DNA from: Agrococcus carbonis
Lineage (GTDB): Bacteria; Actinomycetota; Actinomycetes; Actinomycetales; Microbacteriaceae
Length of the DNA stretch: 64,000 nt
NCBI RefSeq assembly: GCF_900104705.1
Contig: NZ_LT629734.1
Location: 1,426,001 to 1,490,000 of the forward strand
Direction: 5' to 3'
Both the position numbers and the translations under genes were made by a program. Below are positions 1 through 64,000 of this stretch, piece after piece (within the stretch, counting starts at the first letter, position 1; each line of letters begins with the position of its first letter). The notes beneath the pieces are model-generated. The model was not told the DNA's origin. It did not search any database and saw nothing but the letters and a program-made list of their open reading frames with translations.

Positions 1-468
1 CACGAAGTGCAGGCCGACGGCGAGCACGACGACCGCGACCTGCAGCTGCGGCCTGCCGAGCTCCCGCACGACCCAGGCGCCGAGCGCCATGAGCGCGACC
101 ATCGCCACGACGCTGCCGAGGTAGACCCAGAGCGCTGATCGCCTCGGCCGCGCCAGCTGCGGCACTGGCCGGCGGGCGATGAGCACCGCCCATGCCCAAT
201 ACGCCAGCGCGCCCGCCCAGACGACGGCGGCCGCGAGCCTCCATCCCGCCGGCAGCGCGCCGGCGTTCACCCACACGAACGCGGAGCCGGCGATGCCGCC
301 GACGATCGATCCGCTGATCTGCGGGTGCCCCAGCCAGTGCGCGCCGCGCCCGAGCGTTGCGGGAGCGTCGGCGGGGGAGGTGGTGCGGGGCTCGATCTCG
401 GACTCCTGTGCTCGCTCTTGCGCGGCGCAGCCGCGCCGCCGCTCCAGGCTCGCACGCCTGCGCTCCAC
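1..468 (-). CDS. Integral membrane protein, C-terminus cut by the window edge
   Basis: The minus-strand frame reads a charged, Arg/Glu-rich N-terminus, then at least three hydrophobic segments (around GSIVGGIAGSAFVWV, LAAAVVWAGALAYWAWAVL and ALWVYLGSVVAMVALMALGAW) separated by short basic loops. The frame is still open at base 1, so the C-terminus lies outside the window. It follows the clp gene in the same direction about 90 bp downstream and could be read from the same transcript. The GTG at 468 is one possible start; the frame is open further upstream, including a TTG at 549, and no clear ribosome binding site decides. I do not recognise the family, and function is unknown. Confidence 0.55.
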   Translation of the reverse strand, partial: MERRRASLERRRGCAAQERAQESEIEPRTTSPADAPATLGRGAHWLGHPQISGSIVGGIAGSAFVWVNAGALPAGWRLAAAVVWAGALAYWAWAVLIARRPVPQLARPRRSALWVYLGSVVAMVALMALGAWVVRELGRPQLQVAVVVLAVGLHFV

Positions 469-557
469 GCGCAGCGCGCCCCGCGAGCGCGCGGCGAATC
501 GGAGCGCCGCGGCGCGGGTCGAGCGGCTCGCTCCCCACCCGGCCCGCAATCGGAGGG

Positions 558-3080
<2,523 letters not shown>

Positions 3081-3107
3081 GAGCTCCCCTCCATGTGCTC
3101 ATCGAAA

Positions 3108-3128
3108 CTTGAGTGCGTTCGACTCAAG
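3108..3128 (-). promoter_or_regulatory. HAIR operator (HspR binding site)
   Basis: CTTGAGT, seven bases, ACTCAAG: an exact match to the HspR-associated inverted repeat consensus known from Streptomyces and mycobacteria. It lies between the clp start at 3080 and the DUF1801 gene. HspR represses the dnaK and clpB operons at normal temperature, so the site predicts heat induction of the clp gene. The next gene on the left is the clp gene and the 3' end of the DUF1801 gene lies on the right, so only clp is placed to be controlled. Confidence 0.9.
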
Positions 3129-3185
3129 TTAGAGCACGATGGCTGTGCGGCGCATTCCCGTTCGCCACGGGCGAGCGGCGATGCG

Positions 3186-3623
3186 TCAGCCGACCGCCTT
3201 CCGCACGAGCTCCGCGACCGTCGTGCGCACCGCATCCGTGACCTCGACGATCGCGTACGAGGCCGGCCACATCGGGCCGTCGTCGAGCATCGCGTTGTCC
3301 TGGAACCCGAGCGTGCCGTAGCGCGCCTCGAACTTGCTCGCCTGCTGGTAGAAGACGAGCACCTTGCCGTCCTTGGCGTAGGCGGGGAAGCCGTACCAGG
3401 TCTTCGGGTCGAGCTCGGGCGCCACCTCCGTGACGACCTCGTGGATCATCTGCGCGATGCCCTTGTCGGGCTCGGGCAGGTCGCGGATCGTGTCGAGCAC
3501 GTCCTGCAGATCCTTCTCCTTCTTGTTGCCGCCCTTGCGGCCCGCCTGCTTGCGCAGCTCGGCCGTGCGCTCCTTGAGCGCCTTGCGCTCGAAGTCGGAG
3601 AGCGTGCCGTCGTCCTCTGCCAT
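3186..3623 (-). CDS. DUF1801 (YdhG-like) domain protein
   Basis: 145 residues. A basic, Lys/Glu-rich N-terminal helix (to about residue 45) precedes a DUF1801 core with the family's typical WYGFPAYAKDGKVLVFYQ and the following KFEARYGTLGFQ. The fold is shared with the frataxin-like Fra/YdhG proteins; proposed iron-chaperone roles are not well established. The start is the ATG at 3623 with an upstream GAGAGGACGC that can serve as ribosome binding site. It stands alone upstream of the clp gene on the same strand, separated from it by the HAIR operator. Biochemical role unknown. Confidence 0.85.
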   Translation of the reverse strand: MAEDDGTLSDFERKALKERTAELRKQAGRKGGNKKEKDLQDVLDTIRDLPEPDKGIAQMIHEVVTEVAPELDPKTWYGFPAYAKDGKVLVFYQQASKFEARYGTLGFQDNAMLDDGPMWPASYAIVEVTDAVRTTVAELVRKAVG

Positions 3624-3812
3624 GGTGCGTCCTCTCGTCGCGCGCGGGTCGCGCTGCCACCGATCATGCCGCGCCGCGGCGCTGCGCTCGACCCCCCGAT
3701 CCGGTCGCGCGTGTGCACGACGCCGGATGCGGGGGTGCTGCGGATGCCGCGGATGCGGTGGCAGGGGTGAGTGCGCCGGAATGCGGGCGGTGCCCCGCCG
3801 GTTGCCCGCAGC

Positions 3813-4832
3813 ATGGGCAAGCGCATCGGGTTCCTCTCGTTCGGCCACTACCGCGACGTGCCGGGCTCGCGCGTGCCGACTGCCGGCGACTCGCTGCGCA
3901 TGCACGTCGAGCTCGCGGTCGCGGCCGAGGAGTCGGGCGTCGACGGCGCGTGGGTGCGCGTGCACCACTTCGACCAGTCGCTCGCCACGCCCTACCCGCT
4001 GCTGGCGGCGATGGCCGCGCGCACGACGACGCTCGAGCTCAGCACGGGCGTGATCGACCTGCGCTACGAGCAGCCGCTCGCGATGACCGAGCTCGCGAGC
4101 GCCACCGATCTCATCGCGGGCGGCCGGCTGCAGCTGGGCATCTCGCGCGGCTCGCCCGAGCGGGCGGTCGACGGGCAGGCGCGCTTCGGGCTGCCGCTGC
4201 CCGAGGGCGCCGCGTGGCCGGAGGTCGCGCGCGAGCGCGCCGCGCACCTGCGGCGGGCGCTGCGGGGCGAACCGCAAGCGCGCTCCGCGCACGCCGCCGA
4301 GCGGGGCGGTGCCGCCGACCTCCCCGTCGAGCCGCGCTCGCCCGGCCTGGCCGATCGCCTGTGGTGGGGCGCCGGCAACCACGCCTCGGGGCTCTGGGCG
4401 GCCGAGCACGGCTACCACCTGCTCTCGTCGACGCTGCTGACGCAGGACGACGGACGGCCCTTCCACGTGCAGCAGGCCGACCAGGTGCGCGACTACCTCG
4501 ACGCCTACGCCGCAGCCGGCCACGTCGTGCCGCCGCGCACCGCCGTGACGCGCAGCGCCTTCCCCATCCGCAGCGACGACGACCGCCGCTACTTCGGCCT
4601 CGCCGACGAGCGGCACGACGGGCGCGGCAGCATCGAGGGCGGCGCCGTGCGCGGCGGCCCGACCTACGCGGGCGAGCCCGAGCACGTCGCGCGGCGACTG
4701 CTCGCCGACGAGGCGGTGCAGGCTGCCGACACCGTGCTCTTCGCCCTCCCGAGCCAGCTCGGCCTCGACGTCAACGCGCACCTGCTCGAGTCGCTCGGCC
4801 TGCTCGCGCGCGAGCTCGGCTGGCGCGACTGA
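3813..4832 (+). CDS. LLM-class flavin-dependent oxidoreductase
   Basis: A 339-residue bacterial luciferase-like TIM-barrel protein, expected to bind reduced flavin (FMNH2 or F420H2) and oxidise a small organic substrate. The N-terminal strand GKRIGFLSFGHY, the segment GAWVRVHHF, the LELSTGVIDL strand and the LQLGISRGSP phosphate-binding region follow the family order. I chose the ATG at 3813 because the fold begins there; an upstream in-frame ATG at 3771 only adds a low-complexity stretch. No partner reductase is adjacent. Substrate cannot be predicted. It converges with the DJ-1/PfpI gene. Confidence 0.87.
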   Translation: MGKRIGFLSFGHYRDVPGSRVPTAGDSLRMHVELAVAAEESGVDGAWVRVHHFDQSLATPYPLLAAMAARTTTLELSTGVIDLRYEQPLAMTELASATDLIAGGRLQLGISRGSPERAVDGQARFGLPLPEGAAWPEVARERAAHLRRALRGEPQARSAHAAERGGAADLPVEPRSPGLADRLWWGAGNHASGLWAAEHGYHLLSSTLLTQDDGRPFHVQQADQVRDYLDAYAAAGHVVPPRTAVTRSAFPIRSDDDRRYFGLADERHDGRGSIEGGAVRGGPTYAGEPEHVARRLLADEAVQAADTVLFALPSQLGLDVNAHLLESLGLLARELGWRD

Positions 4833-4913
4833 CCGCTCCGCGATCGCCGCACGCGACGGGACCCCGCGCGCCGCGGCAGCGGCGGGCGGGGCCCCGAGGC
4901 GAGGGGGTGCGCG

Positions 4914-5450
4914 TCAGACGTGCACGCCCTCCGCGATCTCCTCGACGACCTTCGCGTTGAAGGCGGGCAGGTCGTCGGGCGTGCGGCTCGAGACGAGCCC
5001 GTCGTCGGTCACGACCTCCTGGTCGACCCACTCGGCGCCGGCGTTGACGAGATCCGTCCGCAGGCTCGGGTAGCTCGTGATGGTGCGGCCCTGCACGCCG
5101 CCGGCCTCGATGAGGATCCAGGCGCCGTGGCAGATGACGCCGATGGGCTTCCCCGCGTCGACGAAGCCCTTGACGAGCTTGACCGCGTCCTCGTCCATGC
5201 GCAGGTGGTCGGCGTTGACGACGCCGCCCGGCAGCACGAGGGCGTCGTAGGCGGATGCGTCGACGTCGGCGACGAGGGCGTCCACCGACTGCGTGTGGCC
5301 CTTCTTGCCCTCGACCTCGCCGCCCTTCGGCGCGATGAGCGTGGGCACGCCGCCGGCGGCCTGCACGGCCTCCCAGGGGCTGGTGAGCTCGGAGTCCTCG
5401 TAGCCGTTCGTGAGCACGAACGCGACCTGCTTGCCTGTGATGTCAGCCAT
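4914..5450 (-). CDS. DJ-1/PfpI family protein (type 1 glutamine amidotransferase-like)
   Basis: 178 residues. The nucleophile elbow is VICHGAW, giving the catalytic Cys-His pair, with the upstream acidic residue expected in NGYEDSELTSPW. LVLPGGVVNADHLR and SYPSLRTDLVNAGAEW are typical of the PfpI/YhbO branch, whose members are described as stress-related deglycases, chaperones or proteases; which of these applies here cannot be told. The ATG at 5450 has a strong ribosome binding site (AAGGAGG about 8 nt upstream). It is divergently transcribed from the lipoprotein gene at 5543 and is probably monocistronic. Confidence 0.92.
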   Translation of the reverse strand: MADITGKQVAFVLTNGYEDSELTSPWEAVQAAGGVPTLIAPKGGEVEGKKGHTQSVDALVADVDASAYDALVLPGGVVNADHLRMDEDAVKLVKGFVDAGKPIGVICHGAWILIEAGGVQGRTITSYPSLRTDLVNAGAEWVDQEVVTDDGLVSSRTPDDLPAFNAKVVEEIAEGVHV

Positions 5451-5542
5451 AGCGCTGCCTCCTTCTCGTTCGGGGTACGCCTTCGACGCTACGTCGCTCG
5501 CCTGGACACCCCCTGGCTGTCAGCCATGAGCCTGCGATACTC

Positions 5543-6322
5543 ATGCCCATGGCGAACGCCGGCCGGTCCCCCGGCGACCCCATCCCGCATCCGCCCGCTC
5601 GACGTGCGGGCCTGCTCGCGATCGGCGCGGCAGCCTCGCTCGCGGTGACGGGCTGCATCGCGCCGCCGCCCGAGCCGACGCCCTCGCCCGTCGCCGTCGA
5701 GCCCGCGCCCGACGCCGACCCGACCGCGGCGCCCGAGCCGCACGAGAGCGAGCTGCCGCCGGGGTTCGACAGCCCGCCCGACAGCGTGGCGGAGCCGGAT
5801 GCATCCCTCACCGCCGACGAGCTCGCGGCGCTGCTGCGGGTGCCCGCGACCGGCGCGGTGCGGCCGGAGACGTGCGAGCCGGAGGACGTCGAGGTCGTGC
5901 TCTCGGGGTACGACGTCGCGGCGGGCAGCCGCTTCTCGACGCTGCGCGTCACGAACGCGGGCGGCGACCCCTGCGCGCTCGGCGGCTACCCCGGCATCGG
6001 TGCACGCGGCGAGTGGGGCAGCACCTTCCTCATCCTCGCCGAGCAGAGCCCGATGGACTCGGGCGAGCCCATGCCGCTCGTGCTCGAGCCGGGCGGCTCG
6101 GCGAGCGCGCCGATCCAATGGACGGGCGCCCTCGCCGGCGCCCACGACGAGCACATCTCGATGCTCGTCGTGCAGCTCGCGCAGGATCAGGCGCCGGTGC
6201 GAGTGGAGCCCGAGATCCGCGCCGAGACGATGGTCGGCGGCGACAGCGGCCCGCCCCACGACGCCCGCATGGACGTCGGGATGCTCACGACCGTGCGCGT
6301 CGGCGCCTTCGTCGCCGACTGA
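5543..6322 (+). CDS. DUF4232-like lipoprotein
   Basis: 259 residues. A twin-arginine-containing n-region and a hydrophobic stretch end in the lipobox LAVTGC, so Cys38 should be lipidated and the protein held on the outer face of the membrane. A long Pro/Glu/Asp-rich linker (about 40-95) leads to a beta domain with LRVTNAGGDPCALGGYPGIG, the hallmark of DUF4232 domains found in many actinobacterial secreted proteins. The two Cys of the core (CEPEDVE and DPCALGG) could form a disulfide. Function unknown. A second in-frame ATG three codons downstream could also initiate. Confidence 0.85.
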   Translation: MPMANAGRSPGDPIPHPPARRAGLLAIGAAASLAVTGCIAPPPEPTPSPVAVEPAPDADPTAAPEPHESELPPGFDSPPDSVAEPDASLTADELAALLRVPATGAVRPETCEPEDVEVVLSGYDVAAGSRFSTLRVTNAGGDPCALGGYPGIGARGEWGSTFLILAEQSPMDSGEPMPLVLEPGGSASAPIQWTGALAGAHDEHISMLVVQLAQDQAPVRVEPEIRAETMVGGDSGPPHDARMDVGMLTTVRVGAFVAD

Positions 6323-6573
6323 GCGTGCCCTCGCGCACCCCGCGCCACTGCGGGAGGGGCTCGTGTGGGCGGTCGGGTGGAGCATGGGTGCAGCCCTCGG
6401 AGGTGCCCGATGCAGTGCTCGAACCACACGCGTGTGATTCGTCCTCGGCGTGTCGCGAAACGGGTTTCCGGGGCCGTGCACAGCTGTCAGCGAGCGCTCT
6501 CCACAGCAACTTCCGCGTCGTTCCGCGGCGGGAATCACATCTGTGGAGTTCTTGTTGAAACAGATGTGGAGAA
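6323..6573. other. Intergenic region with inverted repeat and TGTGGA motifs upstream of nrdHIEF
   Basis: This non-coding stretch leads into the nrd promoter. An exact inverted repeat, CACATCTG at 6536-6543 and CAGATGTG at 6561-6568, is 17 bp apart. Three TGTGGA/TCCACA motifs occur (near 6500, 6543 and 6566), the last reading TTCTCCACA on the minus strand, close to the DnaA box consensus. DnaA-dependent control of ribonucleotide reductase is known in E. coli; here it is only a possibility. I see no gene in the rest of this stretch. Confidence 0.45.
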
Positions 6574-6621
6574 ACACACCATCTTGTGCCGTTGACCGGC
6601 GCCAGACCCCACATATAGTGG
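6574..6621 (+). promoter_or_regulatory. Tandem NrdR boxes of the nrdHIEF promoter
   Basis: Two 16-bp sites resemble the NrdR box consensus (ACAC-W-ATATAT-W-GTGT): 6574-6589 (ACACACCATCTTGTGC) and 6606-6621 (ACCCCACATATAGTGG), each matching about 12 of 16 positions. Their starts are 32 bp apart, close to three helical turns, the arrangement known for NrdR-regulated promoters. NrdR represses ribonucleotide reductase genes when dATP/ATP is bound. The pair lies 65 bp upstream of the nrdH ATG. Confidence 0.8.
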
Positions 6622-6685
6622 GAGCCCGGCCCCAGCCGCACCGCAGTCCCCGCTCACCACAGACCGCACAGAAGGAGCGCCAGAC

Positions 6686-6913
6686 ATGACCGTCACCGTC
6701 TACTCCAAGCCCGCTTGCGTGCAGTGCACGATGACCACCCGCGCGCTCGACGCGCAGGGCATCGAGTACGAGATCTTCGACGTCACCGCCGATGACAAGG
6801 CGCTGCAGACGGTCAAGGACCTCGGCTACATGCAGGCCCCCGTCGTGATCGCCGACGAGGACCACTGGTCCGGCTTCCAGCCCGACCGCATCAAGGCGAT
6901 CATCGCGGCCTGA
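6686..6913 (+). CDS. nrdH: NrdH redoxin
   Basis: A 75-residue glutaredoxin-like electron donor of the class Ib ribonucleotide reductase, with thioredoxin-like behaviour. The redox motif is CVQC (Cys11, Cys14), followed by [13 protein letters not shown] and the conserved AP(V)V segment ([19 protein letters not shown]) near the C-terminus. Length is typical. A good ribosome binding site (AGAAGGAGCG) precedes the ATG. First gene of nrdHIEF, under the tandem NrdR boxes. Confidence 0.97.
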
Positions 6914-6945
6914 GCCCCGTGTTCTCGGCCGTCGTGGGGGGCGCC

Positions 6946-7331
6946 GTGAGCGACCTGGTCTACTTCTCGAGCGTCTCGGGCAACACCGCCCGATTCGTGG
7001 AGAAGCTCGGCCGGCCGGCCTCGCGCATCCCCCTCTACGCCTCGGATCCGCCGTTGGAGCAGCGTGAGCCGTTCGTGCTCATCGTGCCGACCTACGGCAG
7101 CGGGAACGGCAAGGGCGCCGTCCCCAAGCAGGTCATCCGGTTCCTCAACGACGAGGAGAACCGCAAGCACCTGCGAGGCGTGATCTCGGCCGGCAACACC
7201 AACTTCGGCGCCGGCTACGGGCTTGCGGGCGACATCATCGCGCGCAAGTGCAACGTGCCGCACCTCTACCGCTTCGAACTGTTCGGAACCCCCGACGACG
7301 TGCGCGTCGTCAACGAAGGATTGGATGCACT

Positions 7332-7344
<13 letters not shown>
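6946..7344 (+). CDS. nrdI: NrdI flavodoxin-like activator of class Ib RNR
   Basis: About 132 residues. NrdI supplies the oxidant that assembles the Mn(III)2-tyrosyl radical cofactor of NrdF. The FMN phosphate loop is [11 protein letters not shown], and [18 protein letters not shown] and [15 protein letters not shown] are the other flavin-binding loops. The GTG at 6946, with GGGGGG upstream, gives the family's usual N-terminus (SDLVYFSS); an in-frame GTG at 6919 would add nine residues. The end overlaps nrdE by 13 nt, suggesting translational coupling. Confidence 0.95.
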
Positions 7345-10635
<3,291 letters not shown>

Positions 10636-10652
10636 GTCCATCGCTGACGGAT

Positions 10653-10685
10653 GCGGCCGGTCACCCCGAGCGGGTGGCCGGCCGC
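10653..10685 (+). terminator. GC-rich hairpin after nrdF
   Basis: A 14-bp stem (GCGGCCGGTCACCC / GGGTGGCCGGCCGC) with one G-U pair and a 5-nt loop, 18 nt after the nrdF stop. No T-tract follows, as is common for actinobacterial terminators. Confidence 0.7.
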
Positions 10686-10829
10686 TTCGCGTTCCCGGTC
10701 TGCATCGCTCGCGGCGCCGCCCGTCTGCGGGTTGAGCGTAACGCCGTTTGCGGATAGCGTCGCGCGCATGCAGACACGGGCAGCCGCACGACGGAGCCCC
10801 GGACTTCGCTCATCTCAAGGAGGAGATCC

Positions 10830-11711
10830 ATGCGAAAGCTACTACTGGGGGTCGTCGCCGCTGTGGCGCTGATCCTGGGCGCCGCAGCCCCGGCGTCCGC
10901 GATCACCGGCAACTACGTCGAGGACAACGAGCACCCGTACGTCGGGCTCGTCGTGTTCTACGACGAGGCCGGCGAGTTCACGAGCCGGTGCTCCGGCTCG
11001 CTGCTGACCCCGACGGTGTTCCTCACCGCCGGGCACTGCACCGACGGCAACACCTCGGCGCGCGTCTACTTCCAGCAGGATGCCGGCGCCAACTACGACC
11101 CGGCGACGCAGGTCGACCCCGTCACCGGCTACCCCGAGACGTGTGCTCCGGGCACGCTCGGCGTGCTGTGCGCGACATCCGACGAGCTGTACAACTACGG
11201 TTTCGACGACTTCGCGTCCTTCCCCGACACCCACGACGTGGGCATCGTCATCCTCGACCAGCCCATCCAGCTCTCCGAGTACGGGGCCCTCGCGGCGCCC
11301 GGGTCGCTCGACCGCCTCGCGACGGCGCGCGGCACCCAGAGCGTGACGTTCACGGCGAGCGGCTACGGCCTGACGAAGAGCAACCCGGTCTCGGTCACGT
11401 CGTTCCGCGAGCGCCTCATGGCGTCGGCGAAGCTGACGAACCTGCGGAGCGCCAACACCGACGGCTACAACCTGCAGACGAACGGCAACGGCAACGGCCG
11501 CGGCGGCACGTGCTCCGGCGACTCCGGCGGCCCGGTCTTCTACGGCGGCTACGAGTCGAACACGATCGTCGCCGTGACGTCGTTCGGCCTCAACTCGTGG
11601 TGCCGCGGCGTCGACTTCTCCTACCGGACGGACCGGCAGGAGGTGCTCGACTGGATCGCGTCGGTCGTGGGACCGGAGGAGTTCTCGCAGATCCGGATCG
11701 TGACGATCTGA
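10830..11711 (+). CDS. Secreted trypsin-like serine protease (S1 family)
   Basis: 293 residues. A Sec signal peptide (MRKLLLGVVAAVALILG...) ends at the cleavage site ASA, so the protein is exported. The catalytic triad is complete: His69 in TAGHC, Asp136 in HDVGIVIL and Ser232 in GDSGGP. Cys pairs flanking the His (RCSGSLL...GHC) and Ser (TCSGDSG...WCRG) follow the chymotrypsin fold. The propeptide appears very short. The ATG has a strong ribosome binding site (AAGGAGGAG). Flanked by hairpins on both sides, so probably monocistronic. Natural substrate unknown. Confidence 0.93.
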   Translation: MRKLLLGVVAAVALILGAAAPASAITGNYVEDNEHPYVGLVVFYDEAGEFTSRCSGSLLTPTVFLTAGHCTDGNTSARVYFQQDAGANYDPATQVDPVTGYPETCAPGTLGVLCATSDELYNYGFDDFASFPDTHDVGIVILDQPIQLSEYGALAAPGSLDRLATARGTQSVTFTASGYGLTKSNPVSVTSFRERLMASAKLTNLRSANTDGYNLQTNGNGNGRGGTCSGDSGGPVFYGGYESNTIVAVTSFGLNSWCRGVDFSYRTDRQEVLDWIASVVGPEEFSQIRIVTI

Positions 11712-11739
11712 CCACACCCCCGAGCAGACGCTGACGGAT

Positions 11740-11770
11740 GCGGCCGGTCGCCCTTCGGGGTGCCGGCCGC
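11740..11770 (+). terminator. GC-rich hairpin after the S1 protease gene
   Basis: The arms GCGGCCGG and CCGGCCGC with an inner GCCC-TTC-GGGG pairing form a long hairpin 28 nt after the protease stop. It resembles the hairpin after nrdF (both begin GGATGCGGCCGGTC). Confidence 0.65.
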
Positions 11771-11778
11771 ATCCGCCG

Positions 11779-11826
11779 TCGGGCCAGGTCTGAGTCGGGC
11801 CAGGTCTGCTTCGGGCCAGGTCTGCT
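11779..11826. repeat. Three tandem 16-bp repeats
   Basis: TCGGGCCAGGTCTG plus two variable bases is repeated at 11779, 11795 and 11811 with an exact 16-bp period. The array sits between the protease terminator and the gene at 11930, about 100 bp upstream of its start, so it could be a regulatory array. No half-site symmetry is obvious apart from GGCC. Confidence 0.75.
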
Positions 11827-11929
11827 CTGGCGGGCGCGCTCAAGCGGTGGGATGCTTCGAACCGTCCCGACGCGCGACCCGGCCGGGATCGACGCGGATC
11901 GTGACGCCGACTGCCGAGGGGTGGTGGCG

Positions 11930-12871
11930 ATGAGCGACGACGTGCTGCTCGACAACCACGACATCGAGCACGTGATCGAGACGATCGGCCGGAGGCTGCG
12001 CGAGCGTCGCGGCGCACCCGCGCCCCATGGTGGGCGCGACCCCGACTGGACGAGCGACGACGGGCGACCCATCGCAACCGTCGTGCGCGAGCACGTCGAG
12101 CAGTTCCGCGACTCGATGCGCGGGCTGCCGCTGCGCGACTTCCACGGCACGGTGCTGCAGCGTGTCACCGACGGCGTGCTGGTCACCGGCGTCGAGCACA
12201 TCGGCTTCCGGAAGCCGCCCGAGCCGCGCGACCTGCGCCACGTGTACGGCCCTGATCGCGACGCCAAGCATGAGCGCCGCTACTACCGCTTCGCGTGGAC
12301 GGACGGCAGCCCGGGCGGCAGCATCATCTTCGCGAAGGCGCCGCAGATCATCGGGCAGGGGCTGCTGCAGGCCAACGCCTACGCCTACTCCGGCCAGTCG
12401 GCGTTCGCGGTGACGGGCGCCGGCATGCTCTTCGTGCCCGAGCACGGTGCCGCGCAGGTCGCCGTGCGGCCCTACCTGCCGTGGCGCACGACCGCGTCGT
12501 TCACGCACTCCACGTGGGACGAGGAGCCGGAGGCGACCCGCGCATCCGTCTCGTGCCTGCTCGGGATCCTCGTCGAGAGCTGGAAGGCGGGCGATGCGGC
12601 GGTGCGGCAGGAGCAGGATGCGTGGATCACCGCCTACGCCCACACGACGACCGACCTGCTGCACGACGTGCCGGCGGCCGGCACCGCGACGGTCGGCGAC
12701 GGCCTCGCGACGTCGTTCGTCGCGGTGCCGGGGCGGCGCTACGGGATCTACGTCTACGCGTGGCTCGAGGCGAGCGCATCGCCCCAGGTGCACAAGAACC
12801 AGTACCGCTTCTGCACGATCGACGTCGACGCATCCGTGCCGTTCGTCGTCGCCGAGGAGACGCTGCTGTGA
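11930..12871 (+). CDS. Protein of unknown function
   Basis: 313 residues, soluble by composition, with no signal peptide or membrane segment. Aromatic-rich beta-like stretches dominate the middle (HERRYYRFAWTDGSPGG, ANAYAYSGQSAFAVTGAGM, VAVRPYLPWRTTASF) and the C-terminus (GRRYGIYVYAWLEAS). The pattern suggests a beta-sandwich or capsid-like fold, but I recognise no family. The ATG at 11930 is preceded by GAGGGGTGGTGG; the open frame extends upstream to 11738 but there covers the terminator and tandem repeats, so the longer start is unlikely. It converges on the transketolase gene with 3 bp between stop codons. Confidence 0.7.
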   Translation: MSDDVLLDNHDIEHVIETIGRRLRERRGAPAPHGGRDPDWTSDDGRPIATVVREHVEQFRDSMRGLPLRDFHGTVLQRVTDGVLVTGVEHIGFRKPPEPRDLRHVYGPDRDAKHERRYYRFAWTDGSPGGSIIFAKAPQIIGQGLLQANAYAYSGQSAFAVTGAGMLFVPEHGAAQVAVRPYLPWRTTASFTHSTWDEEPEATRASVSCLLGILVESWKAGDAAVRQEQDAWITAYAHTTTDLLHDVPAAGTATVGDGLATSFVAVPGRRYGIYVYAWLEASASPQVHKNQYRFCTIDVDASVPFVVAEETLL

Positions 12872-12874
12872 GGG

Positions 12875-14971
12875 TCAGCGCGCGGTGTCGCGCGCCTGCG
12901 CGGCGACGACGCTGCGCACCGCCTCGGCGACCGCCATCGCGGTGATCCCCCGCCGCTCGAGGACCGCCGCGCCGGGCCCCGACTCCCCGAAGCGCTCGAT
13001 CGACACCACGCGGCCGTCGAGCCCGACCCAGCGGTGCCACGCGTCGCCGCGCCCGGCCTCGACGGCGACGCGCGCGCGCAGCGAGGGCGGCAGCACCCGG
13101 TCCCGCATCGACTGCTCCTGCTGCTCGAACCATTCCCAGCAGGGCATCGAGACCACGCGCACGGCGATCCCGTCGTCGACGAGCGCTTCCGCTGCCTGGA
13201 TGGCGACGTGCACCTCGCTGCCGGTCGCGAGGATCGCGGCGCCGCCACCGTCGCCGTGCTGCCACGCGACGTACGCGCCGTCGACCGCAGCAGCGCTCCT
13301 CGCTCCCGGCTGAGGGAGCACCGGGACGTCCTGTCGCGAGAGCACCAGGGCGACAGGACCCGCCGGACGCTCGAGGATGCGACGCCACACCGCGGCGACC
13401 TCGACCGCATCGGCCGGCCGGATGACGTCCAGCCCCGGGATCGTGCGGAGCGCCGCGATCTGCTCGACCGGCTGATGGGTCGGCCCGTCCTCGCCGACGG
13501 CCACCGAATCGTGGGTGTAGACGTGCAGCACGGGCGCCCCCATGAGCGCCTGCAGGCGCACTGCGGGGCGCTGGTAGTCGCTGAACGCGAGGTAGGTCGA
13601 GCCGTACGGCCGCCAGAGCCCGTGGAGCGCGATGCCCGTGAGCATCGCGGCCATCGCGTGCTCGCGGATGCCGAAGTGCACGAAGTCGCCCGCGTGCTCG
13701 GTCGCGGACGCGGCGCGTCCCGGCAGCGCGACGTTCGTCGACCCCGAGAGATCGGCCGAGCCTCCGAAGAGCCCGCCCCAGCCCTGCAAGAGCGCGAGGA
13801 CCTGACCGTTGGTCTTCCTCGTCGCGACCGCGGCTCCCTCGGCAGGCAGCTCCATCGCCGCCAGCAGCGCCAGGGGCTCCGCGGCGTCCGGGTGCGCTGC
13901 GCCGAGCACAGCGGGTCGCGCGGCGCCGGCCGCGAGCGCGCTCCGGCGGCGCGCCGCCTCCGGGTTCGCTGCAGCCCAGGCCGTGCGGCGCTGCTCCCAC
14001 TCCGCGTGCAGCGCGGCACCCCGATCGACGGCACCTCGAGCCCACGCGAGAGCGCTCGGCTCGACGAGCGCATCGAGCGGAGCGTCGCCCGCGAAGCCGA
14101 GCCCCTCCTTGATCGCCGCCACATCCTCCTCGCCGAAGGCGCCCGCGTGCGCCGCGGACGTGCCGCCGACGAGCTTCGACGGCCAGCCGATCTCCGTGCG
14201 CAGCGCGAGGAGCGTCGGCCGGCCGTCCCGGGCGGCGGCATCCCGCAAGGCGCCCTCGAGCGCGTCGAGATCTCTGGAGTCCTCGACGTCGATGACGCGC
14301 CAGCCGTAGGCGCGGTAGCGGGCGCGCACATCCTCGCCGAAGGCCAGCTCGGTGCCGCCGTCGATCGTGATGGCGTTGTCGTCCCAGATGAGCACCAGGT
14401 TGTCGAGCGCGAGTGTGCCCGCGAGGCTCGACGCCTCCCCCGAGACGCCCTCCTGCAGGCATCCGTCGCCCGCGATGACGTAGACCGTCGGGTCCCAGAC
14501 CCCTGTGCCGGCGTCGTGCAGCGCGGCATCCCGACGAGCCGCGAGCGCGAGGCCGACAGCGCTCGCGACGCCCTGCCCGAGCGGTCCGGTGGACATCTCG
14601 ACGCCCGGCGTGTGCCCCAGCTCGGGATGACCGGGCGTGCGGGAGTCGAGCGCCCGGCTCGCCGCGAGGTCTGCGAGCTCGAGGCCGTACCCCGTCAGGT
14701 GCAGCTGCACGTAGAGCAGCAGGCTCGCATGCCCGGCCGAGAGCACGAAGCGGTCTCGGCCCTCCCACGCGGGATCCGCCGGATCGTGCCGGAGCACGCG
14801 CTGGAACAGCACGTGGGCGAGCGGCGCGAGCGCCATCGCCGTGCCCGCATGGCCATGGCCCTTCGACTGCACGACGTGCGCCGGGATCGCGGTCGCCGAG
14901 GCGAGCGCGCGCAGCTCCGCGTCGCTCACGCGACGCTCGTCGGGCAGGATGTCGGTGGCGTCGTTGACCAT
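12875..14971 (-). CDS. tkt: Transketolase, PTS-linked paralogue
   Basis: About 698 residues, a TPP-dependent enzyme moving two-carbon ketol units between sugar phosphates. The TPP/Mg motif GDGCLQEGVSGEAS, GPLGQGVASAVG, the N-terminal QSKGHGHAGTAM and the pyrimidine-domain segment GIREHAMAAML are all present. The N-terminal motif is HAG where most transketolases have HPG. It diverges from a ROK regulator and an ascorbate-type PTS, so it is likely a pathway-specific copy handling pentose phosphate made from the imported substrate. ATG 14971 is used; a GTG at 14980 would add three residues. The intergenic region holds an operator-like 26-bp site. Confidence 0.92.
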   Translation of the reverse strand: MVNDATDILPDERRVSDAELRALASATAIPAHVVQSKGHGHAGTAMALAPLAHVLFQRVLRHDPADPAWEGRDRFVLSAGHASLLLYVQLHLTGYGLELADLAASRALDSRTPGHPELGHTPGVEMSTGPLGQGVASAVGLALAARRDAALHDAGTGVWDPTVYVIAGDGCLQEGVSGEASSLAGTLALDNLVLIWDDNAITIDGGTELAFGEDVRARYRAYGWRVIDVEDSRDLDALEGALRDAAARDGRPTLLALRTEIGWPSKLVGGTSAAHAGAFGEEDVAAIKEGLGFAGDAPLDALVEPSALAWARGAVDRGAALHAEWEQRRTAWAAANPEAARRRSALAAGAARPAVLGAAHPDAAEPLALLAAMELPAEGAAVATRKTNGQVLALLQGWGGLFGGSADLSGSTNVALPGRAASATEHAGDFVHFGIREHAMAAMLTGIALHGLWRPYGSTYLAFSDYQRPAVRLQALMGAPVLHVYTHDSVAVGEDGPTHQPVEQIAALRTIPGLDVIRPADAVEVAAVWRRILERPAGPVALVLSRQDVPVLPQPGARSAAAVDGAYVAWQHGDGGGAAILATGSEVHVAIQAAEALVDDGIAVRVVSMPCWEWFEQQEQSMRDRVLPPSLRARVAVEAGRGDAWHRWVGLDGRVVSIERFGESGPGAAVLERRGITAMAVAEAVRSVVAAQARDTAR

Positions 14972-14978
14972 AGCGGCC

Positions 14979-15004
14979 ACTTTCGTATACTTCTATCCAA
15001 AAGT
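14979..15004. promoter_or_regulatory. 26-bp operator-like site A (tkt / ROK divergent promoter)
   Basis: ACTTTCG at the left end and CAAAAGT at the right end bracket a 26-bp element. It shares 17 of 26 positions, with identical spacing, with a second site at 16249-16274. The outer ends are inverted (ACTTT / AAAGT). The likely ligand is the adjacent ROK regulator. Confidence 0.6.
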
Positions 15005-15024
15005 CAACGGAGCCAGGAGGCGCA

Positions 15025-16221
15025 ATGGCGCAGCAGCCGCGGCCGAAGCCAGGCGCGACCGGCTCGGGGGTCGTCCTCGACCTCATCCGCTCCGGGGCCG
15101 CGACGACCCGCAGCGCCCTGATCGAGCAGCTCGGCTGGTCGCGGGTCACGCTCGCCAAGCGGCTCGATGAGCTGCTCGCGGCCGGGATCATCGTGCAGGC
15201 CGGGCTCGAGGACAGCGGTGGCGGCAGGCCCGCGAGCGCGTTCGCGGTGGCGAAGGACGCTGGGCTGCTGCTCGCCATGGACATCGGCGGCTCGCACACG
15301 CGCGTCGGCGTCACCGACCTCGTGAGCACGGTGCTGTGCGAGAGCGAGGCGGACATCGGGCTGTACGACGGCCCCGACGACATCTTCGCCTGGGCGATGC
15401 AGGTGTTCGAGCATCTGCTGCTCGGCCTCGGCGGATCCTTCGCCGACGTGCGCGGCATCGGCATCGGCGTGCCGGGCCCCGTCGACAGCGAGACGGGCAC
15501 GCTCGGCAGCCCGCAGCTCGACCCCCGCTGGGATGACGTGCGCATCGCCGACTTCCTGGGTCCGCTGCCGCACGGAGTCGTCGTGACCGTCGACCGCGAC
15601 GCGAACATCCTGGCCATCGGGGAGGCCCGCCTGGCATGGCCGGAGCACCGCGACCTCGTCGTCGTCAAGGCCGGCATCGGCGTCGGCTGCGCGCTCGTGC
15701 TCGACGGCTCGATCCACCGCGGGAGCCGGGGAGGCTCCGGCCAGCTCAGCGCGCCGCTGCGCACCGCCTTGAGCGAGCCGCTCCGCCGGCTGGAGACGGT
15801 CGCCTCCGGCGGCACGATCCGCGAGCAGCTCGCTCGTGACGAGCGGGAGCGCCACGGGGTCCGCATCCGGACGAGCGCCGACATCGTCGCGCTCGTCGCC
15901 GACGGGGACAGCGAGGCGGTCGCCGCCATCGAGGAGGCGGGAGAGGAGATCGGCTACACCATCGCCGATGTCGTCGGCCTCCTGAACCCCTCCGCGGTGG
16001 TGATCGGCGGCAACCTCGCCGAGGCAGGCGACCGCTTCGTCGGAGCGATCCGCCGGTCGCTCTTCCGCGCGGGCCACGCCTTCTCCAAGCAGGGACTCGT
16101 GGTCGAGCGCGCGCGCCTCGGCAATCGCGCCGGCGTCCGCGGAGCCTCCCTGCTGGCGCAGGACGCGCTGTTCGAGGCCGCGCGCATCAGCGAGCTGACG
16201 CGCGGCACGCCGTCGAGCTGA
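15025..16221 (+). CDS. ROK-family transcriptional regulator
   Basis: 398 residues. An N-terminal winged helix (about 10-75; GAATTRSALIEQLGWSRVTLAKRLDELL) is followed by a ROK/ASKHA sugar-binding domain with the nucleotide-loop motif MDIGGSHTRVGVTD and GIGIGVPGPVD. Unusually, the zinc cluster (CXCGXXGCXE) and the EXGH catalytic motif of the family are missing; the region reads GSRGGSGQLSAPLRTA instead. It therefore is not a kinase and may sense its ligand without zinc. Ribosome binding site CCAGGAGG precedes ATG 15025. It lies between tkt and the PTS genes and is the obvious local regulator. Confidence 0.88.
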   Translation: MAQQPRPKPGATGSGVVLDLIRSGAATTRSALIEQLGWSRVTLAKRLDELLAAGIIVQAGLEDSGGGRPASAFAVAKDAGLLLAMDIGGSHTRVGVTDLVSTVLCESEADIGLYDGPDDIFAWAMQVFEHLLLGLGGSFADVRGIGIGVPGPVDSETGTLGSPQLDPRWDDVRIADFLGPLPHGVVVTVDRDANILAIGEARLAWPEHRDLVVVKAGIGVGCALVLDGSIHRGSRGGSGQLSAPLRTALSEPLRRLETVASGGTIREQLARDERERHGVRIRTSADIVALVADGDSEAVAAIEEAGEEIGYTIADVVGLLNPSAVVIGGNLAEAGDRFVGAIRRSLFRAGHAFSKQGLVVERARLGNRAGVRGASLLAQDALFEAARISELTRGTPSS

Positions 16222-16248
16222 CCGCGCGGCGCGCCGATGGCTTGCCGC

Positions 16249-16274
16249 ACTTCCGCTCAACACTGTGCAAAAGT
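16249..16274 (+). promoter_or_regulatory. 26-bp operator-like site B (PTS promoter)
   Basis: ACTTCCG...CAAAAGT, 26 bp, with the same end motifs and spacing as site A at 14979-15004. It lies 55 bp upstream of the EIIA start, well placed to control the PTS operon. Confidence 0.6.
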
Positions 16275-16328
16275 CGTCGCGTCTGCACTAGGCTCCCTGC
16301 AGAACGGACCAGCGACGAAGGAGTCGAG

Positions 16329-16784
16329 GTGAACCTGGCGGATTCCCTGCCCGAGGAGGCGATCCAGGTCGGCGCCCGCGCCGACGACTGGAGGGATGCG
16401 GTGCGCCTGGCGGGAGACCGGCTGGTCGCCACCGGAGTCGCCACCGAGGCGTACACCGACGAGATGATCGCCGCGATCGATGCCCACGGCCCGTACGTCG
16501 TCATCGCACCCGGCTTCGCGCTCGCGCACTCGCGACCATCGCCCGCGGTCCGGCGCACCGGCATCAGCTGGGTTTCCTTCGCCGAGCCGGTGCCCTTCGG
16601 CCACGCCGTGAACGATCCGGTGCGGCTCGTCGTGGGACTCGCCGCCACCGACCACGATGGGCACATCGAGATGATGGCCGCGCTGGCCGGCGTGCTCGCC
16701 GAGCCCGCCGTGCTCGAGGAGCTCAGCGCGGCCACGAGCCCTGCAGGCGTGCGGGCGATCCTGTCGCGCGCGTCCGGATCATGA
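16329..16784 (+). CDS. PTS EIIA component, ascorbate/mannitol type
   Basis: 151 residues. Phospho-acceptor His67 lies in PGFALAHSRP, as in UlaC/SgaA and FruA-type EIIA domains. The protein accepts phosphate from HPr and passes it to the EIIB protein encoded next. The GTG at 16329 has GAAGGAG upstream; earlier in-frame starts lack one. The gene is followed by EIIB (19-bp gap) and EIIC (34-bp gap) in one operon. Confidence 0.92.
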   Translation: MNLADSLPEEAIQVGARADDWRDAVRLAGDRLVATGVATEAYTDEMIAAIDAHGPYVVIAPGFALAHSRPSPAVRRTGISWVSFAEPVPFGHAVNDPVRLVVGLAATDHDGHIEMMAALAGVLAEPAVLEELSAATSPAGVRAILSRASGS

Positions 16785-16803
16785 TCGAACGAGAGGACCA
16801 GCC

Positions 16804-17076
16804 ATGAAGATCGTCGCTGTCTGCGGCATGGGGATCGGCACCTCGGTGCTGCTGAAGATGAACGCCGAGAAGGCGCTGCGCACGCTCGGGGTGGATGCGG
16901 ACGTCGAGGCCGCGGACATCGGCGTCGCGCGCGGCGTCGCGCGCACCGCCGACATGGTGCTCACCTCCCAGGACCTCGCGGACGAGATCGGCGATGTGCC
17001 CGCGTCGGTCGTCGTCATCAACAACTTCACCGACGTGCAAGAGATCACCGACAAGATCCAGGCCCAGCTGGGCTGA
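16804..17076 (+). CDS. PTS EIIB component, ascorbate type
   Basis: 90 residues with a Rossmann-like EIIB fold of the lactose/ascorbate (UlaB) group. Cys7 in VCGMGIGTSVLLKM is the phosphorylated residue, in the P-loop-like CGMGIGTS. It shuttles phosphate from EIIA to the sugar held by EIIC. Ribosome binding site GAGAGGACCAGCC precedes the ATG. Confidence 0.94.
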   Translation: MKIVAVCGMGIGTSVLLKMNAEKALRTLGVDADVEAADIGVARGVARTADMVLTSQDLADEIGDVPASVVVINNFTDVQEITDKIQAQLG

Positions 17077-17110
17077 CCAGCAGTCCCCCACCCCCGGAAG
17101 GAGCACCACA

Positions 17111-18610
17111 ATGGAGTGGTTCGTCGACATCCTCAACTTCATCGGGCAGCAGATCCTCAACGTGCCCGCCTACCTGATCGGCCTCATCACCGCGATCGGC
17201 CTCATCGCACTCGGCCGCTCCGCCGGGCAGGTCATCGGCGGTGGCCTCAAGGCGGCGCTCGGCTTCCTCATCCTCGGCGCGGGCGCCGGCGTGGTCGTCG
17301 GCTCGCTCACCCCGCTCGGCGACCTCATCCTTGCCGTCACGGGGGCGCAGGGCGTGATCCCGACGAACGAGGTGATCACCGCGATCGCGTCGGAGCAGTA
17401 CGGCGCCACGAGCGCGTACGTGCTCGTGCTCGGCTTCCTCGTGATGCTCGCACTCGCGCGCTTCACCCCGCTGCGGTACATCTTCCTGACCGGTCACCAC
17501 ATGGTCTTCATGTCGCTGCTGCTCTCCGTCGTGCTGACGGTCGGCTTCGGCGAGGACCTCAGCTGGCTCGTCGTGCTGGTCGGGGCGCTCCTGCTCGGCG
17601 TGATCATGGTGGTGATGCCGGCATTCGCGCAGCCTTGGATGCGCAAGATCACCGGCGACGACACGATCGCCATGGGCCACTTCGGCACGCTCGGCTACAT
17701 CGCGGCGGGCGCCGCCGGCCAGGTCACCGGGCCGCGCAGCCGATCGACCGAGGAGATCCGCTTCCCGCAGGGCCTGAAGTTCCTGCGCGACTCGATGGTC
17801 GCGACCGCCCTCTCGATGGTGCTGATCTACGAGGTGTTCGTGGTCTGGGGCCTCGTGTCGATGCCGGAGACGACGATCGAGATCTTCGGCAGCGCCGACG
17901 CGGGCTCCGCAGTGATGGCCGGACTCATGCAGGCGCTGATGTTCGGCGTCGGCGTCGCGGTGATCCTGTACGGCGTCCGCACCGTGCTGGGTGAGCTGGT
18001 CCCCGCCTTCCAGGGCATCGCCGAGAAGGTCGTGCCGGGCGCCAAGCCCGCCCTCGACGTGCCGATCGTCTTCCCCTACGCCGCCAACGCCGTCCTCATC
18101 GGCTTCCTCGCCTCGTTCGCCGGCGGGCTCGTGTCCCTCGGGCTCATCGCGATCTGGCTGAACCCCGCCTTCGGGCTCGCGCTCATCCTGCCCGGCATGG
18201 TGCCCCACTTCTTCACGGGCGGTGGCGCCGGCGTCTTCGGCAACGCCACCGGCGGCCGGGTCGGCGCGGCGGTCGGCGGCTTCGTCAACGGCGTGATCAT
18301 CACGATCCTGCCCGCGCTGCTGCTGCTCGTGCTCGGCGAGTTCGGCTTCGCGAACACGACGTTCGGCGACGCGGACTTCGGATGGTTCGGCACGCTGATC
18401 GGCCTCGGCCTCCTGGGCGGCGTCGTGCCGGGCGTCATCGTCTCGATCCTGATCGCGGTGGTGCTCGTGGTGGCCGCGTCGGTCTACCAGAAGCGCGTGG
18501 TCGACCGCGGCTGGGTGCCCGGCGCCAAGCGTGACGCCTACCTGGCTCAGCAGGCGGCCGCCAAGGCGGATGCTGAGGCCTCGGCGAAGCAGCCGGAGAC
18601 CCGCGCCTGA
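17111..18610 (+). CDS. PTS EIIC permease, UlaA/SgaT ascorbate type
   Basis: 499 residues with about eleven hydrophobic segments, matching the UlaA/SgaT fold. Motifs include TGHHMVFMSLLLS, GHFGTLGYIAAGAAG, PYAANAVLIGFLASF and PGMVPHFFTGGGAGVFGNATGG. The cytoplasmic C-terminal tail is Ala/Lys/Glu-rich. UlaA transports L-ascorbate; related permeases may take other acids or pentitols, and no UlaD/E/F-like catabolic enzymes are seen here, so the substrate is uncertain. Linked transketolase argues that the product enters the pentose phosphate pathway. Strong ribosome binding site (GGAAGGAG). Confidence 0.94.
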   Translation: MEWFVDILNFIGQQILNVPAYLIGLITAIGLIALGRSAGQVIGGGLKAALGFLILGAGAGVVVGSLTPLGDLILAVTGAQGVIPTNEVITAIASEQYGATSAYVLVLGFLVMLALARFTPLRYIFLTGHHMVFMSLLLSVVLTVGFGEDLSWLVVLVGALLLGVIMVVMPAFAQPWMRKITGDDTIAMGHFGTLGYIAAGAAGQVTGPRSRSTEEIRFPQGLKFLRDSMVATALSMVLIYEVFVVWGLVSMPETTIEIFGSADAGSAVMAGLMQALMFGVGVAVILYGVRTVLGELVPAFQGIAEKVVPGAKPALDVPIVFPYAANAVLIGFLASFAGGLVSLGLIAIWLNPAFGLALILPGMVPHFFTGGGAGVFGNATGGRVGAAVGGFVNGVIITILPALLLLVLGEFGFANTTFGDADFGWFGTLIGLGLLGGVVPGVIVSILIAVVLVVAASVYQKRVVDRGWVPGAKRDAYLAQQAAAKADAEASAKQPETRA

Positions 18611-18627
18611 CGGATGCCCCACCGACC

Positions 18628-18662
18628 GAGAGGTCTCGCACCGCATCGGTGCGGGACCTCTC
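18628..18662. terminator. Bidirectional hairpin between EIIC and the XRE regulator gene
   Basis: A 16-bp stem (GAGAGGTCTCGCACCG / CGGTGCGGGACCTCTC, one mismatch or G-U pair) with a 3-nt loop, centred between convergent genes. Confidence 0.8.
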
Positions 18663-18665
18663 GCG

Positions 18666-18896
18666 TCACGTGGAGCTGCGGTCGCCCTCCTCGTCGGGCA
18701 CCCACTCGAGCAGGTCGCCCGGCTGGCACTCGAGCACGCGGCACATCGCGTCGAGGGTGGAGAAGCGCACCGCCTTCGCGCGGCCGTTCTTGAGCACCGC
18801 GACGTTCGCGGGCGTGAGGCCGACCCGCTCGGCGAACTCCCCGACGCTCAGCTTGCGCTTCGCGAGCTCGACGTCGATGCGCACGACGATCGGCAT
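18666..18896 (-). CDS. Small XRE-family helix-turn-helix regulator
   Basis: 76 residues, essentially a single HTH domain (RKLSVGEFAERVGLTPANVAVLKNGRAKAVRFSTLDAMCRVL) of the YozG/Cro-CI type. Its ATG overlaps the TGA of the DUF2975 gene (TGATG), so translation is coupled. DUF2975 membrane proteins with a YozG-like partner are a recurring pair in Gram-positive bacteria; the target is unknown but autoregulation is likely. Confidence 0.88.
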   Translation of the reverse strand: MPIVVRIDVELAKRKLSVGEFAERVGLTPANVAVLKNGRAKAVRFSTLDAMCRVLECQPGDLLEWVPDEEGDRSST

Positions 18897-19375
18897 CAGA
18901 TGACCTCGTCGAGCTCGGCGCGATAGGCGGTCGCCTGCCGCAGCAGCCCGCGCATCACGAGCATGAGCAGCACCGGCAGCGCCGAGAGCACCACCATGCC
19001 GAACAGCGCCATCGGCACGCCGGGATCGCGGAGCGCCGGGGTGACGAAGATCACCGCAGCGACCGCGAGCGCCCCGCCCGCGAACAGCACCCACGCGATG
19101 CCGAGCGCCCACGCGATCGCATCGACCCAGCGGCGCGACTCCGGGCTGAAGATGCGGTCGCGGCCGACGAGGGTGAGCAGCCGCCAGGTGCAGACGATCA
19201 CGGCGAGCACGCACAGGATGACGATCGAGAGCACGATCTGCGCGATCACGCGGAAGACGAGCCCCTCGTCGGCGAGCTCGCCCGGCAGCGAGAAGACGAG
19301 CACGACGCCGAGCCACAGCGCGGCGGCGACGAGCACGATCCGGAGGAGCAGGAGGACGAGCCGGGAGCGGAGCAT
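18896..19375 (-). CDS. DUF2975 membrane protein
   Basis: About 159 residues with four transmembrane segments (LVLLLLRIVLVAAALWLGVV, IAQIVLSIVILCVLAVIVC, AIAWALGIAWVLFAGGALAV, LFGMVVLSALPVLLMLVM) and the conserved FSPESRRWVDAIAWAL loop of DUF2975. An ATG at 19393 is also in frame, but it would fall inside the predicted promoter, so 19375 is preferred; transcription would start close to that ATG, making the message leaderless. Function unknown. Confidence 0.8.
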   Translation of the reverse strand: MLRSRLVLLLLRIVLVAAALWLGVVLVFSLPGELADEGLVFRVIAQIVLSIVILCVLAVIVCTWRLLTLVGRDRIFSPESRRWVDAIAWALGIAWVLFAGGALAVAAVIFVTPALRDPGVPMALFGMVVLSALPVLLMLVMRGLLRQATAYRAELDEVI

Positions 19376-19381
19376 GTATCG

Positions 19382-19410
19382 ATGATCGAGCACTATCTAT
19401 CGAATGTCAA
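19382..19410 (-). promoter_or_regulatory. Putative sigma-70 type promoter of the DUF2975-XRE pair
   Basis: On the minus strand a consensus -35 TTGACA (19410-19405) is followed after 17 bp by GATCAT (19387-19382). The predicted start falls about at the ATG 19375. ATCGAT-type repeats overlap the region and could be operator half-sites. Confidence 0.5.
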
Positions 19411-19429
19411 TCGATGCGGATGCGTCGCC

Positions 19430-20644
19430 TCAGTCGTCGAGCACGCCGTCCGGGTCCTCGACCCGCACCTCGTGCCCGTCGCGACGGAGGCGCTCGACGC
19501 CCTCCCGCAGCATCCGCCGCCCGACGGCGTTCGCGGAGCCGACGCGCGAGAGGTCGACGACGACGGGGGCGCCGTCATCGGGCACCGCCTCGAGCTCGCG
19601 CAGCGCCGCCTCGGCCGCGGCGAAGTGCATGGTGCCCTGCAGCCGCACCTCGCGCAGCCCATCCGCATCGTCGTCGGGCTCGACGAGCCCGTAGAGCACG
19701 TGCGCCGCGACCTCGGGCGCGTGCATGAGGTGCAGGCCCATCTCGGTCGAGAGCCGCTCGAACGCGCGCGAGCCGCGCACGCTGTTGCCGAAGCGGTCGA
19801 GCCGCGGCGAGAAGGCGCCGATGCCCACCTGCCCCGGCAGGGCGCCGAGCACGCCGCCCGAGACGCCGCTCTTGGCGGGGATGCCGACCGTCGTCATCCA
19901 GTCGCCCGCCGCGTCGTACATGCCGCACGTCGCCATGACGCTCAGCACCTGCCGGCACACCCACGCGGGCACCACCTGCTCGCCGGTGACGGGGTTCCGC
20001 CCGCCGGCGCCGAGCGTCATCGCCATCACGGCGAGGTCGCGCACGTCGACGAGCGCCGAGCACTGGCGGATGTAGCCGTCGACGGCGTCGTGCGGCTCGT
20101 CCTGCAGCTTGCCGCGGGCCCGCACGAGGTAGGCGAGCGCCAGGTTGCGGTCGGCGGTCTCGCGCTCGGAGGCCTCGACCGCCTCGTCGACCTCGAGCTC
20201 GCGGCCCGCGAACGTCGAGAGCCCCTCGAGCACGCGGGCGGTGCTCTGCTCGGCCGTCGCGCCGCGCGGGCCGGCGAGTGCGTGCGTCGTGATCGCGCCG
20301 ATGTTGATCATCGGGTTGCGCGGCCGCCCGTTGTCCTCGAGCGAGATCTCGTTGAACGCATCGCCCGACGGCTCGACGCCCACGTGGTCGAGCACCTCGT
20401 CGTAGCCGCGATCGGCGAGCGCGAGCGCGTAGACGAACGGCTTCGAGATCGACTGGATCGTGAAGCGGTGCTCGGCGTCGCCGACCGCGTAGCGCGTGCC
20501 GTCGACCGTGCAGAGCGCGAGCGCGAACCGTTCGGGGTCGGCGTCGGCGAGCTCGGGGATGGAGCCCGCGAGCTCCCCGTCGTCGCCGGCGTCGCGGCAC
20601 TCCTCGAGCACCGCATCGAGCAGGTCGGGCACGGGGCTGCGCAT
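19430..20644 (-). CDS. glsA: Glutaminase A with C-terminal STAS-like domain
   Basis: 404 residues; hydrolyses L-glutamine to glutamate and ammonia. The serine beta-lactamase-like core (about 1-305) has Ser65 in SISKPF (SxxK), NPMINIGAI, MTLGAGGRNPVTG, and TTVGIPAKSGVSGG. Residues about 315-404 (LREVRLQGTMHFAAAEAAL, VVVDLSRVGSANAVGR) form a STAS-like regulatory domain, making it longer than the usual ~310-residue enzyme. Such fusions occur in actinobacteria. ATG at 20644; no partner gene in the same direction immediately upstream. Confidence 0.92.
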   Translation of the reverse strand: MRSPVPDLLDAVLEECRDAGDDGELAGSIPELADADPERFALALCTVDGTRYAVGDAEHRFTIQSISKPFVYALALADRGYDEVLDHVGVEPSGDAFNEISLEDNGRPRNPMINIGAITTHALAGPRGATAEQSTARVLEGLSTFAGRELEVDEAVEASERETADRNLALAYLVRARGKLQDEPHDAVDGYIRQCSALVDVRDLAVMAMTLGAGGRNPVTGEQVVPAWVCRQVLSVMATCGMYDAAGDWMTTVGIPAKSGVSGGVLGALPGQVGIGAFSPRLDRFGNSVRGSRAFERLSTEMGLHLMHAPEVAAHVLYGLVEPDDDADGLREVRLQGTMHFAAAEAALRELEAVPDDGAPVVVDLSRVGSANAVGRRMLREGVERLRRDGHEVRVEDPDGVLDD

Positions 20645-20719
20645 GCGGCGAGGGTATCGGCGCGGCCGGCGGCGCGGCTGGGCGCCGCCGGGTCACCCGA
20701 TCGTGGTTCCATCGGATGC

Positions 20720-21799
20720 GTGGAGGCACGCACCGACGACGACGCACGCGGCGACGCGGCCCGGCAGGAGTCGCGGGCTATCGCCGCCGCCTGGGCGAGC
20801 TTCGGCGCGGGCCTCGCCGCGGCGCTCATCGCGCTCGCGGGCGGCCCGCGGCCGATCGCCGGCGACGGCTCGGTCGCCGAGCCCGCCGCCGGCATCGCGG
20901 CGATCGTCACCGCGGCGGCCTTCGTGCTGAGCACGCTGCTGCACCGCCGAGGCGAGACGGCGCCGATGCCCGGCTGGCAGCGGGCGGTCTCGCACGCCTC
21001 GACCGTCGCGCTCACCCTCGCGTTCGCGGCGGTCGCGTACCTCGGCGTGCTCACCGCGGGCGAGATCCTCGCGCAGGGGCTGCAGGGGCTTGAGGCGCCG
21101 CTCATCGGCGGGGCGCTGCTCACGGCGCTCCCGAGCGCGGCGGGCGGCTGGCTCGCGTGGCAGGCGGGCGTCGAGCTGCGCACGCGGGACCTCGCGACGC
21201 TGCTGTTCGTCTACCTGACGATCGGCACCGTCTTCTCGATGCTCACCGCCGCCGACCCGCGCTGGTGGGAGCGCCACTTCTCGGAGCTCGGCGCCGGCTG
21301 GGCCTTCAACGCGACCGTCATCGTCGCCGGGCTGCTCGTCGCGACGATCGGCTCGTACGTCGGCCGCGACCTGCACCGGTGGCTCGGCGACGCGCGGCTG
21401 CCCGCGATCGCGGCCGTCGTCGCGCTCTTCGCGGCCACGGGCGCCGCCCTCGCGGGCGTCGGCGCCTTCCCCGTCGCCCGCGCGCCGCTGCTGCATGACA
21501 TCGCCGCCTTCGGCTCGCTCGGACTCTTCGCGCTCACGGCGGTCGTCGTCACGCTCGTCATGCCGGGGCCGCCGGCGGCGATGCGCTGGACCACGCTCGG
21601 CGCCGGCGCCGCGATCGTCGCCGCCCTGCTGCTGTGGCGGCCGGCCGGGATCTACAACGCGGCGGCGCTCGAGGCGATCGCGGTCGGCATCGCGTTCGTC
21701 TGGATGACCACCCTCGTGCGCACGCTGAGCGCGTGCGCGCCCGACGCATCCCGCCCCTCGGCCGTGCCGCGCCTGGCGCTGCCCCTGCGCCGCGCATGA
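20720..21799 (+). CDS. Polytopic membrane protein, DUF998-like (paralogue 1)
   Basis: About 359 residues with around ten transmembrane segments. The signature FSMLTAADPRWWERHFSELGAG is shared almost unchanged with the next gene, so the two are tandem paralogues. Such a Trp/His motif followed by FN is typical of DUF998-like proteins, function unknown. Start GTG 20720 precedes a short soluble N-terminus; the open frame extends far upstream only because it is antisense to glsA. The stop overlaps the next ATG by 4 nt (ATGA). Confidence 0.8.
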   Translation: MEARTDDDARGDAARQESRAIAAAWASFGAGLAAALIALAGGPRPIAGDGSVAEPAAGIAAIVTAAAFVLSTLLHRRGETAPMPGWQRAVSHASTVALTLAFAAVAYLGVLTAGEILAQGLQGLEAPLIGGALLTALPSAAGGWLAWQAGVELRTRDLATLLFVYLTIGTVFSMLTAADPRWWERHFSELGAGWAFNATVIVAGLLVATIGSYVGRDLHRWLGDARLPAIAAVVALFAATGAALAGVGAFPVARAPLLHDIAAFGSLGLFALTAVVVTLVMPGPPAAMRWTTLGAGAAIVAALLLWRPAGIYNAAALEAIAVGIAFVWMTTLVRTLSACAPDASRPSAVPRLALPLRRA

Positions 21800-22950
21800 G
21801 CACGGCAGCAGACCAGGGAGCCCGCGCCCGGCTCGAGCTCGCCGCCGTCGTGACCGCGGGCGTCGCGGGCGTCGCCGCGTTCGCGGTGGGGCTCGCGCTG
21901 CTGCAGGGCGGCACCCACCCGATCGGCGGCGCGGGGTCGGTGGCGCGCGTCGCGGCGTTCACGACCGGGTTCGCGGGCGCGGGGTCGTTCGCCGTCGCGC
22001 GCGTGCGCTCCGCCGCCCCGCTGCCGACCCTCAGCCGCCGGCTGCGCCGCACGCTCACGGCGGCCGCGACGATCGCGATGGCGCTCGTCGTCTTCGGGCT
22101 CGGCTACCTCGCCGCGGTCTCGGCGGGCGAGGTCTTCCAGGCCGGGTTCGTCGGGCTCGAGCTCGACGCCTTCGCGGGCGCCCTGGTCTGCGGCATCGCG
22201 GCCGGCGCCGCCGCCTACCTCGCGCATCCGCTCGGCGACGACATCTCGACCCGCACGCTCGCGGTGCTCGTGCCGACGTTCCTCGTGGTGGGGGTGCTCT
22301 TCTCGATGCTCACCGCATCCGACGAGCGCTGGTGGCAGGTGCACTTCTCGTCGCTCGGCGCCGGCGGCGGCGTGTCGGGCTTCGCGTTCAACATGACGCT
22401 CGTGCTCTCGGGCGTGCTCGTCGCCACGCTGGGCGGCTGCGTGCGCAGCGACCTCGACCTGCTCACGCAGCGCGACGAGCGCGGCGGCGCCGAGTGGGTG
22501 GGGCGCCTGCTCGCCGCGATCGGCGCCTGCATGGCGCTCACCGGGCTCGTGCGCGTCGACGTCGCGGAGTGGCTGCACATCGCGTTCGCCTCGAGCATGG
22601 TCGTGATCTTCGCGGTGCTCTGCGCTGGCCTGCCGTGGTTCGCGCCGCACCTGCCGCGCGTGGTGCACGTCGCCTCGGCGGCGATGGTCGCGGGCACGGT
22701 CGTCGCGCTCGTGCTGTGGGTGCCGGTGGGCTACTACAACTTCACCGGCTTCGAGTTCGCCGCGTGCGGGCTGATCTTCGTGTGGCTCAGCGTCTTCGTG
22801 CGGGCGCTCGGGGCGGCCTCCGCCGACCGGGCGGATGCGGCGGGCGGCGCGGGGGCGCGGGGCACGGGAGCAGCGGGCACGGATGCTGCGGGCGGCGCTC
22901 GCGCGCCGGGGTCGACATCCGGGGCGGTAGGCGGCAAGGTGGTCGCATGA
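21796..22950 (+). CDS. Polytopic membrane protein, DUF998-like (paralogue 2)
   Basis: 384 residues, about ten transmembrane segments, and the motif FSMLTASDERWWQVHFSSLG matching paralogue 1. The C-terminal ~45 residues are a Gly/Ala/Thr-rich tail unlike the first copy. Coupled to both neighbours by ATGA overlaps. The tandem pair may form a heterodimer, which is an inference from adjacency only. Confidence 0.8.
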   Translation: MSTAADQGARARLELAAVVTAGVAGVAAFAVGLALLQGGTHPIGGAGSVARVAAFTTGFAGAGSFAVARVRSAAPLPTLSRRLRRTLTAAATIAMALVVFGLGYLAAVSAGEVFQAGFVGLELDAFAGALVCGIAAGAAAYLAHPLGDDISTRTLAVLVPTFLVVGVLFSMLTASDERWWQVHFSSLGAGGGVSGFAFNMTLVLSGVLVATLGGCVRSDLDLLTQRDERGGAEWVGRLLAAIGACMALTGLVRVDVAEWLHIAFASSMVVIFAVLCAGLPWFAPHLPRVVHVASAAMVAGTVVALVLWVPVGYYNFTGFEFAACGLIFVWLSVFVRALGAASADRADAAGGAGARGTGAAGTDAAGGARAPGSTSGAVGGKVVA

Positions 22951-23168
22951 CCGAACACCATCCCGCCGAGGGCGAGCTCGAGACCCCGCAGGACACCCCG
23001 GAGGGCACGGAGACGCCCGAGGAGGCGCAGCGCCGCAAGTTCCGCGAGGCGCTCGACAAGAAGAAGCTCGGCCACCACGGCCAGGGCATGAACCCCAATG
23101 CCGGCGTGCAGTCCGCCCACACGGGCCCCGCCGTGCAGAAGCGGGTGCACCGACGCAAGAGCGGCTGA
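22947..23168 (+). CDS. DUF5302 family small protein
   Basis: 73 residues, highly charged. The core AQRRKFREALDKKKLGHHGQ and the C-terminus VHRRKSG match DUF5302, a short actinobacterial family of unknown role. Starts in an ATGA overlap with the preceding gene and is followed by a hairpin at 23185, so it ends the three-gene operon. Confidence 0.88.
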   Translation: MTEHHPAEGELETPQDTPEGTETPEEAQRRKFREALDKKKLGHHGQGMNPNAGVQSAHTGPAVQKRVHRRKSG

Positions 23169-23184
23169 GCACTCCCGTCCCTTC

Positions 23185-23215
23185 GAACGGGCTCGCGCTG
23201 CGCGCGGGCCCGTTC
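23185..23215 (+). terminator. Hairpin after the DUF5302 gene
   Basis: GAACGGGCTCGCGC and GCGCGGGCCCGTTC pair around a 3-nt loop, 17 nt after the stop. The next 230 bp (to 23447) is low-complexity GC-rich DNA in which I see no gene. Confidence 0.75.
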
Positions 23216-23447
23216 GCGTCTCCGCCGGCGGCGGCGGTGCGGTCCCCGATCGCACGGTCGGCGTACCGTGCGCACCTGGCGCCGACGGGTGCCGTTCCGC
23301 CCGACCGGTGCTGGCTCGCCCGCACCGGTCAGGCGCGACCGCACCGCTCGGCGCGGGCGACGGCCACGCGGCGGATCCGGAGCGCGACGAGGAGCGGCCC
23401 ACGCCGCTCGCGGTCGGCGACTCGCGGGCGGCGCCGCTCGCGGCCGG

Positions 23448-24182
23448 CTACCGGTCGGCGGCGGCGAGGTAGGCGAGCTGTGCCGCCATCGACGCCTCCG
23501 CGGCCTGCCGGATGCTGCCGTCGACGTCTGCGTAGACGACGTCGGTGACCGCGGCGACCGACGCATCCGCCGCCGTCGTGCCGAGCTCGGCGAGTGCGGC
23601 CCGCACCTCGTCGAGCCGCTCGTGGCGGTGCGCGCGGTAGTCGCGGGCGGCGCGCGCGATCGAGGGCAGCGGCTCGCCGTGGCCCGGCAGCACCTCGAGG
23701 TCGCCGAGGGCCTCGAGCTTGTCGAGCGAGGCGAGGAACGCGCCGACCGAGCCGTCGGGGTGCATGATCACGGTCGAGCCGCGGCCGAGCACGGTGTCGC
23801 CCGTGAGCACCGCGCGACCGGGCACCACGATCGAGATCGAGTCGGAGGTGTGGCCGGGGGTCGCGAGGATCTGCAGCTCGACGTCCCCCACCGGGATCCA
23901 CTCCCCGTCGACGAGCGGCGCGCCGCGGTAGCACTCGTCGGGATCGAGCGCGCGCAGCTCGGCGCCGACCGAGCGCGCGAGCTCGGCCGCCGCCTCGGTG
24001 TGGTCCGGGTGGTGGTGCGTGACGAGCACGAGCCGCGGCGCGAGCGCGACGAGGCGCTCGATGTGCTGCACGTCGGCGGGCCCGGGGTCGACGACGATCT
24101 CGCCGCCGAGCACGTAGGTGTTCGTGCCGTCGAGGGTCATGGGTCCGGGGTTGGGCGCGAGGATGCGCTGGATCTCGACCAT
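23448..24182 (-). CDS. Metallo-beta-lactamase-fold hydrolase (LACTB2/glyoxalase II-like)
   Basis: 244 residues. The zinc motif HHHPDH (56-61), TPGHTSDSISIVV, LTGDTVLGRGST and PGHGEP supply the two-metal site. A C-terminal helical region (RAHRHERLDEVRAAL) is like LACTB2-type enzymes, which include RNA endonucleases and thioesterases; the substrate is unknown. It converges with the DUF5302 operon and diverges from rmuC. Confidence 0.9.
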   Translation of the reverse strand: MVEIQRILAPNPGPMTLDGTNTYVLGGEIVVDPGPADVQHIERLVALAPRLVLVTHHHPDHTEAAAELARSVGAELRALDPDECYRGAPLVDGEWIPVGDVELQILATPGHTSDSISIVVPGRAVLTGDTVLGRGSTVIMHPDGSVGAFLASLDKLEALGDLEVLPGHGEPLPSIARAARDYRAHRHERLDEVRAALAELGTTAADASVAAVTDVVYADVDGSIRQAAEASMAAQLAYLAAADR

Positions 24183-24343
24183 GCCCCGACCCTACGGGGC
24201 GCCGGGGGCGAGTCGGTGGGCGGATGCTGGGTGCCGGGGATGCCGTGGGTCCCGCGGAGGCGCTCTCCGGCAGGGCGCGCCGGCCCGGCCGCACTCGGGC
24301 GCGGCGGCCCGGCGATGTCACCGGCCTCTGGTGCCATGGGGGC

Positions 24344-25852
24344 ATGGAACCGCTGCTCATGATCGTCGCCCTCGTCGCCGTGCTCGCCGCCGGCGCCGCG
24401 GGGGCGTGGCTCGGCGCACGCGCCGGGCGTGCGCGGGCGCTCGCCGACCACGCCCGCGCCGCCGGCGAGCTGCAGGCCGCGCGCGCGCAGCTCGCCTCGC
24501 TCACCGCCGAGCGTGACCGCGAGCGCGACATCGCCGAGCGGCGGCACACGGCGCAGCTCGACGAGGTGCGCGCCGACGCCCAGCGGCGCATCGCCGAGGA
24601 GCGCGAGCGCGGCCGCGAGGCGATCGCCGAGCTGCAGGCCGACGCGCAGCGCCGCGCCGACGAGTTCGCGAAGCTCTCGTCGGCGGCGCTCGAGCGCAAC
24701 TCGGCGGTCTTCCTCGAGCAGGCCGAGGAGCGGCTGCGCCGCTCGCAGACCGAGGGCGCGGCCGAGCTCGCGAAGCGCGAGGCAGCCGTCAAGCAGCTCA
24801 TCGAGCCGCTCTCGAAGACGCTCGAGGGCGTGCGGAGCGAGGTGACCGCCGCCGAGAAGGCGCGCGCCGAGGCGAACGCCGCGCTCGCCGAGCAGCTGCA
24901 GGCGATGCGCTCGTCCTCCGAGCAGCTCACGGTCGAGACCCGGCAGCTCGTCACGGCGCTCCGCGCGCCGCAGGTGCGCGGCCGCTGGGGCGAGCTGCAG
25001 CTGCGCCGCGTGGTCGAGGCGGCCGGCATGCTCGAGCACGTCGACTTCACCGAGCAAGCGCACCACGCGACCGACGACGGCGCGCTGCGGCCCGACCTGC
25101 TCGTGCACCTCGCGGGCGACAAGCAGGTCGTCGTCGACGCGAAGGTCGCCTTCTCGGGCTACCTCGAGGCGATGGAGGCGCGCGACGACGCGACGCGCGA
25201 CAAGCGGCTCGACGCGCACGCGCGCCACCTGCGCGACCACATCGACCAACTCGGCTCGAAGGCCTACTGGGAGGCCGTGCCCGGGAGCCCCGAGTTCGTC
25301 GTGATGTTCGTGCCCGCCGAGCCGTTCCTCAACGCCGCGCTCGAGCGCGACCCGACGCTCTTCGAGCGCGCCTTCGAGCGCAACGTCGTGCTCGCGACCC
25401 CTGCCACGCTCGTCGCGCTGCTGCGCACCGTCGCCTACACGTGGCGGCAGGAGCAGCTCGCGGGCGAGGCGATGCAGGTGCTCGAGGTCGGGCGCGAGCT
25501 GCACAAGCGGCTCGGCACGATGGGCAGCCACCTCACGAAGCTCGGCAGCAGCCTCAACCGCACCGTCGAGGCGTACAACGCCTTCAACGCCTCCCTCGAC
25601 CGGAACGTCGTGACGCAGGCGCGGCGGTTCTCGAGCCTGCAGGGCCTCGAGCCCGCGCTCGAGCGCACGCCGCCGCTCGAGGTGCTCGCGGTGCCCGCGC
25701 AGAAGCCCGACGTGCACGCCACCGGGTCCGAGTCGGGAGTCGAGCTCGAGGTCGAGGTCGAGCCTGCCTCCGGCACGACGCACGCCGACGCCGCGATCGA
25801 GGCGCTCGCGGGCGAGGCTGCCGGGGATGGGCGGCGCTCGGCGATAGCGTGA
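24344..25852 (+). CDS. rmuC: DNA recombination protein RmuC
   Basis: 502 residues. One N-terminal transmembrane helix is followed by a long coiled coil (about 25-205, rich in Ala/Glu/Arg heptads) and the RmuC nuclease-like domain, recognised by APQVRGRWGELQLRRVVE, VVVDAKVAFSGYLEA and FVVMFVPAEPFLNAAL. RmuC limits inversions at short inverted repeats in E. coli. The acidic tail after about residue 445 is variable. ATG 24344 begins the membrane helix directly. The Nudix gene follows after 4 bp. Confidence 0.93.
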   Translation: MEPLLMIVALVAVLAAGAAGAWLGARAGRARALADHARAAGELQAARAQLASLTAERDRERDIAERRHTAQLDEVRADAQRRIAEERERGREAIAELQADAQRRADEFAKLSSAALERNSAVFLEQAEERLRRSQTEGAAELAKREAAVKQLIEPLSKTLEGVRSEVTAAEKARAEANAALAEQLQAMRSSSEQLTVETRQLVTALRAPQVRGRWGELQLRRVVEAAGMLEHVDFTEQAHHATDDGALRPDLLVHLAGDKQVVVDAKVAFSGYLEAMEARDDATRDKRLDAHARHLRDHIDQLGSKAYWEAVPGSPEFVVMFVPAEPFLNAALERDPTLFERAFERNVVLATPATLVALLRTVAYTWRQEQLAGEAMQVLEVGRELHKRLGTMGSHLTKLGSSLNRTVEAYNAFNASLDRNVVTQARRFSSLQGLEPALERTPPLEVLAVPAQKPDVHATGSESGVELEVEVEPASGTTHADAAIEALAGEAAGDGRRSAIA

Positions 25853-25856
25853 GCCC

Positions 25857-26504
25857 GTGACCGAGATCCGCACCGCCGCGACCCTCGTGCTGCTGCGCGA
25901 CGGGGCCGGCGCCATCGAGGTGCTGCTGCTGCAGCGCCCCGACCGCGGCGCGTTCGGGGGCGGTTGGGTCTTCCCCGGCGGCAAGGTCGAGCCGGTCGAC
26001 GAGGTCGGCGGCGACCCGCAGCTCGCCGCCCGCAATGCCGCGGTGCGCGAGACCGCCGAGGAGACCGGCCTGATCGTGGCGCCCGAGTCGCTCGAGCCCC
26101 TGTCGCACTGGTCGCCGCCGCCCCAGCTCGAGGCGCGCTTCCACACGTGGTTCTTCGTCGCCCAGGCGGTCGACGGCGAGGTCGTGCCGCAGCCGAGCGA
26201 AGTGGTCGCGCACGAGTGGATGCGGCCGGCGGATGCGCTCAAGCGCCACGGCGCGGGCGGCCTCCGGCTGTTCCCGCCCACGTGGGTGACGCTCGACACG
26301 CTCATGGCGTATCCGACGGTCGATGCGGCGCTGCGCGGCATCCGCGACCACGAGCCGCGCCGCTACGAGACCCGGCAGGACGCGGCGCGCGGGCTCGCGC
26401 TGTGGCACGGCGACGAGGCCTACGACGGCGGCGCCGACACCGAGGAGGGCCCGCGCCACCGCCTGCACGTCGGCTCGCTCCCCTGGCGGTTCGAGCACCG
26501 TTGA
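25857..26504 (+). CDS. Nudix hydrolase
   Basis: 215 residues. A Nudix box is seen with an insertion: GGKVEP, about ten extra residues, then AVRETAEETGL with the RExxEExG core, similar to NUDT19-type hydrolases that act on CoA derivatives. Flanking elements WVFPGGK and HTWFFVAQA are typical. GTG start at 25857, 4 bp after rmuC, suggests coupling. The substrate is not determined. Confidence 0.88.
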   Translation: MTEIRTAATLVLLRDGAGAIEVLLLQRPDRGAFGGGWVFPGGKVEPVDEVGGDPQLAARNAAVRETAEETGLIVAPESLEPLSHWSPPPQLEARFHTWFFVAQAVDGEVVPQPSEVVAHEWMRPADALKRHGAGGLRLFPPTWVTLDTLMAYPTVDAALRGIRDHEPRRYETRQDAARGLALWHGDEAYDGGADTEEGPRHRLHVGSLPWRFEHR

Positions 26505-26518
26505 GGCCGGAGGACGCA

Positions 26519-26696
26519 ATGCGACGCAGTCGCGTTGCGTCCGGAGGCCTCAAGGTCGAGGAGCGCGCGCCGAAGGCGCACGCGTCACGAGACCTCGTGC
26601 CCGGCCGCGATGCGACGCAGTCGCGTTGCGTCCGGAGGCCTCAAGGTCGAGGAGCGCGCGCCGAAGGCGCACGCGTCACGAGACCTCGTGCCCGGC
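26519..26696. repeat. Two direct copies of an 87-bp palindromic (REP-like) element
   Basis: 26519-26605 and 26610-26696 are near-identical 87-bp copies at a 91-bp period. Each contains two hairpins: GCGAC-GCA-GTCGC near the left, and GCGCGCGCC-GAA-GGCGCACGC in the core, plus a GAGG...CCTC arm. The core is related, on the opposite strand, to elements at 51808-52095. The right copy overlaps the 3' end of the EamA gene. Confidence 0.85.
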
Positions 26697-27543
26697 TCGG
26701 CGTCCCCTGCCGCGCCGTCGTCTGGCCGAGCGCGATGCCCGCCAGCACGACCGCGATGCCGAGCCATTGCCACGCCGTCAGCAGCTCCGCCCCCAGCAGC
26801 ACGCCGAGCAGCACGCCCGTCACCGGGTTCAGCAGGCCCAGCAGCCCCACCTGGCCGGCCGTCAGGTGCCGCAGCGCCCCGAACCAGCAGACGAACGCGA
26901 GCGTCGTCGGGATCGCCGCGATGTAGGCGTAGCCGAGCAGCGCCGTCGGCGGGACGGCGCCGGGCACGCCCTCGATCGCGAGCGCGAGCGGCACGAGCAG
27001 CAGGCCGCCCGCGGTGAGCTGCCACGACGACGAGGCGATCGCGTCGACCTCGCCGCTCCAGCGCTTCGCGAGCACCGAGCCGAGCGCGTACATCGCCATC
27101 GCGGTGACCGAGGGGGCGACGCCCCACCCGTCGACCGCGCCGACCGACGCCGCCATGAGCAGCACGACCCCCACGAGCCCCATGGCCGCGCCCAGCAGCC
27201 GCCGCGCGGTCGGCCGCTCGGCGACGAGCGCCCAGGCGATGAGCATCATCGCGATGGGCGAGAGGCTCATGAGCATCGCGGCGATCGAGGTGGGCAGCAG
27301 CTTCGCGGCGAGGTAGACGAGCACGAAGAAGGCTCCGCAGTTGAGCACGCCGAGCACGGCGGAGCGCCACCACCACGCGCCGCGCGGCAGGCGGCGGCGC
27401 AGCACGAGCAGCAGCAGCCCGGCAGGCAGCGCGCGCAGGGCGGCGGCGGTGAACGGCTCCTCCGCCGGGATCCAGTGCAGCGTCACGAAGTAGACCGAGC
27501 CCCACGAGATCGGCGCCAGCGCGCCCAGCAGCACCCAGCGCAT
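26641..27543 (-). CDS. EamA/DMT-family transporter
   Basis: 300 residues with ten transmembrane segments in two EamA halves; LLGALAPISWGSVYFVT starts the first and APSVTAMAMYALGSVLAKRW the second. Substrate (metabolite efflux) is unknown. The last ~14 residues and the TGA stop are encoded by the adjacent repeat element, replacing the original C-terminus. ATG 27543 has AGGCGGGG upstream; a GTG at 27567 would lie in the operator. Divergent from a MarR regulator, which probably controls it. Confidence 0.88.
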   Translation of the reverse strand: MRWVLLGALAPISWGSVYFVTLHWIPAEEPFTAAALRALPAGLLLLVLRRRLPRGAWWWRSAVLGVLNCGAFFVLVYLAAKLLPTSIAAMLMSLSPIAMMLIAWALVAERPTARRLLGAAMGLVGVVLLMAASVGAVDGWGVAPSVTAMAMYALGSVLAKRWSGEVDAIASSSWQLTAGGLLLVPLALAIEGVPGAVPPTALLGYAYIAAIPTTLAFVCWFGALRHLTAGQVGLLGLLNPVTGVLLGVLLGAELLTAWQWLGIAVVLAGIALGQTTARQGTPSRARGLVTRAPSARAPRP

Positions 27544-27559
27544 CCGCCCCGCCTGATTC

Positions 27560-27597
27560 GTTTCCACGGAAACCACTCTAGTTTCCGTCTCAACTAG
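27560..27597. promoter_or_regulatory. Palindromic operators between EamA and marR
   Basis: A perfect 14-bp palindrome GTTTCCACGGAAAC (27560-27573) and a second inverted repeat CTAGTT...AACTAG (27578-27597) fill the 63-bp divergent intergenic region. MarR proteins bind such sites; both genes are likely repressed together. Confidence 0.65.
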
Positions 27598-27606
27598 ACT
27601 GCAAGC

Positions 27607-28098
27607 ATGGAGCCCGATGCCGTCGCCGCGATCATCGAGCAGTGGCGCGCCGAGCGGCCCGAGCTCGACCCCTCGCCCATCGGGGTCGTGGGGCGGCTCA
27701 GCCGCGTCTCGCGCCACGTGACCGCCGACCTCGTCGCGCTGTACCGCGGCTTCGGGTTGAGCGAGGGCGAGTTCGACATCCTCGCGACCCTGCGGCGCAC
27801 CGGCGCCCCGTTCGCGCTCTCGCCCTCCGCGCTGCGCGAGGCGACGATGGTCACGCAGGGCGCGGTCTCGAAGCGGCTCGACTCGCTCGAGGCGAAGGGA
27901 CTCGTCGCCCGCGAAGCCTCCGCCGACGACGGCCGCGGCCGCGTCGTGCGGCTGACGGATGCGGGGCGCGGCCTGATCGACGAGGCGTTCGTCGCGCACC
28001 TCGAGAACGAGCGCCGCATCCTCGCCCCCCTGCCCGAGGCCGACCGCGCGGCGCTCGAGCGGATCCTCGCCGCGTGGGCGCGCCACTACGAGGGCTGA
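27607..28098 (+). CDS. MarR-family transcriptional regulator
   Basis: 163 residues with a winged helix typical of MarR: SEGEFDILATLRRTG, ALREATMVTQGAVSKRLDSLEAKGLV (recognition helix) and the wing DDGRGRVVRLTDAG. Divergent from the EamA transporter over paired palindromes, a common arrangement for a ligand-responsive repressor of an efflux pump. The inducing ligand is unknown. Confidence 0.92.
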   Translation: MEPDAVAAIIEQWRAERPELDPSPIGVVGRLSRVSRHVTADLVALYRGFGLSEGEFDILATLRRTGAPFALSPSALREATMVTQGAVSKRLDSLEAKGLVAREASADDGRGRVVRLTDAGRGLIDEAFVAHLENERRILAPLPEADRAALERILAAWARHYEG

Positions 28099-28115
28099 CC
28101 CCGCGCGGCCCGACC

Positions 28116-28157
28116 TGCGAGGCCTGACCCTGCGAGGCCTGACGCCGAGAGGCCTCG
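28116..28157. repeat. Short GAGGCCTGAC repeats in a convergent intergenic region
   Basis: TGCGAGGCCTGAC occurs twice with a 15-bp period (28116 and 28131), followed by the near-palindrome CGAGAGGCCTCG. The segment separates the convergent marR gene and the long minus-strand operon and may act in termination. Confidence 0.5.
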
Positions 28158-28176
28158 CCCCGGCCCGCGGCGAGCC

Positions 28177-28767
28177 TCAGGCAGGCTCCTCCACCGGGTC
28201 CCGCAGCAGCCGCACGCGACCCAGCAGCAGTCCCGCGACCGCCGCGCCGAGCCCGCCGACGACCATGTCGCCGATCGTGTCCTCGTAGGTGACGAAGATC
28301 GCGTCCGAGACGAAGCGCCAGCCTGCCCACTCGATGACCTCCCACACGACGCTGAGCGCGAGCCCGAGCGCCGTCGTGAGCACGAGCGCGCCCGCGGTCG
28401 AGAACCCCGCCGCCCCGCGCGCCGGGACGATGCCCACGTGCGCGAGCGCGAGGTACGCCCACGCGGCGAGCACCGCGGTGCACGCGAAGTGCACGAGCAG
28501 ATCCCACCCGACGACCGTGCGGTAGAGGTCCAGCACGTTGCTCCACGCCGCGACGAGCACGACGAGGCCCGAGACGAGATCGGCCGAGCCGCGCACCCCG
28601 AGGAACCGCGGCACGACGAGCGCGGGCAGCGCGAGCGCCGCGATCCCGGCGTCGGTCGGCTGCCACCACACCCACGCGACGAGCACGCCGACGAGCCCGA
28701 GCACCCGCACCGCGTCGGCGAGCAGCTCGGTCGCACCGTGCGGCCGCCGCAGGAAGTGCGCCTTCAC
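28177..28767 (-). CDS. Membrane protein, DUF2238 (YjdF)-like
   Basis: 196 residues with about six transmembrane segments. WDLLVHFACTAVLAAWAY, VWEVIEWAG and the acidic-Gly motif TYEDTIGDMVVGGLGAA resemble the DUF2238/YjdF family (function unknown). Its GTG overlaps the stop of the EEP gene by 4 nt. Last of 13 overlapping genes in the carotenoid operon, so a role in the envelope or pigment environment is possible but unproven. Confidence 0.75.
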   Translation of the reverse strand: MKAHFLRRPHGATELLADAVRVLGLVGVLVAWVWWQPTDAGIAALALPALVVPRFLGVRGSADLVSGLVVLVAAWSNVLDLYRTVVGWDLLVHFACTAVLAAWAYLALAHVGIVPARGAAGFSTAGALVLTTALGLALSVVWEVIEWAGWRFVSDAIFVTYEDTIGDMVVGGLGAAVAGLLLGRVRLLRDPVEEPA

Positions 28768-29606
28768 GACTCGGCTCCGGCCGCGGCGGCCGAGGCGTCG
28801 ACGGGCTCGGGCAGTCGCACGGCCGCGTGCACGGGCAGGTGATCGGAGGCGCGGGCATCGCCGTCGATCCCGATGCGCAGCACCTCGACGTCGGGCGTCG
28901 TCGCGATCCAGTCGATGCGCCGGCCGTCGGAGCGCGGCCGGCGGTAGCCGGCGTACGTGCCCCATTCGGGCGTGACGCGCACGGCCGCGCGCTCCCACGC
29001 ATCCGTGAGCACGCCGCCGGCGAGGAGCGCCCGCGCCATGGGCGAGCCGGGGCGCGCGTTGAGATCGCCGAGCACGAGCGCCGGCAGCCCGTGCAGCGCG
29101 ACCCGGTCGCGGACCGCGTGGGCCGAGCGGACGCGGGATGCGGAGGAGAAGACGTCGAAGTGGGTGCTGATCGCGAGGAAGCGCACGCCGGTCTCGCGAT
29201 CGCGCAGCGTCGCCTCGACGGCGGCGCGAGGGATGCGGTTGCCCCACGACATGGAGCCGGGGTCGTCGGGGCGATCGGAGAGCGCGCGCTGCGACCACCC
29301 GACGAGCTCGAGCCGGTCGCTGTCGAAGAAGATCGGGCAGCCCTCGCCGCGGCCGTCGCGACCGCGGCCGACGCCGACGCGGCGGTAGCGGGCGCCGAGC
29401 GCGGCGCCGACCGCCTCCGCCTGGTCGGGCATGGCCTCCTGCACGGCGAGCAGCGTCGGCCGCTCGCGGCGCAGCGCGACCTGCAACAGCGGCAGCCTCG
29501 ACCGCCAGCGGTCGGCGGGCCGCAGCGGCGCGCGCATGCGGCGCCGCACGTTCCACGTCGCCACGTGCAGCGCGGGCGCGGCGACCGGGCCGAGCATCCC
29601 CGTCAC
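28764..29606 (-). CDS. Endonuclease/exonuclease/phosphatase (EEP) superfamily protein
   Basis: 280 residues. EEP-fold motifs appear in order: HVATWNVR, LAVQEAMPDQ (catalytic Glu), LAISTHFDVFSS, LVLGDLNARPGS (DxN) and the terminal RIDWIATT...SDHLPV (catalytic Asp-His). No signal peptide, so probably cytoplasmic. Fold members cleave phosphodiesters of nucleic acids or lipids; the substrate is not clear. GTG start overlaps the GT2 stop by 4 nt; an ATG lies three codons in. Confidence 0.85.
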   Translation of the reverse strand: MTGMLGPVAAPALHVATWNVRRRMRAPLRPADRWRSRLPLLQVALRRERPTLLAVQEAMPDQAEAVGAALGARYRRVGVGRGRDGRGEGCPIFFDSDRLELVGWSQRALSDRPDDPGSMSWGNRIPRAAVEATLRDRETGVRFLAISTHFDVFSSASRVRSAHAVRDRVALHGLPALVLGDLNARPGSPMARALLAGGVLTDAWERAAVRVTPEWGTYAGYRRPRSDGRRIDWIATTPDVEVLRIGIDGDARASDHLPVHAAVRLPEPVDASAAAAGAES

Positions 29607-30388
29607 GTCGCGGCCGGTGCCTCGCGGGCGGTGCCCCGCACGGCGTCGCGGCGGCGCTCGGCGAGCCGGCGCCAGCGCCACGGCGGGAAGCTGTCGGGCC
29701 AGTGCACGAGCACCGTGCGCATGCCGCGGGCCATGCGCCGGCGGAAGCCGCTCGCGCTCGTGAACGGCCGCATCGACATGCCCATCGCGGTGCGCGGCAC
29801 GTAGCGGATGCGGTGCCGCTCGCCGAAGTGGAAGGCGAGGTCGAAGTCGTCGTGCAGCTCGGCATCCTCGCGGTGCACGATGCCGCGGATCTCCTCCCAC
29901 GCCTCCCGCCGGAAGGCGAGGTTGGAGCCGAACAGCGGCAGGTGCCCGAGCGCCGAGACGCCCGCCGCGGCGTACGTGCCGAGGTAGAGCGCGGCAAGGG
30001 GCGCCCGCAGCGCCCACGGTCCGTCGACGAAGCGCGCGCCGCCCGTGAGCACCGCGACGTCGGGGCGCTCGGCGAAGGCGCGCTCCATCGTCTCGACCCA
30101 TCCGGCGCCCGGCCGGCAGTCGGCGTCGAGCCGCAGGATCAGGTCGCCGCTCGCGAGGTCGTAGCCGTGCGCGGCCGCGGCGGGGATGCCGGTCTCGTCG
30201 CAGCGCTCGACGCGCGCGCCGCCCGCGAGCGCGACCGCCGCCGAGTCGTCGGCGGAGGCGTTGTCGACGACGAGCACCTCGTCGGGTGCGCGGCGCTGCG
30301 CCGCGAGCGCCGCGAGGCACCCGCGCAGCTGCTCGGCGTCGTCCTTGACGGGCACGACGACCGAGATGCGGGGCCGGACGGGTCTCAC
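29603..30388 (-). CDS. Family 2 glycosyltransferase (candidate carotenoid glycosyltransferase)
   Basis: 261 residues. GT-A fold motifs are ISVVVPVKDDAEQL, VLVVDNASADDS, the DXD-type LRLDADCRPGAGW, and HDDFDLAFHFG (acceptor/base region). In Corynebacterium glutamicum a GT2 enzyme (CrtX) glucosylates the C50 carotenoid decaprenoxanthin; position in this carotenoid operon makes the same role plausible here, but it is an inference. GTG start overlaps the TspO-like stop by 4 nt. Confidence 0.83.
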   Translation of the reverse strand: MRPVRPRISVVVPVKDDAEQLRGCLAALAAQRRAPDEVLVVDNASADDSAAVALAGGARVERCDETGIPAAAAHGYDLASGDLILRLDADCRPGAGWVETMERAFAERPDVAVLTGGARFVDGPWALRAPLAALYLGTYAAAGVSALGHLPLFGSNLAFRREAWEEIRGIVHREDAELHDDFDLAFHFGERHRIRYVPRTAMGMSMRPFTSASGFRRRMARGMRTVLVHWPDSFPPWRWRRLAERRRDAVRGTAREAPAAT

Positions 30389-31254
30389 GCGCCTCCCTCG
30401 AGAGGGCGGTGGATCCCGCGCGGCGCCCGCAGCCGCGCCATGACGGTGACCGCGCCGATCACGACGCACACCGCGGCGGCGGCGAAGCCCACCGCATCCG
30501 ACGCCGGCTGGTCCGTCAGGCGCCCGACGCCGATCCAGGAGAGCCCCCACAGCATCGCGAGCGCGGGCGACACACGTCCCCGGCCCCGCAGCGCGATCGC
30601 GATGCCGACGAGCGCGACGACGGCCAGGACGAGCACCGCGGGCAGCTCGAACGGGTCGGGACGGACGCCCGCGTCGGCGAGCCACGCGGCGATGTTCGCG
30701 ACCGTCGCGACCGACACCCAGCCGAGGTAGAGGCCGAAGGTGCCGTCGACGACGACCGCCTCGAGCCACGAGCCCGGGCGCGAGCGCCGGAGCTGCTCGA
30801 AGATCGCGAGCAGCACCGCGAGCAGCAGCACGATCACCACGACCGTGAGCGGCAGCAGCCCCGCTTGCGCGCACAGGATCCACGCCGCGTTCAGCACGAG
30901 GGATGCGACCGCGAGCCAGCCGATGCGGCGCTGGCGCTCGTCGTGCCGCTGCCGCGGCAGCACCTGCCACACGGCGTAGACGGCGAGGCCGAGGTAGATG
31001 ACCGACCAGATCGAGAACGCAGGGGTCGCGGGCGCGAGCGGGGTCGCGTCGGCCGAGAGCGCGCCGCTCGACGACGCCTGCACCTCCTGCCCGCCGAACA
31101 GGCCCGAGCCGAGCGCCGCCATCGCGAGCGTCGCGGGCAGCGCGATGAGCACGGCCCACGGGCGGATGCGCTCGGCCGTGCTCCGGGGGGCTGCGGCGCG
31201 GGCGCCGCCGGTGTCGCGGCGAGCGGGGTCGCGGCGGTCGGTGTCGGTGCTCAT
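30385..31254 (-). CDS. TspO/MBR-related membrane protein
   Basis: 289 residues, long N-terminal polar tail, then about eight hydrophobic segments. TPAFSIWSVIYLGLAVYAVWQVLP matches the extended actinobacterial form of the TspO/tryptophan-rich sensory family. Classical TspO is about 160 residues, so this is a longer relative. TspO modulates tetrapyrrole and carotenoid gene expression in Rhodobacter. Embedded between a photolesion glycosylase and a glycosyltransferase in the crt operon with 4-nt overlaps on both sides. Confidence 0.78.
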   Translation of the reverse strand: MSTDTDRRDPARRDTGGARAAAPRSTAERIRPWAVLIALPATLAMAALGSGLFGGQEVQASSSGALSADATPLAPATPAFSIWSVIYLGLAVYAVWQVLPRQRHDERQRRIGWLAVASLVLNAAWILCAQAGLLPLTVVVIVLLLAVLLAIFEQLRRSRPGSWLEAVVVDGTFGLYLGWVSVATVANIAAWLADAGVRPDPFELPAVLVLAVVALVGIAIALRGRGRVSPALAMLWGLSWIGVGRLTDQPASDAVGFAAAAVCVVIGAVTVMARLRAPRGIHRPLEGGA

Positions 31255-31724
31255 GATCGTGCTCCATCCTGCGGGGCGGACCTGGACGGGGGATCGACGC
31301 GCTCCCAGGGCTCGACCGGCCCCGGCTCGACGATGAAGAGCGGGTGCGGCACGGGGTCGCGCGGCAGCGGCAGGTCGGGGCTGCGGCCGGCGAGCTTGGC
31401 GTGCAGGTGGGCGAGCTCGAGGGCGAGCTGGCCGTCGGTGACGCGGATGCGTCGCACGGGCTCGGTGCCCTCGGTGCGGGAGCGGTCGATGCGCGCGCGG
31501 TCGAAGCGATAGCCGCGCGCCTCGGCGGCCGCCGCGACCGTCTCGAGGTAGGCGCCGATCGCGGCGATCGGGTCGGGCTGCGCGCGGAAGCGGTCGAGCT
31601 GCGGATGGCGGGTGTAGCCGCGGGTGCGGCCCGCGAGCACGGCTTGCGCGAGCAGCCCCTCGCGCCAGCACGCGGTGAGGCCCTGCCGGTCGAGCAGCGC
31701 CGGGTGCAGCGACCACAGCCTCAT
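31251..31724 (-). CDS. Pyrimidine dimer DNA glycosylase (T4 endonuclease V-like)
   Basis: 157 residues. The N-terminus MRLWSLHPALLDRQGLTACWREGLLAQ and TRGYTRHPQLDRF match the MSMEG_6728-type family annotated as pyrimidine dimer DNA glycosylase. Such enzymes start excision of UV-induced cyclobutane dimers. The C-terminal 40 residues are Pro-rich. Overlaps both neighbours by 4 nt. Its presence in a carotenoid operon suggests joint expression of UV repair and photoprotective pigment. Confidence 0.82.
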   Translation of the reverse strand: MRLWSLHPALLDRQGLTACWREGLLAQAVLAGRTRGYTRHPQLDRFRAQPDPIAAIGAYLETVAAAAEARGYRFDRARIDRSRTEGTEPVRRIRVTDGQLALELAHLHAKLAGRSPDLPLPRDPVPHPLFIVEPGPVEPWERVDPPSRSAPQDGARS

Positions 31725-33340
31725 CGGCCGCGCTCCTCCCGCCCGGGGGCGGCCGGCTCGGCGTCGGCCGGCTCAGCGCCGGTCGGCTCGGCGCCGGTCG
31801 GCTCGGCGGCGGCCGGCTCAGCGGCGACTGCCCGTGCCTCGCCCGCCTCGCGATCGAGCGAGGTCGCGGACTCGGCCTCCTCGGCGGCGGCGACGATGCG
31901 GCTCGCCATCGCCTCGAAGATCACGCCGTGCGCGGGCACGAGCGACCACCAGTAGAGCCGGCCCGTCAGGCCGCTCGGCAGGAAGATCGCGCGCTGCCGG
32001 TAGCGGGTGCCGTCGGTGTCGCCATCCGGGTGGGGGTCGACGCGGAACTCGATCCACGCGCGCCCCGGCACCTTCATCTCGGCGCGCAGCCGCAGCATCC
32101 GCCCCCGCTCGAGCCGCTCGACGCGCCACCAGTCGACGACGTCGCCCTCGCGCAGCCGCACGGGGTCGCGCCGGCCGCGGCGCAGGCCCACGCCGCCGAC
32201 GAGCCGGTCGGCGAGGCCGCGCAGGCTCCACAGCAGCGGCACCGAGTACCAGCCGCGGTCGCCGCCGATCCCCTCGACGACGCTCCAGACCGCCGCGGGC
32301 GACGCATCCGTCACGCGCTCGCGCGCATCCTCGAGCACCGTCGCGCCCGACCAGCGAGGATCGCTCGGCAGCGGCTCGGCGGGCGCGCCCTCGGCCGAGG
32401 CCGAGCGCCAGCTCGACTCGATGTCGCCCGAGCGCTCGCGCGCGAGCGCGAGCCGCACGGCGCTCCGGTAGCCCTGCAGGCCGTCGGCCGGCGGCGGGAT
32501 GATCGCGTCGATGCGTCGCTCCTCGACGACGCAGTCGTGCAGCAGCGAGCCGATGAGCGGCATCGCGATCGCGCGCGGCACGGGCGTGACGAGGTTGACC
32601 CACTGCGAGGCGAGCCAGGGCGTCAGCACCGGCAGCGGCGCGATGGGCCGCTGCGGCAGGCCCGCCTCGAGCGCGTAGCCGTTCATGACCTGGCCGTAGC
32701 GCAGCACGTCGGGGCCGCCGATGTCGTAGGCGCCGTGCACCTCGGGCGGCAGGTCGGCCGCCGCGACGAGGTAGTGCAGCACGTCGCGCACGGCGATCGG
32801 CTGCACGAAGTTCCGCACCCAGCGGGGCGCCGGCATGTAGGGCAGCACCTCGGTGAGGTGCCGGATCATCTCGAACGACGCCGAGCCCGAGCCGATCACG
32901 ATGCCCGCCTCGAGCACGATCGTCGGTACGCCGGAGGCGAGCAGCGCCTCGCCCACCGCGACGCGCGAGGCGAGGTGCTTCGAGAGCCGCTCGCCCTCGG
33001 GGTGCAGGCCCGAGAGGTAGACGATGCGGCCGACGCCGGCGGCCTTCGCGGCCTCGGCGACGTGCTGCGCCTGCGCGAGCTCGGCCGCGGCGAAGTCGCC
33101 CCCCGCCGCCATCGCGTGCACGAGGTGGTAGACGACGTCGACGCCCTCGACGGCGCGGCGCACGTCGTCGGGCGACGTGAGATCGCCCTGCACGACCTCG
33201 ACCGCATCCGCCCACGGCACGTCGCGCAGCCGGCCCGCGTCGCGCGCGAGCACCCGCACCTCGTGGCCGGCCTCGACGAGCCGCGGGGCGAGCCGCCCGC
33301 CGATGTAGCCCGTCGCGCCCGTCACGAGGATGCGGCTCAT
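31721..33340 (-). CDS. NAD-binding epimerase-like protein with DUF2867 domain
   Basis: 539 residues. Residues 1-~330 form an atypical SDR/NmrA Rossmann domain starting RILVTGATGYIGGRLAP, with YLSGLHPEG and WVRNFVQPIAVRDVLHYLV. Residues ~345-495 are a DUF2867 domain (GWYSVPLLWSLRGLADRL, DWWRVERLERGRMLRLRAEM). The last ~30 residues hold AEPTG/AEPAD repeats, a disordered tail. Related fusion proteins are common beside pigment genes but their reaction is unknown. Follows crtEb with a 4-nt overlap. Confidence 0.85.
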   Translation of the reverse strand: MSRILVTGATGYIGGRLAPRLVEAGHEVRVLARDAGRLRDVPWADAVEVVQGDLTSPDDVRRAVEGVDVVYHLVHAMAAGGDFAAAELAQAQHVAEAAKAAGVGRIVYLSGLHPEGERLSKHLASRVAVGEALLASGVPTIVLEAGIVIGSGSASFEMIRHLTEVLPYMPAPRWVRNFVQPIAVRDVLHYLVAAADLPPEVHGAYDIGGPDVLRYGQVMNGYALEAGLPQRPIAPLPVLTPWLASQWVNLVTPVPRAIAMPLIGSLLHDCVVEERRIDAIIPPPADGLQGYRSAVRLALARERSGDIESSWRSASAEGAPAEPLPSDPRWSGATVLEDARERVTDASPAAVWSVVEGIGGDRGWYSVPLLWSLRGLADRLVGGVGLRRGRRDPVRLREGDVVDWWRVERLERGRMLRLRAEMKVPGRAWIEFRVDPHPDGDTDGTRYRQRAIFLPSGLTGRLYWWSLVPAHGVIFEAMASRIVAAAEEAESATSLDREAGEARAVAAEPAAAEPTGAEPTGAEPADAEPAAPGREERGR

Positions 33341-34239
33341 CGCACCCCCATCGCCCACGCGATGCACACCATCGTCACGGCGAACCCGCACGCGTAGTTG
33401 ACCCAGAGGAACTTCCGCCAGCCGCGGTTGGCGGCGGCGCTGCCGAGGTCGGTGACGCTCCAGAAGGGCGCGGCGAGCACGATGTACGGCACCGCGACGG
33501 CCGCGGCGAGCAGCGCCGGCCACGGGGCGAGCAGCATGAGCAGGCCCGCGAGCGCCCACAGGCCGATCGCGAGCCGCACCGTCGCGCGCGCGCCGAGCGC
33601 GGTGGCGATCGAGCCGATCGCCGCCTCCCGGTCGGGCACGACATCCTGCACCGCGCCGAACGCGTGGCTCGCCATGCCCCAGGCGAAGAACGCGGCGAGC
33701 ACGGCGACGAGCTGCCAGCTCCACTCGGCGCCCGCGAGCACGAGACCGTACACCGCAGGGCTCACGAAGTGGGTGCTCGAGGTGATCGAGTCGAGGAAGG
33801 GCACCTCCTTCCACCGCAGCCCGGGCGCCGAGTACGCGACGACCGCGAAGAGGCTCACCGCGAGCACGGCCCACGACAGCGGCCCGCCCATCGCGACGAG
33901 CGCCACGACGAACGGCAGCGCGAGCGCCGCCGACCACACGAGGGTCGCCCGGTGCGTCTCGGGCGGCAGCAGCGCCCCCTCGACGCCGCCCTTGCGCGGG
34001 TTGGTGGCATCGGATGCGTAGTCGAAGACGTCGTTGATCCCGTACATCGCGAGGTTGTACGGGATGAGGAAGAACAGCGTGCCGACCACGAGCGGCGCGT
34101 CGATGCGGCCGGTCGTGAGCAGCATCGCCGCCGCGAACGGGAAGGCGGTGTTGATCCAGCTCACCGGGCGCGACGCGAGCAGCAGGCGGCGGGCGAGCGA
34201 GCCCGACCGCACCGGTCCGCTCCAGGCGACCTCAGCCAT
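33337..34239 (-). CDS. crtEb: Lycopene elongase (UbiA prenyltransferase, C50 carotenoid)
   Basis: 300 residues, eight to nine membrane helices. UbiA motifs are NDVFDYASDATNPRKGG (first Asp-rich) and VQDVVPDREAAIGS (second). CrtEb/LbtA enzymes add two C5 units from DMAPP to lycopene, giving C45 and C50 carotenoids. Next to the two half-cyclase genes crtYf and crtYe this predicts a C50 pigment such as decaprenoxanthin or sarcinaxanthin type. The start overlaps the crtYf stop by 8 nt. Confidence 0.93.
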   Translation of the reverse strand: MAEVAWSGPVRSGSLARRLLLASRPVSWINTAFPFAAAMLLTTGRIDAPLVVGTLFFLIPYNLAMYGINDVFDYASDATNPRKGGVEGALLPPETHRATLVWSAALALPFVVALVAMGGPLSWAVLAVSLFAVVAYSAPGLRWKEVPFLDSITSSTHFVSPAVYGLVLAGAEWSWQLVAVLAAFFAWGMASHAFGAVQDVVPDREAAIGSIATALGARATVRLAIGLWALAGLLMLLAPWPALLAAAVAVPYIVLAAPFWSVTDLGSAAANRGWRKFLWVNYACGFAVTMVCIAWAMGVR

Positions 34240-34552
34240 CCGCCGCCTCCCGCGCGGCAGGGCGCCGGGCGGGCACGAGCCGCCAGAGCGCGGCGACCAC
34301 GAGCACGGCGACGAGCGCGTACCCGAGATCCTCGATCGGCGCGAGGCCGAGGCGCACGCCGAGCAGCCCGGCCTCGTCGAAGCGGAAGAGGTCGGCGGCG
34401 ATCATGAGGGAGTCGAACGCGACGGTGAGCGCGAGCACCGCGGCGGCCGCGAGGCCGACGGCCGCCCACGCTCGGCGATCGCGGCGCAGCGCCACGCCCG
34501 CCGCGACGGCCGCGGCGAGCAGCACCGGGGCGAGGAGCAGGGCGTAGCTCAT
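34232..34552 (-). CDS. crtYf: C50 carotenoid cyclase subunit (CrtYf/LbtC type)
   Basis: 106 residues, three transmembrane helices. The motif FDSLMIAADLFRFDEAGLLGVRLGLAPIEDLGY is the heterodimeric lycopene-cyclase-domain signature (PxE). With CrtYe it closes the rings of the C50 chain. ATGA overlap with crtYe (34549-34552). Which ring type (beta, gamma, epsilon) forms cannot be read from sequence. Confidence 0.9.
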   Translation of the reverse strand: MSYALLLAPVLLAAAVAAGVALRRDRRAWAAVGLAAAAVLALTVAFDSLMIAADLFRFDEAGLLGVRLGLAPIEDLGYALVAVLVVAALWRLVPARRPAAREAADG

Positions 34553-34881
34553 GCGCGCTGCCGCTCCCTGCGGGCCGCGAGCACCCGCGCGGCGCCGGTG
34601 ATCGCCACGAGCGACACGTAGGCGAGGAAGACGATGAACGCGAGCTCCTCGATCGGCAGGTGCGGCAGCACCTCGATGCCCGTCATCCACGCCGAGGCCC
34701 CGAGGATGAAGTTGCCGGTCGCGATGCCCGCGAGGTCGATGAGCAGCAGCACCGCGGCGGTGCCGAGCACCGCGATGACGGCGCGCCGGGCGTCGTGGAA
34801 CAGCGCGAGCCGCCAGCGCGCGTCGATCGCGCCGACACCGAGCGCCGACACGAGGATCGCCCCGAGGTACGCGAGGCTCAC
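34549..34881 (-). CDS. crtYe: C50 carotenoid cyclase subunit (CrtYe/LbtB type)
   Basis: 110 residues, three transmembrane helices. IEVLPHLPIEELAFIVFLAYVSL carries the conserved PxEE of the other cyclase half. GTG start overlaps the crtI stop by 4 nt. Acts as a heterodimer with CrtYf. Confidence 0.9.
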   Translation of the reverse strand: MSLAYLGAILVSALGVGAIDARWRLALFHDARRAVIAVLGTAAVLLLIDLAGIATGNFILGASAWMTGIEVLPHLPIEELAFIVFLAYVSLVAITGAARVLAARRERQRA

Positions 34882-36464
34882 GGCCGGCTCCGGGCGCGCT
34901 CGGCCGCGGCGAGCGGGCCGGTCGAGCGGTCGCCGCGCACGTGCTTGAGCACGAGCTCGGCCGAGATGAGGCACATCGGCACGCCGATGCCGGGCACGGT
35001 CGTCGAGCCGGCGAGCAGCAGCCGGTCGACGTTCGCGTGGCGGGTCGAGCCGCGCAGCATCGCGCTCTGCCGCAGCGTGTGGGCGGGCCCGAGGGCGGTG
35101 CCGCGCCACGCGTCGAAGTCGGCGGCGAAGTCGGCGGGGCCGATCGTGCGGCGCGTCACGACGCGCTCGGCGAGCCCCTCGATGCCCGCCCACGCGCCGA
35201 TCTGCGCGATCGCGCGGTCGGCGATCGCCTCGACCGCCGCATCGCCCGCGCCGTCGACGCCGCCGCTGCCGAGCCGCACGTCCGGCGGCACGGGCACGAG
35301 CACGAAGAGCGCCTCGTCGCCCGCGGGCGCGACCGAGGGGTCGGTGGCGGATGCGCGGCTCACGTAGAGCGAGGCGGGGTCGGTGACGCCGTCGGCGGGG
35401 TCGGCCGCGGGCGCGCCGAAGATGCGGTCGAAGCCCGCTTGCCAGTCGCGCGTGAACAGCAGGGTGTGGTGGTCGAGCTGCGGCAGCGCACCGCGCACGC
35501 CGAGCATGACGAGCACGGCGGAGGGGCCGGCGACCTTGCGCCGCCAGCGGCGGGCGCGCGCCGCGGCGCCCGGCACGCCCGCGAGCAGCTTCGTGTCGGT
35601 CGCGTGGCCGTCGGCGGCGGAGACGACGAGGTCGGCGGCCAGCACCTCGCCCGGCCCGCCGTCGGCGCTCGCGAGCTCGACGCCGCGCGCGACGCCGCCC
35701 TCGACGACGATCCGGCGCACGCGGGCGCCCGTGCGCACCTCGGCGCCGGCCTGCCGCGTGAGCCGCGCGAGCGCATCCACGACCGCGGCGAAGCCGCCCA
35801 TCGGGTACCAGACGCCCTCGACGAGGTCGAAGTGGCTCATCAGGTGGTACATCGAGGGGGCGGTGCGGGGCTCGGTGCCGAGGAAGACCGCCGGGTAGCC
35901 GAGCACCTGCCGGAGCCGCCGGTCGGCGAAGTCGCGGCGGATGCGCGACTCGAGCGACTCGATGAGCAGCCGCGCGAGCGTCGGGAACCGGCGGCCGAGG
36001 CCGAGGCCCGCGAACGCGCGCACGGAGTCGAAGCGGTTGGAGAGCAGGCCGCCGGTCGCGAGCTCGGCCGTCTCGGTCGCCGAGCCGAGGTAGCGCCGTA
36101 GCCGCTCGCCCGCACCCGGCTCGATCGCGTCGACGCGCGCGAGGGTCGTCTCGACGTCGCCCGAGAGCACGAGCGGCTCGGGCTCGCCCTCGAAGAGCAC
36201 CCGGTAGGCGGGGTCGAGCCGCACGACGTCGAGCTCCGCCTCGAGGCTCGAGCCGAGCAGCGCGAACGCGTGCTCGTACGGCTCGCGCATGAGCATCCAC
36301 GAGGGGCCGGTGTCGAACGAGAACCCCTCCGAGCGCCACACGCCCGCGCGGCCGCCGAGCTCGTCGCGCTGCTCGACGAGCGTCACCTCGTGGCCGTCGC
36401 GCGCGAGGAGCCCGGCGCTCGCGAGGCCCGCGATGCCGCCACCGATCACGACGATGCGGCTCAT
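34878..36464 (-). CDS. crtI: Phytoene desaturase
   Basis: 528 residues. FAD-binding GxGxxG motif at the N-terminus (IVVIGGGIAGLASAGLLARDG), the GGRAGVWRSEGFSFDTGPSW segment, and the C-terminal signature LLLAGSTTVPGIGVPMCLISAEL are typical of CrtI, which makes lycopene from phytoene in four desaturation steps. Normal length. Overlaps crtB and crtYe by 4 nt each. Confidence 0.96.
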   Translation of the reverse strand: MSRIVVIGGGIAGLASAGLLARDGHEVTLVEQRDELGGRAGVWRSEGFSFDTGPSWMLMREPYEHAFALLGSSLEAELDVVRLDPAYRVLFEGEPEPLVLSGDVETTLARVDAIEPGAGERLRRYLGSATETAELATGGLLSNRFDSVRAFAGLGLGRRFPTLARLLIESLESRIRRDFADRRLRQVLGYPAVFLGTEPRTAPSMYHLMSHFDLVEGVWYPMGGFAAVVDALARLTRQAGAEVRTGARVRRIVVEGGVARGVELASADGGPGEVLAADLVVSAADGHATDTKLLAGVPGAAARARRWRRKVAGPSAVLVMLGVRGALPQLDHHTLLFTRDWQAGFDRIFGAPAADPADGVTDPASLYVSRASATDPSVAPAGDEALFVLVPVPPDVRLGSGGVDGAGDAAVEAIADRAIAQIGAWAGIEGLAERVVTRRTIGPADFAADFDAWRGTALGPAHTLRQSAMLRGSTRHANVDRLLLAGSTTVPGIGVPMCLISAELVLKHVRGDRSTGPLAAAERARSRP

Positions 36465-37381
36465 CGGGCGAGCTCCGAGCGTGCGGGACGGGTCGCGGGA
36501 CGCGGCGCGCGGGCGCGCACGATGCTCGCGCGCGTCGCGGCGGCGGCGACGATGAGCGCCTTCTCGGCCGGCGGCACGCTGATGCGGCGCCGGGGCAGCT
36601 CGTCGGCAGGGGTCGCGCGGATGCGGCGCGCGAGCGAGGCGAAGAGGTCGTGCGCGGCGATGACGGCCGGCCTCGCCTCGGCGGGCAGGCTCGGGATCGT
36701 CGCGCGCGCGATGCGCAGCTCGCCCTCGAGCCGGTCGAGCACGCGCCCGACGGCCTCGGGGGTCGGATGCGCGGGGTCGACACCCGGCAGGTACGCCCGG
36801 CCGAGGCCGTCGGCGTCCGCACCGAGGTCGCGCAGGAAGTTGACGACCTGGAAGGCGCTGCCGAGCGCTCGGGCGCCGCGGGCGACGCGCCGCGCCTCGG
36901 CGTCGGGCAGCGTCCGGCCGGCGAAGAAGCAGCGCACGCACATGATGCCGACGACCTCGGCCGAGCCGTAGACGTAGTCGCGCAGCTCGTCCTCGCTCTG
37001 GAAGGCGACGGGCTCGAGGTCGCGGCGCATGGCGGCGAAGAACGGCGTCGTCTGGTCGGCGGTGATGCCGACGCGGCGGGCGGTCTCGGCGAAGGCGTGC
37101 ACGACGAGGTCGGTGCTGAAGCCGCACGCGAGCGCGCGCTGCACCTCGGCCTCGAGCGCGTCGAGCCGCTCGCGGCACTCCGCGGTGCCGAGGCCCGCCT
37201 CGGCACCGGGCCCGTCGACGATCTCGTCGGCCACCCGCACGAGCGCGTAGACGCTCTGGATGTCGCCGCGCATCCCCGGCGGCAGCAGCCGGCTCGCCAT
37301 CCCGAACGACGTCGAGTAGGCCTCGATGACCGTGGCGCTCGCCCGGCGGGCGGCGGCCGTGTAGAGCGCGAGGCCGGTCAT
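36461..37381 (-). CDS. crtB: Phytoene synthase
   Basis: 306 residues. Condenses two GGPP into phytoene. First Asp-rich motif is VADEIVDG, second is FLRDLGADADGLGRAYLP; the N-terminal YSTSFGMASRLLPPGMR is typical. Overlaps crtE and crtI by 4 nt. Confidence 0.95.
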   Translation of the reverse strand: MTGLALYTAAARRASATVIEAYSTSFGMASRLLPPGMRGDIQSVYALVRVADEIVDGPGAEAGLGTAECRERLDALEAEVQRALACGFSTDLVVHAFAETARRVGITADQTTPFFAAMRRDLEPVAFQSEDELRDYVYGSAEVVGIMCVRCFFAGRTLPDAEARRVARGARALGSAFQVVNFLRDLGADADGLGRAYLPGVDPAHPTPEAVGRVLDRLEGELRIARATIPSLPAEARPAVIAAHDLFASLARRIRATPADELPRRRISVPPAEKALIVAAAATRASIVRARAPRPATRPARSELAR

Positions 37382-38397
37382 CGCGCGCGCTCCACGCATC
37401 GCTCGAGGAGCCCCGCGAGCTCGTCGCGGAGCGCCTGCTCGACCGGCAGCCGCGCGATCGACGTCCGCAGCGCATCCGCCCCCGACGCGATGCGCCGCTC
37501 GACCTCGTCGAGCGCGCCCGAGGCGCGCATGAGGTGCCGGATGCGCGAGCCCGCGCCCGCGTCGGCGGCGGGGTCGCCGTAGTCGCCGCCGACCCGCTGC
37601 CACGCCGGATCGCGCGAGGCGAGCGTCGCGAGCAGCGTGGGGGCGCCGGCGCGGATGTCGCTCAGCGCGCTCTTGCCCGTGACGGCCTCGTCGCCGAAGA
37701 TGCCGAGCACGTCGTCGCGCAGCTGGTAGAGCACGCCCATGCGCAGCCCGACGTCGGCGAGCGCCGCGACCGCCTCGGCCGGACGGCCGGCGATGACGGC
37801 GCCGAGCTCGAGCGGCGCCCGGAAGGAGTACTCGGCCGTCTTGCGCTCGAGCAGCAGCTCGATCTGCTCCTCGTGGGGCGAGCCGCCCGCGAGCACGACG
37901 TCGTCGTGCTCGCCCTCGGCGGCGCGCACCATGGCGCGCTCGACGATCGTGAGCACGCGGCGGCGGGGCTCGTCGTCGAGGTCGAGCCGCGCGAGCTCGG
38001 CGACGCCGCGCACGAGCAGCACGTCGCCCGAGACGATCGCGGTCGCGAGCCCGATGCGCGCCGCCCGCCCGGCCGAGGAGCCGGTGCTGCGCGCGCCGCG
38101 CGCCGCCCAGCTGGCGACGGTCGGCTCGCCGCGCCGCTCGTCGTCGTGGTCGATGACGTCGTCGTGCACGAGCAGCGCGGCGTGGATGAGCTCGATCGCC
38201 GCGCTCGCGCGCACGACGAGGTCGCGCGGGGCGTCCTCGCCCGCCGCGGCGATGAGCAGCCGCGGCCGCAGCAGCTTGCCCCCGACGCACGCGCGCTGGG
38301 CGGCCTCGTGCACGGTGTGCGCGTCGGCGGCATCGAGCAGCTCGGAGATGCGCCGCTCGACCTCGGCGAGCGCGCTCGGGGCCTCGACCGCGGTCAC
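37378..38397 (-). CDS. crtE: Geranylgeranyl diphosphate synthase
   Basis: 339 residues. The first Asp-rich motif HDDVIDHDDERRG and second LRDDVLGIFGDE, with GGKLLRPRLL near the N-terminus, identify a trans-prenyltransferase of the GGPP class (CrtE/IdsA). It supplies CrtB and likely competes for farnesyl/IPP pools made with Idi. GTG start overlaps the idi stop by 4 nt. Confidence 0.94.
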   Translation of the reverse strand: MTAVEAPSALAEVERRISELLDAADAHTVHEAAQRACVGGKLLRPRLLIAAAGEDAPRDLVVRASAAIELIHAALLVHDDVIDHDDERRGEPTVASWAARGARSTGSSAGRAARIGLATAIVSGDVLLVRGVAELARLDLDDEPRRRVLTIVERAMVRAAEGEHDDVVLAGGSPHEEQIELLLERKTAEYSFRAPLELGAVIAGRPAEAVAALADVGLRMGVLYQLRDDVLGIFGDEAVTGKSALSDIRAGAPTLLATLASRDPAWQRVGGDYGDPAADAGAGSRIRHLMRASGALDEVERRIASGADALRTSIARLPVEQALRDELAGLLERCVERAR

Positions 38398-38942
38398 GAG
38401 GCACCCGCCAGCACCGGCAGCTGCTCGGCCTGCAGCACGAGCCAGGGGCTGAACGCCCACGGCGTCGCGCGGATGGCGGTCAGCAGGCGCTCGGGCTCGA
38501 CCCACTGCCACTCGGCGACCTCGGCGGGGCTCGGATCGAGCGGGCCGTCGAGGCGGCCGACGAAGACGGGGCAGCGCTCGTGCTCGACGATGCCGCTCGC
38601 GTCGACCGCGCGGTAGGAGAAGCCGGGCAGCACGAGCTCAAGGTCGCGCACGCCGGCGCCGAGCTCGTGGCCCACGCGGCGCCGCACGGCGTCCTCGAGC
38701 GCCTCGCCCGGCGCGGGATGGCCGCAGCACGCGTTCGTCCAGACCCCGGGCCACGCGACCTTGCCGAGCGCGCGGCGCGTGACGAGCATGCGCCCAGCAT
38801 CGTCGAGGAGGTAGCACGAGAATGCGAGGTGCAGGGGTGTGGATGCGGTGTGCACCTCGGACTTGCGGGCGGTGCCGGAGGGCTGGCCGTGCTCGTCGAG
38901 GAGCACGACCAGCTCTTCGTCGACCTCTTCGGTGCGCTGCAT
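38394..38942 (-). CDS. idi: Isopentenyl-diphosphate delta-isomerase, type I
   Basis: 182 residues with the Nudix-like fold. TNACCGHPAPGEALEDAVRRR carries the catalytic Cys and metal ligands, and GIVEHERCPVFVGR the second Glu region. It makes DMAPP from IPP, needed both for GGPP and for the two C5 units added by CrtEb. First gene of the long operon; the promoter with nested inverted repeats lies upstream. Confidence 0.95.
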   Translation of the reverse strand: MQRTEEVDEELVVLLDEHGQPSGTARKSEVHTASTPLHLAFSCYLLDDAGRMLVTRRALGKVAWPGVWTNACCGHPAPGEALEDAVRRRVGHELGAGVRDLELVLPGFSYRAVDASGIVEHERCPVFVGRLDGPLDPSPAEVAEWQWVEPERLLTAIRATPWAFSPWLVLQAEQLPVLAGAS

Positions 38943-38948
38943 GCCGCG

Positions 38949-39007
38949 AGCATAGCAACAATGCGCTAATAGTTACCCCAGCAAACTATAAGCCTTTTCG
39001 CTATGCT
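38949..39007. promoter_or_regulatory. Nested inverted repeats between idi and the MarR gene
   Basis: Outer arms AGCATAGC (38949-38956) and GCTATGCT (39000-39007) are perfect inverses; inner arms AATAGTT (38968-38974) and AACTATA (38984-38990) match over 6 bp. On the plus strand TATAAG (38987-38992) could be a -10 whose start point is at the regulator's ATG. The layout matches the CrtR-operator arrangement upstream of the crt operon in C. glutamicum. Confidence 0.6.
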
Positions 39008-39596
39008 GTCCCCCGTGGCTGATGAGCGGAAGACGCACGACGAGCGCGGCATGCTCGACCCGCGGCGGCTCGACCCCACCGTCGCGATGGTGCGCGAGCT
39101 CGGTCTCGCCGATGACGACGTCGAGGAGATCATCGACCTCTTCGAGGCGCTGCGGCGCTGGCACCAGATGTCGGAGGCCCACAGCGAGGCGAGCCGCAAG
39201 TTCATGAAGCTCGGCGAGAACGACATGCGGGCGATCCGCTTCCTCATGGTCGCGCGCCGCGAGAACCGCATCGTCACCTCGACGATGCTCGCCGAGCACC
39301 TCGGCATCACGGGGCCCTCGGTCACGAAGCTGCTCGACCGCCTCGAGCACGGCGGCCACATCCGCCGCCAGCCGCACCCGACGGACCGCCGGGCGCTCTC
39401 GATCGTCGTGACCGACGAGACCCGCGCGTCGGCGAGCGCGACCGTGGGCCGCGACCACGCCCGACGCTTCGAGATCGCCGCGCGCATGACGGGCGAGGAG
39501 CGCCGTGCGACGACGCGCTTCCTCCGCGCCATGGCCGACCTGCCCGTGCTCGACCACGCGCAGGCGCTCACGCCGGCCGAGCCGACCGCGGGCTAG
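39003..39596 (+). CDS. MarR-family regulator, candidate CrtR
   Basis: 197 residues, winged-helix MarR fold (FLMVARRENRIVTSTMLAEHLGITGPSVTKLLDRLEHGGH, wing PTDRRALSIVVT). The C. glutamicum equivalent CrtR represses crt genes and is released by GGPP; same divergent position here. ATG 39003 overlaps the operator; GTG 39015 is an alternative, and neither has a ribosome binding site, so a leaderless message is likely. The last 4 nt (CTAG) overlap the helicase stop on the other strand. Confidence 0.88.
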   Translation: MLSPVADERKTHDERGMLDPRRLDPTVAMVRELGLADDDVEEIIDLFEALRRWHQMSEAHSEASRKFMKLGENDMRAIRFLMVARRENRIVTSTMLAEHLGITGPSVTKLLDRLEHGGHIRRQPHPTDRRALSIVVTDETRASASATVGRDHARRFEIAARMTGEERRATTRFLRAMADLPVLDHAQALTPAEPTAG

Positions 39597-41041
39597 AAGG
39601 GCGTCGGTCCGTCGGGGGCGAACGCGACCTCGGCGCGGTCGCGGGCATCCGCATCCGCCGCCGTCTCGGCGGGCGCGTTCGACGGTCGCTCGTCGGCAGG
39701 CCCGCCCGATGCCCCTGACGGGCCCCGACCCGTGTCTCGCGGGGGCCCGAACGCGCCTTCGCCCTGCGCCTGGGCGCGAGTGCGCACGTCGTGGATGAAG
39801 CGGCGCACCCGCTGGTCGACGATGATGTCGCGCGGCTGCAGCGGGCGCGTGAGGTAGAGCCCCTCGAGCGACGTGAGTCGCGAGAGCGCGACGTAGGTCT
39901 GCCCCGGGGCGAACGCGCGCGAGCCGAGGTCGACGACCGCGCGCTCGAACGTCTTGCCCTGCGACTTGTGGATCGTCACCGCCCACGCGAGCCGCAGCGG
40001 GAACTGCGTGAACTCGGCCACGACATCCCGCTTGATCTCCTTCGTCGTCGGCGAGTAGGCGTAGCGGTACTGCTCCCAGACGGCCGGCTCGACCTCGTGC
40101 TGCTCGCCGTCGACCTCGACCCACACGGTGCCGCCGATGTCGACGACCTTGCCGAGCGAGCCGTTGACCCAGCGACCCTCCGAGTCGTTGCGCAGGAACA
40201 TCACCTGCGCGCCGAGCTTGAGCTGCAGCTCGGCGTCGGCCGGGTACTGCCGCCCGCCGAAGTCGCCAGAGATCTCGGCGACCGCCGTCTTCGAGCGCCC
40301 GGCGAGCCGCGCGAGCTCGCGGCTGTTGATGCGCGTGACGGTGTCGTTGCGGGTCGCGAGGGTCAGCACGTCGTCGCCCGGCGGCGTGCGCGCGCCCGCG
40401 TCGTTGAGCAGCTGCGCGATCTCGGCCGTGACGGTGCCGTGCCGCACGGCGTTGAGGGCCTGCTTGAACTCGAGGTCGGCCTGCCGGTGGATGTGCACGA
40501 GCTCGACCACCTCGAGCTCGGCCTCGCGCCACACGCGCGCGTCGAAGAACCACATGGATGCGTAGTGGTCGGCGAAGTAGGCGCGCTCCTCGGCGTCGCC
40601 CGGCACGGGCGCGAGCTGGTACGGGTCGCCGAACATCACGACCTGCACGCCGCCGAACGGCACCGAGCGCACGCCGCGGGCCTGCCGCAGCGACCGGTCG
40701 ATCGCATCCATGAGGTCGGCGTTGACCATCGAGATCTCGTCGATCACGAGCAGGTCGAGCTTGCCGAGCATGCGCTTGAGCTCGGCGCTCTGCCGCAGCG
40801 GCGCGTCGGCGATCACCCCGAGCGGCAGCTTCAGCAGCGAGTGGATCGTCTGCCCGCCCACGTTGAGCGCCGCGACCCCGGTCGGCGCGCACACGATGAT
40901 CTGCCGGCTCGAGTGCTCGGTGAGGTGCCGCAGCAGCGTCGACTTCCCCGTGCCGGCGCGGCCGGTGATGAACAGGTGCTCGGCACCCCGCTCGATGCGC
41001 TCATGGATCGCCAGCTGCTCCGGCGTCAGCTCGATCCCCAT
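39593..41041 (-). CDS. PIF1-like / RecD-like DNA helicase
   Basis: 482 residues. SF1B motifs: Walker A ITGRAGTGKSTLL, VCAPTGVAALN, LLVIDEISMVNADLM (Walker B), GDPYQLAPV, and C-terminal AVTIHKSQGKTFERAVVDL and QTYVALSRLTSLEGLYL. Pif1-type helicases unwind G-quadruplexes and aid replication, plausible for GC-rich DNA. A ~75-residue acidic Pro/Gly-rich tail follows the core. ATG 41041 starts directly at the helicase Q-motif (LTPEQLAIHERIE). Confidence 0.9.
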   Translation of the reverse strand: MGIELTPEQLAIHERIERGAEHLFITGRAGTGKSTLLRHLTEHSSRQIIVCAPTGVAALNVGGQTIHSLLKLPLGVIADAPLRQSAELKRMLGKLDLLVIDEISMVNADLMDAIDRSLRQARGVRSVPFGGVQVVMFGDPYQLAPVPGDAEERAYFADHYASMWFFDARVWREAELEVVELVHIHRQADLEFKQALNAVRHGTVTAEIAQLLNDAGARTPPGDDVLTLATRNDTVTRINSRELARLAGRSKTAVAEISGDFGGRQYPADAELQLKLGAQVMFLRNDSEGRWVNGSLGKVVDIGGTVWVEVDGEQHEVEPAVWEQYRYAYSPTTKEIKRDVVAEFTQFPLRLAWAVTIHKSQGKTFERAVVDLGSRAFAPGQTYVALSRLTSLEGLYLTRPLQPRDIIVDQRVRRFIHDVRTRAQAQGEGAFGPPRDTGRGPSGASGGPADERPSNAPAETAADADARDRAEVAFAPDGPTPF

Positions 41042-41244
41042 CCCTCCATTCTCCCGCAGGCGCGAGGCGGGCGCGCGCGGCGCGCGCCGGGGTGTGCAGG
41101 GCCGGTCCGCGGGGCGGCGGTGCACCCGGATGCGCGGGCGCGGGACTGCGCAGCGGCCGGACGGTGTTACCCAATGTGACGACGCATCCGCCACCTCGGC
41201 CCCGGGCTTTGAGAGGATGGTCGCAACGGAGAGGGGGATCGATC

Positions 41245-42048
41245 ATGTGCAGGCTGCTCGCGCACGTCTCCCCCACCCCTGCTACGACGCAGGATGTGAT
41301 CGGCGACGCCTCGTGCGTCGAGTGGCAGCGGCTCGGCCGGCTCCACACCGACGGGTGGGGCACCGCGTGGCTCGACGGCGACCAGGTGCGGCGCTACCGC
41401 GACGCGACGCTCGGCCTCGACAACCCCGATCTCACCGACGCGCTCGTCGACACCCCGAGCCGCGCGCGGCTCACGCACCTGCGCCTCGCGACCGAGGGGC
41501 TCGCGACGCGCACCTCGAACACGCACCCGTTCCGGGTCGGCGACATCGTGCTCGCGCAGAACGGCTCGGTGACGCCGATCGAGCGGCTGCGGGCGAAGGT
41601 GACGGATGCGGAGCTCGCCCGGGTGGGCGGCGACACCGACACGGCGATGGTCTTCGCGCTCATCATGCGGCGGCACGAGGCGGGCGAACCGCTCTTCGAC
41701 GCCGTCACCGCGACGGTCGCCGAGCTGCGCCGCGAGTTCCCGACCGCCGCGCTCAACCTGCTCGTGCTCTCGCCCCGCGAGCTCATCGCCACGCACGCCA
41801 ACGAGGGCGCGCCCATCCCGCTCGAGCTCTTCGAGGAGTCGGGCCTCGGCGACGACCTGCCGGTCGACCACGTCGACCACTACTACCAGCTGTCGTGGCG
41901 GCGCTCCGAGGACGGCGCGATCGCCGTCACCTCGAGCGGCCTCACGGGCGACGGCTGGAACCGCATGGCGCCCGAGACGGCGGTGCGGATCGACCTCGAC
42001 ACGCTCGAGGTCTCGCGGCGCGAGCTGCGGCAGCCCGCCGTCGCATAG
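41245..42048 (+). CDS. Class II glutamine amidotransferase (YafJ-like)
   Basis: 267 residues. Cys2 after Met is the N-terminal nucleophile (MCRLLAHVSP), and LHTDGWGTAWL, HLRLATEG and HPFRVGDIVLAQNGSV are typical of the GATase-2 family proteins YafJ/EgtC-like. It hydrolyses a glutamine or gamma-glutamyl amide; the acceptor is unknown. Ribosome binding site GGAGAGGGGG. No synthetase domain partner is adjacent. Confidence 0.88.
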   Translation: MCRLLAHVSPTPATTQDVIGDASCVEWQRLGRLHTDGWGTAWLDGDQVRRYRDATLGLDNPDLTDALVDTPSRARLTHLRLATEGLATRTSNTHPFRVGDIVLAQNGSVTPIERLRAKVTDAELARVGGDTDTAMVFALIMRRHEAGEPLFDAVTATVAELRREFPTAALNLLVLSPRELIATHANEGAPIPLELFEESGLGDDLPVDHVDHYYQLSWRRSEDGAIAVTSSGLTGDGWNRMAPETAVRIDLDTLEVSRRELRQPAVA

Positions 42049-42069
42049 CCTGCGGCAGCGGGGCCCTCG

Positions 42070-42288
42070 TCAGCGTCGGCCGAAGACCGCGAGCGCGATG
42101 CCGCCGATGACGAGCACCGCCACGCCGGCCGCTGCCGCGATCCACGGCGTCGGGTCGTCGTTGTAGGAGTCCTGCGCGCGCCCGACCGCGCGGTTCGCGA
42201 CCTTCTTGGGGTTGACGCGATCCTCGAGCTCGTTCAGGTGCTGCCGCAGCGCCTCGCGCTTGCGGTCGACGTCGCTCTGGTCGCTCAT
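42070..42288 (-). CDS. DUF3618 membrane-anchored protein
   Basis: 72 residues: an N-terminal charged helix (RKREALRQHLNELEDRVNPKK) and one C-terminal membrane helix (WIAAAAGVAVLVIGGIALAVF). Matches DUF3618, a common actinobacterial family often found with the two genes upstream. Stop of the upstream gene overlaps its ATG. Confidence 0.88.
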   Translation of the reverse strand: MSDQSDVDRKREALRQHLNELEDRVNPKKVANRAVGRAQDSYNDDPTPWIAAAAGVAVLVIGGIALAVFGRR

Positions 42289-42725
42289 CGCTGCGCTCCG
42301 TTCATGTCGATGTCGTCGAGCGGGTCGGTGCCGTCAGCGGCGTGGCCGAGGCCGCGCACCATGTTCACGTCGTCCTTGATGCTGTCGACCGCTTCGAGGT
42401 TCGAGAAGTCCTTGCTGCGGTTGATCGAGCCGAGGCCGATGAGCACGAGCGCCGCCGTGATGATCAGCAGGAAGGCCGACACGAGCAGCGCCGACAGCCA
42501 GGGGGCGAACGCCTCGTTGAGGCCCTCGAAGGCGGCGACGAGCAGCCACCCGAGCAGGAAGAGGCCGAAGACGCCCGCGACGGCGAGCAGGGCACCGCCG
42601 ACGCCGAGCCCCTTCGCCTTGCCCGCGATCTCGGCCTTGAGGCGCGCGATCTCGGCCTTGAAGAGGTCGACGATGAGGCCGGGGGTCTCGGCGATGAGGT
42701 CGCCGAGGGGCTTGCGCGGCGTCAT
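42285..42725 (-). CDS. Phage-holin-like / actinobacterial Holin-X family protein
   Basis: 146 residues. An amphipathic N-terminus (LIVDLFKAEIARLKAEIAGK) and two transmembrane helices (VGGALLAVAGVFGLFLLGWLLVAAF, LSALLVSAFLLIITAALVLIGL) match the DUF1469/Holin-X family, a non-phage membrane protein despite the name. TGATG overlap with the upstream gene. Confidence 0.85.
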   Translation of the reverse strand: MTPRKPLGDLIAETPGLIVDLFKAEIARLKAEIAGKAKGLGVGGALLAVAGVFGLFLLGWLLVAAFEGLNEAFAPWLSALLVSAFLLIITAALVLIGLGSINRSKDFSNLEAVDSIKDDVNMVRGLGHAADGTDPLDDIDMNGAQR

Positions 42726-43003
42726 CAGGCGCTCCCGCGCGATGCCGGGCCGGCGCTCCGGGGACCCTTGCGCTTCGTGACCTTGTCGATGGCGTCGCTC
42801 GCGGCATCCGTCGCCGACTCGACGAGCTTGGGCGCCTTGGTCTCGACGAAGTGCTGCACCTCGTGGCGCTGCTTCGTGACCGCGGGCGAGTTCCAGACCT
42901 TGTCTGCCGCGCTGGCGATCTGCTCGTAGCGCTGACGGCCGGCCTTCGCCCCGAGCACGTAGCCCGCGCCGAGTCCGACCACGAAGAGGATCCTGCCGCG
43001 CAT
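42725..43003 (-). CDS. YtxH-like membrane-associated protein
   Basis: 92 residues: one N-terminal transmembrane helix (ILFVVGLGAGYVLGAKAG), then an amphipathic helical tail (RQRYEQIASAADKVW) of YtxH-type general stress proteins. Start at ATG 43003 is preceded by GGCAGGAGCGAAC. First of the three-gene membrane operon. Confidence 0.85.
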   Translation of the reverse strand: MRGRILFVVGLGAGYVLGAKAGRQRYEQIASAADKVWNSPAVTKQRHEVQHFVETKAPKLVESATDAASDAIDKVTKRKGPRSAGPASRGSA

Positions 43004-43096
43004 GTTCGCTCCTGCCGTTGGGTTGCCAGCGATGCTGGCCGGGTCGTGCCCCACGATACCCACGGCCGCCCCCTCCATGCTCAGAGGTTGCCCAGG

Positions 43097-43122
43097 GTGC
43101 GGGCGGCCGCGGCCGCCCGCAC
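43097..43122 (-). terminator. Perfect 26-nt palindrome after the Cys-rich peptide gene
   Basis: GTGCGGGCGGCCG and its exact complement form a 13-bp-arm palindrome 10 nt after the TAG of the 19-residue ORF, well placed as its terminator. Confidence 0.7.
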
Positions 43123-43131
43123 CGGCGGTCG

Positions 43132-43191
43132 CTAGCAGCAGCCGTCGCCGCAGCACTCTCCGCGGACCTCGAGCTCGATGTCGCCGTCCAT
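43132..43191 (-). CDS. 19-residue Cys-rich peptide divergent from ArsR
   Basis: The ORF reads MDGDIELEVRGECCGDGCC and stops at TAG. A textbook ribosome binding site, AGGAGG, lies 6 nt before the ATG, and a perfect palindrome follows 10 nt after the stop. Four Cys occur as CC-GDG-CC at the C-terminus, a soft-metal thiolate site. It is transcribed away from the ArsR gene and shares its 75-bp operator region. No family is known to me. It may be a metal-binding peptide or chaperone; a leader-peptide role cannot be ruled out. Confidence 0.7.
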   Translation of the reverse strand: MDGDIELEVRGECCGDGCC

Positions 43192-43208
43192 GGTGCACCT
43201 CCTCTCGT

Positions 43209-43250
43209 ATCGATGTCGATCAATGTGTATCACATAGACGGCCATCGATG
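43209..43250. promoter_or_regulatory. ArsR-type operator region
   Basis: A perfect inverted repeat ATGTG-TAT-CACAT (43223-43235) is flanked by direct repeats ATCGATG at 43209-43215 and 43244-43250. It lies between the divergent peptide gene and the ArsR gene, and the ArsR ribosome binding site (GAGAGGA) begins immediately beyond. It could control both transcripts. Confidence 0.65.
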
Positions 43251-43265
43251 TGAGAGGATGTGCGC

Positions 43266-43601
43266 ATGCGCACCACGGTCTGCTGCACGCCCGGAGAGCC
43301 CGCCCTCGAGCGCGAGGAGGCGGAGCGCATGGCGGCGCGCCTCAAGGCCGTCGCCGAGCCCAGCCGGCTGCGCATGCTCTCGATGCTCGCGGCAGCCGAT
43401 GGCGAGATCTGCGTGTGCGACCTCGCCGACGCGATCGAGGTGAGCCAGCCCACCGCATCCCACCACGCCAAGGTGCTCGTGAGCGCCGGCCTCGTCGAGC
43501 GCGAGCAGCGCGGCAAGTGGGCCTTCTACCGCGTCGTGCCGGGCGCGCTCGACGAGCTGGGCGCGCTGCTGCGCGTGCCCGCGACCGCGGTCGTCGAGTA
43601 G
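43266..43601 (+). CDS. ArsR/SmtB-family metal-responsive regulator
   Basis: 111 residues. The winged helix is EICVCDLADAIEVSQPTASHHAKVLVSAGLVEREQRGKWAFYRVV. The CVC pair of the alpha-3 helix is the classic As(III)/Sb(III) sensor. An additional CC pair in the N-terminus (TVCCTPGE) could complete a three- or four-thiolate site. ATG 43266 with GAGAGGA; a GTG at 43260 would add two residues. No arsenate reductase, Acr3 or ArsM gene is adjacent, so the regulon is unclear. Confidence 0.92.
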   Translation: MRTTVCCTPGEPALEREEAERMAARLKAVAEPSRLRMLSMLAAADGEICVCDLADAIEVSQPTASHHAKVLVSAGLVEREQRGKWAFYRVVPGALDELGALLRVPATAVVE

Positions 43602-43615
43602 GCACGCGACGGCTA

Positions 43616-43743
43616 GATCGAGACGAAGGATCTCGATACGCGGCCTGCGGCCGCTCCTCGATCACCGAGGGGACGGCCGCCGCGATCGCCGAGGCGACAG
43701 TCGCTCCTCGATCACCGAGGCGAGGTCCGCTCCTCGGTCACCG
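43616..43743. repeat. REP-like repeat cluster downstream of ArsR
   Basis: CGCTCCTCGATCACCGAGG occurs at 43652 and 43702 exactly, and a variant CGCTCCTCGGTCACCG at 43728. The first copy belongs to a longer element with ATCGAGAC...GATCTCGAT arms and a GCGGCC-TGC-GGCCGC hairpin. The arrangement resembles the elements at 51.8-52.1 kb (TCTCGA...stem...CTCGAYCACCGAGG). It separates convergent genes. Confidence 0.7.
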
Positions 43744-43758
43744 TGAGCGGCGCGGCCG

Positions 43759-45699
43759 TCACCAGATGGTGACGCGCGCCTCCGGGTCGAGCCACAGCGC
43801 GTCGCCGGGGCGCACGTCGAACGCCTCGACGAAGGCGTCGATGTTCTTCACGACCTGGTTGGTGCGGTGCTCGTTGGGCGAGTGGGGGTCGATCGCGACG
43901 AGGCGCACCGCCTCCTCGGGCCGGATCTTCAGCTGCCACGCGTACGCCCACGACAGGAAGAACCGCTGCGCGCCGGTGAGGCCGTCGATGACGGGCGGCT
44001 CCTCGCCGCCGAGGGAGTGCAGGTACGCCTTCCACGCGATGCCGAGGCCGCCGAGGTCGCCGATGTTCTCGCCGATCGTGAGCGCGCCGTTGACCTTGTG
44101 CCCCGGCGCGGCGGCGGGCTCGAGCGCGTCGTACTGCGCGATGAGCGAGCTCGTGCGCTCCTCGAAGGCCGCACGGTCCTCGTCGGTCCACCAGTCGATC
44201 AGGCGGCCGTCGCCGTCGTACTTCGAGCCCTGGTCGTCGAAGCCGTGCCCGATCTCGTGGCCGATGACCGCGCCGATCGCGCCGAAGTTCGCCGCCGCAT
44301 CCCGCCCGGCGTCGAAGAACGGCGGCTGCAGGATCGCGGCGGGGAAGACGATCTCGTTGAAGCCCGGGTTGTAGTAGGCGTTGACCGTCTGCGGGTTCAT
44401 GAACCACTCGTCGCGGTCGATGGGCTTGCCGATCTTCGCGAGCTCGCGGTCGTGCTCGAAGCGCGTCGCCGCCTGCACGTTCGCGACGAGGTCGTCGCCG
44501 ATCTCGAGCGAGCCGTAGTCCTTCCACTTGACGGGGTAGCCGATCTTGGGCGTGAAGCGGTCGAGCTTGTCGTGCGCGCGGCGCTTGGTCTCGTCGCCCA
44601 TCCACGGCAGCTGCGCGATCGAGCTGCGGTACGCCTCGACGAGGTGGTCGATGAGGTCGTCCATCGCGGCCTTCGCCTCGGCCGGGAAGTGGCGCTCGAC
44701 GTAGATGCGGCCCACCGCGTCGCCGAGCATGCCCTCGACGAGCGAGACGCCGCGCTTCCAGCGCTCGCGCTGCTCGGGCGCGCCGGTGAGCGCGGTGCCG
44801 TAGAAGGCGAACTGGTCGAGCGAGATCTGCGTCGTGAGGTAGCTCGCGAAGGAGCGCAGGATGCCCATGCGCAGCCACGCCTTCCACTCGTCGATGCGCT
44901 CGTCGACGAGCAGCTCGGCGAGCCCCGCGAAGAAGCTCGGCTGCCGCACGACGGCTTCGTCGTAGGTGCCCTCGGGCGCGTGGATCGCGCGGAGCCACGG
45001 CTGCAGCCGCGGGTGCTCGTCGGCGGGGCGCTGCAGGTTGTAGGTCTTCTCGTCGTCGCGGCTCGCGACACGGTCCCAGTGATGGCCCGCGATCTCGGTC
45101 TCGAGCGCGAACACGAGCGCGGCATCCGACTCCGGGCTCTCGGAGCCGAGGTGGCCGAACATCGTCTGGAGGTAGGCGAGGTAGGCCTGGCGCGCCTCGG
45201 CGAACGCGTCGTCGCGGTAGTACGACTCGTCCGGCAGGCCGAGCCCGCCCTGGTTGAGGTGCACGAGGTAGCGCGAGGGGTCGCCCGGATCGGTGTCGAC
45301 CCACTGACCGGCGATCGAGGGCCCCCCGATCGCCTCGAGCTCGCCGATGAGCGTCAGGAGCCCGTCGACGTCGGTCACCGCCTCGGCCCGCTCGAGCAGC
45401 GGCCGGATCGGCTCGATGCCCTTCGCGTCGGCGGCGGCCTCGTCGAGGAAGGATGCGTAGAGGTCGCCGACCTTGCGGGCGTCGGTGCCCGGCGACGCCT
45501 GCTGCATCTCGACGACGATCTCGCGCACGGCCTCCTCGGCCGCCTCGGCGAGCACCGCGAACGAGCCCCAGCGCGCCTTGTCGGCGGGGATCTCGGTGCG
45601 CTCGAGCCAGTTGCGGTGCACGTGGAGGAAGAGGTCGTCCTGGGGGCGGATGCTGTCGTCGAAGTCGTCGACGGGCAGACCGGAGGGCAGGGTCGTCAT
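43759..45699 (-). CDS. M13-family metalloendopeptidase
   Basis: 646 residues. Zinc site HEIGH in AVIGHEIGHGFDDQGSKYD, the third ligand Glu in GENIGDLGG, and the substrate-binding NAYYNPGFNEIVFPAAIL identify a neprilysin/PepO type peptidase. The N-terminal lid has the usual PQDDLFLHVHRNWLE. No signal peptide or membrane anchor is visible, unlike eukaryotic members, so it is likely cytosolic. Confidence 0.94.
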   Translation of the reverse strand: MTTLPSGLPVDDFDDSIRPQDDLFLHVHRNWLERTEIPADKARWGSFAVLAEAAEEAVREIVVEMQQASPGTDARKVGDLYASFLDEAAADAKGIEPIRPLLERAEAVTDVDGLLTLIGELEAIGGPSIAGQWVDTDPGDPSRYLVHLNQGGLGLPDESYYRDDAFAEARQAYLAYLQTMFGHLGSESPESDAALVFALETEIAGHHWDRVASRDDEKTYNLQRPADEHPRLQPWLRAIHAPEGTYDEAVVRQPSFFAGLAELLVDERIDEWKAWLRMGILRSFASYLTTQISLDQFAFYGTALTGAPEQRERWKRGVSLVEGMLGDAVGRIYVERHFPAEAKAAMDDLIDHLVEAYRSSIAQLPWMGDETKRRAHDKLDRFTPKIGYPVKWKDYGSLEIGDDLVANVQAATRFEHDRELAKIGKPIDRDEWFMNPQTVNAYYNPGFNEIVFPAAILQPPFFDAGRDAAANFGAIGAVIGHEIGHGFDDQGSKYDGDGRLIDWWTDEDRAAFEERTSSLIAQYDALEPAAAPGHKVNGALTIGENIGDLGGLGIAWKAYLHSLGGEEPPVIDGLTGAQRFFLSWAYAWQLKIRPEEAVRLVAIDPHSPNEHRTNQVVKNIDAFVEAFDVRPGDALWLDPEARVTIW

Positions 45700-45771
45700 G
45701 GGCTCAGCCTACGGCGGCGCACCGCGAACGGCGCGAGCCGCGCGACGCGGACGCATCGGTAGCGTGGAGCG

Positions 45772-47103
45772 GTGCGACAGCGGACGGATGCGGGCGAGCG
45801 GCGCGCCCGCGACCGCGAGATCCTGCGCCTCGCCGTGCCCGCGCTCGGCGCGCTCATCGCCGAGCCCGCGTTCCTGCTCGTCGACACCGCGCTCGTCGGC
45901 CACCTCGGCGCCGAGGAGCTCGCGGGCGTGGGCATCGGCGTCGCGGTGCTCTCCACCGCGGTCGGGCTGCTCATCTTCCTCGCCTACGGCACGACGCCGG
46001 CGGTCGCGCGGCTGCTCGGCGCGGGCGACCGGCCGGCCGCGATCCGCGCGGGGATCGACGGCATCTGGCTCGCGATCGTCGCGGGCGCGGCGCTGCTGCT
46101 CGCGACCCCGCTCGCGCATCCCCTCGTCGCCCTCTTCGGCGCCGCATCCGCCGTCACCGAGCACGCCGCGGTCTACCTCGGCATCTCGATCCTCGGGCTG
46201 CCGGCGATGCTCATCGTGCTCGCCGCGACGGGGCTCATGCGCGGCCTGCAGGACACCCGCACGCCCCTCGTCGTCGCGACGATCGGCTTCGGCGCGAACG
46301 CGGTGCTCAACGTCGTGCTCATCTACGGGATCGGGCTGGGGGTGGCCGGGAGCGCGCTCGGCACGGTGATCGCGCAGTGGGGCATGGCCGCGTTCTTCCT
46401 GTGGTTCGCCGTGTGCGAGGCCCGGCGCGCGCACGTGCCGCTCGGCATCCACTGGGGCGACCTCGGCCGCACCGCCTCGACCGGCGGCTGGCTCTTCGTG
46501 CGCACGCTCTCGCTGCGCGTCGCGCTGCTGTCGACCACGGCGGTCGCGACGCAGGCCGGCACCACGACCCTCGCCGCGACGCAGATCGCGTTCACGCTCT
46601 TCTCGACCCTCGCGTTCGCGCTCGACGCCCTCGCGATCGCCGGCCAGGCGATGCTCGGCAAGGAGCTCGGAGCGGGCGACGTCGCCGAGGCGCGCGCCGT
46701 GACGCGCCGGCTGCAGCTGTGGGGCGTGGGGTTCGGATGCGTCGTGGGCGCGCTGCTGCTCGCGGTCGCGTGGGTGCTCGGCGGCGTCTTCACCTCGGAT
46801 GCGGCGGTGCTCGCGGCGCTGCCCGTCGCGCTCGTGCTGCTCGCGCTCGCCCAGCCGATCGCGGGCTACGTCTTCGTGCTCGACGGCGTGCTCATCGGCG
46901 CGGGCGACGTGCGCTACCTCGCCTGGACGGGCATCGCGAACCTCGCGGTCTACCTGCCGCTGCTGCTGCTCGCGCTCGTGCCGGGCGCCCACGCGCTCGC
47001 CGTCATCTGGGCGGCCTTCTCGTTCGGCTACCTCGGCGCGCGAGCCCTCACGCTCGGCCTGCGCGCGCGCACCGACGCGTGGATGCGGGTCGGTCGCCGC
47101 TGA
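45772..47103 (+). CDS. MATE-family efflux transporter (DinF-like)
   Basis: 443 residues with twelve transmembrane helices in two halves. PALGALIAEPAFLLVDTALVGHLG and GLPAMLIVLAATGLMRGLQDTRTP are characteristic of the DinF branch. Likely Na+/H+-coupled drug or toxin export. GTG at 45772. Divergent from the M13 peptidase, with 72 bp between; converges with the ABC permease gene. Confidence 0.93.
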   Translation: MRQRTDAGERRARDREILRLAVPALGALIAEPAFLLVDTALVGHLGAEELAGVGIGVAVLSTAVGLLIFLAYGTTPAVARLLGAGDRPAAIRAGIDGIWLAIVAGAALLLATPLAHPLVALFGAASAVTEHAAVYLGISILGLPAMLIVLAATGLMRGLQDTRTPLVVATIGFGANAVLNVVLIYGIGLGVAGSALGTVIAQWGMAAFFLWFAVCEARRAHVPLGIHWGDLGRTASTGGWLFVRTLSLRVALLSTTAVATQAGTTTLAATQIAFTLFSTLAFALDALAIAGQAMLGKELGAGDVAEARAVTRRLQLWGVGFGCVVGALLLAVAWVLGGVFTSDAAVLAALPVALVLLALAQPIAGYVFVLDGVLIGAGDVRYLAWTGIANLAVYLPLLLLALVPGAHALAVIWAAFSFGYLGARALTLGLRARTDAWMRVGRR

Positions 47104-47121
47104 CCCCGATCCCTGTCGCGC

Positions 47122-48759
47122 TCAGACGAGGGCGTCGCGGCGCCGGAACCGGATCGCGGCCGCCGCGAGGAGCGCTGCCGCGATCGCGAGCAGCCACCAC
47201 GTGCCCGTCCAGTCGGGCTCGTCCTCGAGCGCGTTCGCGACCCAGTGGAAGGGGCTGAGGCTCTCGAGCCACTCCCACGCATCGCCGAGCAGCGGCGCGA
47301 AGTCGCCCACGAGCAGCAGGCCGATGAGCAGCACCCAGCCGAGCCAGGCGACCGTGCCCGGCAGGAAGGCGACGAGCGCCGCCGCGACGGCGAGGTAGAT
47401 CGCGACGAGCGGCAGGTGCGTGAGCGCGATCACGGCCAGCTGCTGCCAGCGGTCGTCGCCCGAGGCGCCCAGCAGCGCGGCGGCGATGAGGGTGAAGGCC
47501 GTGAGCGGCAGGAGCCCCGCGACGACGCCCGCGAGCGCGTGGGAGCCGAGCCAGCCCAGGCGACGGACGGGGGTCGCGAGCAGCAGCTCGCCGTGCGCGA
47601 GCTCCTCGTGGCGCAGCCGCAGCACCGACTGCATCGCGGCCGCGCACGCGATGACGGCGATCATCCCCGCCATGCCGCTGATGAAGGTGGCCTCGATGTC
47701 GCCGCCGCCCTCGTCGCCGATCGACGAGACGATGCGCACGAGCACCGGGTTGTCGCCGAGCGCATCGGCGACGACCGGCGCCATCCGGCCCGCGAGCGCC
47801 CCGATCACGGCGCCGACCACGAGCCAGGCGACGGCCGACCCGCGCAGGAGGCGCGCGGTGAGCCCGAGCGGGGCACCGCCGGGCGCCCAGCCGAGCGCGG
47901 CGCGCGCCGTCGCGCGCCCGGACCGCTCGCGCAGGAGCGAGCGGCCGAGCTCGCGCCGCGACTCGAGCGCGACGACCAGGGCGAGCAGCACGAGCGCCGC
48001 CGCCGCGTGCAGCAGCAGCGGCGTCCCGTCCGGCTCCCACGGCGCGTCGGCGAACGGATGCGCCTGGGCGCCCCACCCGATCGGCGAGAGCCAGACGGGC
48101 CACGCCGCCTCGACGCGCGTGAGATCCGCGCTCGGCTCGCCCAGCGCATCCCCCACGCCCCGGACGAAGAACCAGAGCCCCACGACGATCGCCGCCGCGC
48201 CGTTCGCGGCGCGCGAGGTCGGGAACACCTGGCCGGCGAGCAGCCCGACGAGCATCGCGAGCACCCCGACGCCCGCGAGCGCGAGCGCGAGGAGCGTCGA
48301 GCCCTCGCCCGGCAGCCCGAGCGCGATCGAGACCGCGAGCGTCGCGCCGCACACGAGCGCGAGCTCGATCGCGCCCGCGAGCAGCGTCGCCGTGAGCGGC
48401 GCCCAGCGGCCGACCGCGGTGCCGCGCACGAGCTCGGCCCGCCCCGCATCCTCGTCGCCCCGCGAGTGCCGCACGGCGAAGAAGGTCATCATGAAGCCGA
48501 CCATCACCGCGAGGTAGGCGTAGGTGGAGACGAACATGACCGCGCCGAGCGAGATGCCCGCCGGCGCGCCGCGCAGCAGCAGGATCGCGGGCTGCGCGGC
48601 GAGCAGCGCGACGAGGCCGCGGCGGGCCTCGTCGTCGAAGGCCGCGCCGAGCCCGCCGAGCACGGCCGCCCACAGCCCCGCGACCGCGAGCACCCACAGC
48701 AGCAGCACGAGGCGGTCGCGTCGCAGCGCCGCCAGCAGCAGCAGGCCGAGGCCGGTCAC
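47122..48759 (-). CDS. ABC-2 type exporter permease
   Basis: 545 residues, two-fold repeat of membrane domains with about twelve helices. Works with the ATPase encoded directly upstream. VFPTSRAANGAAAIVVGLWFFVRG and HFADAPWEPD-like loops correspond to antibiotic exporter permeases of the TipC/ LanFEG-like actinobacterial group. GTG start five bases beyond the ATPase stop. Substrate unknown; a drug or lipid is plausible. Confidence 0.88.
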   Translation of the reverse strand: MTGLGLLLLAALRRDRLVLLLWVLAVAGLWAAVLGGLGAAFDDEARRGLVALLAAQPAILLLRGAPAGISLGAVMFVSTYAYLAVMVGFMMTFFAVRHSRGDEDAGRAELVRGTAVGRWAPLTATLLAGAIELALVCGATLAVSIALGLPGEGSTLLALALAGVGVLAMLVGLLAGQVFPTSRAANGAAAIVVGLWFFVRGVGDALGEPSADLTRVEAAWPVWLSPIGWGAQAHPFADAPWEPDGTPLLLHAAAALVLLALVVALESRRELGRSLLRERSGRATARAALGWAPGGAPLGLTARLLRGSAVAWLVVGAVIGALAGRMAPVVADALGDNPVLVRIVSSIGDEGGGDIEATFISGMAGMIAVIACAAAMQSVLRLRHEELAHGELLLATPVRRLGWLGSHALAGVVAGLLPLTAFTLIAAALLGASGDDRWQQLAVIALTHLPLVAIYLAVAAALVAFLPGTVAWLGWVLLIGLLLVGDFAPLLGDAWEWLESLSPFHWVANALEDEPDWTGTWWLLAIAAALLAAAAIRFRRRDALV

Positions 48760-48763
48760 GCGC

Positions 48764-49711
48764 TCAGCCCCCGTCGCGCGCCTCGGCGTGCGACTGCCCG
48801 ATCGCGCGCTCGCCGCGCGCCGTCGCGACCCGCTGCTCGTCGCCGTAGTGGCGGAGGAACAGCTCCTCGAGGCTCGGCGGCGTGAGCGTGACGCCCTCGG
48901 CCCCGCGCTCGCCGAGCCACCGCAGCACCGCGGCCAGGTGCTCGGGCGCGACCGAGGCGCGCACCCGCCCGTCGTCGACCTCGACGTCGTCGAGCGGCAG
49001 CCCCGGCGGCGGCACCGGCCCGCGGTAGGCGAGCACCGAGTGGTGCAGGTGCCGCAGCTCGTCGAGCGTGCCCGCCTCGACGATGCGGCCGTCGCGGATG
49101 ATCGAGACGCGGTCGCACAGCCGCTCGACCTCGCTGAGGATGTGGCTCGAGAGCAGCACGGTCGCCCCGCGCTCGGCGACCCTGCGGATCTCGGCCTGGA
49201 AGACGCTCTCCATGAGCGGGTCGAGCCCGCTCGTCGGCTCGTCGAGGATGTAGAGGTCGGCCTCGCTCGCGAACGCCGCGATGAGCGCGACCTTCTGCCG
49301 GTTGCCCTTCGAGTAGGTCTTCGACCGGCGGCGCGGGTCGAAGTCGAACGCCTCGATCAGGCGGGCGCGGCCGGATGCGGGGGCACGGTGCCCGCGCAGC
49401 CGCGTGATCGCGTCGATCGCCTCCCCGCCGGTGAGGCCGGGCCACAGGGTCACGTCGCCCGGTACCGACGCCACCCGGCGGTGGATGGCCACCGCGTCGC
49501 GCCACGGGTCCATGCCGAGCACCCGCGCTTCGCCGCCCGTGGCGCGCAGCATGCCCAGCAGCACGCGGATGGTCGTCGACTTGCCCGAGCCGTTGGGCCC
49601 CAGGAAGCCGTGCACGTCGCCGGCGGCCACCTCGAGGTCGAGCCCGTCGAGCGCGCGCACCCGCCCGAACCGCTTCTCGAGCCCGCGGGTGACGATGACC
49701 CGATCCTCCAC
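48764..49711 (-). CDS. ABC transporter ATPase of the exporter
   Basis: 315 residues. Walker A GPNGSGKS, signature [10 protein letters not shown] (an LSGGQ variant in which the first positions are YSKGN), Walker [14 protein letters not shown], and H-loop [12 protein letters not shown]-terminal ~90 residues form the DrrA-like extension. GTG 49711 is used; upstream codons have no better start. Pairs with the permease downstream. Confidence 0.9.
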
Positions 49712-49734
49712 GGCGCTGACGCTACTCCCGCGCC

Positions 49735-49828
49735 CGCACAACGCAAGCCGCGCGGCGGCATCCCGCGGGCTCGCGTCCCGGCGACCGCCACGACCCGCGC
49801 AGTCGACCCGATGGGCTTGCGTTGTGCG
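49735..49828. repeat. 15-bp perfect inverted repeat between ABC and MFS genes
   Basis: CGCACAACGCAAGCC (49735-49749) and GGCTTGCGTTGTGCG (49814-49828) are exact inverses 64 bp apart, in the divergent intergenic region. No gene or known element is recognised inside. It could be a paired operator or a small non-autonomous element. Confidence 0.7.
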
Positions 49829-49914
49829 AGATCAGCGGCGGCGACGGTGCGCTGCGCCGCTGGCCCGGGGCGGCCGCGGCATGGCGGCCGCCCGCGGCAC
49901 GGCAGAATGGCCCG

Positions 49915-51093
49915 GTGCACTCCGTGACCGCCTGGCGCAACGCCGTGTTCGCCACCTTCTTCGCGATGGGCCTCGGCTACGCGAGCTGGATGGCGCGGCT
50001 GCCGCACGTGCGCGACCAGCTGGGCGTGACGACGGGCGAGATGGGCCTCATCCTGCTCGGCATCTCGATCGGCTCGGTCACGGGCCTGCTGCTCGCGAGC
50101 CACATCATCCACGCGCTCGGCACGCGCGTCGTGGTGGCCTTCGGCATGATGGTCGTCTCCGCCGGGCTCTCGCTCGCGGGCTGGGCGGCCGACGGCGGCC
50201 TCGCCTGGCTCGTGATCGCCGGCTTCCTCCTCGGCGGCAGCGTCACCGGCATCACCGACGTCGCGATGAACATCTCGGGCGCCGCGAACGAGCGCGCCGT
50301 CGGCAAGCCGATCATGCCCGTCTTCCACGCGTTCTTCTCGCTCGGCACCGTCGCCGGCGCGGGTCTCGGCGGCCTGTGCGAGCTGCTCGGCATGGGGCTC
50401 GGCTGGCAGGCGACGGGGGTCGGCCTCGCGACCGTGGGGCTCGGCCTCGTGGTCTACCGGGCGCTCCCCGCCGACGTCGCCGCGGAGGACGAGGAGCCCG
50501 TGACGCTGCGCGAGCGGCTCGCGGTCTGGAAGGACCCCCGCACGATCCTGCTCGGCCTCCTCGTGCTCGGCATGTCGCTCACCGAGGGCAGCGCCAACGA
50601 CTGGCTCGCGCTCACGATGGTCGACGGCCACGGCTTCACGAACGAGGGCGGCGCGTTCATGCTCGCGCTCTTCCTCACCGCGATGACCGGCGGCCGCCTG
50701 CTGGGCGTGGGGCTGCTCTCGCGCTACGGCCGCGTGCCGGTGCTGCGGCTCACCGCCGCCATCGCCGCGATGGGGCTGCTGCTCGTGATCTTCGCCGAGC
50801 ACCCCGCGCTCGTCATCGGCGGCGTCGTGCTGTGGGGCTTCGGCGCGAGCCTCGGCTTCCCCGTCGGCATGAGCGCCGCATCCGACGAGCCGCGCCTCGC
50901 CGCCGCGCGCGTCGGCACCGTCTCGGCGATCGGCTACATCGCCTTCCTCGCCGGCCCGCCGCTGCTGGGCCTGCTCGGCGACGCGATCGGCCTGCGCCTG
51001 GCGCTGCTGGCCGTGCTCGCCTTCGTGCTGCTCTCGCTCGCCACCAGCCACGTCGCCCGCGAGCGGGCGACCGTCAAGGAGGACTCCCCGTGA
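49915..51093 (+). CDS. Major facilitator superfamily transporter
   Basis: 392 residues with about twelve helices, in the YbjJ/sugar-like MFS group: [27 protein letters not shown] at the N-terminus and the G-X-X-X-D/R loop motif. [26 protein letters not shown] is typical. GTG at 49915 is the likely start; a GTG three codons further is an alternative. GTGA overlap with nucS. Confidence 0.88.
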
Positions 51094-51785
51094 GGATCGT
51101 CGTCGCCCACTGCTCCGTCGACTACGCAGGGCGCCTGTCGGCGCACCTGCCGCTCGCACCCCGCGTGCTCATGCTGAAGGCCGACGGGTCGATCCTCGTG
51201 CACAGCGACGGCGGCTCGTACAAGCCGCTCAACTGGATGAGCCCGCCCGCCGTGTTCAGCGCATCCGAGCCCGATCAGGATCAGGCGGATGCGGGCATCA
51301 CCGAGATCTGGACGGTCACGCACAAGAAGACCGGCGACTCGCTCATCGTCTCGGTGCACGAGATCCTCTCGGACACCTCGCACGAGCTCGGCGTCGACCC
51401 GGGCCTCGTGAAGGACGGCGTCGAGGCGCACCTGCAGGTGCTGCTCGCCGAGCAGATCGAGCGGCTGGGCGACGGCTACGAGCTGTGGCGGCGCGAGTAC
51501 ATGACGCCGATCGGCCCGGTCGACATCCTCGCGCGCGACGAGGCCGGCGCGACGGTGGCGGTGGAGATCAAGCGGCGCGGCGAGATCGACGGGGTCGAGC
51601 AGCTCACGCGCTACCTCGAGCTGCTGAACCGCGACCCGCGCATCGCGCCGGTGACGGGCGTGTTCGCCGCGCAGGAGATCAAGCCGCAGGCGCGCACGCT
51701 CGCCGAGGATCGCGGCATCCGCTGCGTCGTGCTCGATTACGACGAGATGCGCGGGATCGACTCGGGGCACGCGCGGCTGTTCTGA
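51090..51785 (+). CDS. nucS: Mismatch-specific endonuclease NucS/EndoMS
   Basis: 231 residues. The non-canonical mismatch repair nuclease of actinobacteria and archaea, cutting both strands at mismatches. The N-terminal DNA-binding half begins [20 protein letters not shown]; the PD-(D/E)XK-like nuclease half has [10 protein letters not shown]...[17 protein letters not shown]. The last residues (GHARLF) look like the sliding-clamp-binding tail. GTG overlaps the MFS stop; strong ribosome binding site AAGGAGG. Confidence 0.96.
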
Positions 51786-51807
51786 GCCGCCGCCTCCCTT
51801 GACGGCG

Positions 51808-52095
51808 GGTCTCGTGACGCGTGCGGCTCCGCCGCGCGCTCCTCGACCGACGAGGGAAGGCCCCGCCGACCCACGGTCGTCGAGTAGCGCCCGCAGGGCG
51901 CGTATCGAGACGACGAACGCCCCGGTCTCGACACGGCCGGCTCCGCCGGCCCACTCGACCAGCGAGGGAACGACCCGGTCTCCTAGGAAAAACGCGTGCC
52001 CCAACACGTTGTTCGCCCATCCAGGGCGCGCGCCAGCGCACTGAACAGCTCGTGACGCGTGCGGCTCCGCCGCGCGCTCCTCGACCGACGAGGGA
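51808..52095. repeat. Cluster of REP-like palindromic elements
   Basis: Four elements lie here. 51811-51857 and 52049-52095 are 47-bp identical copies with stem GCGTGCGGC-TCC-GCCGCGCGC. 51924-51968 is a related copy with stem GGCCGGC-TCC-GCCGGCC. 51875-51911 is an inverted copy with GCGCCC-GCA-GGGCGC. All share TCTCGN...stem...CTCGACYNNCGAGG. A 76-bp spacer (about 51973-52048) has a different composition with an A-rich run. No gene is seen. Confidence 0.85.
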
Positions 52096-52102
52096 GGGGC
52101 GA

Positions 52103-52786
52103 CTACGAGTCGGCGAACGGCGCGATGCGGTCGCGCCACGCCCGGTCGGCCGCGTCGGGCAGCGCATCCTCGCGCGACGCGTAGGGGTCGACGTGGTCGG
52201 GCGCGGGCGCGGAGGACGGCGGCAGCGCGTCCTCGCGAGACGCGTAGGGCGGCACCCGCTCCGGCGACGACGCCGCCCGCGCCGGCAGCGCGTCGTCGCG
52301 AGAGGCGTAGGGCTCCACGCGCTCGGGCGCAGGCGCCGAGGCCGTCGGCAGCGCGTCGTCCCGCGAGGCGTACGGCTCGACGTGGTCGCGCCAGTCGCCG
52401 CCCGAGGCCACGCCGCCGAAGTCGTCGTCGACGTACGGCGACGCATCCGCCTCGTGGCCGCCCGGCGGCTGTTCCTCGCCCTGGGATGCCTGCTCGCTCA
52501 TCGTGACCTCCTCGTCCGTGCCCGGCGGAGAGCTGAAGGCGACCGCGAACGGATGCTCGGTCGTCGGCGCCGGCTGCGGGCGCTCGAGCGCGATGCCGTG
52601 CGCGTCGGTGCGCGTGCCGCACGCGGGGCACTGCAGCGCGGCCGCGCGCCCGCCGGCGTCGACATCGATCACGCAGCCGCCGATCACCACGTCGCCGGCG
52701 TCGGCGACATCGGCGATCGTGCCGTACCCCCACACGATCTCCCGCATGAGCGTGCCGCACTGCGGACATGCCACCTGGGTCGCCAT
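52103..52786 (-). CDS. Zinc-ribbon protein fused to a 21-residue tandem repeat region
   Basis: 227 residues in one open frame. Residues 1-60 are a zinc ribbon (CPQC at 7-10, CPAC at 53-56). From residue 137 four copies of PYASR(D/E)DALP occur with an exact 21-residue period, each preceded by a charged (D/E)xV turn and joined by Ala/Pro linkers, ending in a partial PFADS. The repeat region appears disordered. An in-frame ATG at 52501 has a perfect ribosome binding site, so a short 132-residue form may also be made. No function known. Follows the cupin gene on the same strand. Confidence 0.78.
   Translation of the reverse strand: MATQVACPQCGTLMREIVWGYGTIADVADAGDVVIGGCVIDVDAGGRAAALQCPACGTRTDAHGIALERPQPAPTTEHPFAVAFSSPPGTDEEVTMSEQASQGEEQPPGGHEADASPYVDDDFGGVASGGDWRDHVEPYASRDDALPTASAPAPERVEPYASRDDALPARAASSPERVPPYASREDALPPSSAPAPDHVDPYASREDALPDAADRAWRDRIAPFADS
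52499..52513 (-). promoter_or_regulatory. Internal ribosome binding site and ATG within the zinc-ribbon/repeat gene
   Basis: GAGGAGG, then CACG-type spacer of 5 nt, then ATG (Met96 of the long form) on the minus strand. It is the strongest Shine-Dalgarno in this part of the gene and precedes the repeat region without the zinc ribbon. Confidence 0.65.
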
Positions 52787-52844
52787 GCGGCCACCGTAGA
52801 CCCCGCTCGGCGGCGCGGAAAGGGGTGGATGCGCTCGCGCGCCG

Positions 52845-53129
52845 CTACCGCTTCGACTCGACCTCGGTGAAGACGATGCGCTCGGCGCCGCGGTTCTCCA
52901 TGCGGTGCGCGGCCCCGGCGGCTCGCGTGTAGGCCTCGCCCGGCACGAGCGGCACCTCGAGCTCGGAGCCGTCGGGCAGCACCGCCCACATGACCGCGCC
53001 CTCCTGCGGCAGCACGGCGTAGTCGAGCGCATGCGTGTGCATCTCGATCGCGTCGCCGGGCTCGATCGTCCACTCGACGATGCGGAAGCGCTCGTCGTCG
53101 ACGAGCGTGCGCGAGCTCGCCACGCCCAC
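52845..53129 (-). CDS. Cupin-fold protein
   Basis: 94 residues, a single small cupin barrel. The metal-binding motif is recognisable in EMHTHALDYAVLPQEG, with the second motif near AAGAAHRMENRGAERIVF. The GTG at 53129 lies three bases after the hemL stop; GTG 53123 is an alternative. Probably cotranscribed with hemB-hemL. Role unknown. Confidence 0.78.
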   Translation of the reverse strand: MGVASSRTLVDDERFRIVEWTIEPGDAIEMHTHALDYAVLPQEGAVMWAVLPDGSELEVPLVPGEAYTRAAGAAHRMENRGAERIVFTEVESKR

Positions 53130-53131
53130 GC

Positions 53132-54436
53132 CTACGCCCGCGTCGCCGCGGCCGCCGCGCGCGCCGCCGCGGGCAGCGCGTCGACGATGCGCCCGAGCGG
53201 CTCGTCGCCGTGCGCGGCGGTGACGAACCACGCCTCGAACACGCTCGGCGGCAGGCTCACCCCCGCCTCGAGCATCGCGTGGAAGAACGGCGGGTAGCGG
53301 AAGGCGTCCTGCGCCCGCACCTCGTCGAAGTCGCGCGGCGCGCCCTCGCGGAACGCCACCGAGAACAGGCTCCCGACGCGCGTGATCGCGTGCGCGACGC
53401 CCTCGGCCCGGAGCGCATCCGTGAGGGCACCCGTGATGACGTCGGCAGCCGCATCCAGCCGCTCGTAGACGGCCTCGGTCGCGAGCCGCAGCGTCGTGAG
53501 GCCCGCCGCGACGGCGACCGGATTGCCGCTCAGCGTGCCCGCCTGGTAGACGGGGCCGGTGGGCGCGAGCAGCTCCATGACGTCGGCGCGGCCGCCGAGC
53601 GCCGCGAGCGGCATGCCGCCGCCGATGACCTTGCCGAAGGTGATGAGGTCGGGCGCCTCGGCGCCGGACCACTGCTCGATGCCCCACATGCCCGAGCGGT
53701 GCACCCGGAAGCCCGTGAGCACCTCGTCGCTGATGAGGAGCGCCCCGTGCGCGTGCGCGGTGCGGGCGAGGAAGCCGTTGAAGTCGCCGTCGGGCTCGAC
53801 GACGCCCATGTTGGCGGCGGAGGCCTCGACGATGACGGCTGCGATCTCGTCGCCGCGCTCGGCGAACACCTGCTCGACGGCGTCGCGGTCGTTGTAGGGG
53901 ATGACGAGGGTCGTCGCGGCGACCGCCTCCGGCACGCCCGCGGAGCCCGGCATCGCGAGCGTCGCGAGCCCGGAGCCGGCGGCGGCGAGCAGGCCGTCGG
54001 AGTGCCCGTGGTAGTGCCCGTCGAACTTCACGAGCAGGTCGCGGCCGGTCGCGCCGCGCGCGAGCCGGATGGCCGTCATCGTCGCCTCGGTGCCGGTCGA
54101 GACGAGCCGCAGCCGCTCGACGGGGTCCACGCGGCGCTCGACCTCCTCGGCGAGCAGCGCCTCGGCGGGCGTCGACGCGCCGAAGGAGAGGCCGCGGCCC
54201 GCGGCGTCCTGCACCGCCTCGACGACCTCGGGGTGGGCGTGGCCGAGGATGGCCGGGCCCCAGCTCGCGACGAGGTCGACGAGCTCGCGACCCTCCGCAT
54301 CCGTCACGTAGGCGCCCTTGGCGCGCACGAGGAACGAGGGCGTGCCGCCGACGGAGCCGAAGGCCCGCACCGGGCTGTTGACCCCGCCGGGGATGGCGAG
54401 CTTGGCGCGCTCGAAGAGCTCGGCGTTGGTGCTCAT
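53132..54436 (-). CDS. hemL: Glutamate-1-semialdehyde 2,1-aminomutase
   Basis: 434 residues, PLP-dependent aminomutase producing 5-aminolevulinate. The PLP-lysine is in [16 protein letters not shown], with SDEVLTGFR (Asp binding the pyridine) and [16 protein letters not shown]-terminus [10 protein letters not shown] is typical. ATG overlaps the hemB stop by 4 nt (54433-54436). C5 pathway enzyme; hemA is not in the window. Confidence 0.97.
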
Positions 54437-55440
54437 GCGATGCCTCCCGCGGCGCGGGCGCCCGACTGCGCCTGCAGCCGCTCGGCCAGCTCGACCGCCC
54501 AATAGGTGAGCACCGTGTCGGCGCCGGCGCGCAGGATGCTCGTGATGCTCTCGGCGATGAGCCGGTCGCGGTCGATCCAGCCGCGCTCGGCGGCCGCCTC
54601 GACCATCGCGTACTCGCCGGAGACCTGGTAGGCCCACACGGGCACGTCGGATGCGGCGGCGACGTCGGCGAGCACGTCGAGGTAGAGGGATGCGGGCTTC
54701 ACCATGACGATGTCGGCGCCCTCGGCGAGGTCGAGCAGCGCCTCGCGGAGGCCCTCGCGGCGGTTGCCGGGATCCTGCTGGTAGGTCTTGCGGTCGCCCG
54801 TGAGGCTCGAGTCGACGGCCTCGCGGAACGGGCCGTAGAGCGCGGAGGCGTACTTCGCGCTGTAGCCGAGGATGGCGGTGCCGGCGTGCCCGGCGGCGTC
54901 GAGGGCGGCGCGCGCGTGCTCGACCTGGCCGTCCATCATGCCGCTCATGCCGAGCAGCTGGCTGCCCGCCTCCGCCTGCGCGATCGCCATGTCGGCGTAG
55001 CGCTCGAGCGTCGCGTCGTTGTCGACCGAGCCGTCGGCGGCGAGCACGCCGCAGTGGCCGTGGTCGGTGAACTCGTCGAGGCACAGGTCGGTCTGGATGA
55101 CGGTCGCGTCGCCGAAGCGCTCGGCGAGGAAGCGCGTCGCGGCGTTGAGGATGCCCTCGGGATCGGTCGCACCGGAGCCCACCGCATCCTTGTGCTCGGG
55201 CACGCCGAAGAGCATCACGCCGCCGACGCCCGCGGCGATAGCGCGCTCGACCTCGCGCGCGGCGGAGTCGAGGGTGTGCTGCACCTGGCCGGGCATGCTG
55301 CTGATGGCCCGCGGCTCGCGCAGCCCCTCGGCGACGAACATCGGCAGCACGAGCTGCGCGGGGTGGATGCGGGTCTCGGCGACGAGGCGGCGCATGGGGG
55401 CGCTGGCCCGCAGCCGGCGGGGGCGGATCGTGGGTGACAT
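54433..55440 (-). CDS. hemB: Delta-aminolevulinic acid dehydratase
   Basis: 335 residues. Condenses two 5-aminolevulinates to porphobilinogen. Schiff-base lysines in [17 protein letters not shown] and [12 protein letters not shown]. The metal region reads [14 protein letters not shown], lacking the three-Cys zinc triad of the animal enzyme, so a magnesium-type enzyme is expected. First gene of the hemB-hemL-cupin unit. Confidence 0.97.
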
Positions 55441-55603
55441 CGGTCTCCAGGGTACGCGGGATCGGCCCGCCCGGGGGTGGACGATCGGCGTCCCGGCGGC
55501 GACGCCGCCCCTGTCGCCCGCGCCATCGCCGACCTAGGCTGAGCGCGCAACGAGGTCGTCAGCCGACCGCGGCCGGCCTCGCCCACTCGAGGAGGAGCGC
55601 GAC

Positions 55604-56626
55604 ATGAAGGCAGTGCAGTACAGGGCGTTCGGGCAGCGGCCCGAGCTGGTCGAGGTCGAGAAGCCCTCCCCCGGGCCGGGCGAGGTGCTGCTGCGCATCA
55701 CCGCCTCGGGCCTGTGCCACTCGGACGAGGTCGTGATGTCGTTCCCCGAGGAGGGCTACCCGTATCCCATGCCCATGACCCTCGGCCACGAGCCGGCGGG
55801 CGTCGTCGAGCAGCTCGGCGAGGGCGCGACGGGCGTCGAGGTGGGCGACAGCGTGATCGTCTACGGATGCTGGGGCTGCGGCGTGTGCACCATGTGCGCC
55901 TCGGGGCGCGAGAACCTGTGCCTCACCGGCATGGTCTCCCCCGGTCTCGGCGTCGACGGCGCCATGGCCGAGCACATGATCGTCGACAGCGTGCGCCACC
56001 TCGTGCCGATCGGCGACCTCGACCCGGTGCGCGCCGCCTCCCTCACCGACGCGGCGCTCACCCCCTACGAGGCGATCAAGAAGGTGCAGCACCACCTGCT
56101 GGGCGGATCGACCGCCGTGGTCATCGGCGCGGGCGGCCTCGGCCACGTCGCGATCCAGCTGCTGCGCACGCTCACCTCGGCGCGCGTCATCGCGCTCGAC
56201 GTCGGCGACGAGAAGCTCGCCTTCGCGAAGGAGGTCGGCGCGCACGAGGTGCTCGAGTCGAACGCGGATGCGGCGGGCAAGGTCAAGGAGATGACCGGCG
56301 GCGTGGGCGCCGACGTCGTGTTCGACTTCGTCGGCATCGACCCGACGGGCGCGACCGCCACCGCCGCGGTGCGGGTAGCGGGCGCGGTCGTCGTGGTCGG
56401 CGCGGGCGGCGGCAGCGCGAAGGTCGGGCTGCTCTCCGCGCCCTACGACGTCGAGGTGCGCACCTCCCTGTGGGGCCGCCGCTCGTCGCTCATCGAGCTC
56501 GTCGAGATGGCCAAGCGCGGCGAGATCAGGATCGAGACGAAGGAGTACCCGATCGACGACGCGCTGCAGGCGTACGCCGACCTGCACGACGGGAAGGTGC
56601 GCGGGCGCGCGGTCGTGGTGCCGTAG
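55604..56626 (+). CDS. Zinc-dependent alcohol dehydrogenase family protein
   Basis: 340 residues of the medium-chain dehydrogenase superfamily. Catalytic zinc: GLCHSD and GHEPAGVV; structural zinc Cys cluster in CWGCGVCTMCASGRENLC; NAD(P)-binding GAGGLGHVAIQLL. Length and motifs match NAD(P)-dependent alcohol dehydrogenases. Strong ribosome binding site (GAGGAGGAG). Substrate unknown. Divergent from hemB. Confidence 0.93.
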   Translation: MKAVQYRAFGQRPELVEVEKPSPGPGEVLLRITASGLCHSDEVVMSFPEEGYPYPMPMTLGHEPAGVVEQLGEGATGVEVGDSVIVYGCWGCGVCTMCASGRENLCLTGMVSPGLGVDGAMAEHMIVDSVRHLVPIGDLDPVRAASLTDAALTPYEAIKKVQHHLLGGSTAVVIGAGGLGHVAIQLLRTLTSARVIALDVGDEKLAFAKEVGAHEVLESNADAAGKVKEMTGGVGADVVFDFVGIDPTGATATAAVRVAGAVVVVGAGGGSAKVGLLSAPYDVEVRTSLWGRRSSLIELVEMAKRGEIRIETKEYPIDDALQAYADLHDGKVRGRAVVVP

Positions 56627-56680
56627 CGACGCGGGCAGCCGCGACGGGGCCGGCCCACGGGCCGCCCTCGGCCGCGGGCG

Positions 56681-57184
56681 CTATCCGCGCGGCGCCCCCG
56701 GCGCGCCGCCGTCGCCGATCGCGACCGCCTCGGCCGTCACGCCGGCCGACGCCCAGCGCACCGGCATGCCGGGGTGCTCGAGCGCGAACCAGAAGGTGGT
56801 CGCGCCCTCGTCGTCCACCACCTCGTAGCGGAGGCAGTCGCGCTCGCCGAAGGCGAGGCGGATGCGCTCGCGCGCGATCGTGGTGGAGGCGGCCGGGAAG
56901 GCGGCGTGCGCCTGCAGCTCGAGCCAGGTGACGCGGCGGGCCTGCGCCTGCCCGGTCGGCGTGCCCGACGCATCCGTCTCGACGCTCGTCGACGTGCAGC
57001 CCTCGGCATCTCCGCCCGCGAAGCCCGAGAGGTGGTGGTGCACCTCGCCGCTGCCCGTCGTGCGCACGAGCACCCAGTGGCTGTCGGGGCACGCGGCGCG
57101 GATCTCGTCGGCGGTGAAGGGCGTCGGCGCCAGGTCGGGGCCGAGCACGTGCGGGTCGGGGGCCGGGCGGGCGGCGTCGGTCAT
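56681..57184 (-). CDS. Protein of unknown function
   Basis: 167 residues with a mixed alpha/beta composition and no membrane segment. The core (SHWVLVRTTGSGEVHHHLSGF ... RYEVVDDEGATTFWFALEHPG) could be a small barrel, but I recognise no family. Its ATG overlaps the stop of the serine hydrolase gene upstream (57181-57184), so the two are coupled. Confidence 0.72.
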   Translation of the reverse strand: MTDAARPAPDPHVLGPDLAPTPFTADEIRAACPDSHWVLVRTTGSGEVHHHLSGFAGGDAEGCTSTSVETDASGTPTGQAQARRVTWLELQAHAAFPAASTTIARERIRLAFGERDCLRYEVVDDEGATTFWFALEHPGMPVRWASAGVTAEAVAIGDGGAPGAPRG

Positions 57185-58209
57185 GCGCGGCGCTCCGGAT
57201 CCGCGAATGCCGCGTCGATCGCGTCGGCGAGCACGCCGATCACCGGCCACGCGCCCTCGGAGCTGTTGCCGAGCACGCTCGCGGTCGTGCGGGTCGCGAT
57301 CACGTGGGTCGAGCGGAACGAGGAGCCTGCGTCGTAGCCCTCGAGGATGAGCGCGGCCTCGGTCGCGTGCAGCCAGAAGCCCATGCCGTAGCGCCTGCCC
57401 TCGTCGGGCACGTCGTGGCGCGGGCCCGTCAGCAGCGCGACCGACTCGGGCGAGACGATGCGGCCGTCGAGCAGCGCGAGCCAGAAGCGGTGCAGGTCGG
57501 CGGCCGTGGTGAAGATGCCGCCGTCGCCGTTGCCGAGCACCGGCAGGCGCAGCGTGCTCGCGAGGTCGCCCTCGTCGCCGAGGTAGCCGACCGCGGCGTC
57601 GCCGGGCAGCGCGTCGAGCGGCAGGAAGCCGGTGCGCGTCAAGCCCGCGGGCTCGAGCACGAGCCGCCGGACCGCGTCGTGGTAGCGCTCGCCCGTGACG
57701 CGCTCGATGAGCACCGCGAGCACCATGTAGCCGCCGTTGCAGTACGCGAAGCGCTCGCCGGGCGGGAAGGCCTGCGGCAGGTCGAGCATCGGCAGGAACG
57801 CCTCCGCGCTCGTGAGCTCGTGCACCGGCACGCTGAGCACGAAGTCGCTCGGCTGCCAGTCGGCCTCCTCGTCGAGGTAGTCGCCGATGCCGGAGGTGTG
57901 GGTGAGCAGGTGCTCGACCGTGACGGCGTCGTCGATCTGCGGCAGGTCGTCGCCGAGCAGCTCGCGCACCGGCTGGTCGAGGCGCAGCGCACCCCGCTCG
58001 ACGAGGGCCAGCACCGCGACGGCGGTGAAGCCCTTGCCGCCGCTCGATACGGCGATGCGGGTGTCGGCGGTCATGGGCGCCGCGAGCGCTCGGTGGCGGA
58101 AGCCCTCGCACCGCTCGAGCACGCGCTCGCCGTCGACGTCGACGGCGAGGACGCCGGTGAAGGGGCGCCGCGCGACGGCCTCGTCGAGCGCGGCGGGATC
58201 GATGTGCAT
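57181..58209 (-). CDS. Serine hydrolase, beta-lactamase class C fold
   Basis: 342 residues. SxxK at Ser56-Lys59 (SSGGKGF), Y-x-N in FAYCNGGYMVL, and the C-terminal region matching the DD-peptidase/esterase beta-lactamase family. No signal peptide, so probably a cytoplasmic esterase rather than a drug-resistance enzyme. ATG 58209 with GGAGG-like site upstream (GAGGAGCCCCC). Coupled to the unknown gene downstream. Confidence 0.9.
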   Translation of the reverse strand: MHIDPAALDEAVARRPFTGVLAVDVDGERVLERCEGFRHRALAAPMTADTRIAVSSGGKGFTAVAVLALVERGALRLDQPVRELLGDDLPQIDDAVTVEHLLTHTSGIGDYLDEEADWQPSDFVLSVPVHELTSAEAFLPMLDLPQAFPPGERFAYCNGGYMVLAVLIERVTGERYHDAVRRLVLEPAGLTRTGFLPLDALPGDAAVGYLGDEGDLASTLRLPVLGNGDGGIFTTAADLHRFWLALLDGRIVSPESVALLTGPRHDVPDEGRRYGMGFWLHATEAALILEGYDAGSSFRSTHVIATRTTASVLGNSSEGAWPVIGVLADAIDAAFADPERRA

Positions 58210-58300
58210 GGGGGCTCCTCGCAAGTCGGTGATCAGCAGGCTACGGGGCGCGACTGGGCGGGATAGCGGGGCGCGCGCCGCCGCGACGGGCGCGGCCGGG

Positions 58301-59971
58301 TCACGCCGGTCGGTCGGTCAGGCGACCGCCCTCGAGGTGCCAGCGGCGCGTGATGCCGAGCCGGTCGAGGAACGCCGCGTCGTGGCTCACGACGACGAGC
58401 GCGCCCTCGTAGGCGGCCAGCGCCTCCACGAGCCGGTCGATCGAGTCGAGGTCGAGCGAGTTCGTCGGCTCGTCGAGCAGCAGCAGCTGCGGCGCGGGGT
58501 CCGCGAGCAGCAGGCGCGCGAGCGCGAGCCGGAACCGCTCGCCGCCCGAGAGCTCCTGCACCCGCTGCTCGGCCCGCGCGCCGCGGAACAGGAACCGTGC
58601 GAGCTGCGCCCGCACCTCGAGCGGCGTGCGCGCGGGCGCCGTCTCGCGCACCGCCTCGATCAGGGTCGCGCCGTCGTCGTCGAAGCGAATGCGCTGCGGC
58701 AGCAGGGCGGTATGCCGGATGCGGTGCGTCACCTCGGCGAGCGCGGCTGGCCGGCCGGTGCCCGCTGCGAAGCCGTCGCCCGCTGCAGAGCCGTCGCCCG
58801 CGGCATCCGTGCTGCCCAGGACGGTCGACCCGCGGCCGGCGATCGCCTCGAGCAGCGTCGACTTGCCCGCGCCGTTCGCGCCCGTGAGCGCGATCCGCTC
58901 AGGCCCCCGCACCGCGACGTCCGTGCCGTCCGCGAGCACGAGCCCCAGCACGTCGCGGCCGGCGGGCACGCGCGTGTCGGGCAGTGCGATGCGGATCGCG
59001 CCCTCGTCGCGCACGCGCGCACGTGCCTCGTCGAGCGCGGCGGCGGCCGACGCCTCCCGCCCCGAGTGCAGAGCGCCGGACCGCGCCGTCGTCCGCTCGG
59101 CGGCGTTCTGCATCGCGTTCGCGAAGATCGTCGGGATGCCGCCGGAGAGCCGCACCCGCCGACCCGCCGCCTCGGCCCGCTGCCGGCGCTCGGTCGCTTC
59201 GATGCGGTCGCGCCGCTCGCGCCGCACGAGCGCCTCGGCGTCGCGCACGCCCCTGGCGGCCGCGGCCTGCTCGGCGGCGATCGCCGCGCGGTAGGCGCTG
59301 TAGGGCCCGTCGAAGGTGCGCAGGCCCGCGCCGTGGAGCTCGGCGATGCGGTCGACCCGCTCGAGCAGCGCGACGTCGTGGCTGACCACGACGAGCGTGC
59401 CCCGCCAACCGCCCACCGCGTCGTGCAGCCGCGCGCTGGCGGCGGCGTCGAGGTTGTTGGTCGGCTCGTCGAGCAGCGCGATGTCGGCGCGCTGGAGGCG
59501 GATCGCGGCGAGCCCGACGAGCACCGCTTCGCCGCCGGAGAGGGTCGCGATGGGGCGGGCGAGCAGGTCGGCATCGCCCGCGAGGCCGAGTGCGGCGAGC
59601 TCGGCGAGCGCCTCCGCCTCGATGCCCCAGCGATCGCCGACGGCGTCGAAGCGGTGCTGCGCGACGTCGCCGGCCTCGATGGCCGCGATCGCACCGAGCA
59701 CGTCGGCGATGCCGAGCGCATCCGCCACCGTGCCCGGTCCGAGGGCGAGCTGCTGCGGCAGCGTCGCGACCGAGCCGCGCACGACGAGCTCGCCGGATGC
59801 GGGCGCGAGGTCGCCGGCGATGAGCCGCAGGAGCGTGGACTTGCCGGCGCCGTTGCGGCCGACGAGGCCCGTGGTGCCGTGGCCGAGCGAACCGGTGAGC
59901 CCGTCGAGCGCGACGGTGCCGTCGGGCCAGCGGAAGGAGACGCGCGAGAGCGCGATGGCGGGATGTGCCAA
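58301..59971 (-). CDS. ABC-F family ribosome-associated ATPase
   Basis: 556 residues: two ATPase domains (Walker [10 protein letters not shown] and GANGAGKST; signatures LSGGE in both; DEPTNNLD and DEPTNSLD) with an Arg/Ala-rich P-site-tRNA-interaction linker between them and no membrane domain. ABC-F proteins protect ribosomes from antibiotics or aid translation. The TTG start at 59971 follows GAGGATCTCTC. A leader ORF with alternative hairpins precedes it, typical of drug-inducible ABC-F resistance genes, so an antibiotic-protection role is favoured. Confidence 0.92.
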
Positions 59972-59996
59972 GAGAGATCCTCATCAGAGCGTGGGA

Positions 59997-60106
59997 GCGC
60001 TGACGGAAGGGTCGGCAGTGCGTGGGCTGCCGGGTCAGCGCGCGGTCGCGGCTCCCTGGATCTCGGTCATGTCGACTCTTCTCGTGGCGAGGGCGCGGGC
60101 GCTGAC
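59997..60106 (-). promoter_or_regulatory. Putative attenuator upstream of the ABC-F gene
   Basis: On the minus strand three 8-nt blocks occur in order: GTCAGCGC (60106-60099, A), GCGCTGAC (60041-60034, B), GTCAGCGC (60004-59997, C). B can pair with A or with C but not both. B covers the leader stop codon. A second hairpin CGGCAG-CCCACGCA-CTGCCG (60032-60013) lies between B and C. Ribosome stalling on the leader would favour one alternative, as in known ABC-F attenuators; no U-tract is present. Confidence 0.6.
60035..60070 (-). CDS. 11-residue leader peptide ORF of the ABC-F gene
   Basis: ATG to TGA encodes MTEIQGAATAR, preceded by GAGAAGAG on the minus strand. The stop codon lies in block B of the alternative hairpins. 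The ORF ends 63 nt before the ABC-F TTG. No similarity to known leaders is claimed. Confidence 0.5.
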   Translation of the reverse strand: MTEIQGAATAR

Positions 60107-60173
60107 ACCGCCCGCGATGCTCAGGCGAAGATACGCGACGCGCGCTGCGAGGGCAAGCGCCGGGGCGGATGCG

Positions 60174-60668
60174 TCAGCGCGGCTGCTCGGGATCGGTGAC
60201 GTCGGCGACCTGCGCGCCGAGGTGCGCGACGAGCGCGTCGCCGTCGACGGTCGCGGCGACGCCGTGATCGCCGGCGCCGATCGAGACGCGGCGACCGCGC
60301 ACGCGCTCGTCGGCGACGACGGGCAGCGGATGCGTCGTGCCGAAGGGCGTGATGGTGCCGCGGCGGAAGCCCGTCACGGCGAACGCGGCGTCGGCATCGG
60401 GCATAGACAGCCGGCTCACGCCGAGCAGCTCGCGCAGCTTCGGCCACGAGATCGTGCGGTCGCCCGGCACGAGCACGAGCAGGTGGTCGCCCTCGCCGCG
60501 GCGCACGACCATCGTCTTGATGATGTCGGCGGGCTCGACCCCGCGGGCTGCGGCGGCCTCGGCGAGCGAGCCGACGCGGCCGTGGCGCGTCACCTCGTGC
60601 TCGAGGCCGGAGGCTGCGAGCGCGTCGAGCGCGGGGTTGCGGGGAGCGTCGGCGGTCGCGTCGGTCAT
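60174..60668 (-). CDS. YbaK/ProX-type aminoacyl-tRNA deacylase
   Basis: 164 residues. The YbaK domain has IIKTMVVRRGEGDHLLVLVPGD and GFRRGTITPFG. Enzymes of this family hydrolyse mischarged Cys- or Ala-tRNA(Pro). The substrate here cannot be decided. ATG 60668, downstream of hemD with 22 bp between. Confidence 0.88.
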   Translation of the reverse strand: MTDATADAPRNPALDALAASGLEHEVTRHGRVGSLAEAAAARGVEPADIIKTMVVRRGEGDHLLVLVPGDRTISWPKLRELLGVSRLSMPDADAAFAVTGFRRGTITPFGTTHPLPVVADERVRGRRVSIGAGDHGVAATVDGDALVAHLGAQVADVTDPEQPR

Positions 60669-60690
60669 GGACCCACGCTACGCCTCCGCC

Positions 60691-61524
60691 TCACGCCGCG
60701 GGCGCCGCCGTCGTCAGGGCTGCGACGAGGCCCTCGGGGCTCGGGCGCTCCGCGACCGCGGCGACCGCCAGGCCCGCCCGGCGGCAGTCCTCGGCGGTCT
60801 GCTCGCCCATCGCGACGACGAGCGCGGCGGGCCCGAGGCCGAGCCGCGCGACCTGCTTGGCGACGGAGCCGGACGTCACGAGCACGGCGTCGACGAATGC
60901 GGGACGGGCAGCATCGGTCGCGGTCGCGAGCGCGTCGTCGGCGGTATCCCGTGCGGCCGCCTGCAGCTCGGCCTGGTGGCGCAGCGCATCCGCGGGCTCG
61001 GGAGCACCGGCGCTCCGCACCGCCTCGGCGAGGTCGTCGGCCGAGGCGAACACGGGCGTCGTCCGGTACGCGACGACCTCGGTCACCTGCATGCCGTGGC
61101 GGCGCAGGCCCTCGGCGATCGTGGGCTTGGCGTCGAGCGCGTGCGGCCACAGCACGCGGCCAGCGCGGATCGGCCACTCGTCGACGAGCCCGGCCGCCGA
61201 CTGGCGCGTGGGGATGAACGCGACGGGGATGCCGCGCTCGCGCAGCGCCGCCGCGGTGACGCTGCCGACCGCCGCGACCGAGACGTTGGCGGGCACCCCG
61301 CGCAGCACGCGCACCGTCGACTGGCTCGTGACGACGAGCCAGTCGAAGCGGCCCGCGGTCAGCTGCTCGAGCATCGCGCGCAGGCGCTCCTGATCCTCGG
61401 CCGGCGCGGTCTGCACGAGCGGCACGACGACCGGCTCGAAGCCGACTGCGGCGACGCGCCGGGCGACGTCGTCGCCCCAGCTGCCGCCGCGCGGGATCAG
61501 GACTCGCATGGGACGGTCGGGCAT
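60691..61524 (-). CDS. hemD: Uroporphyrinogen-III synthase
   Basis: 277 residues. The two-lobed HemD fold is seen in RVLIPRGGSWGDDVARRVAAVGFEPVVVPL, LVVTSQSTVRVL, AAVGSVTAAALRERGI and the C-terminal AVLVTSGSVAKQVARLG...GEQTAEDCRRAG. It closes the ring of pre-uroporphyrinogen made by HemC. ATGs at 61524 and 61509 are both possible; neither has a clear binding site. A ~115-bp gap holding a perfect palindrome separates it from hemC. Confidence 0.88.
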   Translation of the reverse strand: MPDRPMRVLIPRGGSWGDDVARRVAAVGFEPVVVPLVQTAPAEDQERLRAMLEQLTAGRFDWLVVTSQSTVRVLRGVPANVSVAAVGSVTAAALRERGIPVAFIPTRQSAAGLVDEWPIRAGRVLWPHALDAKPTIAEGLRRHGMQVTEVVAYRTTPVFASADDLAEAVRSAGAPEPADALRHQAELQAAARDTADDALATATDAARPAFVDAVLVTSGSVAKQVARLGLGPAALVVAMGEQTAEDCRRAGLAVAAVAERPSPEGLVAALTTAAPAA

Positions 61525-61570
61525 GGGAGGGAGCGTACCGGGCGGCGTCCCGGAGCCGTTCCGCGGTCAC

Positions 61571-61603
61571 GCGCGTCCAGCTGGATCATCCCGCTGGACG
61601 CGC
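61571..61603. terminator. 33-bp palindrome between hemC and hemD
   Basis: GCGCGTCCAGC (61571-61581) and GCTGGACGCGC (61593-61603) are perfect inverses; the loop also pairs (GGAT/ATCC), giving a near-continuous 33-bp cruciform. It follows the hemC stop by 36 bp. It may be a terminator or a regulatory hairpin. Confidence 0.65.
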
Positions 61604-61639
61604 GCAGATCCGGACATCCTCCGGGCCGCGCCCCGCGCA

Positions 61640-62587
61640 TCAGCGGGCGTCGGCGATGAGCTCGGCCGCCCCTGCCTCCATGAGCTCGGCCACCGCGCGC
61701 TCGGCGACGTCGCGCGCCGCCCCCGCGAGCTCCGCGGACGCAGTGCCGTCGAGCGTGTAGGCGTGGGATGCGGTGAGCCGCTTCGAGCCGTCGGTCGCGT
61801 ACGCGCTGGCGCTCAGGAACAGCATGCCGTCGGCGACCTCGGCGTGCGCGCCGAGCGGCGCGGCGCAGCCCGCCTCGAGGCCCGCGAGCACCCGGCGCTC
61901 GGCGTCGACCGATGCGCGCGTGGAGGCGTGGTCGGTCTTGGCGACCGCCGCGCGCGCCGCGGCGTCGCCCGCGCGGATCTCGACCGCGAGCGCGCCCTGC
62001 CCGGGCGCGGTCGGGAAGTCGACGAGGTCGAGGATGTCGGTCGCCTTGCCGTCGAGCCCGAGGCGCTTGAGCCCCGCGAGCGCGAGCACGACCGCGTCGA
62101 GGTCTGCGCCCTCGCCCGTCTCCGCGTCGCCGAGGGCGCGCGCGATGCGCGTCGGCACGTTGCCGCGGATGTCGACGACCTCGAGGTCGGGTCGGGCCAG
62201 CCGCAGCTGCGCGGCGCGGCGCGGCGATCCCGTGCCCACCTTCGCGCCCTCGGGCAGCTCGGCGAAGCGCAGGCCGTCGCGAGCGACGAGCGCGTCGCGG
62301 GCGTCCTCCCGCTTCGAGACCGCGGCGAGCTCGATCCCGTCGGCCGGCGCCGTCGGCAGATCCTTGAGCGAGTGCACCGCGACGTCGACCGTGCCGTCGA
62401 GCAGCGCATCCCGCAGCGCCGAGACGAACACGCCCGTGCCGCCGAGCTGCTGCAGCGAGGAGCGGTCGGTGTCGCCCTTCGTCGTGATCGGCACGAGCTC
62501 GACCTCGCCCGCGAAGCGCTCGGCGAGCGCCGCGCACTGCGCCATCGCGAGCGCCGAGCCGCGCGTGCCGACCCTGAGGGTGCTCAC
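61640..62587 (-). CDS. hemC: Hydroxymethylbilane synthase (porphobilinogen deaminase)
   Basis: 315 residues. TLRVGTRGSALAMAQ at the N-terminus, SLKDLPTAPADG (catalytic Asp), GTGSPRRAAQL and GNVPTR are diagnostic. The dipyrromethane-anchoring Cys is in LEAGCAAPLGAHA. GTG start overlaps the hemH stop by 4 nt. Confidence 0.96.
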   Translation of the reverse strand: MSTLRVGTRGSALAMAQCAALAERFAGEVELVPITTKGDTDRSSLQQLGGTGVFVSALRDALLDGTVDVAVHSLKDLPTAPADGIELAAVSKREDARDALVARDGLRFAELPEGAKVGTGSPRRAAQLRLARPDLEVVDIRGNVPTRIARALGDAETGEGADLDAVVLALAGLKRLGLDGKATDILDLVDFPTAPGQGALAVEIRAGDAAARAAVAKTDHASTRASVDAERRVLAGLEAGCAAPLGAHAEVADGMLFLSASAYATDGSKRLTASHAYTLDGTASAELAGAARDVAERAVAELMEAGAAELIADAR

Positions 62588-63906
62588 GGCTGCAGCCCGG
62601 CGATCGCGGGCCGGAAGCCCAGGCGCGGGTTCTCGCAGCAGCCCGGTCGGCACACGTCGTACCAGGCGGGGATCGACGTGACGGCCTTGCGCTCGGCGGT
62701 CGGCCGGCCCTCGAGCCGCTCCTGCACGAGGTCGACGAGCGCGCCCACGTACTGCGGGTCGACGCCCGGCGTGGGTGCGCGACGCACCCACAGCCCTGCC
62801 TCGGTCGCCGTCTCGACGGCCTCCTCGTCGAGGTCCCACATGACCTCCATGTGGTCGCTCACGAAGCCGAGCGGCACGATGACGACGGCCTTCCGCGCCT
62901 CGAGCGCCTCGATCGCGTCGTTGATGTCGGGCTCGAGCCACGGCTGGGACGCGGGCCCAGAGCGCGACTGGTAGACGAGCTGCCACGCGACGCCCGGCGC
63001 CGCCTCCCCCATGACCCACTCGGCCGCGGCGAGGTGCTGCGCCTCGTAGCCGCCGCCCGGGCCCCACTCGTGGAGGTCGGGCGCGCCCGAGCGCTCCGCG
63101 TCGGCGGTGGGGATGCTGTGCGTCGCGAAGAGCACCTCGATCTCGCCGTCGGCGAAGCCCGCCTCGCGCGCCTCGGCGACCGTCGCGCGGACGCCGTCGA
63201 CGAACGGCGCGAGGAAGCCGGGGTGGTTGAAGAACTGGCGCACCTTGTCGATCTGCATCGTGCCCTGCAGGCCCGTGGCCTCGAGCGCATCCGCCCAGTC
63301 CTCGCGGTACTGGCGGCACGACGAGTACGACGAGTACGCCGAGGTGGGGATCGCGATGAGCGAGCGGGCGCCCGCGTCGGCCGCCTCCTGCAGCGCCTCG
63401 TCGAGGTAGGGCGCCCAGTTGCGGTTGCCCCAGTAGACGGGCAGGTCGACGCCCGCGGCGGCGAGCGCCGCCTCGAGCGCGGCCTTCAGCTCGCGGTTCT
63501 GGTCGTTGATGGGGCTCACGCCGCCGAAGTGGCGGTAGTGGGTCGCGACCTCCTCGAGGCGCTCGTCGGGGATGCCGCGGCCGCGCGTGACGTTGCGGAG
63601 GAACGGCAGCACGTCGTCCTGCCCCTCCGGGCCGCCGAAGCCCGACAGCAGGATGCCGTCGTAGGCGACCGGCTCCTCGACGTGCTCGGGGCCGGCCTGC
63701 GCCGCGGGCGTCGCGCTCGGCACCGCGGCGCCGGGCTCGAGGTGCACGCCGGTCGCCGCCGGCGCCTTGGTCTCCCGGCGCTGCTCGGCCTGCGCCTGCG
63801 CCTGCTGCTCGGTCTGCTGCTGCATGCCGCCGCAGCATCCGCCGCCGCAGCATCCGCCCGCCTGGGGCTCGGTCATCTGGGGCTCGGTCATCTGGGTCTC
63901 GCTCAC
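62584..63906 (-). CDS. hemH: Coproporphyrin ferrochelatase with Cys-rich N-terminal extension
   Basis: 440 residues. The ferrochelatase core begins near residue 80 (YDGILLSGFGGPEG) and has HYRHFGGVSPIN, SAYSSYSSCRQYRED, LFATHSIP and PLGFVSDHMEVMWDLD. Actinobacterial 2Fe-2S Cys ligands are visible in SSCRQ and the C-terminal CRPGCC. Unusually, an ~80-residue extension carries MTEPQ repeats and GGCCGGGCCGG (two Cys pairs), then a Gln-rich stretch. GTG start overlaps hemQ by 4 nt; no downstream start would remove only the extension cleanly. Inserts iron into coproporphyrin III before HemQ. Confidence 0.93.
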   Translation of the reverse strand: MSETQMTEPQMTEPQAGGCCGGGCCGGMQQQTEQQAQAQAEQRRETKAPAATGVHLEPGAAVPSATPAAQAGPEHVEEPVAYDGILLSGFGGPEGQDDVLPFLRNVTRGRGIPDERLEEVATHYRHFGGVSPINDQNRELKAALEAALAAAGVDLPVYWGNRNWAPYLDEALQEAADAGARSLIAIPTSAYSSYSSCRQYREDWADALEATGLQGTMQIDKVRQFFNHPGFLAPFVDGVRATVAEAREAGFADGEIEVLFATHSIPTADAERSGAPDLHEWGPGGGYEAQHLAAAEWVMGEAAPGVAWQLVYQSRSGPASQPWLEPDINDAIEALEARKAVVIVPLGFVSDHMEVMWDLDEEAVETATEAGLWVRRAPTPGVDPQYVGALVDLVQERLEGRPTAERKAVTSIPAWYDVCRPGCCENPRLGFRPAIAGLQP

Positions 63907-64000
63907 GCGAGCACCTCCTCGATCTCGTCGGCGCCGATGCGGCGCCCGGTGAAGAAGGGGATCTCCTCGCGCACGTGCAGCCGCGCGTCGACCGCCCGCA
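63903..64000 (-). CDS. hemQ: Coproheme decarboxylase HemQ, C-terminal fragment
   Basis: The last ~31 residues read ...RLHVREEIPFFTGRRIGADEIEEVLA before TGA, the conserved HemQ (chlorite dismutase-like) tail. The rest lies beyond the window. The stop overlaps the hemH GTG by 4 nt. HemQ removes two propionates from coproheme to give heme b, completing the Gram-positive heme route. Confidence 0.9.
   Translation of the reverse strand, partial: RAVDARLHVREEIPFFTGRRIGADEIEEVLA

Follow-up and report, generated by a model that had tools for sequence, protein, structure and literature searches.

Can an open reading frame (ORF) of only 19 residues be a gene, and what could its product do beside a repressor of the ArsR/SmtB family? 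The question is posed by a 64,000-nt stretch of the 2.77-Mb genome of Agrococcus carbonis (the window, hereafter). A sequence-only reading of the window had proposed that the ORF is a real gene, encoding a metal- or arsenic-inducible thiolate peptide. On the evidence considered here, the ORF is very probably a gene and its product is probably an arsenic-binding peptide.

The coding sequence (MDGDIELEVRGECCGDGCC; 43132..43191, minus strand, ATG to TAG) has a Shine-Dalgarno (SD) sequence, AGGAGG, 6 nt 5′ of its ATG (43198..43203, minus strand). Beyond the stop codon lies a perfect hairpin, its stem 12 bp long and its loop 4 nt (43096..43123, minus strand; -30.0 kcal/mol, z -3.35 vs. shuffles), a probable terminator. 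The signals that had been read at the locus, namely the SD, the stop, the perfect hairpin and the CCGDGCC tail, are thus all in place, except that the hairpin begins 8 nt 3′ of the stop and not 10. The tail contains the spacing CCx4C. In a second genome (G011), where the counterpart peptide is MDEQVLEEARKECCGDGCC, the ORF, an identical SD and the tail ECCGDGCC are all retained. Loss of the Cys pairs in relatives, which had been named as grounds for giving up the gene, therefore did not occur. The hairpins are stable in both genomes and differ in sequence.

The peptide gene is divergent from arsR (43266..43601, or from a GTG at 43260; plus strand), whose product passes the cut-offs of NF033788, the metalloregulator ArsR/SmtB model, and of PF01022. 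The repressor has the Cys pairs ascribed to it earlier: Cys6-Cys7 at the N-terminus, and Cys49 and Cys51 in a CVCDL motif. The operator region predicted between the two starts proved to hold two imperfect palindromes, each with one mismatch to CATYRAYNNNNRTYRATG: site 1 (43233..43250; CATCGATGGCCGTCTATG on the minus strand) and site 2 (43208..43225; CATTGATCGACATCGATA on the minus strand), the latter directly 5′ of the peptide SD. Both are in the same place in G011. Two copies of the operator motif are found in all 33 loci where a peptide adjoins arsR (the window and G011 included). When the remaining 31 loci were shuffled, two copies arose once in 1,550 shuffles, it being understood that the motif was derived from the 33 loci themselves. 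A sigma-70-like promoter (TTGAC and a -10 element matching at least 4/6) occurs in 6/33 loci and is absent from the window and G011. Behind arsR, at 43653-43745, the window has three copies of GCTCCTCGATCACCGAG (one with 2 mismatches), where 0.12 would be expected in the window.

Does the arrangement recur? Matches to this ArsR were found in 57 of 60 genomes, and 30 loci were returned. In eight of these, a small ORF rich in Cys and preceded by an SD diverges from arsR: the window, G011 and six forms of 21-26 residues, such as MNADTTCIELGCPPELDQDCCAPGCC (L007 and L026, with ORFs of 59 and 67 aa, were left out of this count). With a peptide profile (E ≤ 0.1), matches came from 11 of the 24 genomes of the genus, 10 of them confirmed by context, the eleventh being G009 (E 0.039); the other 13 gave none. 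In one search for relatives, matches at E > 0.007 were left out by E-value, and a few of these were read.

The sequence-only reading had proposed a search of the Microbacteriaceae for small Cys-rich ORFs divergent from arsR genes, and such a search found them. An ArsR of this type is present in 244 of 398 genomes of the family (E ≤ 1e-20), and 135 loci were examined (the 30 returned by the search and 105 fetched). Under a strict rule (an SD, a length of 12-30 aa, no fewer than 4 Cys, a CC end before the stop, and a start 20-200 nt from arsR), a divergent peptide is present in 31/135 loci vs. 1 of 13,500 dinucleotide shuffles. Since ORFs recur in the same slot so far above this background, and since the window ORF is kept in G011, the ORF is more than a chance occurrence. 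In 30 of the 31 loci, 78-96 nt separate the peptide start from the inferred start of arsR. Applied to the remainder of the 135 loci (1,103 kb, on both strands), the strict rule finds nine more ORFs, eight of them directly behind arsC. A looser scan finds a peptide of 9-27 residues, with at least 4 Cys and a Cys-Cys end, in 40/135 loci; two chance-looking rows (L152 and L228) are left out of this count, and L235 is also left out of the ORF rows. The shortest has 9 residues, MDECCEGCC (L172). By their labels, the 40 loci span 16 genera, and G196 adds a 17th.

The surroundings of these peptides tie them to arsenic genes, which supports the sequence-only reading. In 23 of the 40 loci the peptide stands before arsC, the gene of arsenate reductase, and in nine after it, and eight have no arsC motif within 1.5 kb. 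Where arsC is within 450 nt, a peptide is present in 32/60 loci, and otherwise in 8/75 (Fisher p 1.1e-7); 28 of the 60 loci with arsC nearby carry none. The absence of ars effectors, which had seemed characteristic of the repressor at this locus, holds for the window, for G011 and for a minority of relatives but not for the 32 loci with arsC. In sum, that reading of a real gene with a plausible function is partly supported; it missed the wider context of ars genes. The DNA pattern of one peptide subtype, ELGCP, was found in eight stretches in 257 billion bases of species genomes: five in Agrococcus, two in Curtobacterium pusillum and one in Microbacterium. All eight adjoin arsR, and seven have an arsC motif next to them.

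Some loci depart from the common layout. In G196 (L262, 5850-6330), the peptide, both operator-like sites and the hairpin are present; arsR was not found at its side, and behind the peptide is an apparent C-terminal remnant of arsC, by reading. In G018 (L079/L023), the arsR and arsC matches overlap head to head with no peptide between, as though a deletion had removed the starts of the two genes together with the peptide region. In L078, L164 and L267, the partner gene appears, by reading, to be of the aquaporin type and not arsC. Two genomes, G132 (L077 and L140) and G317 (L078 and L257), each have two different peptide genes in two arsR loci.

Outside the family, the arsR-adjacent slot holds a peptide in 0/32 loci. 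In 70 loci drawn from the class and the order (some in-family, and one genome, G041, drawn twice), the sole case is G041, where arsR, an aquaporin-type gene (by reading the translation) and a peptide, MSTGCCDDECCEDGQDCC, follow one another. The 30 class-draw loci gave a single, chance-looking row (L197), and L215 in the class and order draws also looked like chance. An ELGCP profile (A3) found none in 396 genomes of the order at E ≤ 0.01, an empty result that shows little; the profile is unfit for other subtypes. As to plasmids, tblastn with one peptide gave no match, and the peptide scan found 0/9 in named regions beside related ArsR genes.

What do the peptides have in common? The 49 distinct ones have 4-8 Cys each and, in total, 214 Asp and Glu against 7 Lys and Arg. 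The CC end was a search criterion, whereas acidity was outside the search rule. CCx4C is present in 34 of 40 distinct peptides (those of the 135-locus set with the window and G011) vs. 4.9 on average, and never more than 12, in 500 permutations, and near the peptide start in 19/40 vs. 0.9 by permutation; these excesses are not probabilities because the sequences are related. The Cys are spread along the whole peptide, often at residues 3-5. The subtypes align poorly, and the shared traits suggest that they form one group, the common descent of all being only putative.

Pooled over all codons, pN/pS is 0.29 in the LPDG subtype (7 sequences), 0.04 in MNEDC (3 sequences), and 0.57 and 0.44 in the 26-aa and 24-aa forms of ELGCP (4 and 3 sequences, respectively). 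For the window and G011, a pair of two sequences, it is 0.98 (1.14 outside Cys), and for eight ELGCP sequences over 21 codons 1.13 (1.32 outside Cys). Four 21-aa ELGCP sequences have zero silent differences and several non-silent ones. Selection on residues can thus be seen in some subtypes, and the DNA of ELGCP may be under some other influence. The 65 nt after the stop are folded (z < -1.5, simple shuffles) in 14 of the 23 loci where the peptide precedes arsC, in 7 of the 9 where it follows, and in 9 of 10 without arsC (the window and G011 included). The folded stretches fit terminators or partial terminators. In Bacillus CDB3, a hairpin between ars genes is described as lowering downstream expression (PMC4562236). 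It should be noted that in ELGCP loci (L011, L036, L068, L069, L072 and L262) the loop region GTGCACCAG of the hairpin after the peptide is repeated across several genera, a likeness that exceeds the needs of a plain terminator.

We think it likely that these ORFs represent an unannotated group of very small, acidic Cys-pair peptides, under ArsR control and As(III)-binding, in the arsenic-resistance loci of Microbacteriaceae. Directly observed are the ORF with its signals, the fact that it recurs, and its link to arsR and arsC; that it is translated and repressed by this ArsR, and that its product binds As(III) and serves in detoxification, we infer from them. As(III) or a related species, Sb(III) for instance, would enter the cell or arise from ArsC. 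On binding it, ArsR would come off both operator sites in the intergenic region. The peptide would then be produced, often from the first gene and often separated from arsC by a hairpin, and its Cys pairs would bind trivalent arsenic and either shield proteins from it or pass it on.

How does the window fit this picture? Its peptide has the marks of the mini-peptides: an SD, a length within 9-30 codons, at least 4 Cys, a CC end and a place beside arsR. In the ArsR tree, the window and G011 form a separate long branch, the tree having few columns and many open forks; the labels cluster on it, with 50/132 inner branches open and 8 label changes required. Because of this separate branch, the window is assigned to the group by its layout, its operator motif, its acidity and its Cys tail, which resembles CCGGTGCC and CCGGIGCC, tails located behind arsC in other genomes. 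In the window, G011 and G005, no arsC motif was found next to the peptide; hence arsC, the typical neighbor, is common in the group but not obligatory. The best reading of the window copy is a reduced, stand-alone form: arsR, the peptide and its own hairpin. Elsewhere in the window genome there is one good ArsC (G000:C1:2584805, 71% to the query) and a weak match. Neither ACR3 (TIGR00832) nor ArsB (PF02040) has a match in it, and the only MIP channel found adjoins a glycerol-kinase-like gene (by reading).

Would the peptide act on its own, as a free buffer, or as the partner of a protein? In the latter case, it could be a thiol donor or acceptor for ArsC, or carry As(III) to ArsR. That arsC adjoins on either side in 32/40 loci, and that arsR belongs to the same cluster wherever the peptide is located (G196 excepted), would accord with a partner. 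Yet eight of the 40 loci are without an arsC motif nearby, and the peptides are too diverse to share an obvious docking face. We consider such a partnership unlikely.

The possibility of a cysteine-responsive leader is quite unlikely. Here the peptide itself would be inert: stalling of the ribosome at the terminal Cys codons would open the hairpin and allow expression of the next gene. The layout is suitable in 23/40 loci, where the Cys codons abut the stop and arsC comes next, and in 14 of these the stretch after the stop is folded. The silent sites of the ELGCP core are also unusually constant, and Cys-rich leader ORFs 5′ of cysteine genes have been proposed in mycobacteria (PMC4633059). But stalling requires neither the CCx4C spacing nor acidity, and the Cys are found throughout the peptide and not only at its end. 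Moreover, nine of the 40 peptides come after arsC and eight are without its motif, the window, G011 and G005 likewise; that peptides occur both before and after arsC speaks against a role as leader only. The retention in G196 of the peptide, its sites and its hairpin, with no arsR found and only an apparent tail of arsC, also favors the product over the leader. An added leader role may exist where arsC follows (23/40 loci).

Could arsenic not be the main ligand? Thiolates bind many metals, and with its high Cys content the peptide could be a miniature metallothionein for soft metals in general (Cd, Zn, Cu, Hg). The neighbors, however, are arsR with an N-terminal Cys pair, arsC or an aquaporin-type gene, and no copper or cadmium exporter was recognized by eye beside the peptide in the eight loci whose ORFs were listed. 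A general soft-metal role is therefore improbable. An equally improbable case is that the window peptide is a remnant in decay, with arsC and a portion of the peptide lost and only the tail surviving by chance. Its N-terminal half differs from that of G011 (pN/pS about 1), no arsC motif lies beside it, and it is 19 aa long, shorter than the 21-26 aa found in the other eight genomes of the genus that have a peptide. Against decay, both genomes retain an intact SD, the two operator-like sites, the tail and a stable hairpin even though the hairpin sequences differ, and like tails stand after arsC elsewhere. Two further candidates were dropped: a peptide fused to ArsC (the final 40 residues of the ArsC sequences examined, two of them fragments, contain no Cys) and a RiPP precursor (no maturase recognized by eye in the loci read).

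We thus prefer the arsenic-binding peptide under ArsR control. The broader claim, that the ars operons of a bacterial family hide genetically encoded arsenic-sequestering peptides of down to 9 residues, we regard as evenly balanced. If it is true, arsR and a peptide could make up a pump-free arsenic defense where no ACR3 or ArsB is found, as in the window genome. The peptides are tiny, diverse and natural candidate ligands of As(III), and related species offer a clean genetic comparison: arsR with a peptide before, after or without arsC. Gene finders usually report ORFs much longer than these, and such a group would have been missed because of its small size.

Comparison with known families and systems places the peptides apart. 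Two relatives of 24-26 aa have no Pfam match at E ≤ 1 and no match to an NCBIfam model. In the PDB, one peptide found only plant amylase-inhibitor and minicollagen look-alikes (E 0.075-0.64) and the second found none; in Rfam, the single match was far below its cut-off. No title or abstract among the open-access matches listed describes such peptides, subscription papers and preprints being largely outside that coverage. The bacterial metallothioneins SmtA, BmtA and MymT are reportedly also small, Cys-rich and metal-induced, some of them beside ArsR/SmtB-type repressors. Known bacterial metallothioneins have about 50 residues or more and another Cys spacing, whereas the present peptides are about half that length or less, are acidic, end in Cys-Cys and have arsC nearby.

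The mycobacterial leader ORFs are also actinobacterial and very short, with terminal Cys codons, and stand at the heads of operons (PMC4633059). They precede cysteine-metabolic or hypothetical genes, in contrast to the peptides, which are tied to arsR and arsC, have Cys throughout, and can follow arsC or stand without it. An attenuator leader has its regulated gene directly downstream; arsC stands there in 23/40 loci, and no arsC motif follows the peptide of the window. Among repressors, the nearest model is CgArsR, whose site is given as Cys15, Cys16 and Cys55 (PMC11868830). The window ArsR likewise has an N-terminal Cys pair and Cys in CVCDL, a likeness of motifs, and As(III) is its putative ligand. 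In the ArsR of G011, a close relative, WC replaces CC at the N-terminus; the single Cys left there puts its As(III) site in doubt.

ArsD, an arsenic metallochaperone, also bears comparison. In the R773 protein, the As(III) site consists of Cys12, Cys13 and Cys18, and there are C-terminal Cys pairs at 112-113 and 119-120 (PMC4562236 and PMC12607644). Like ArsD, the peptides are encoded in ars loci and mostly have the CCx4C spacing; we draw an analogy and claim no homology. ArsD has about 120 residues and is folded, whereas the peptides have 9-27, and that of the window, with 19, is too short for such a fold. ArsD (PF06953) has no match in 60/60 genomes (it has one in 1 of 14 control genomes), and its role may therefore be vacant there. 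No gene for sequestration has so far been found in an ars operon, according to one account (PMC12093948). If our reading is correct, these peptides would be such genes, the first of an ars operon to serve intracellular sequestration, and a minimal counterpart of ArsD and of the phytochelatins.
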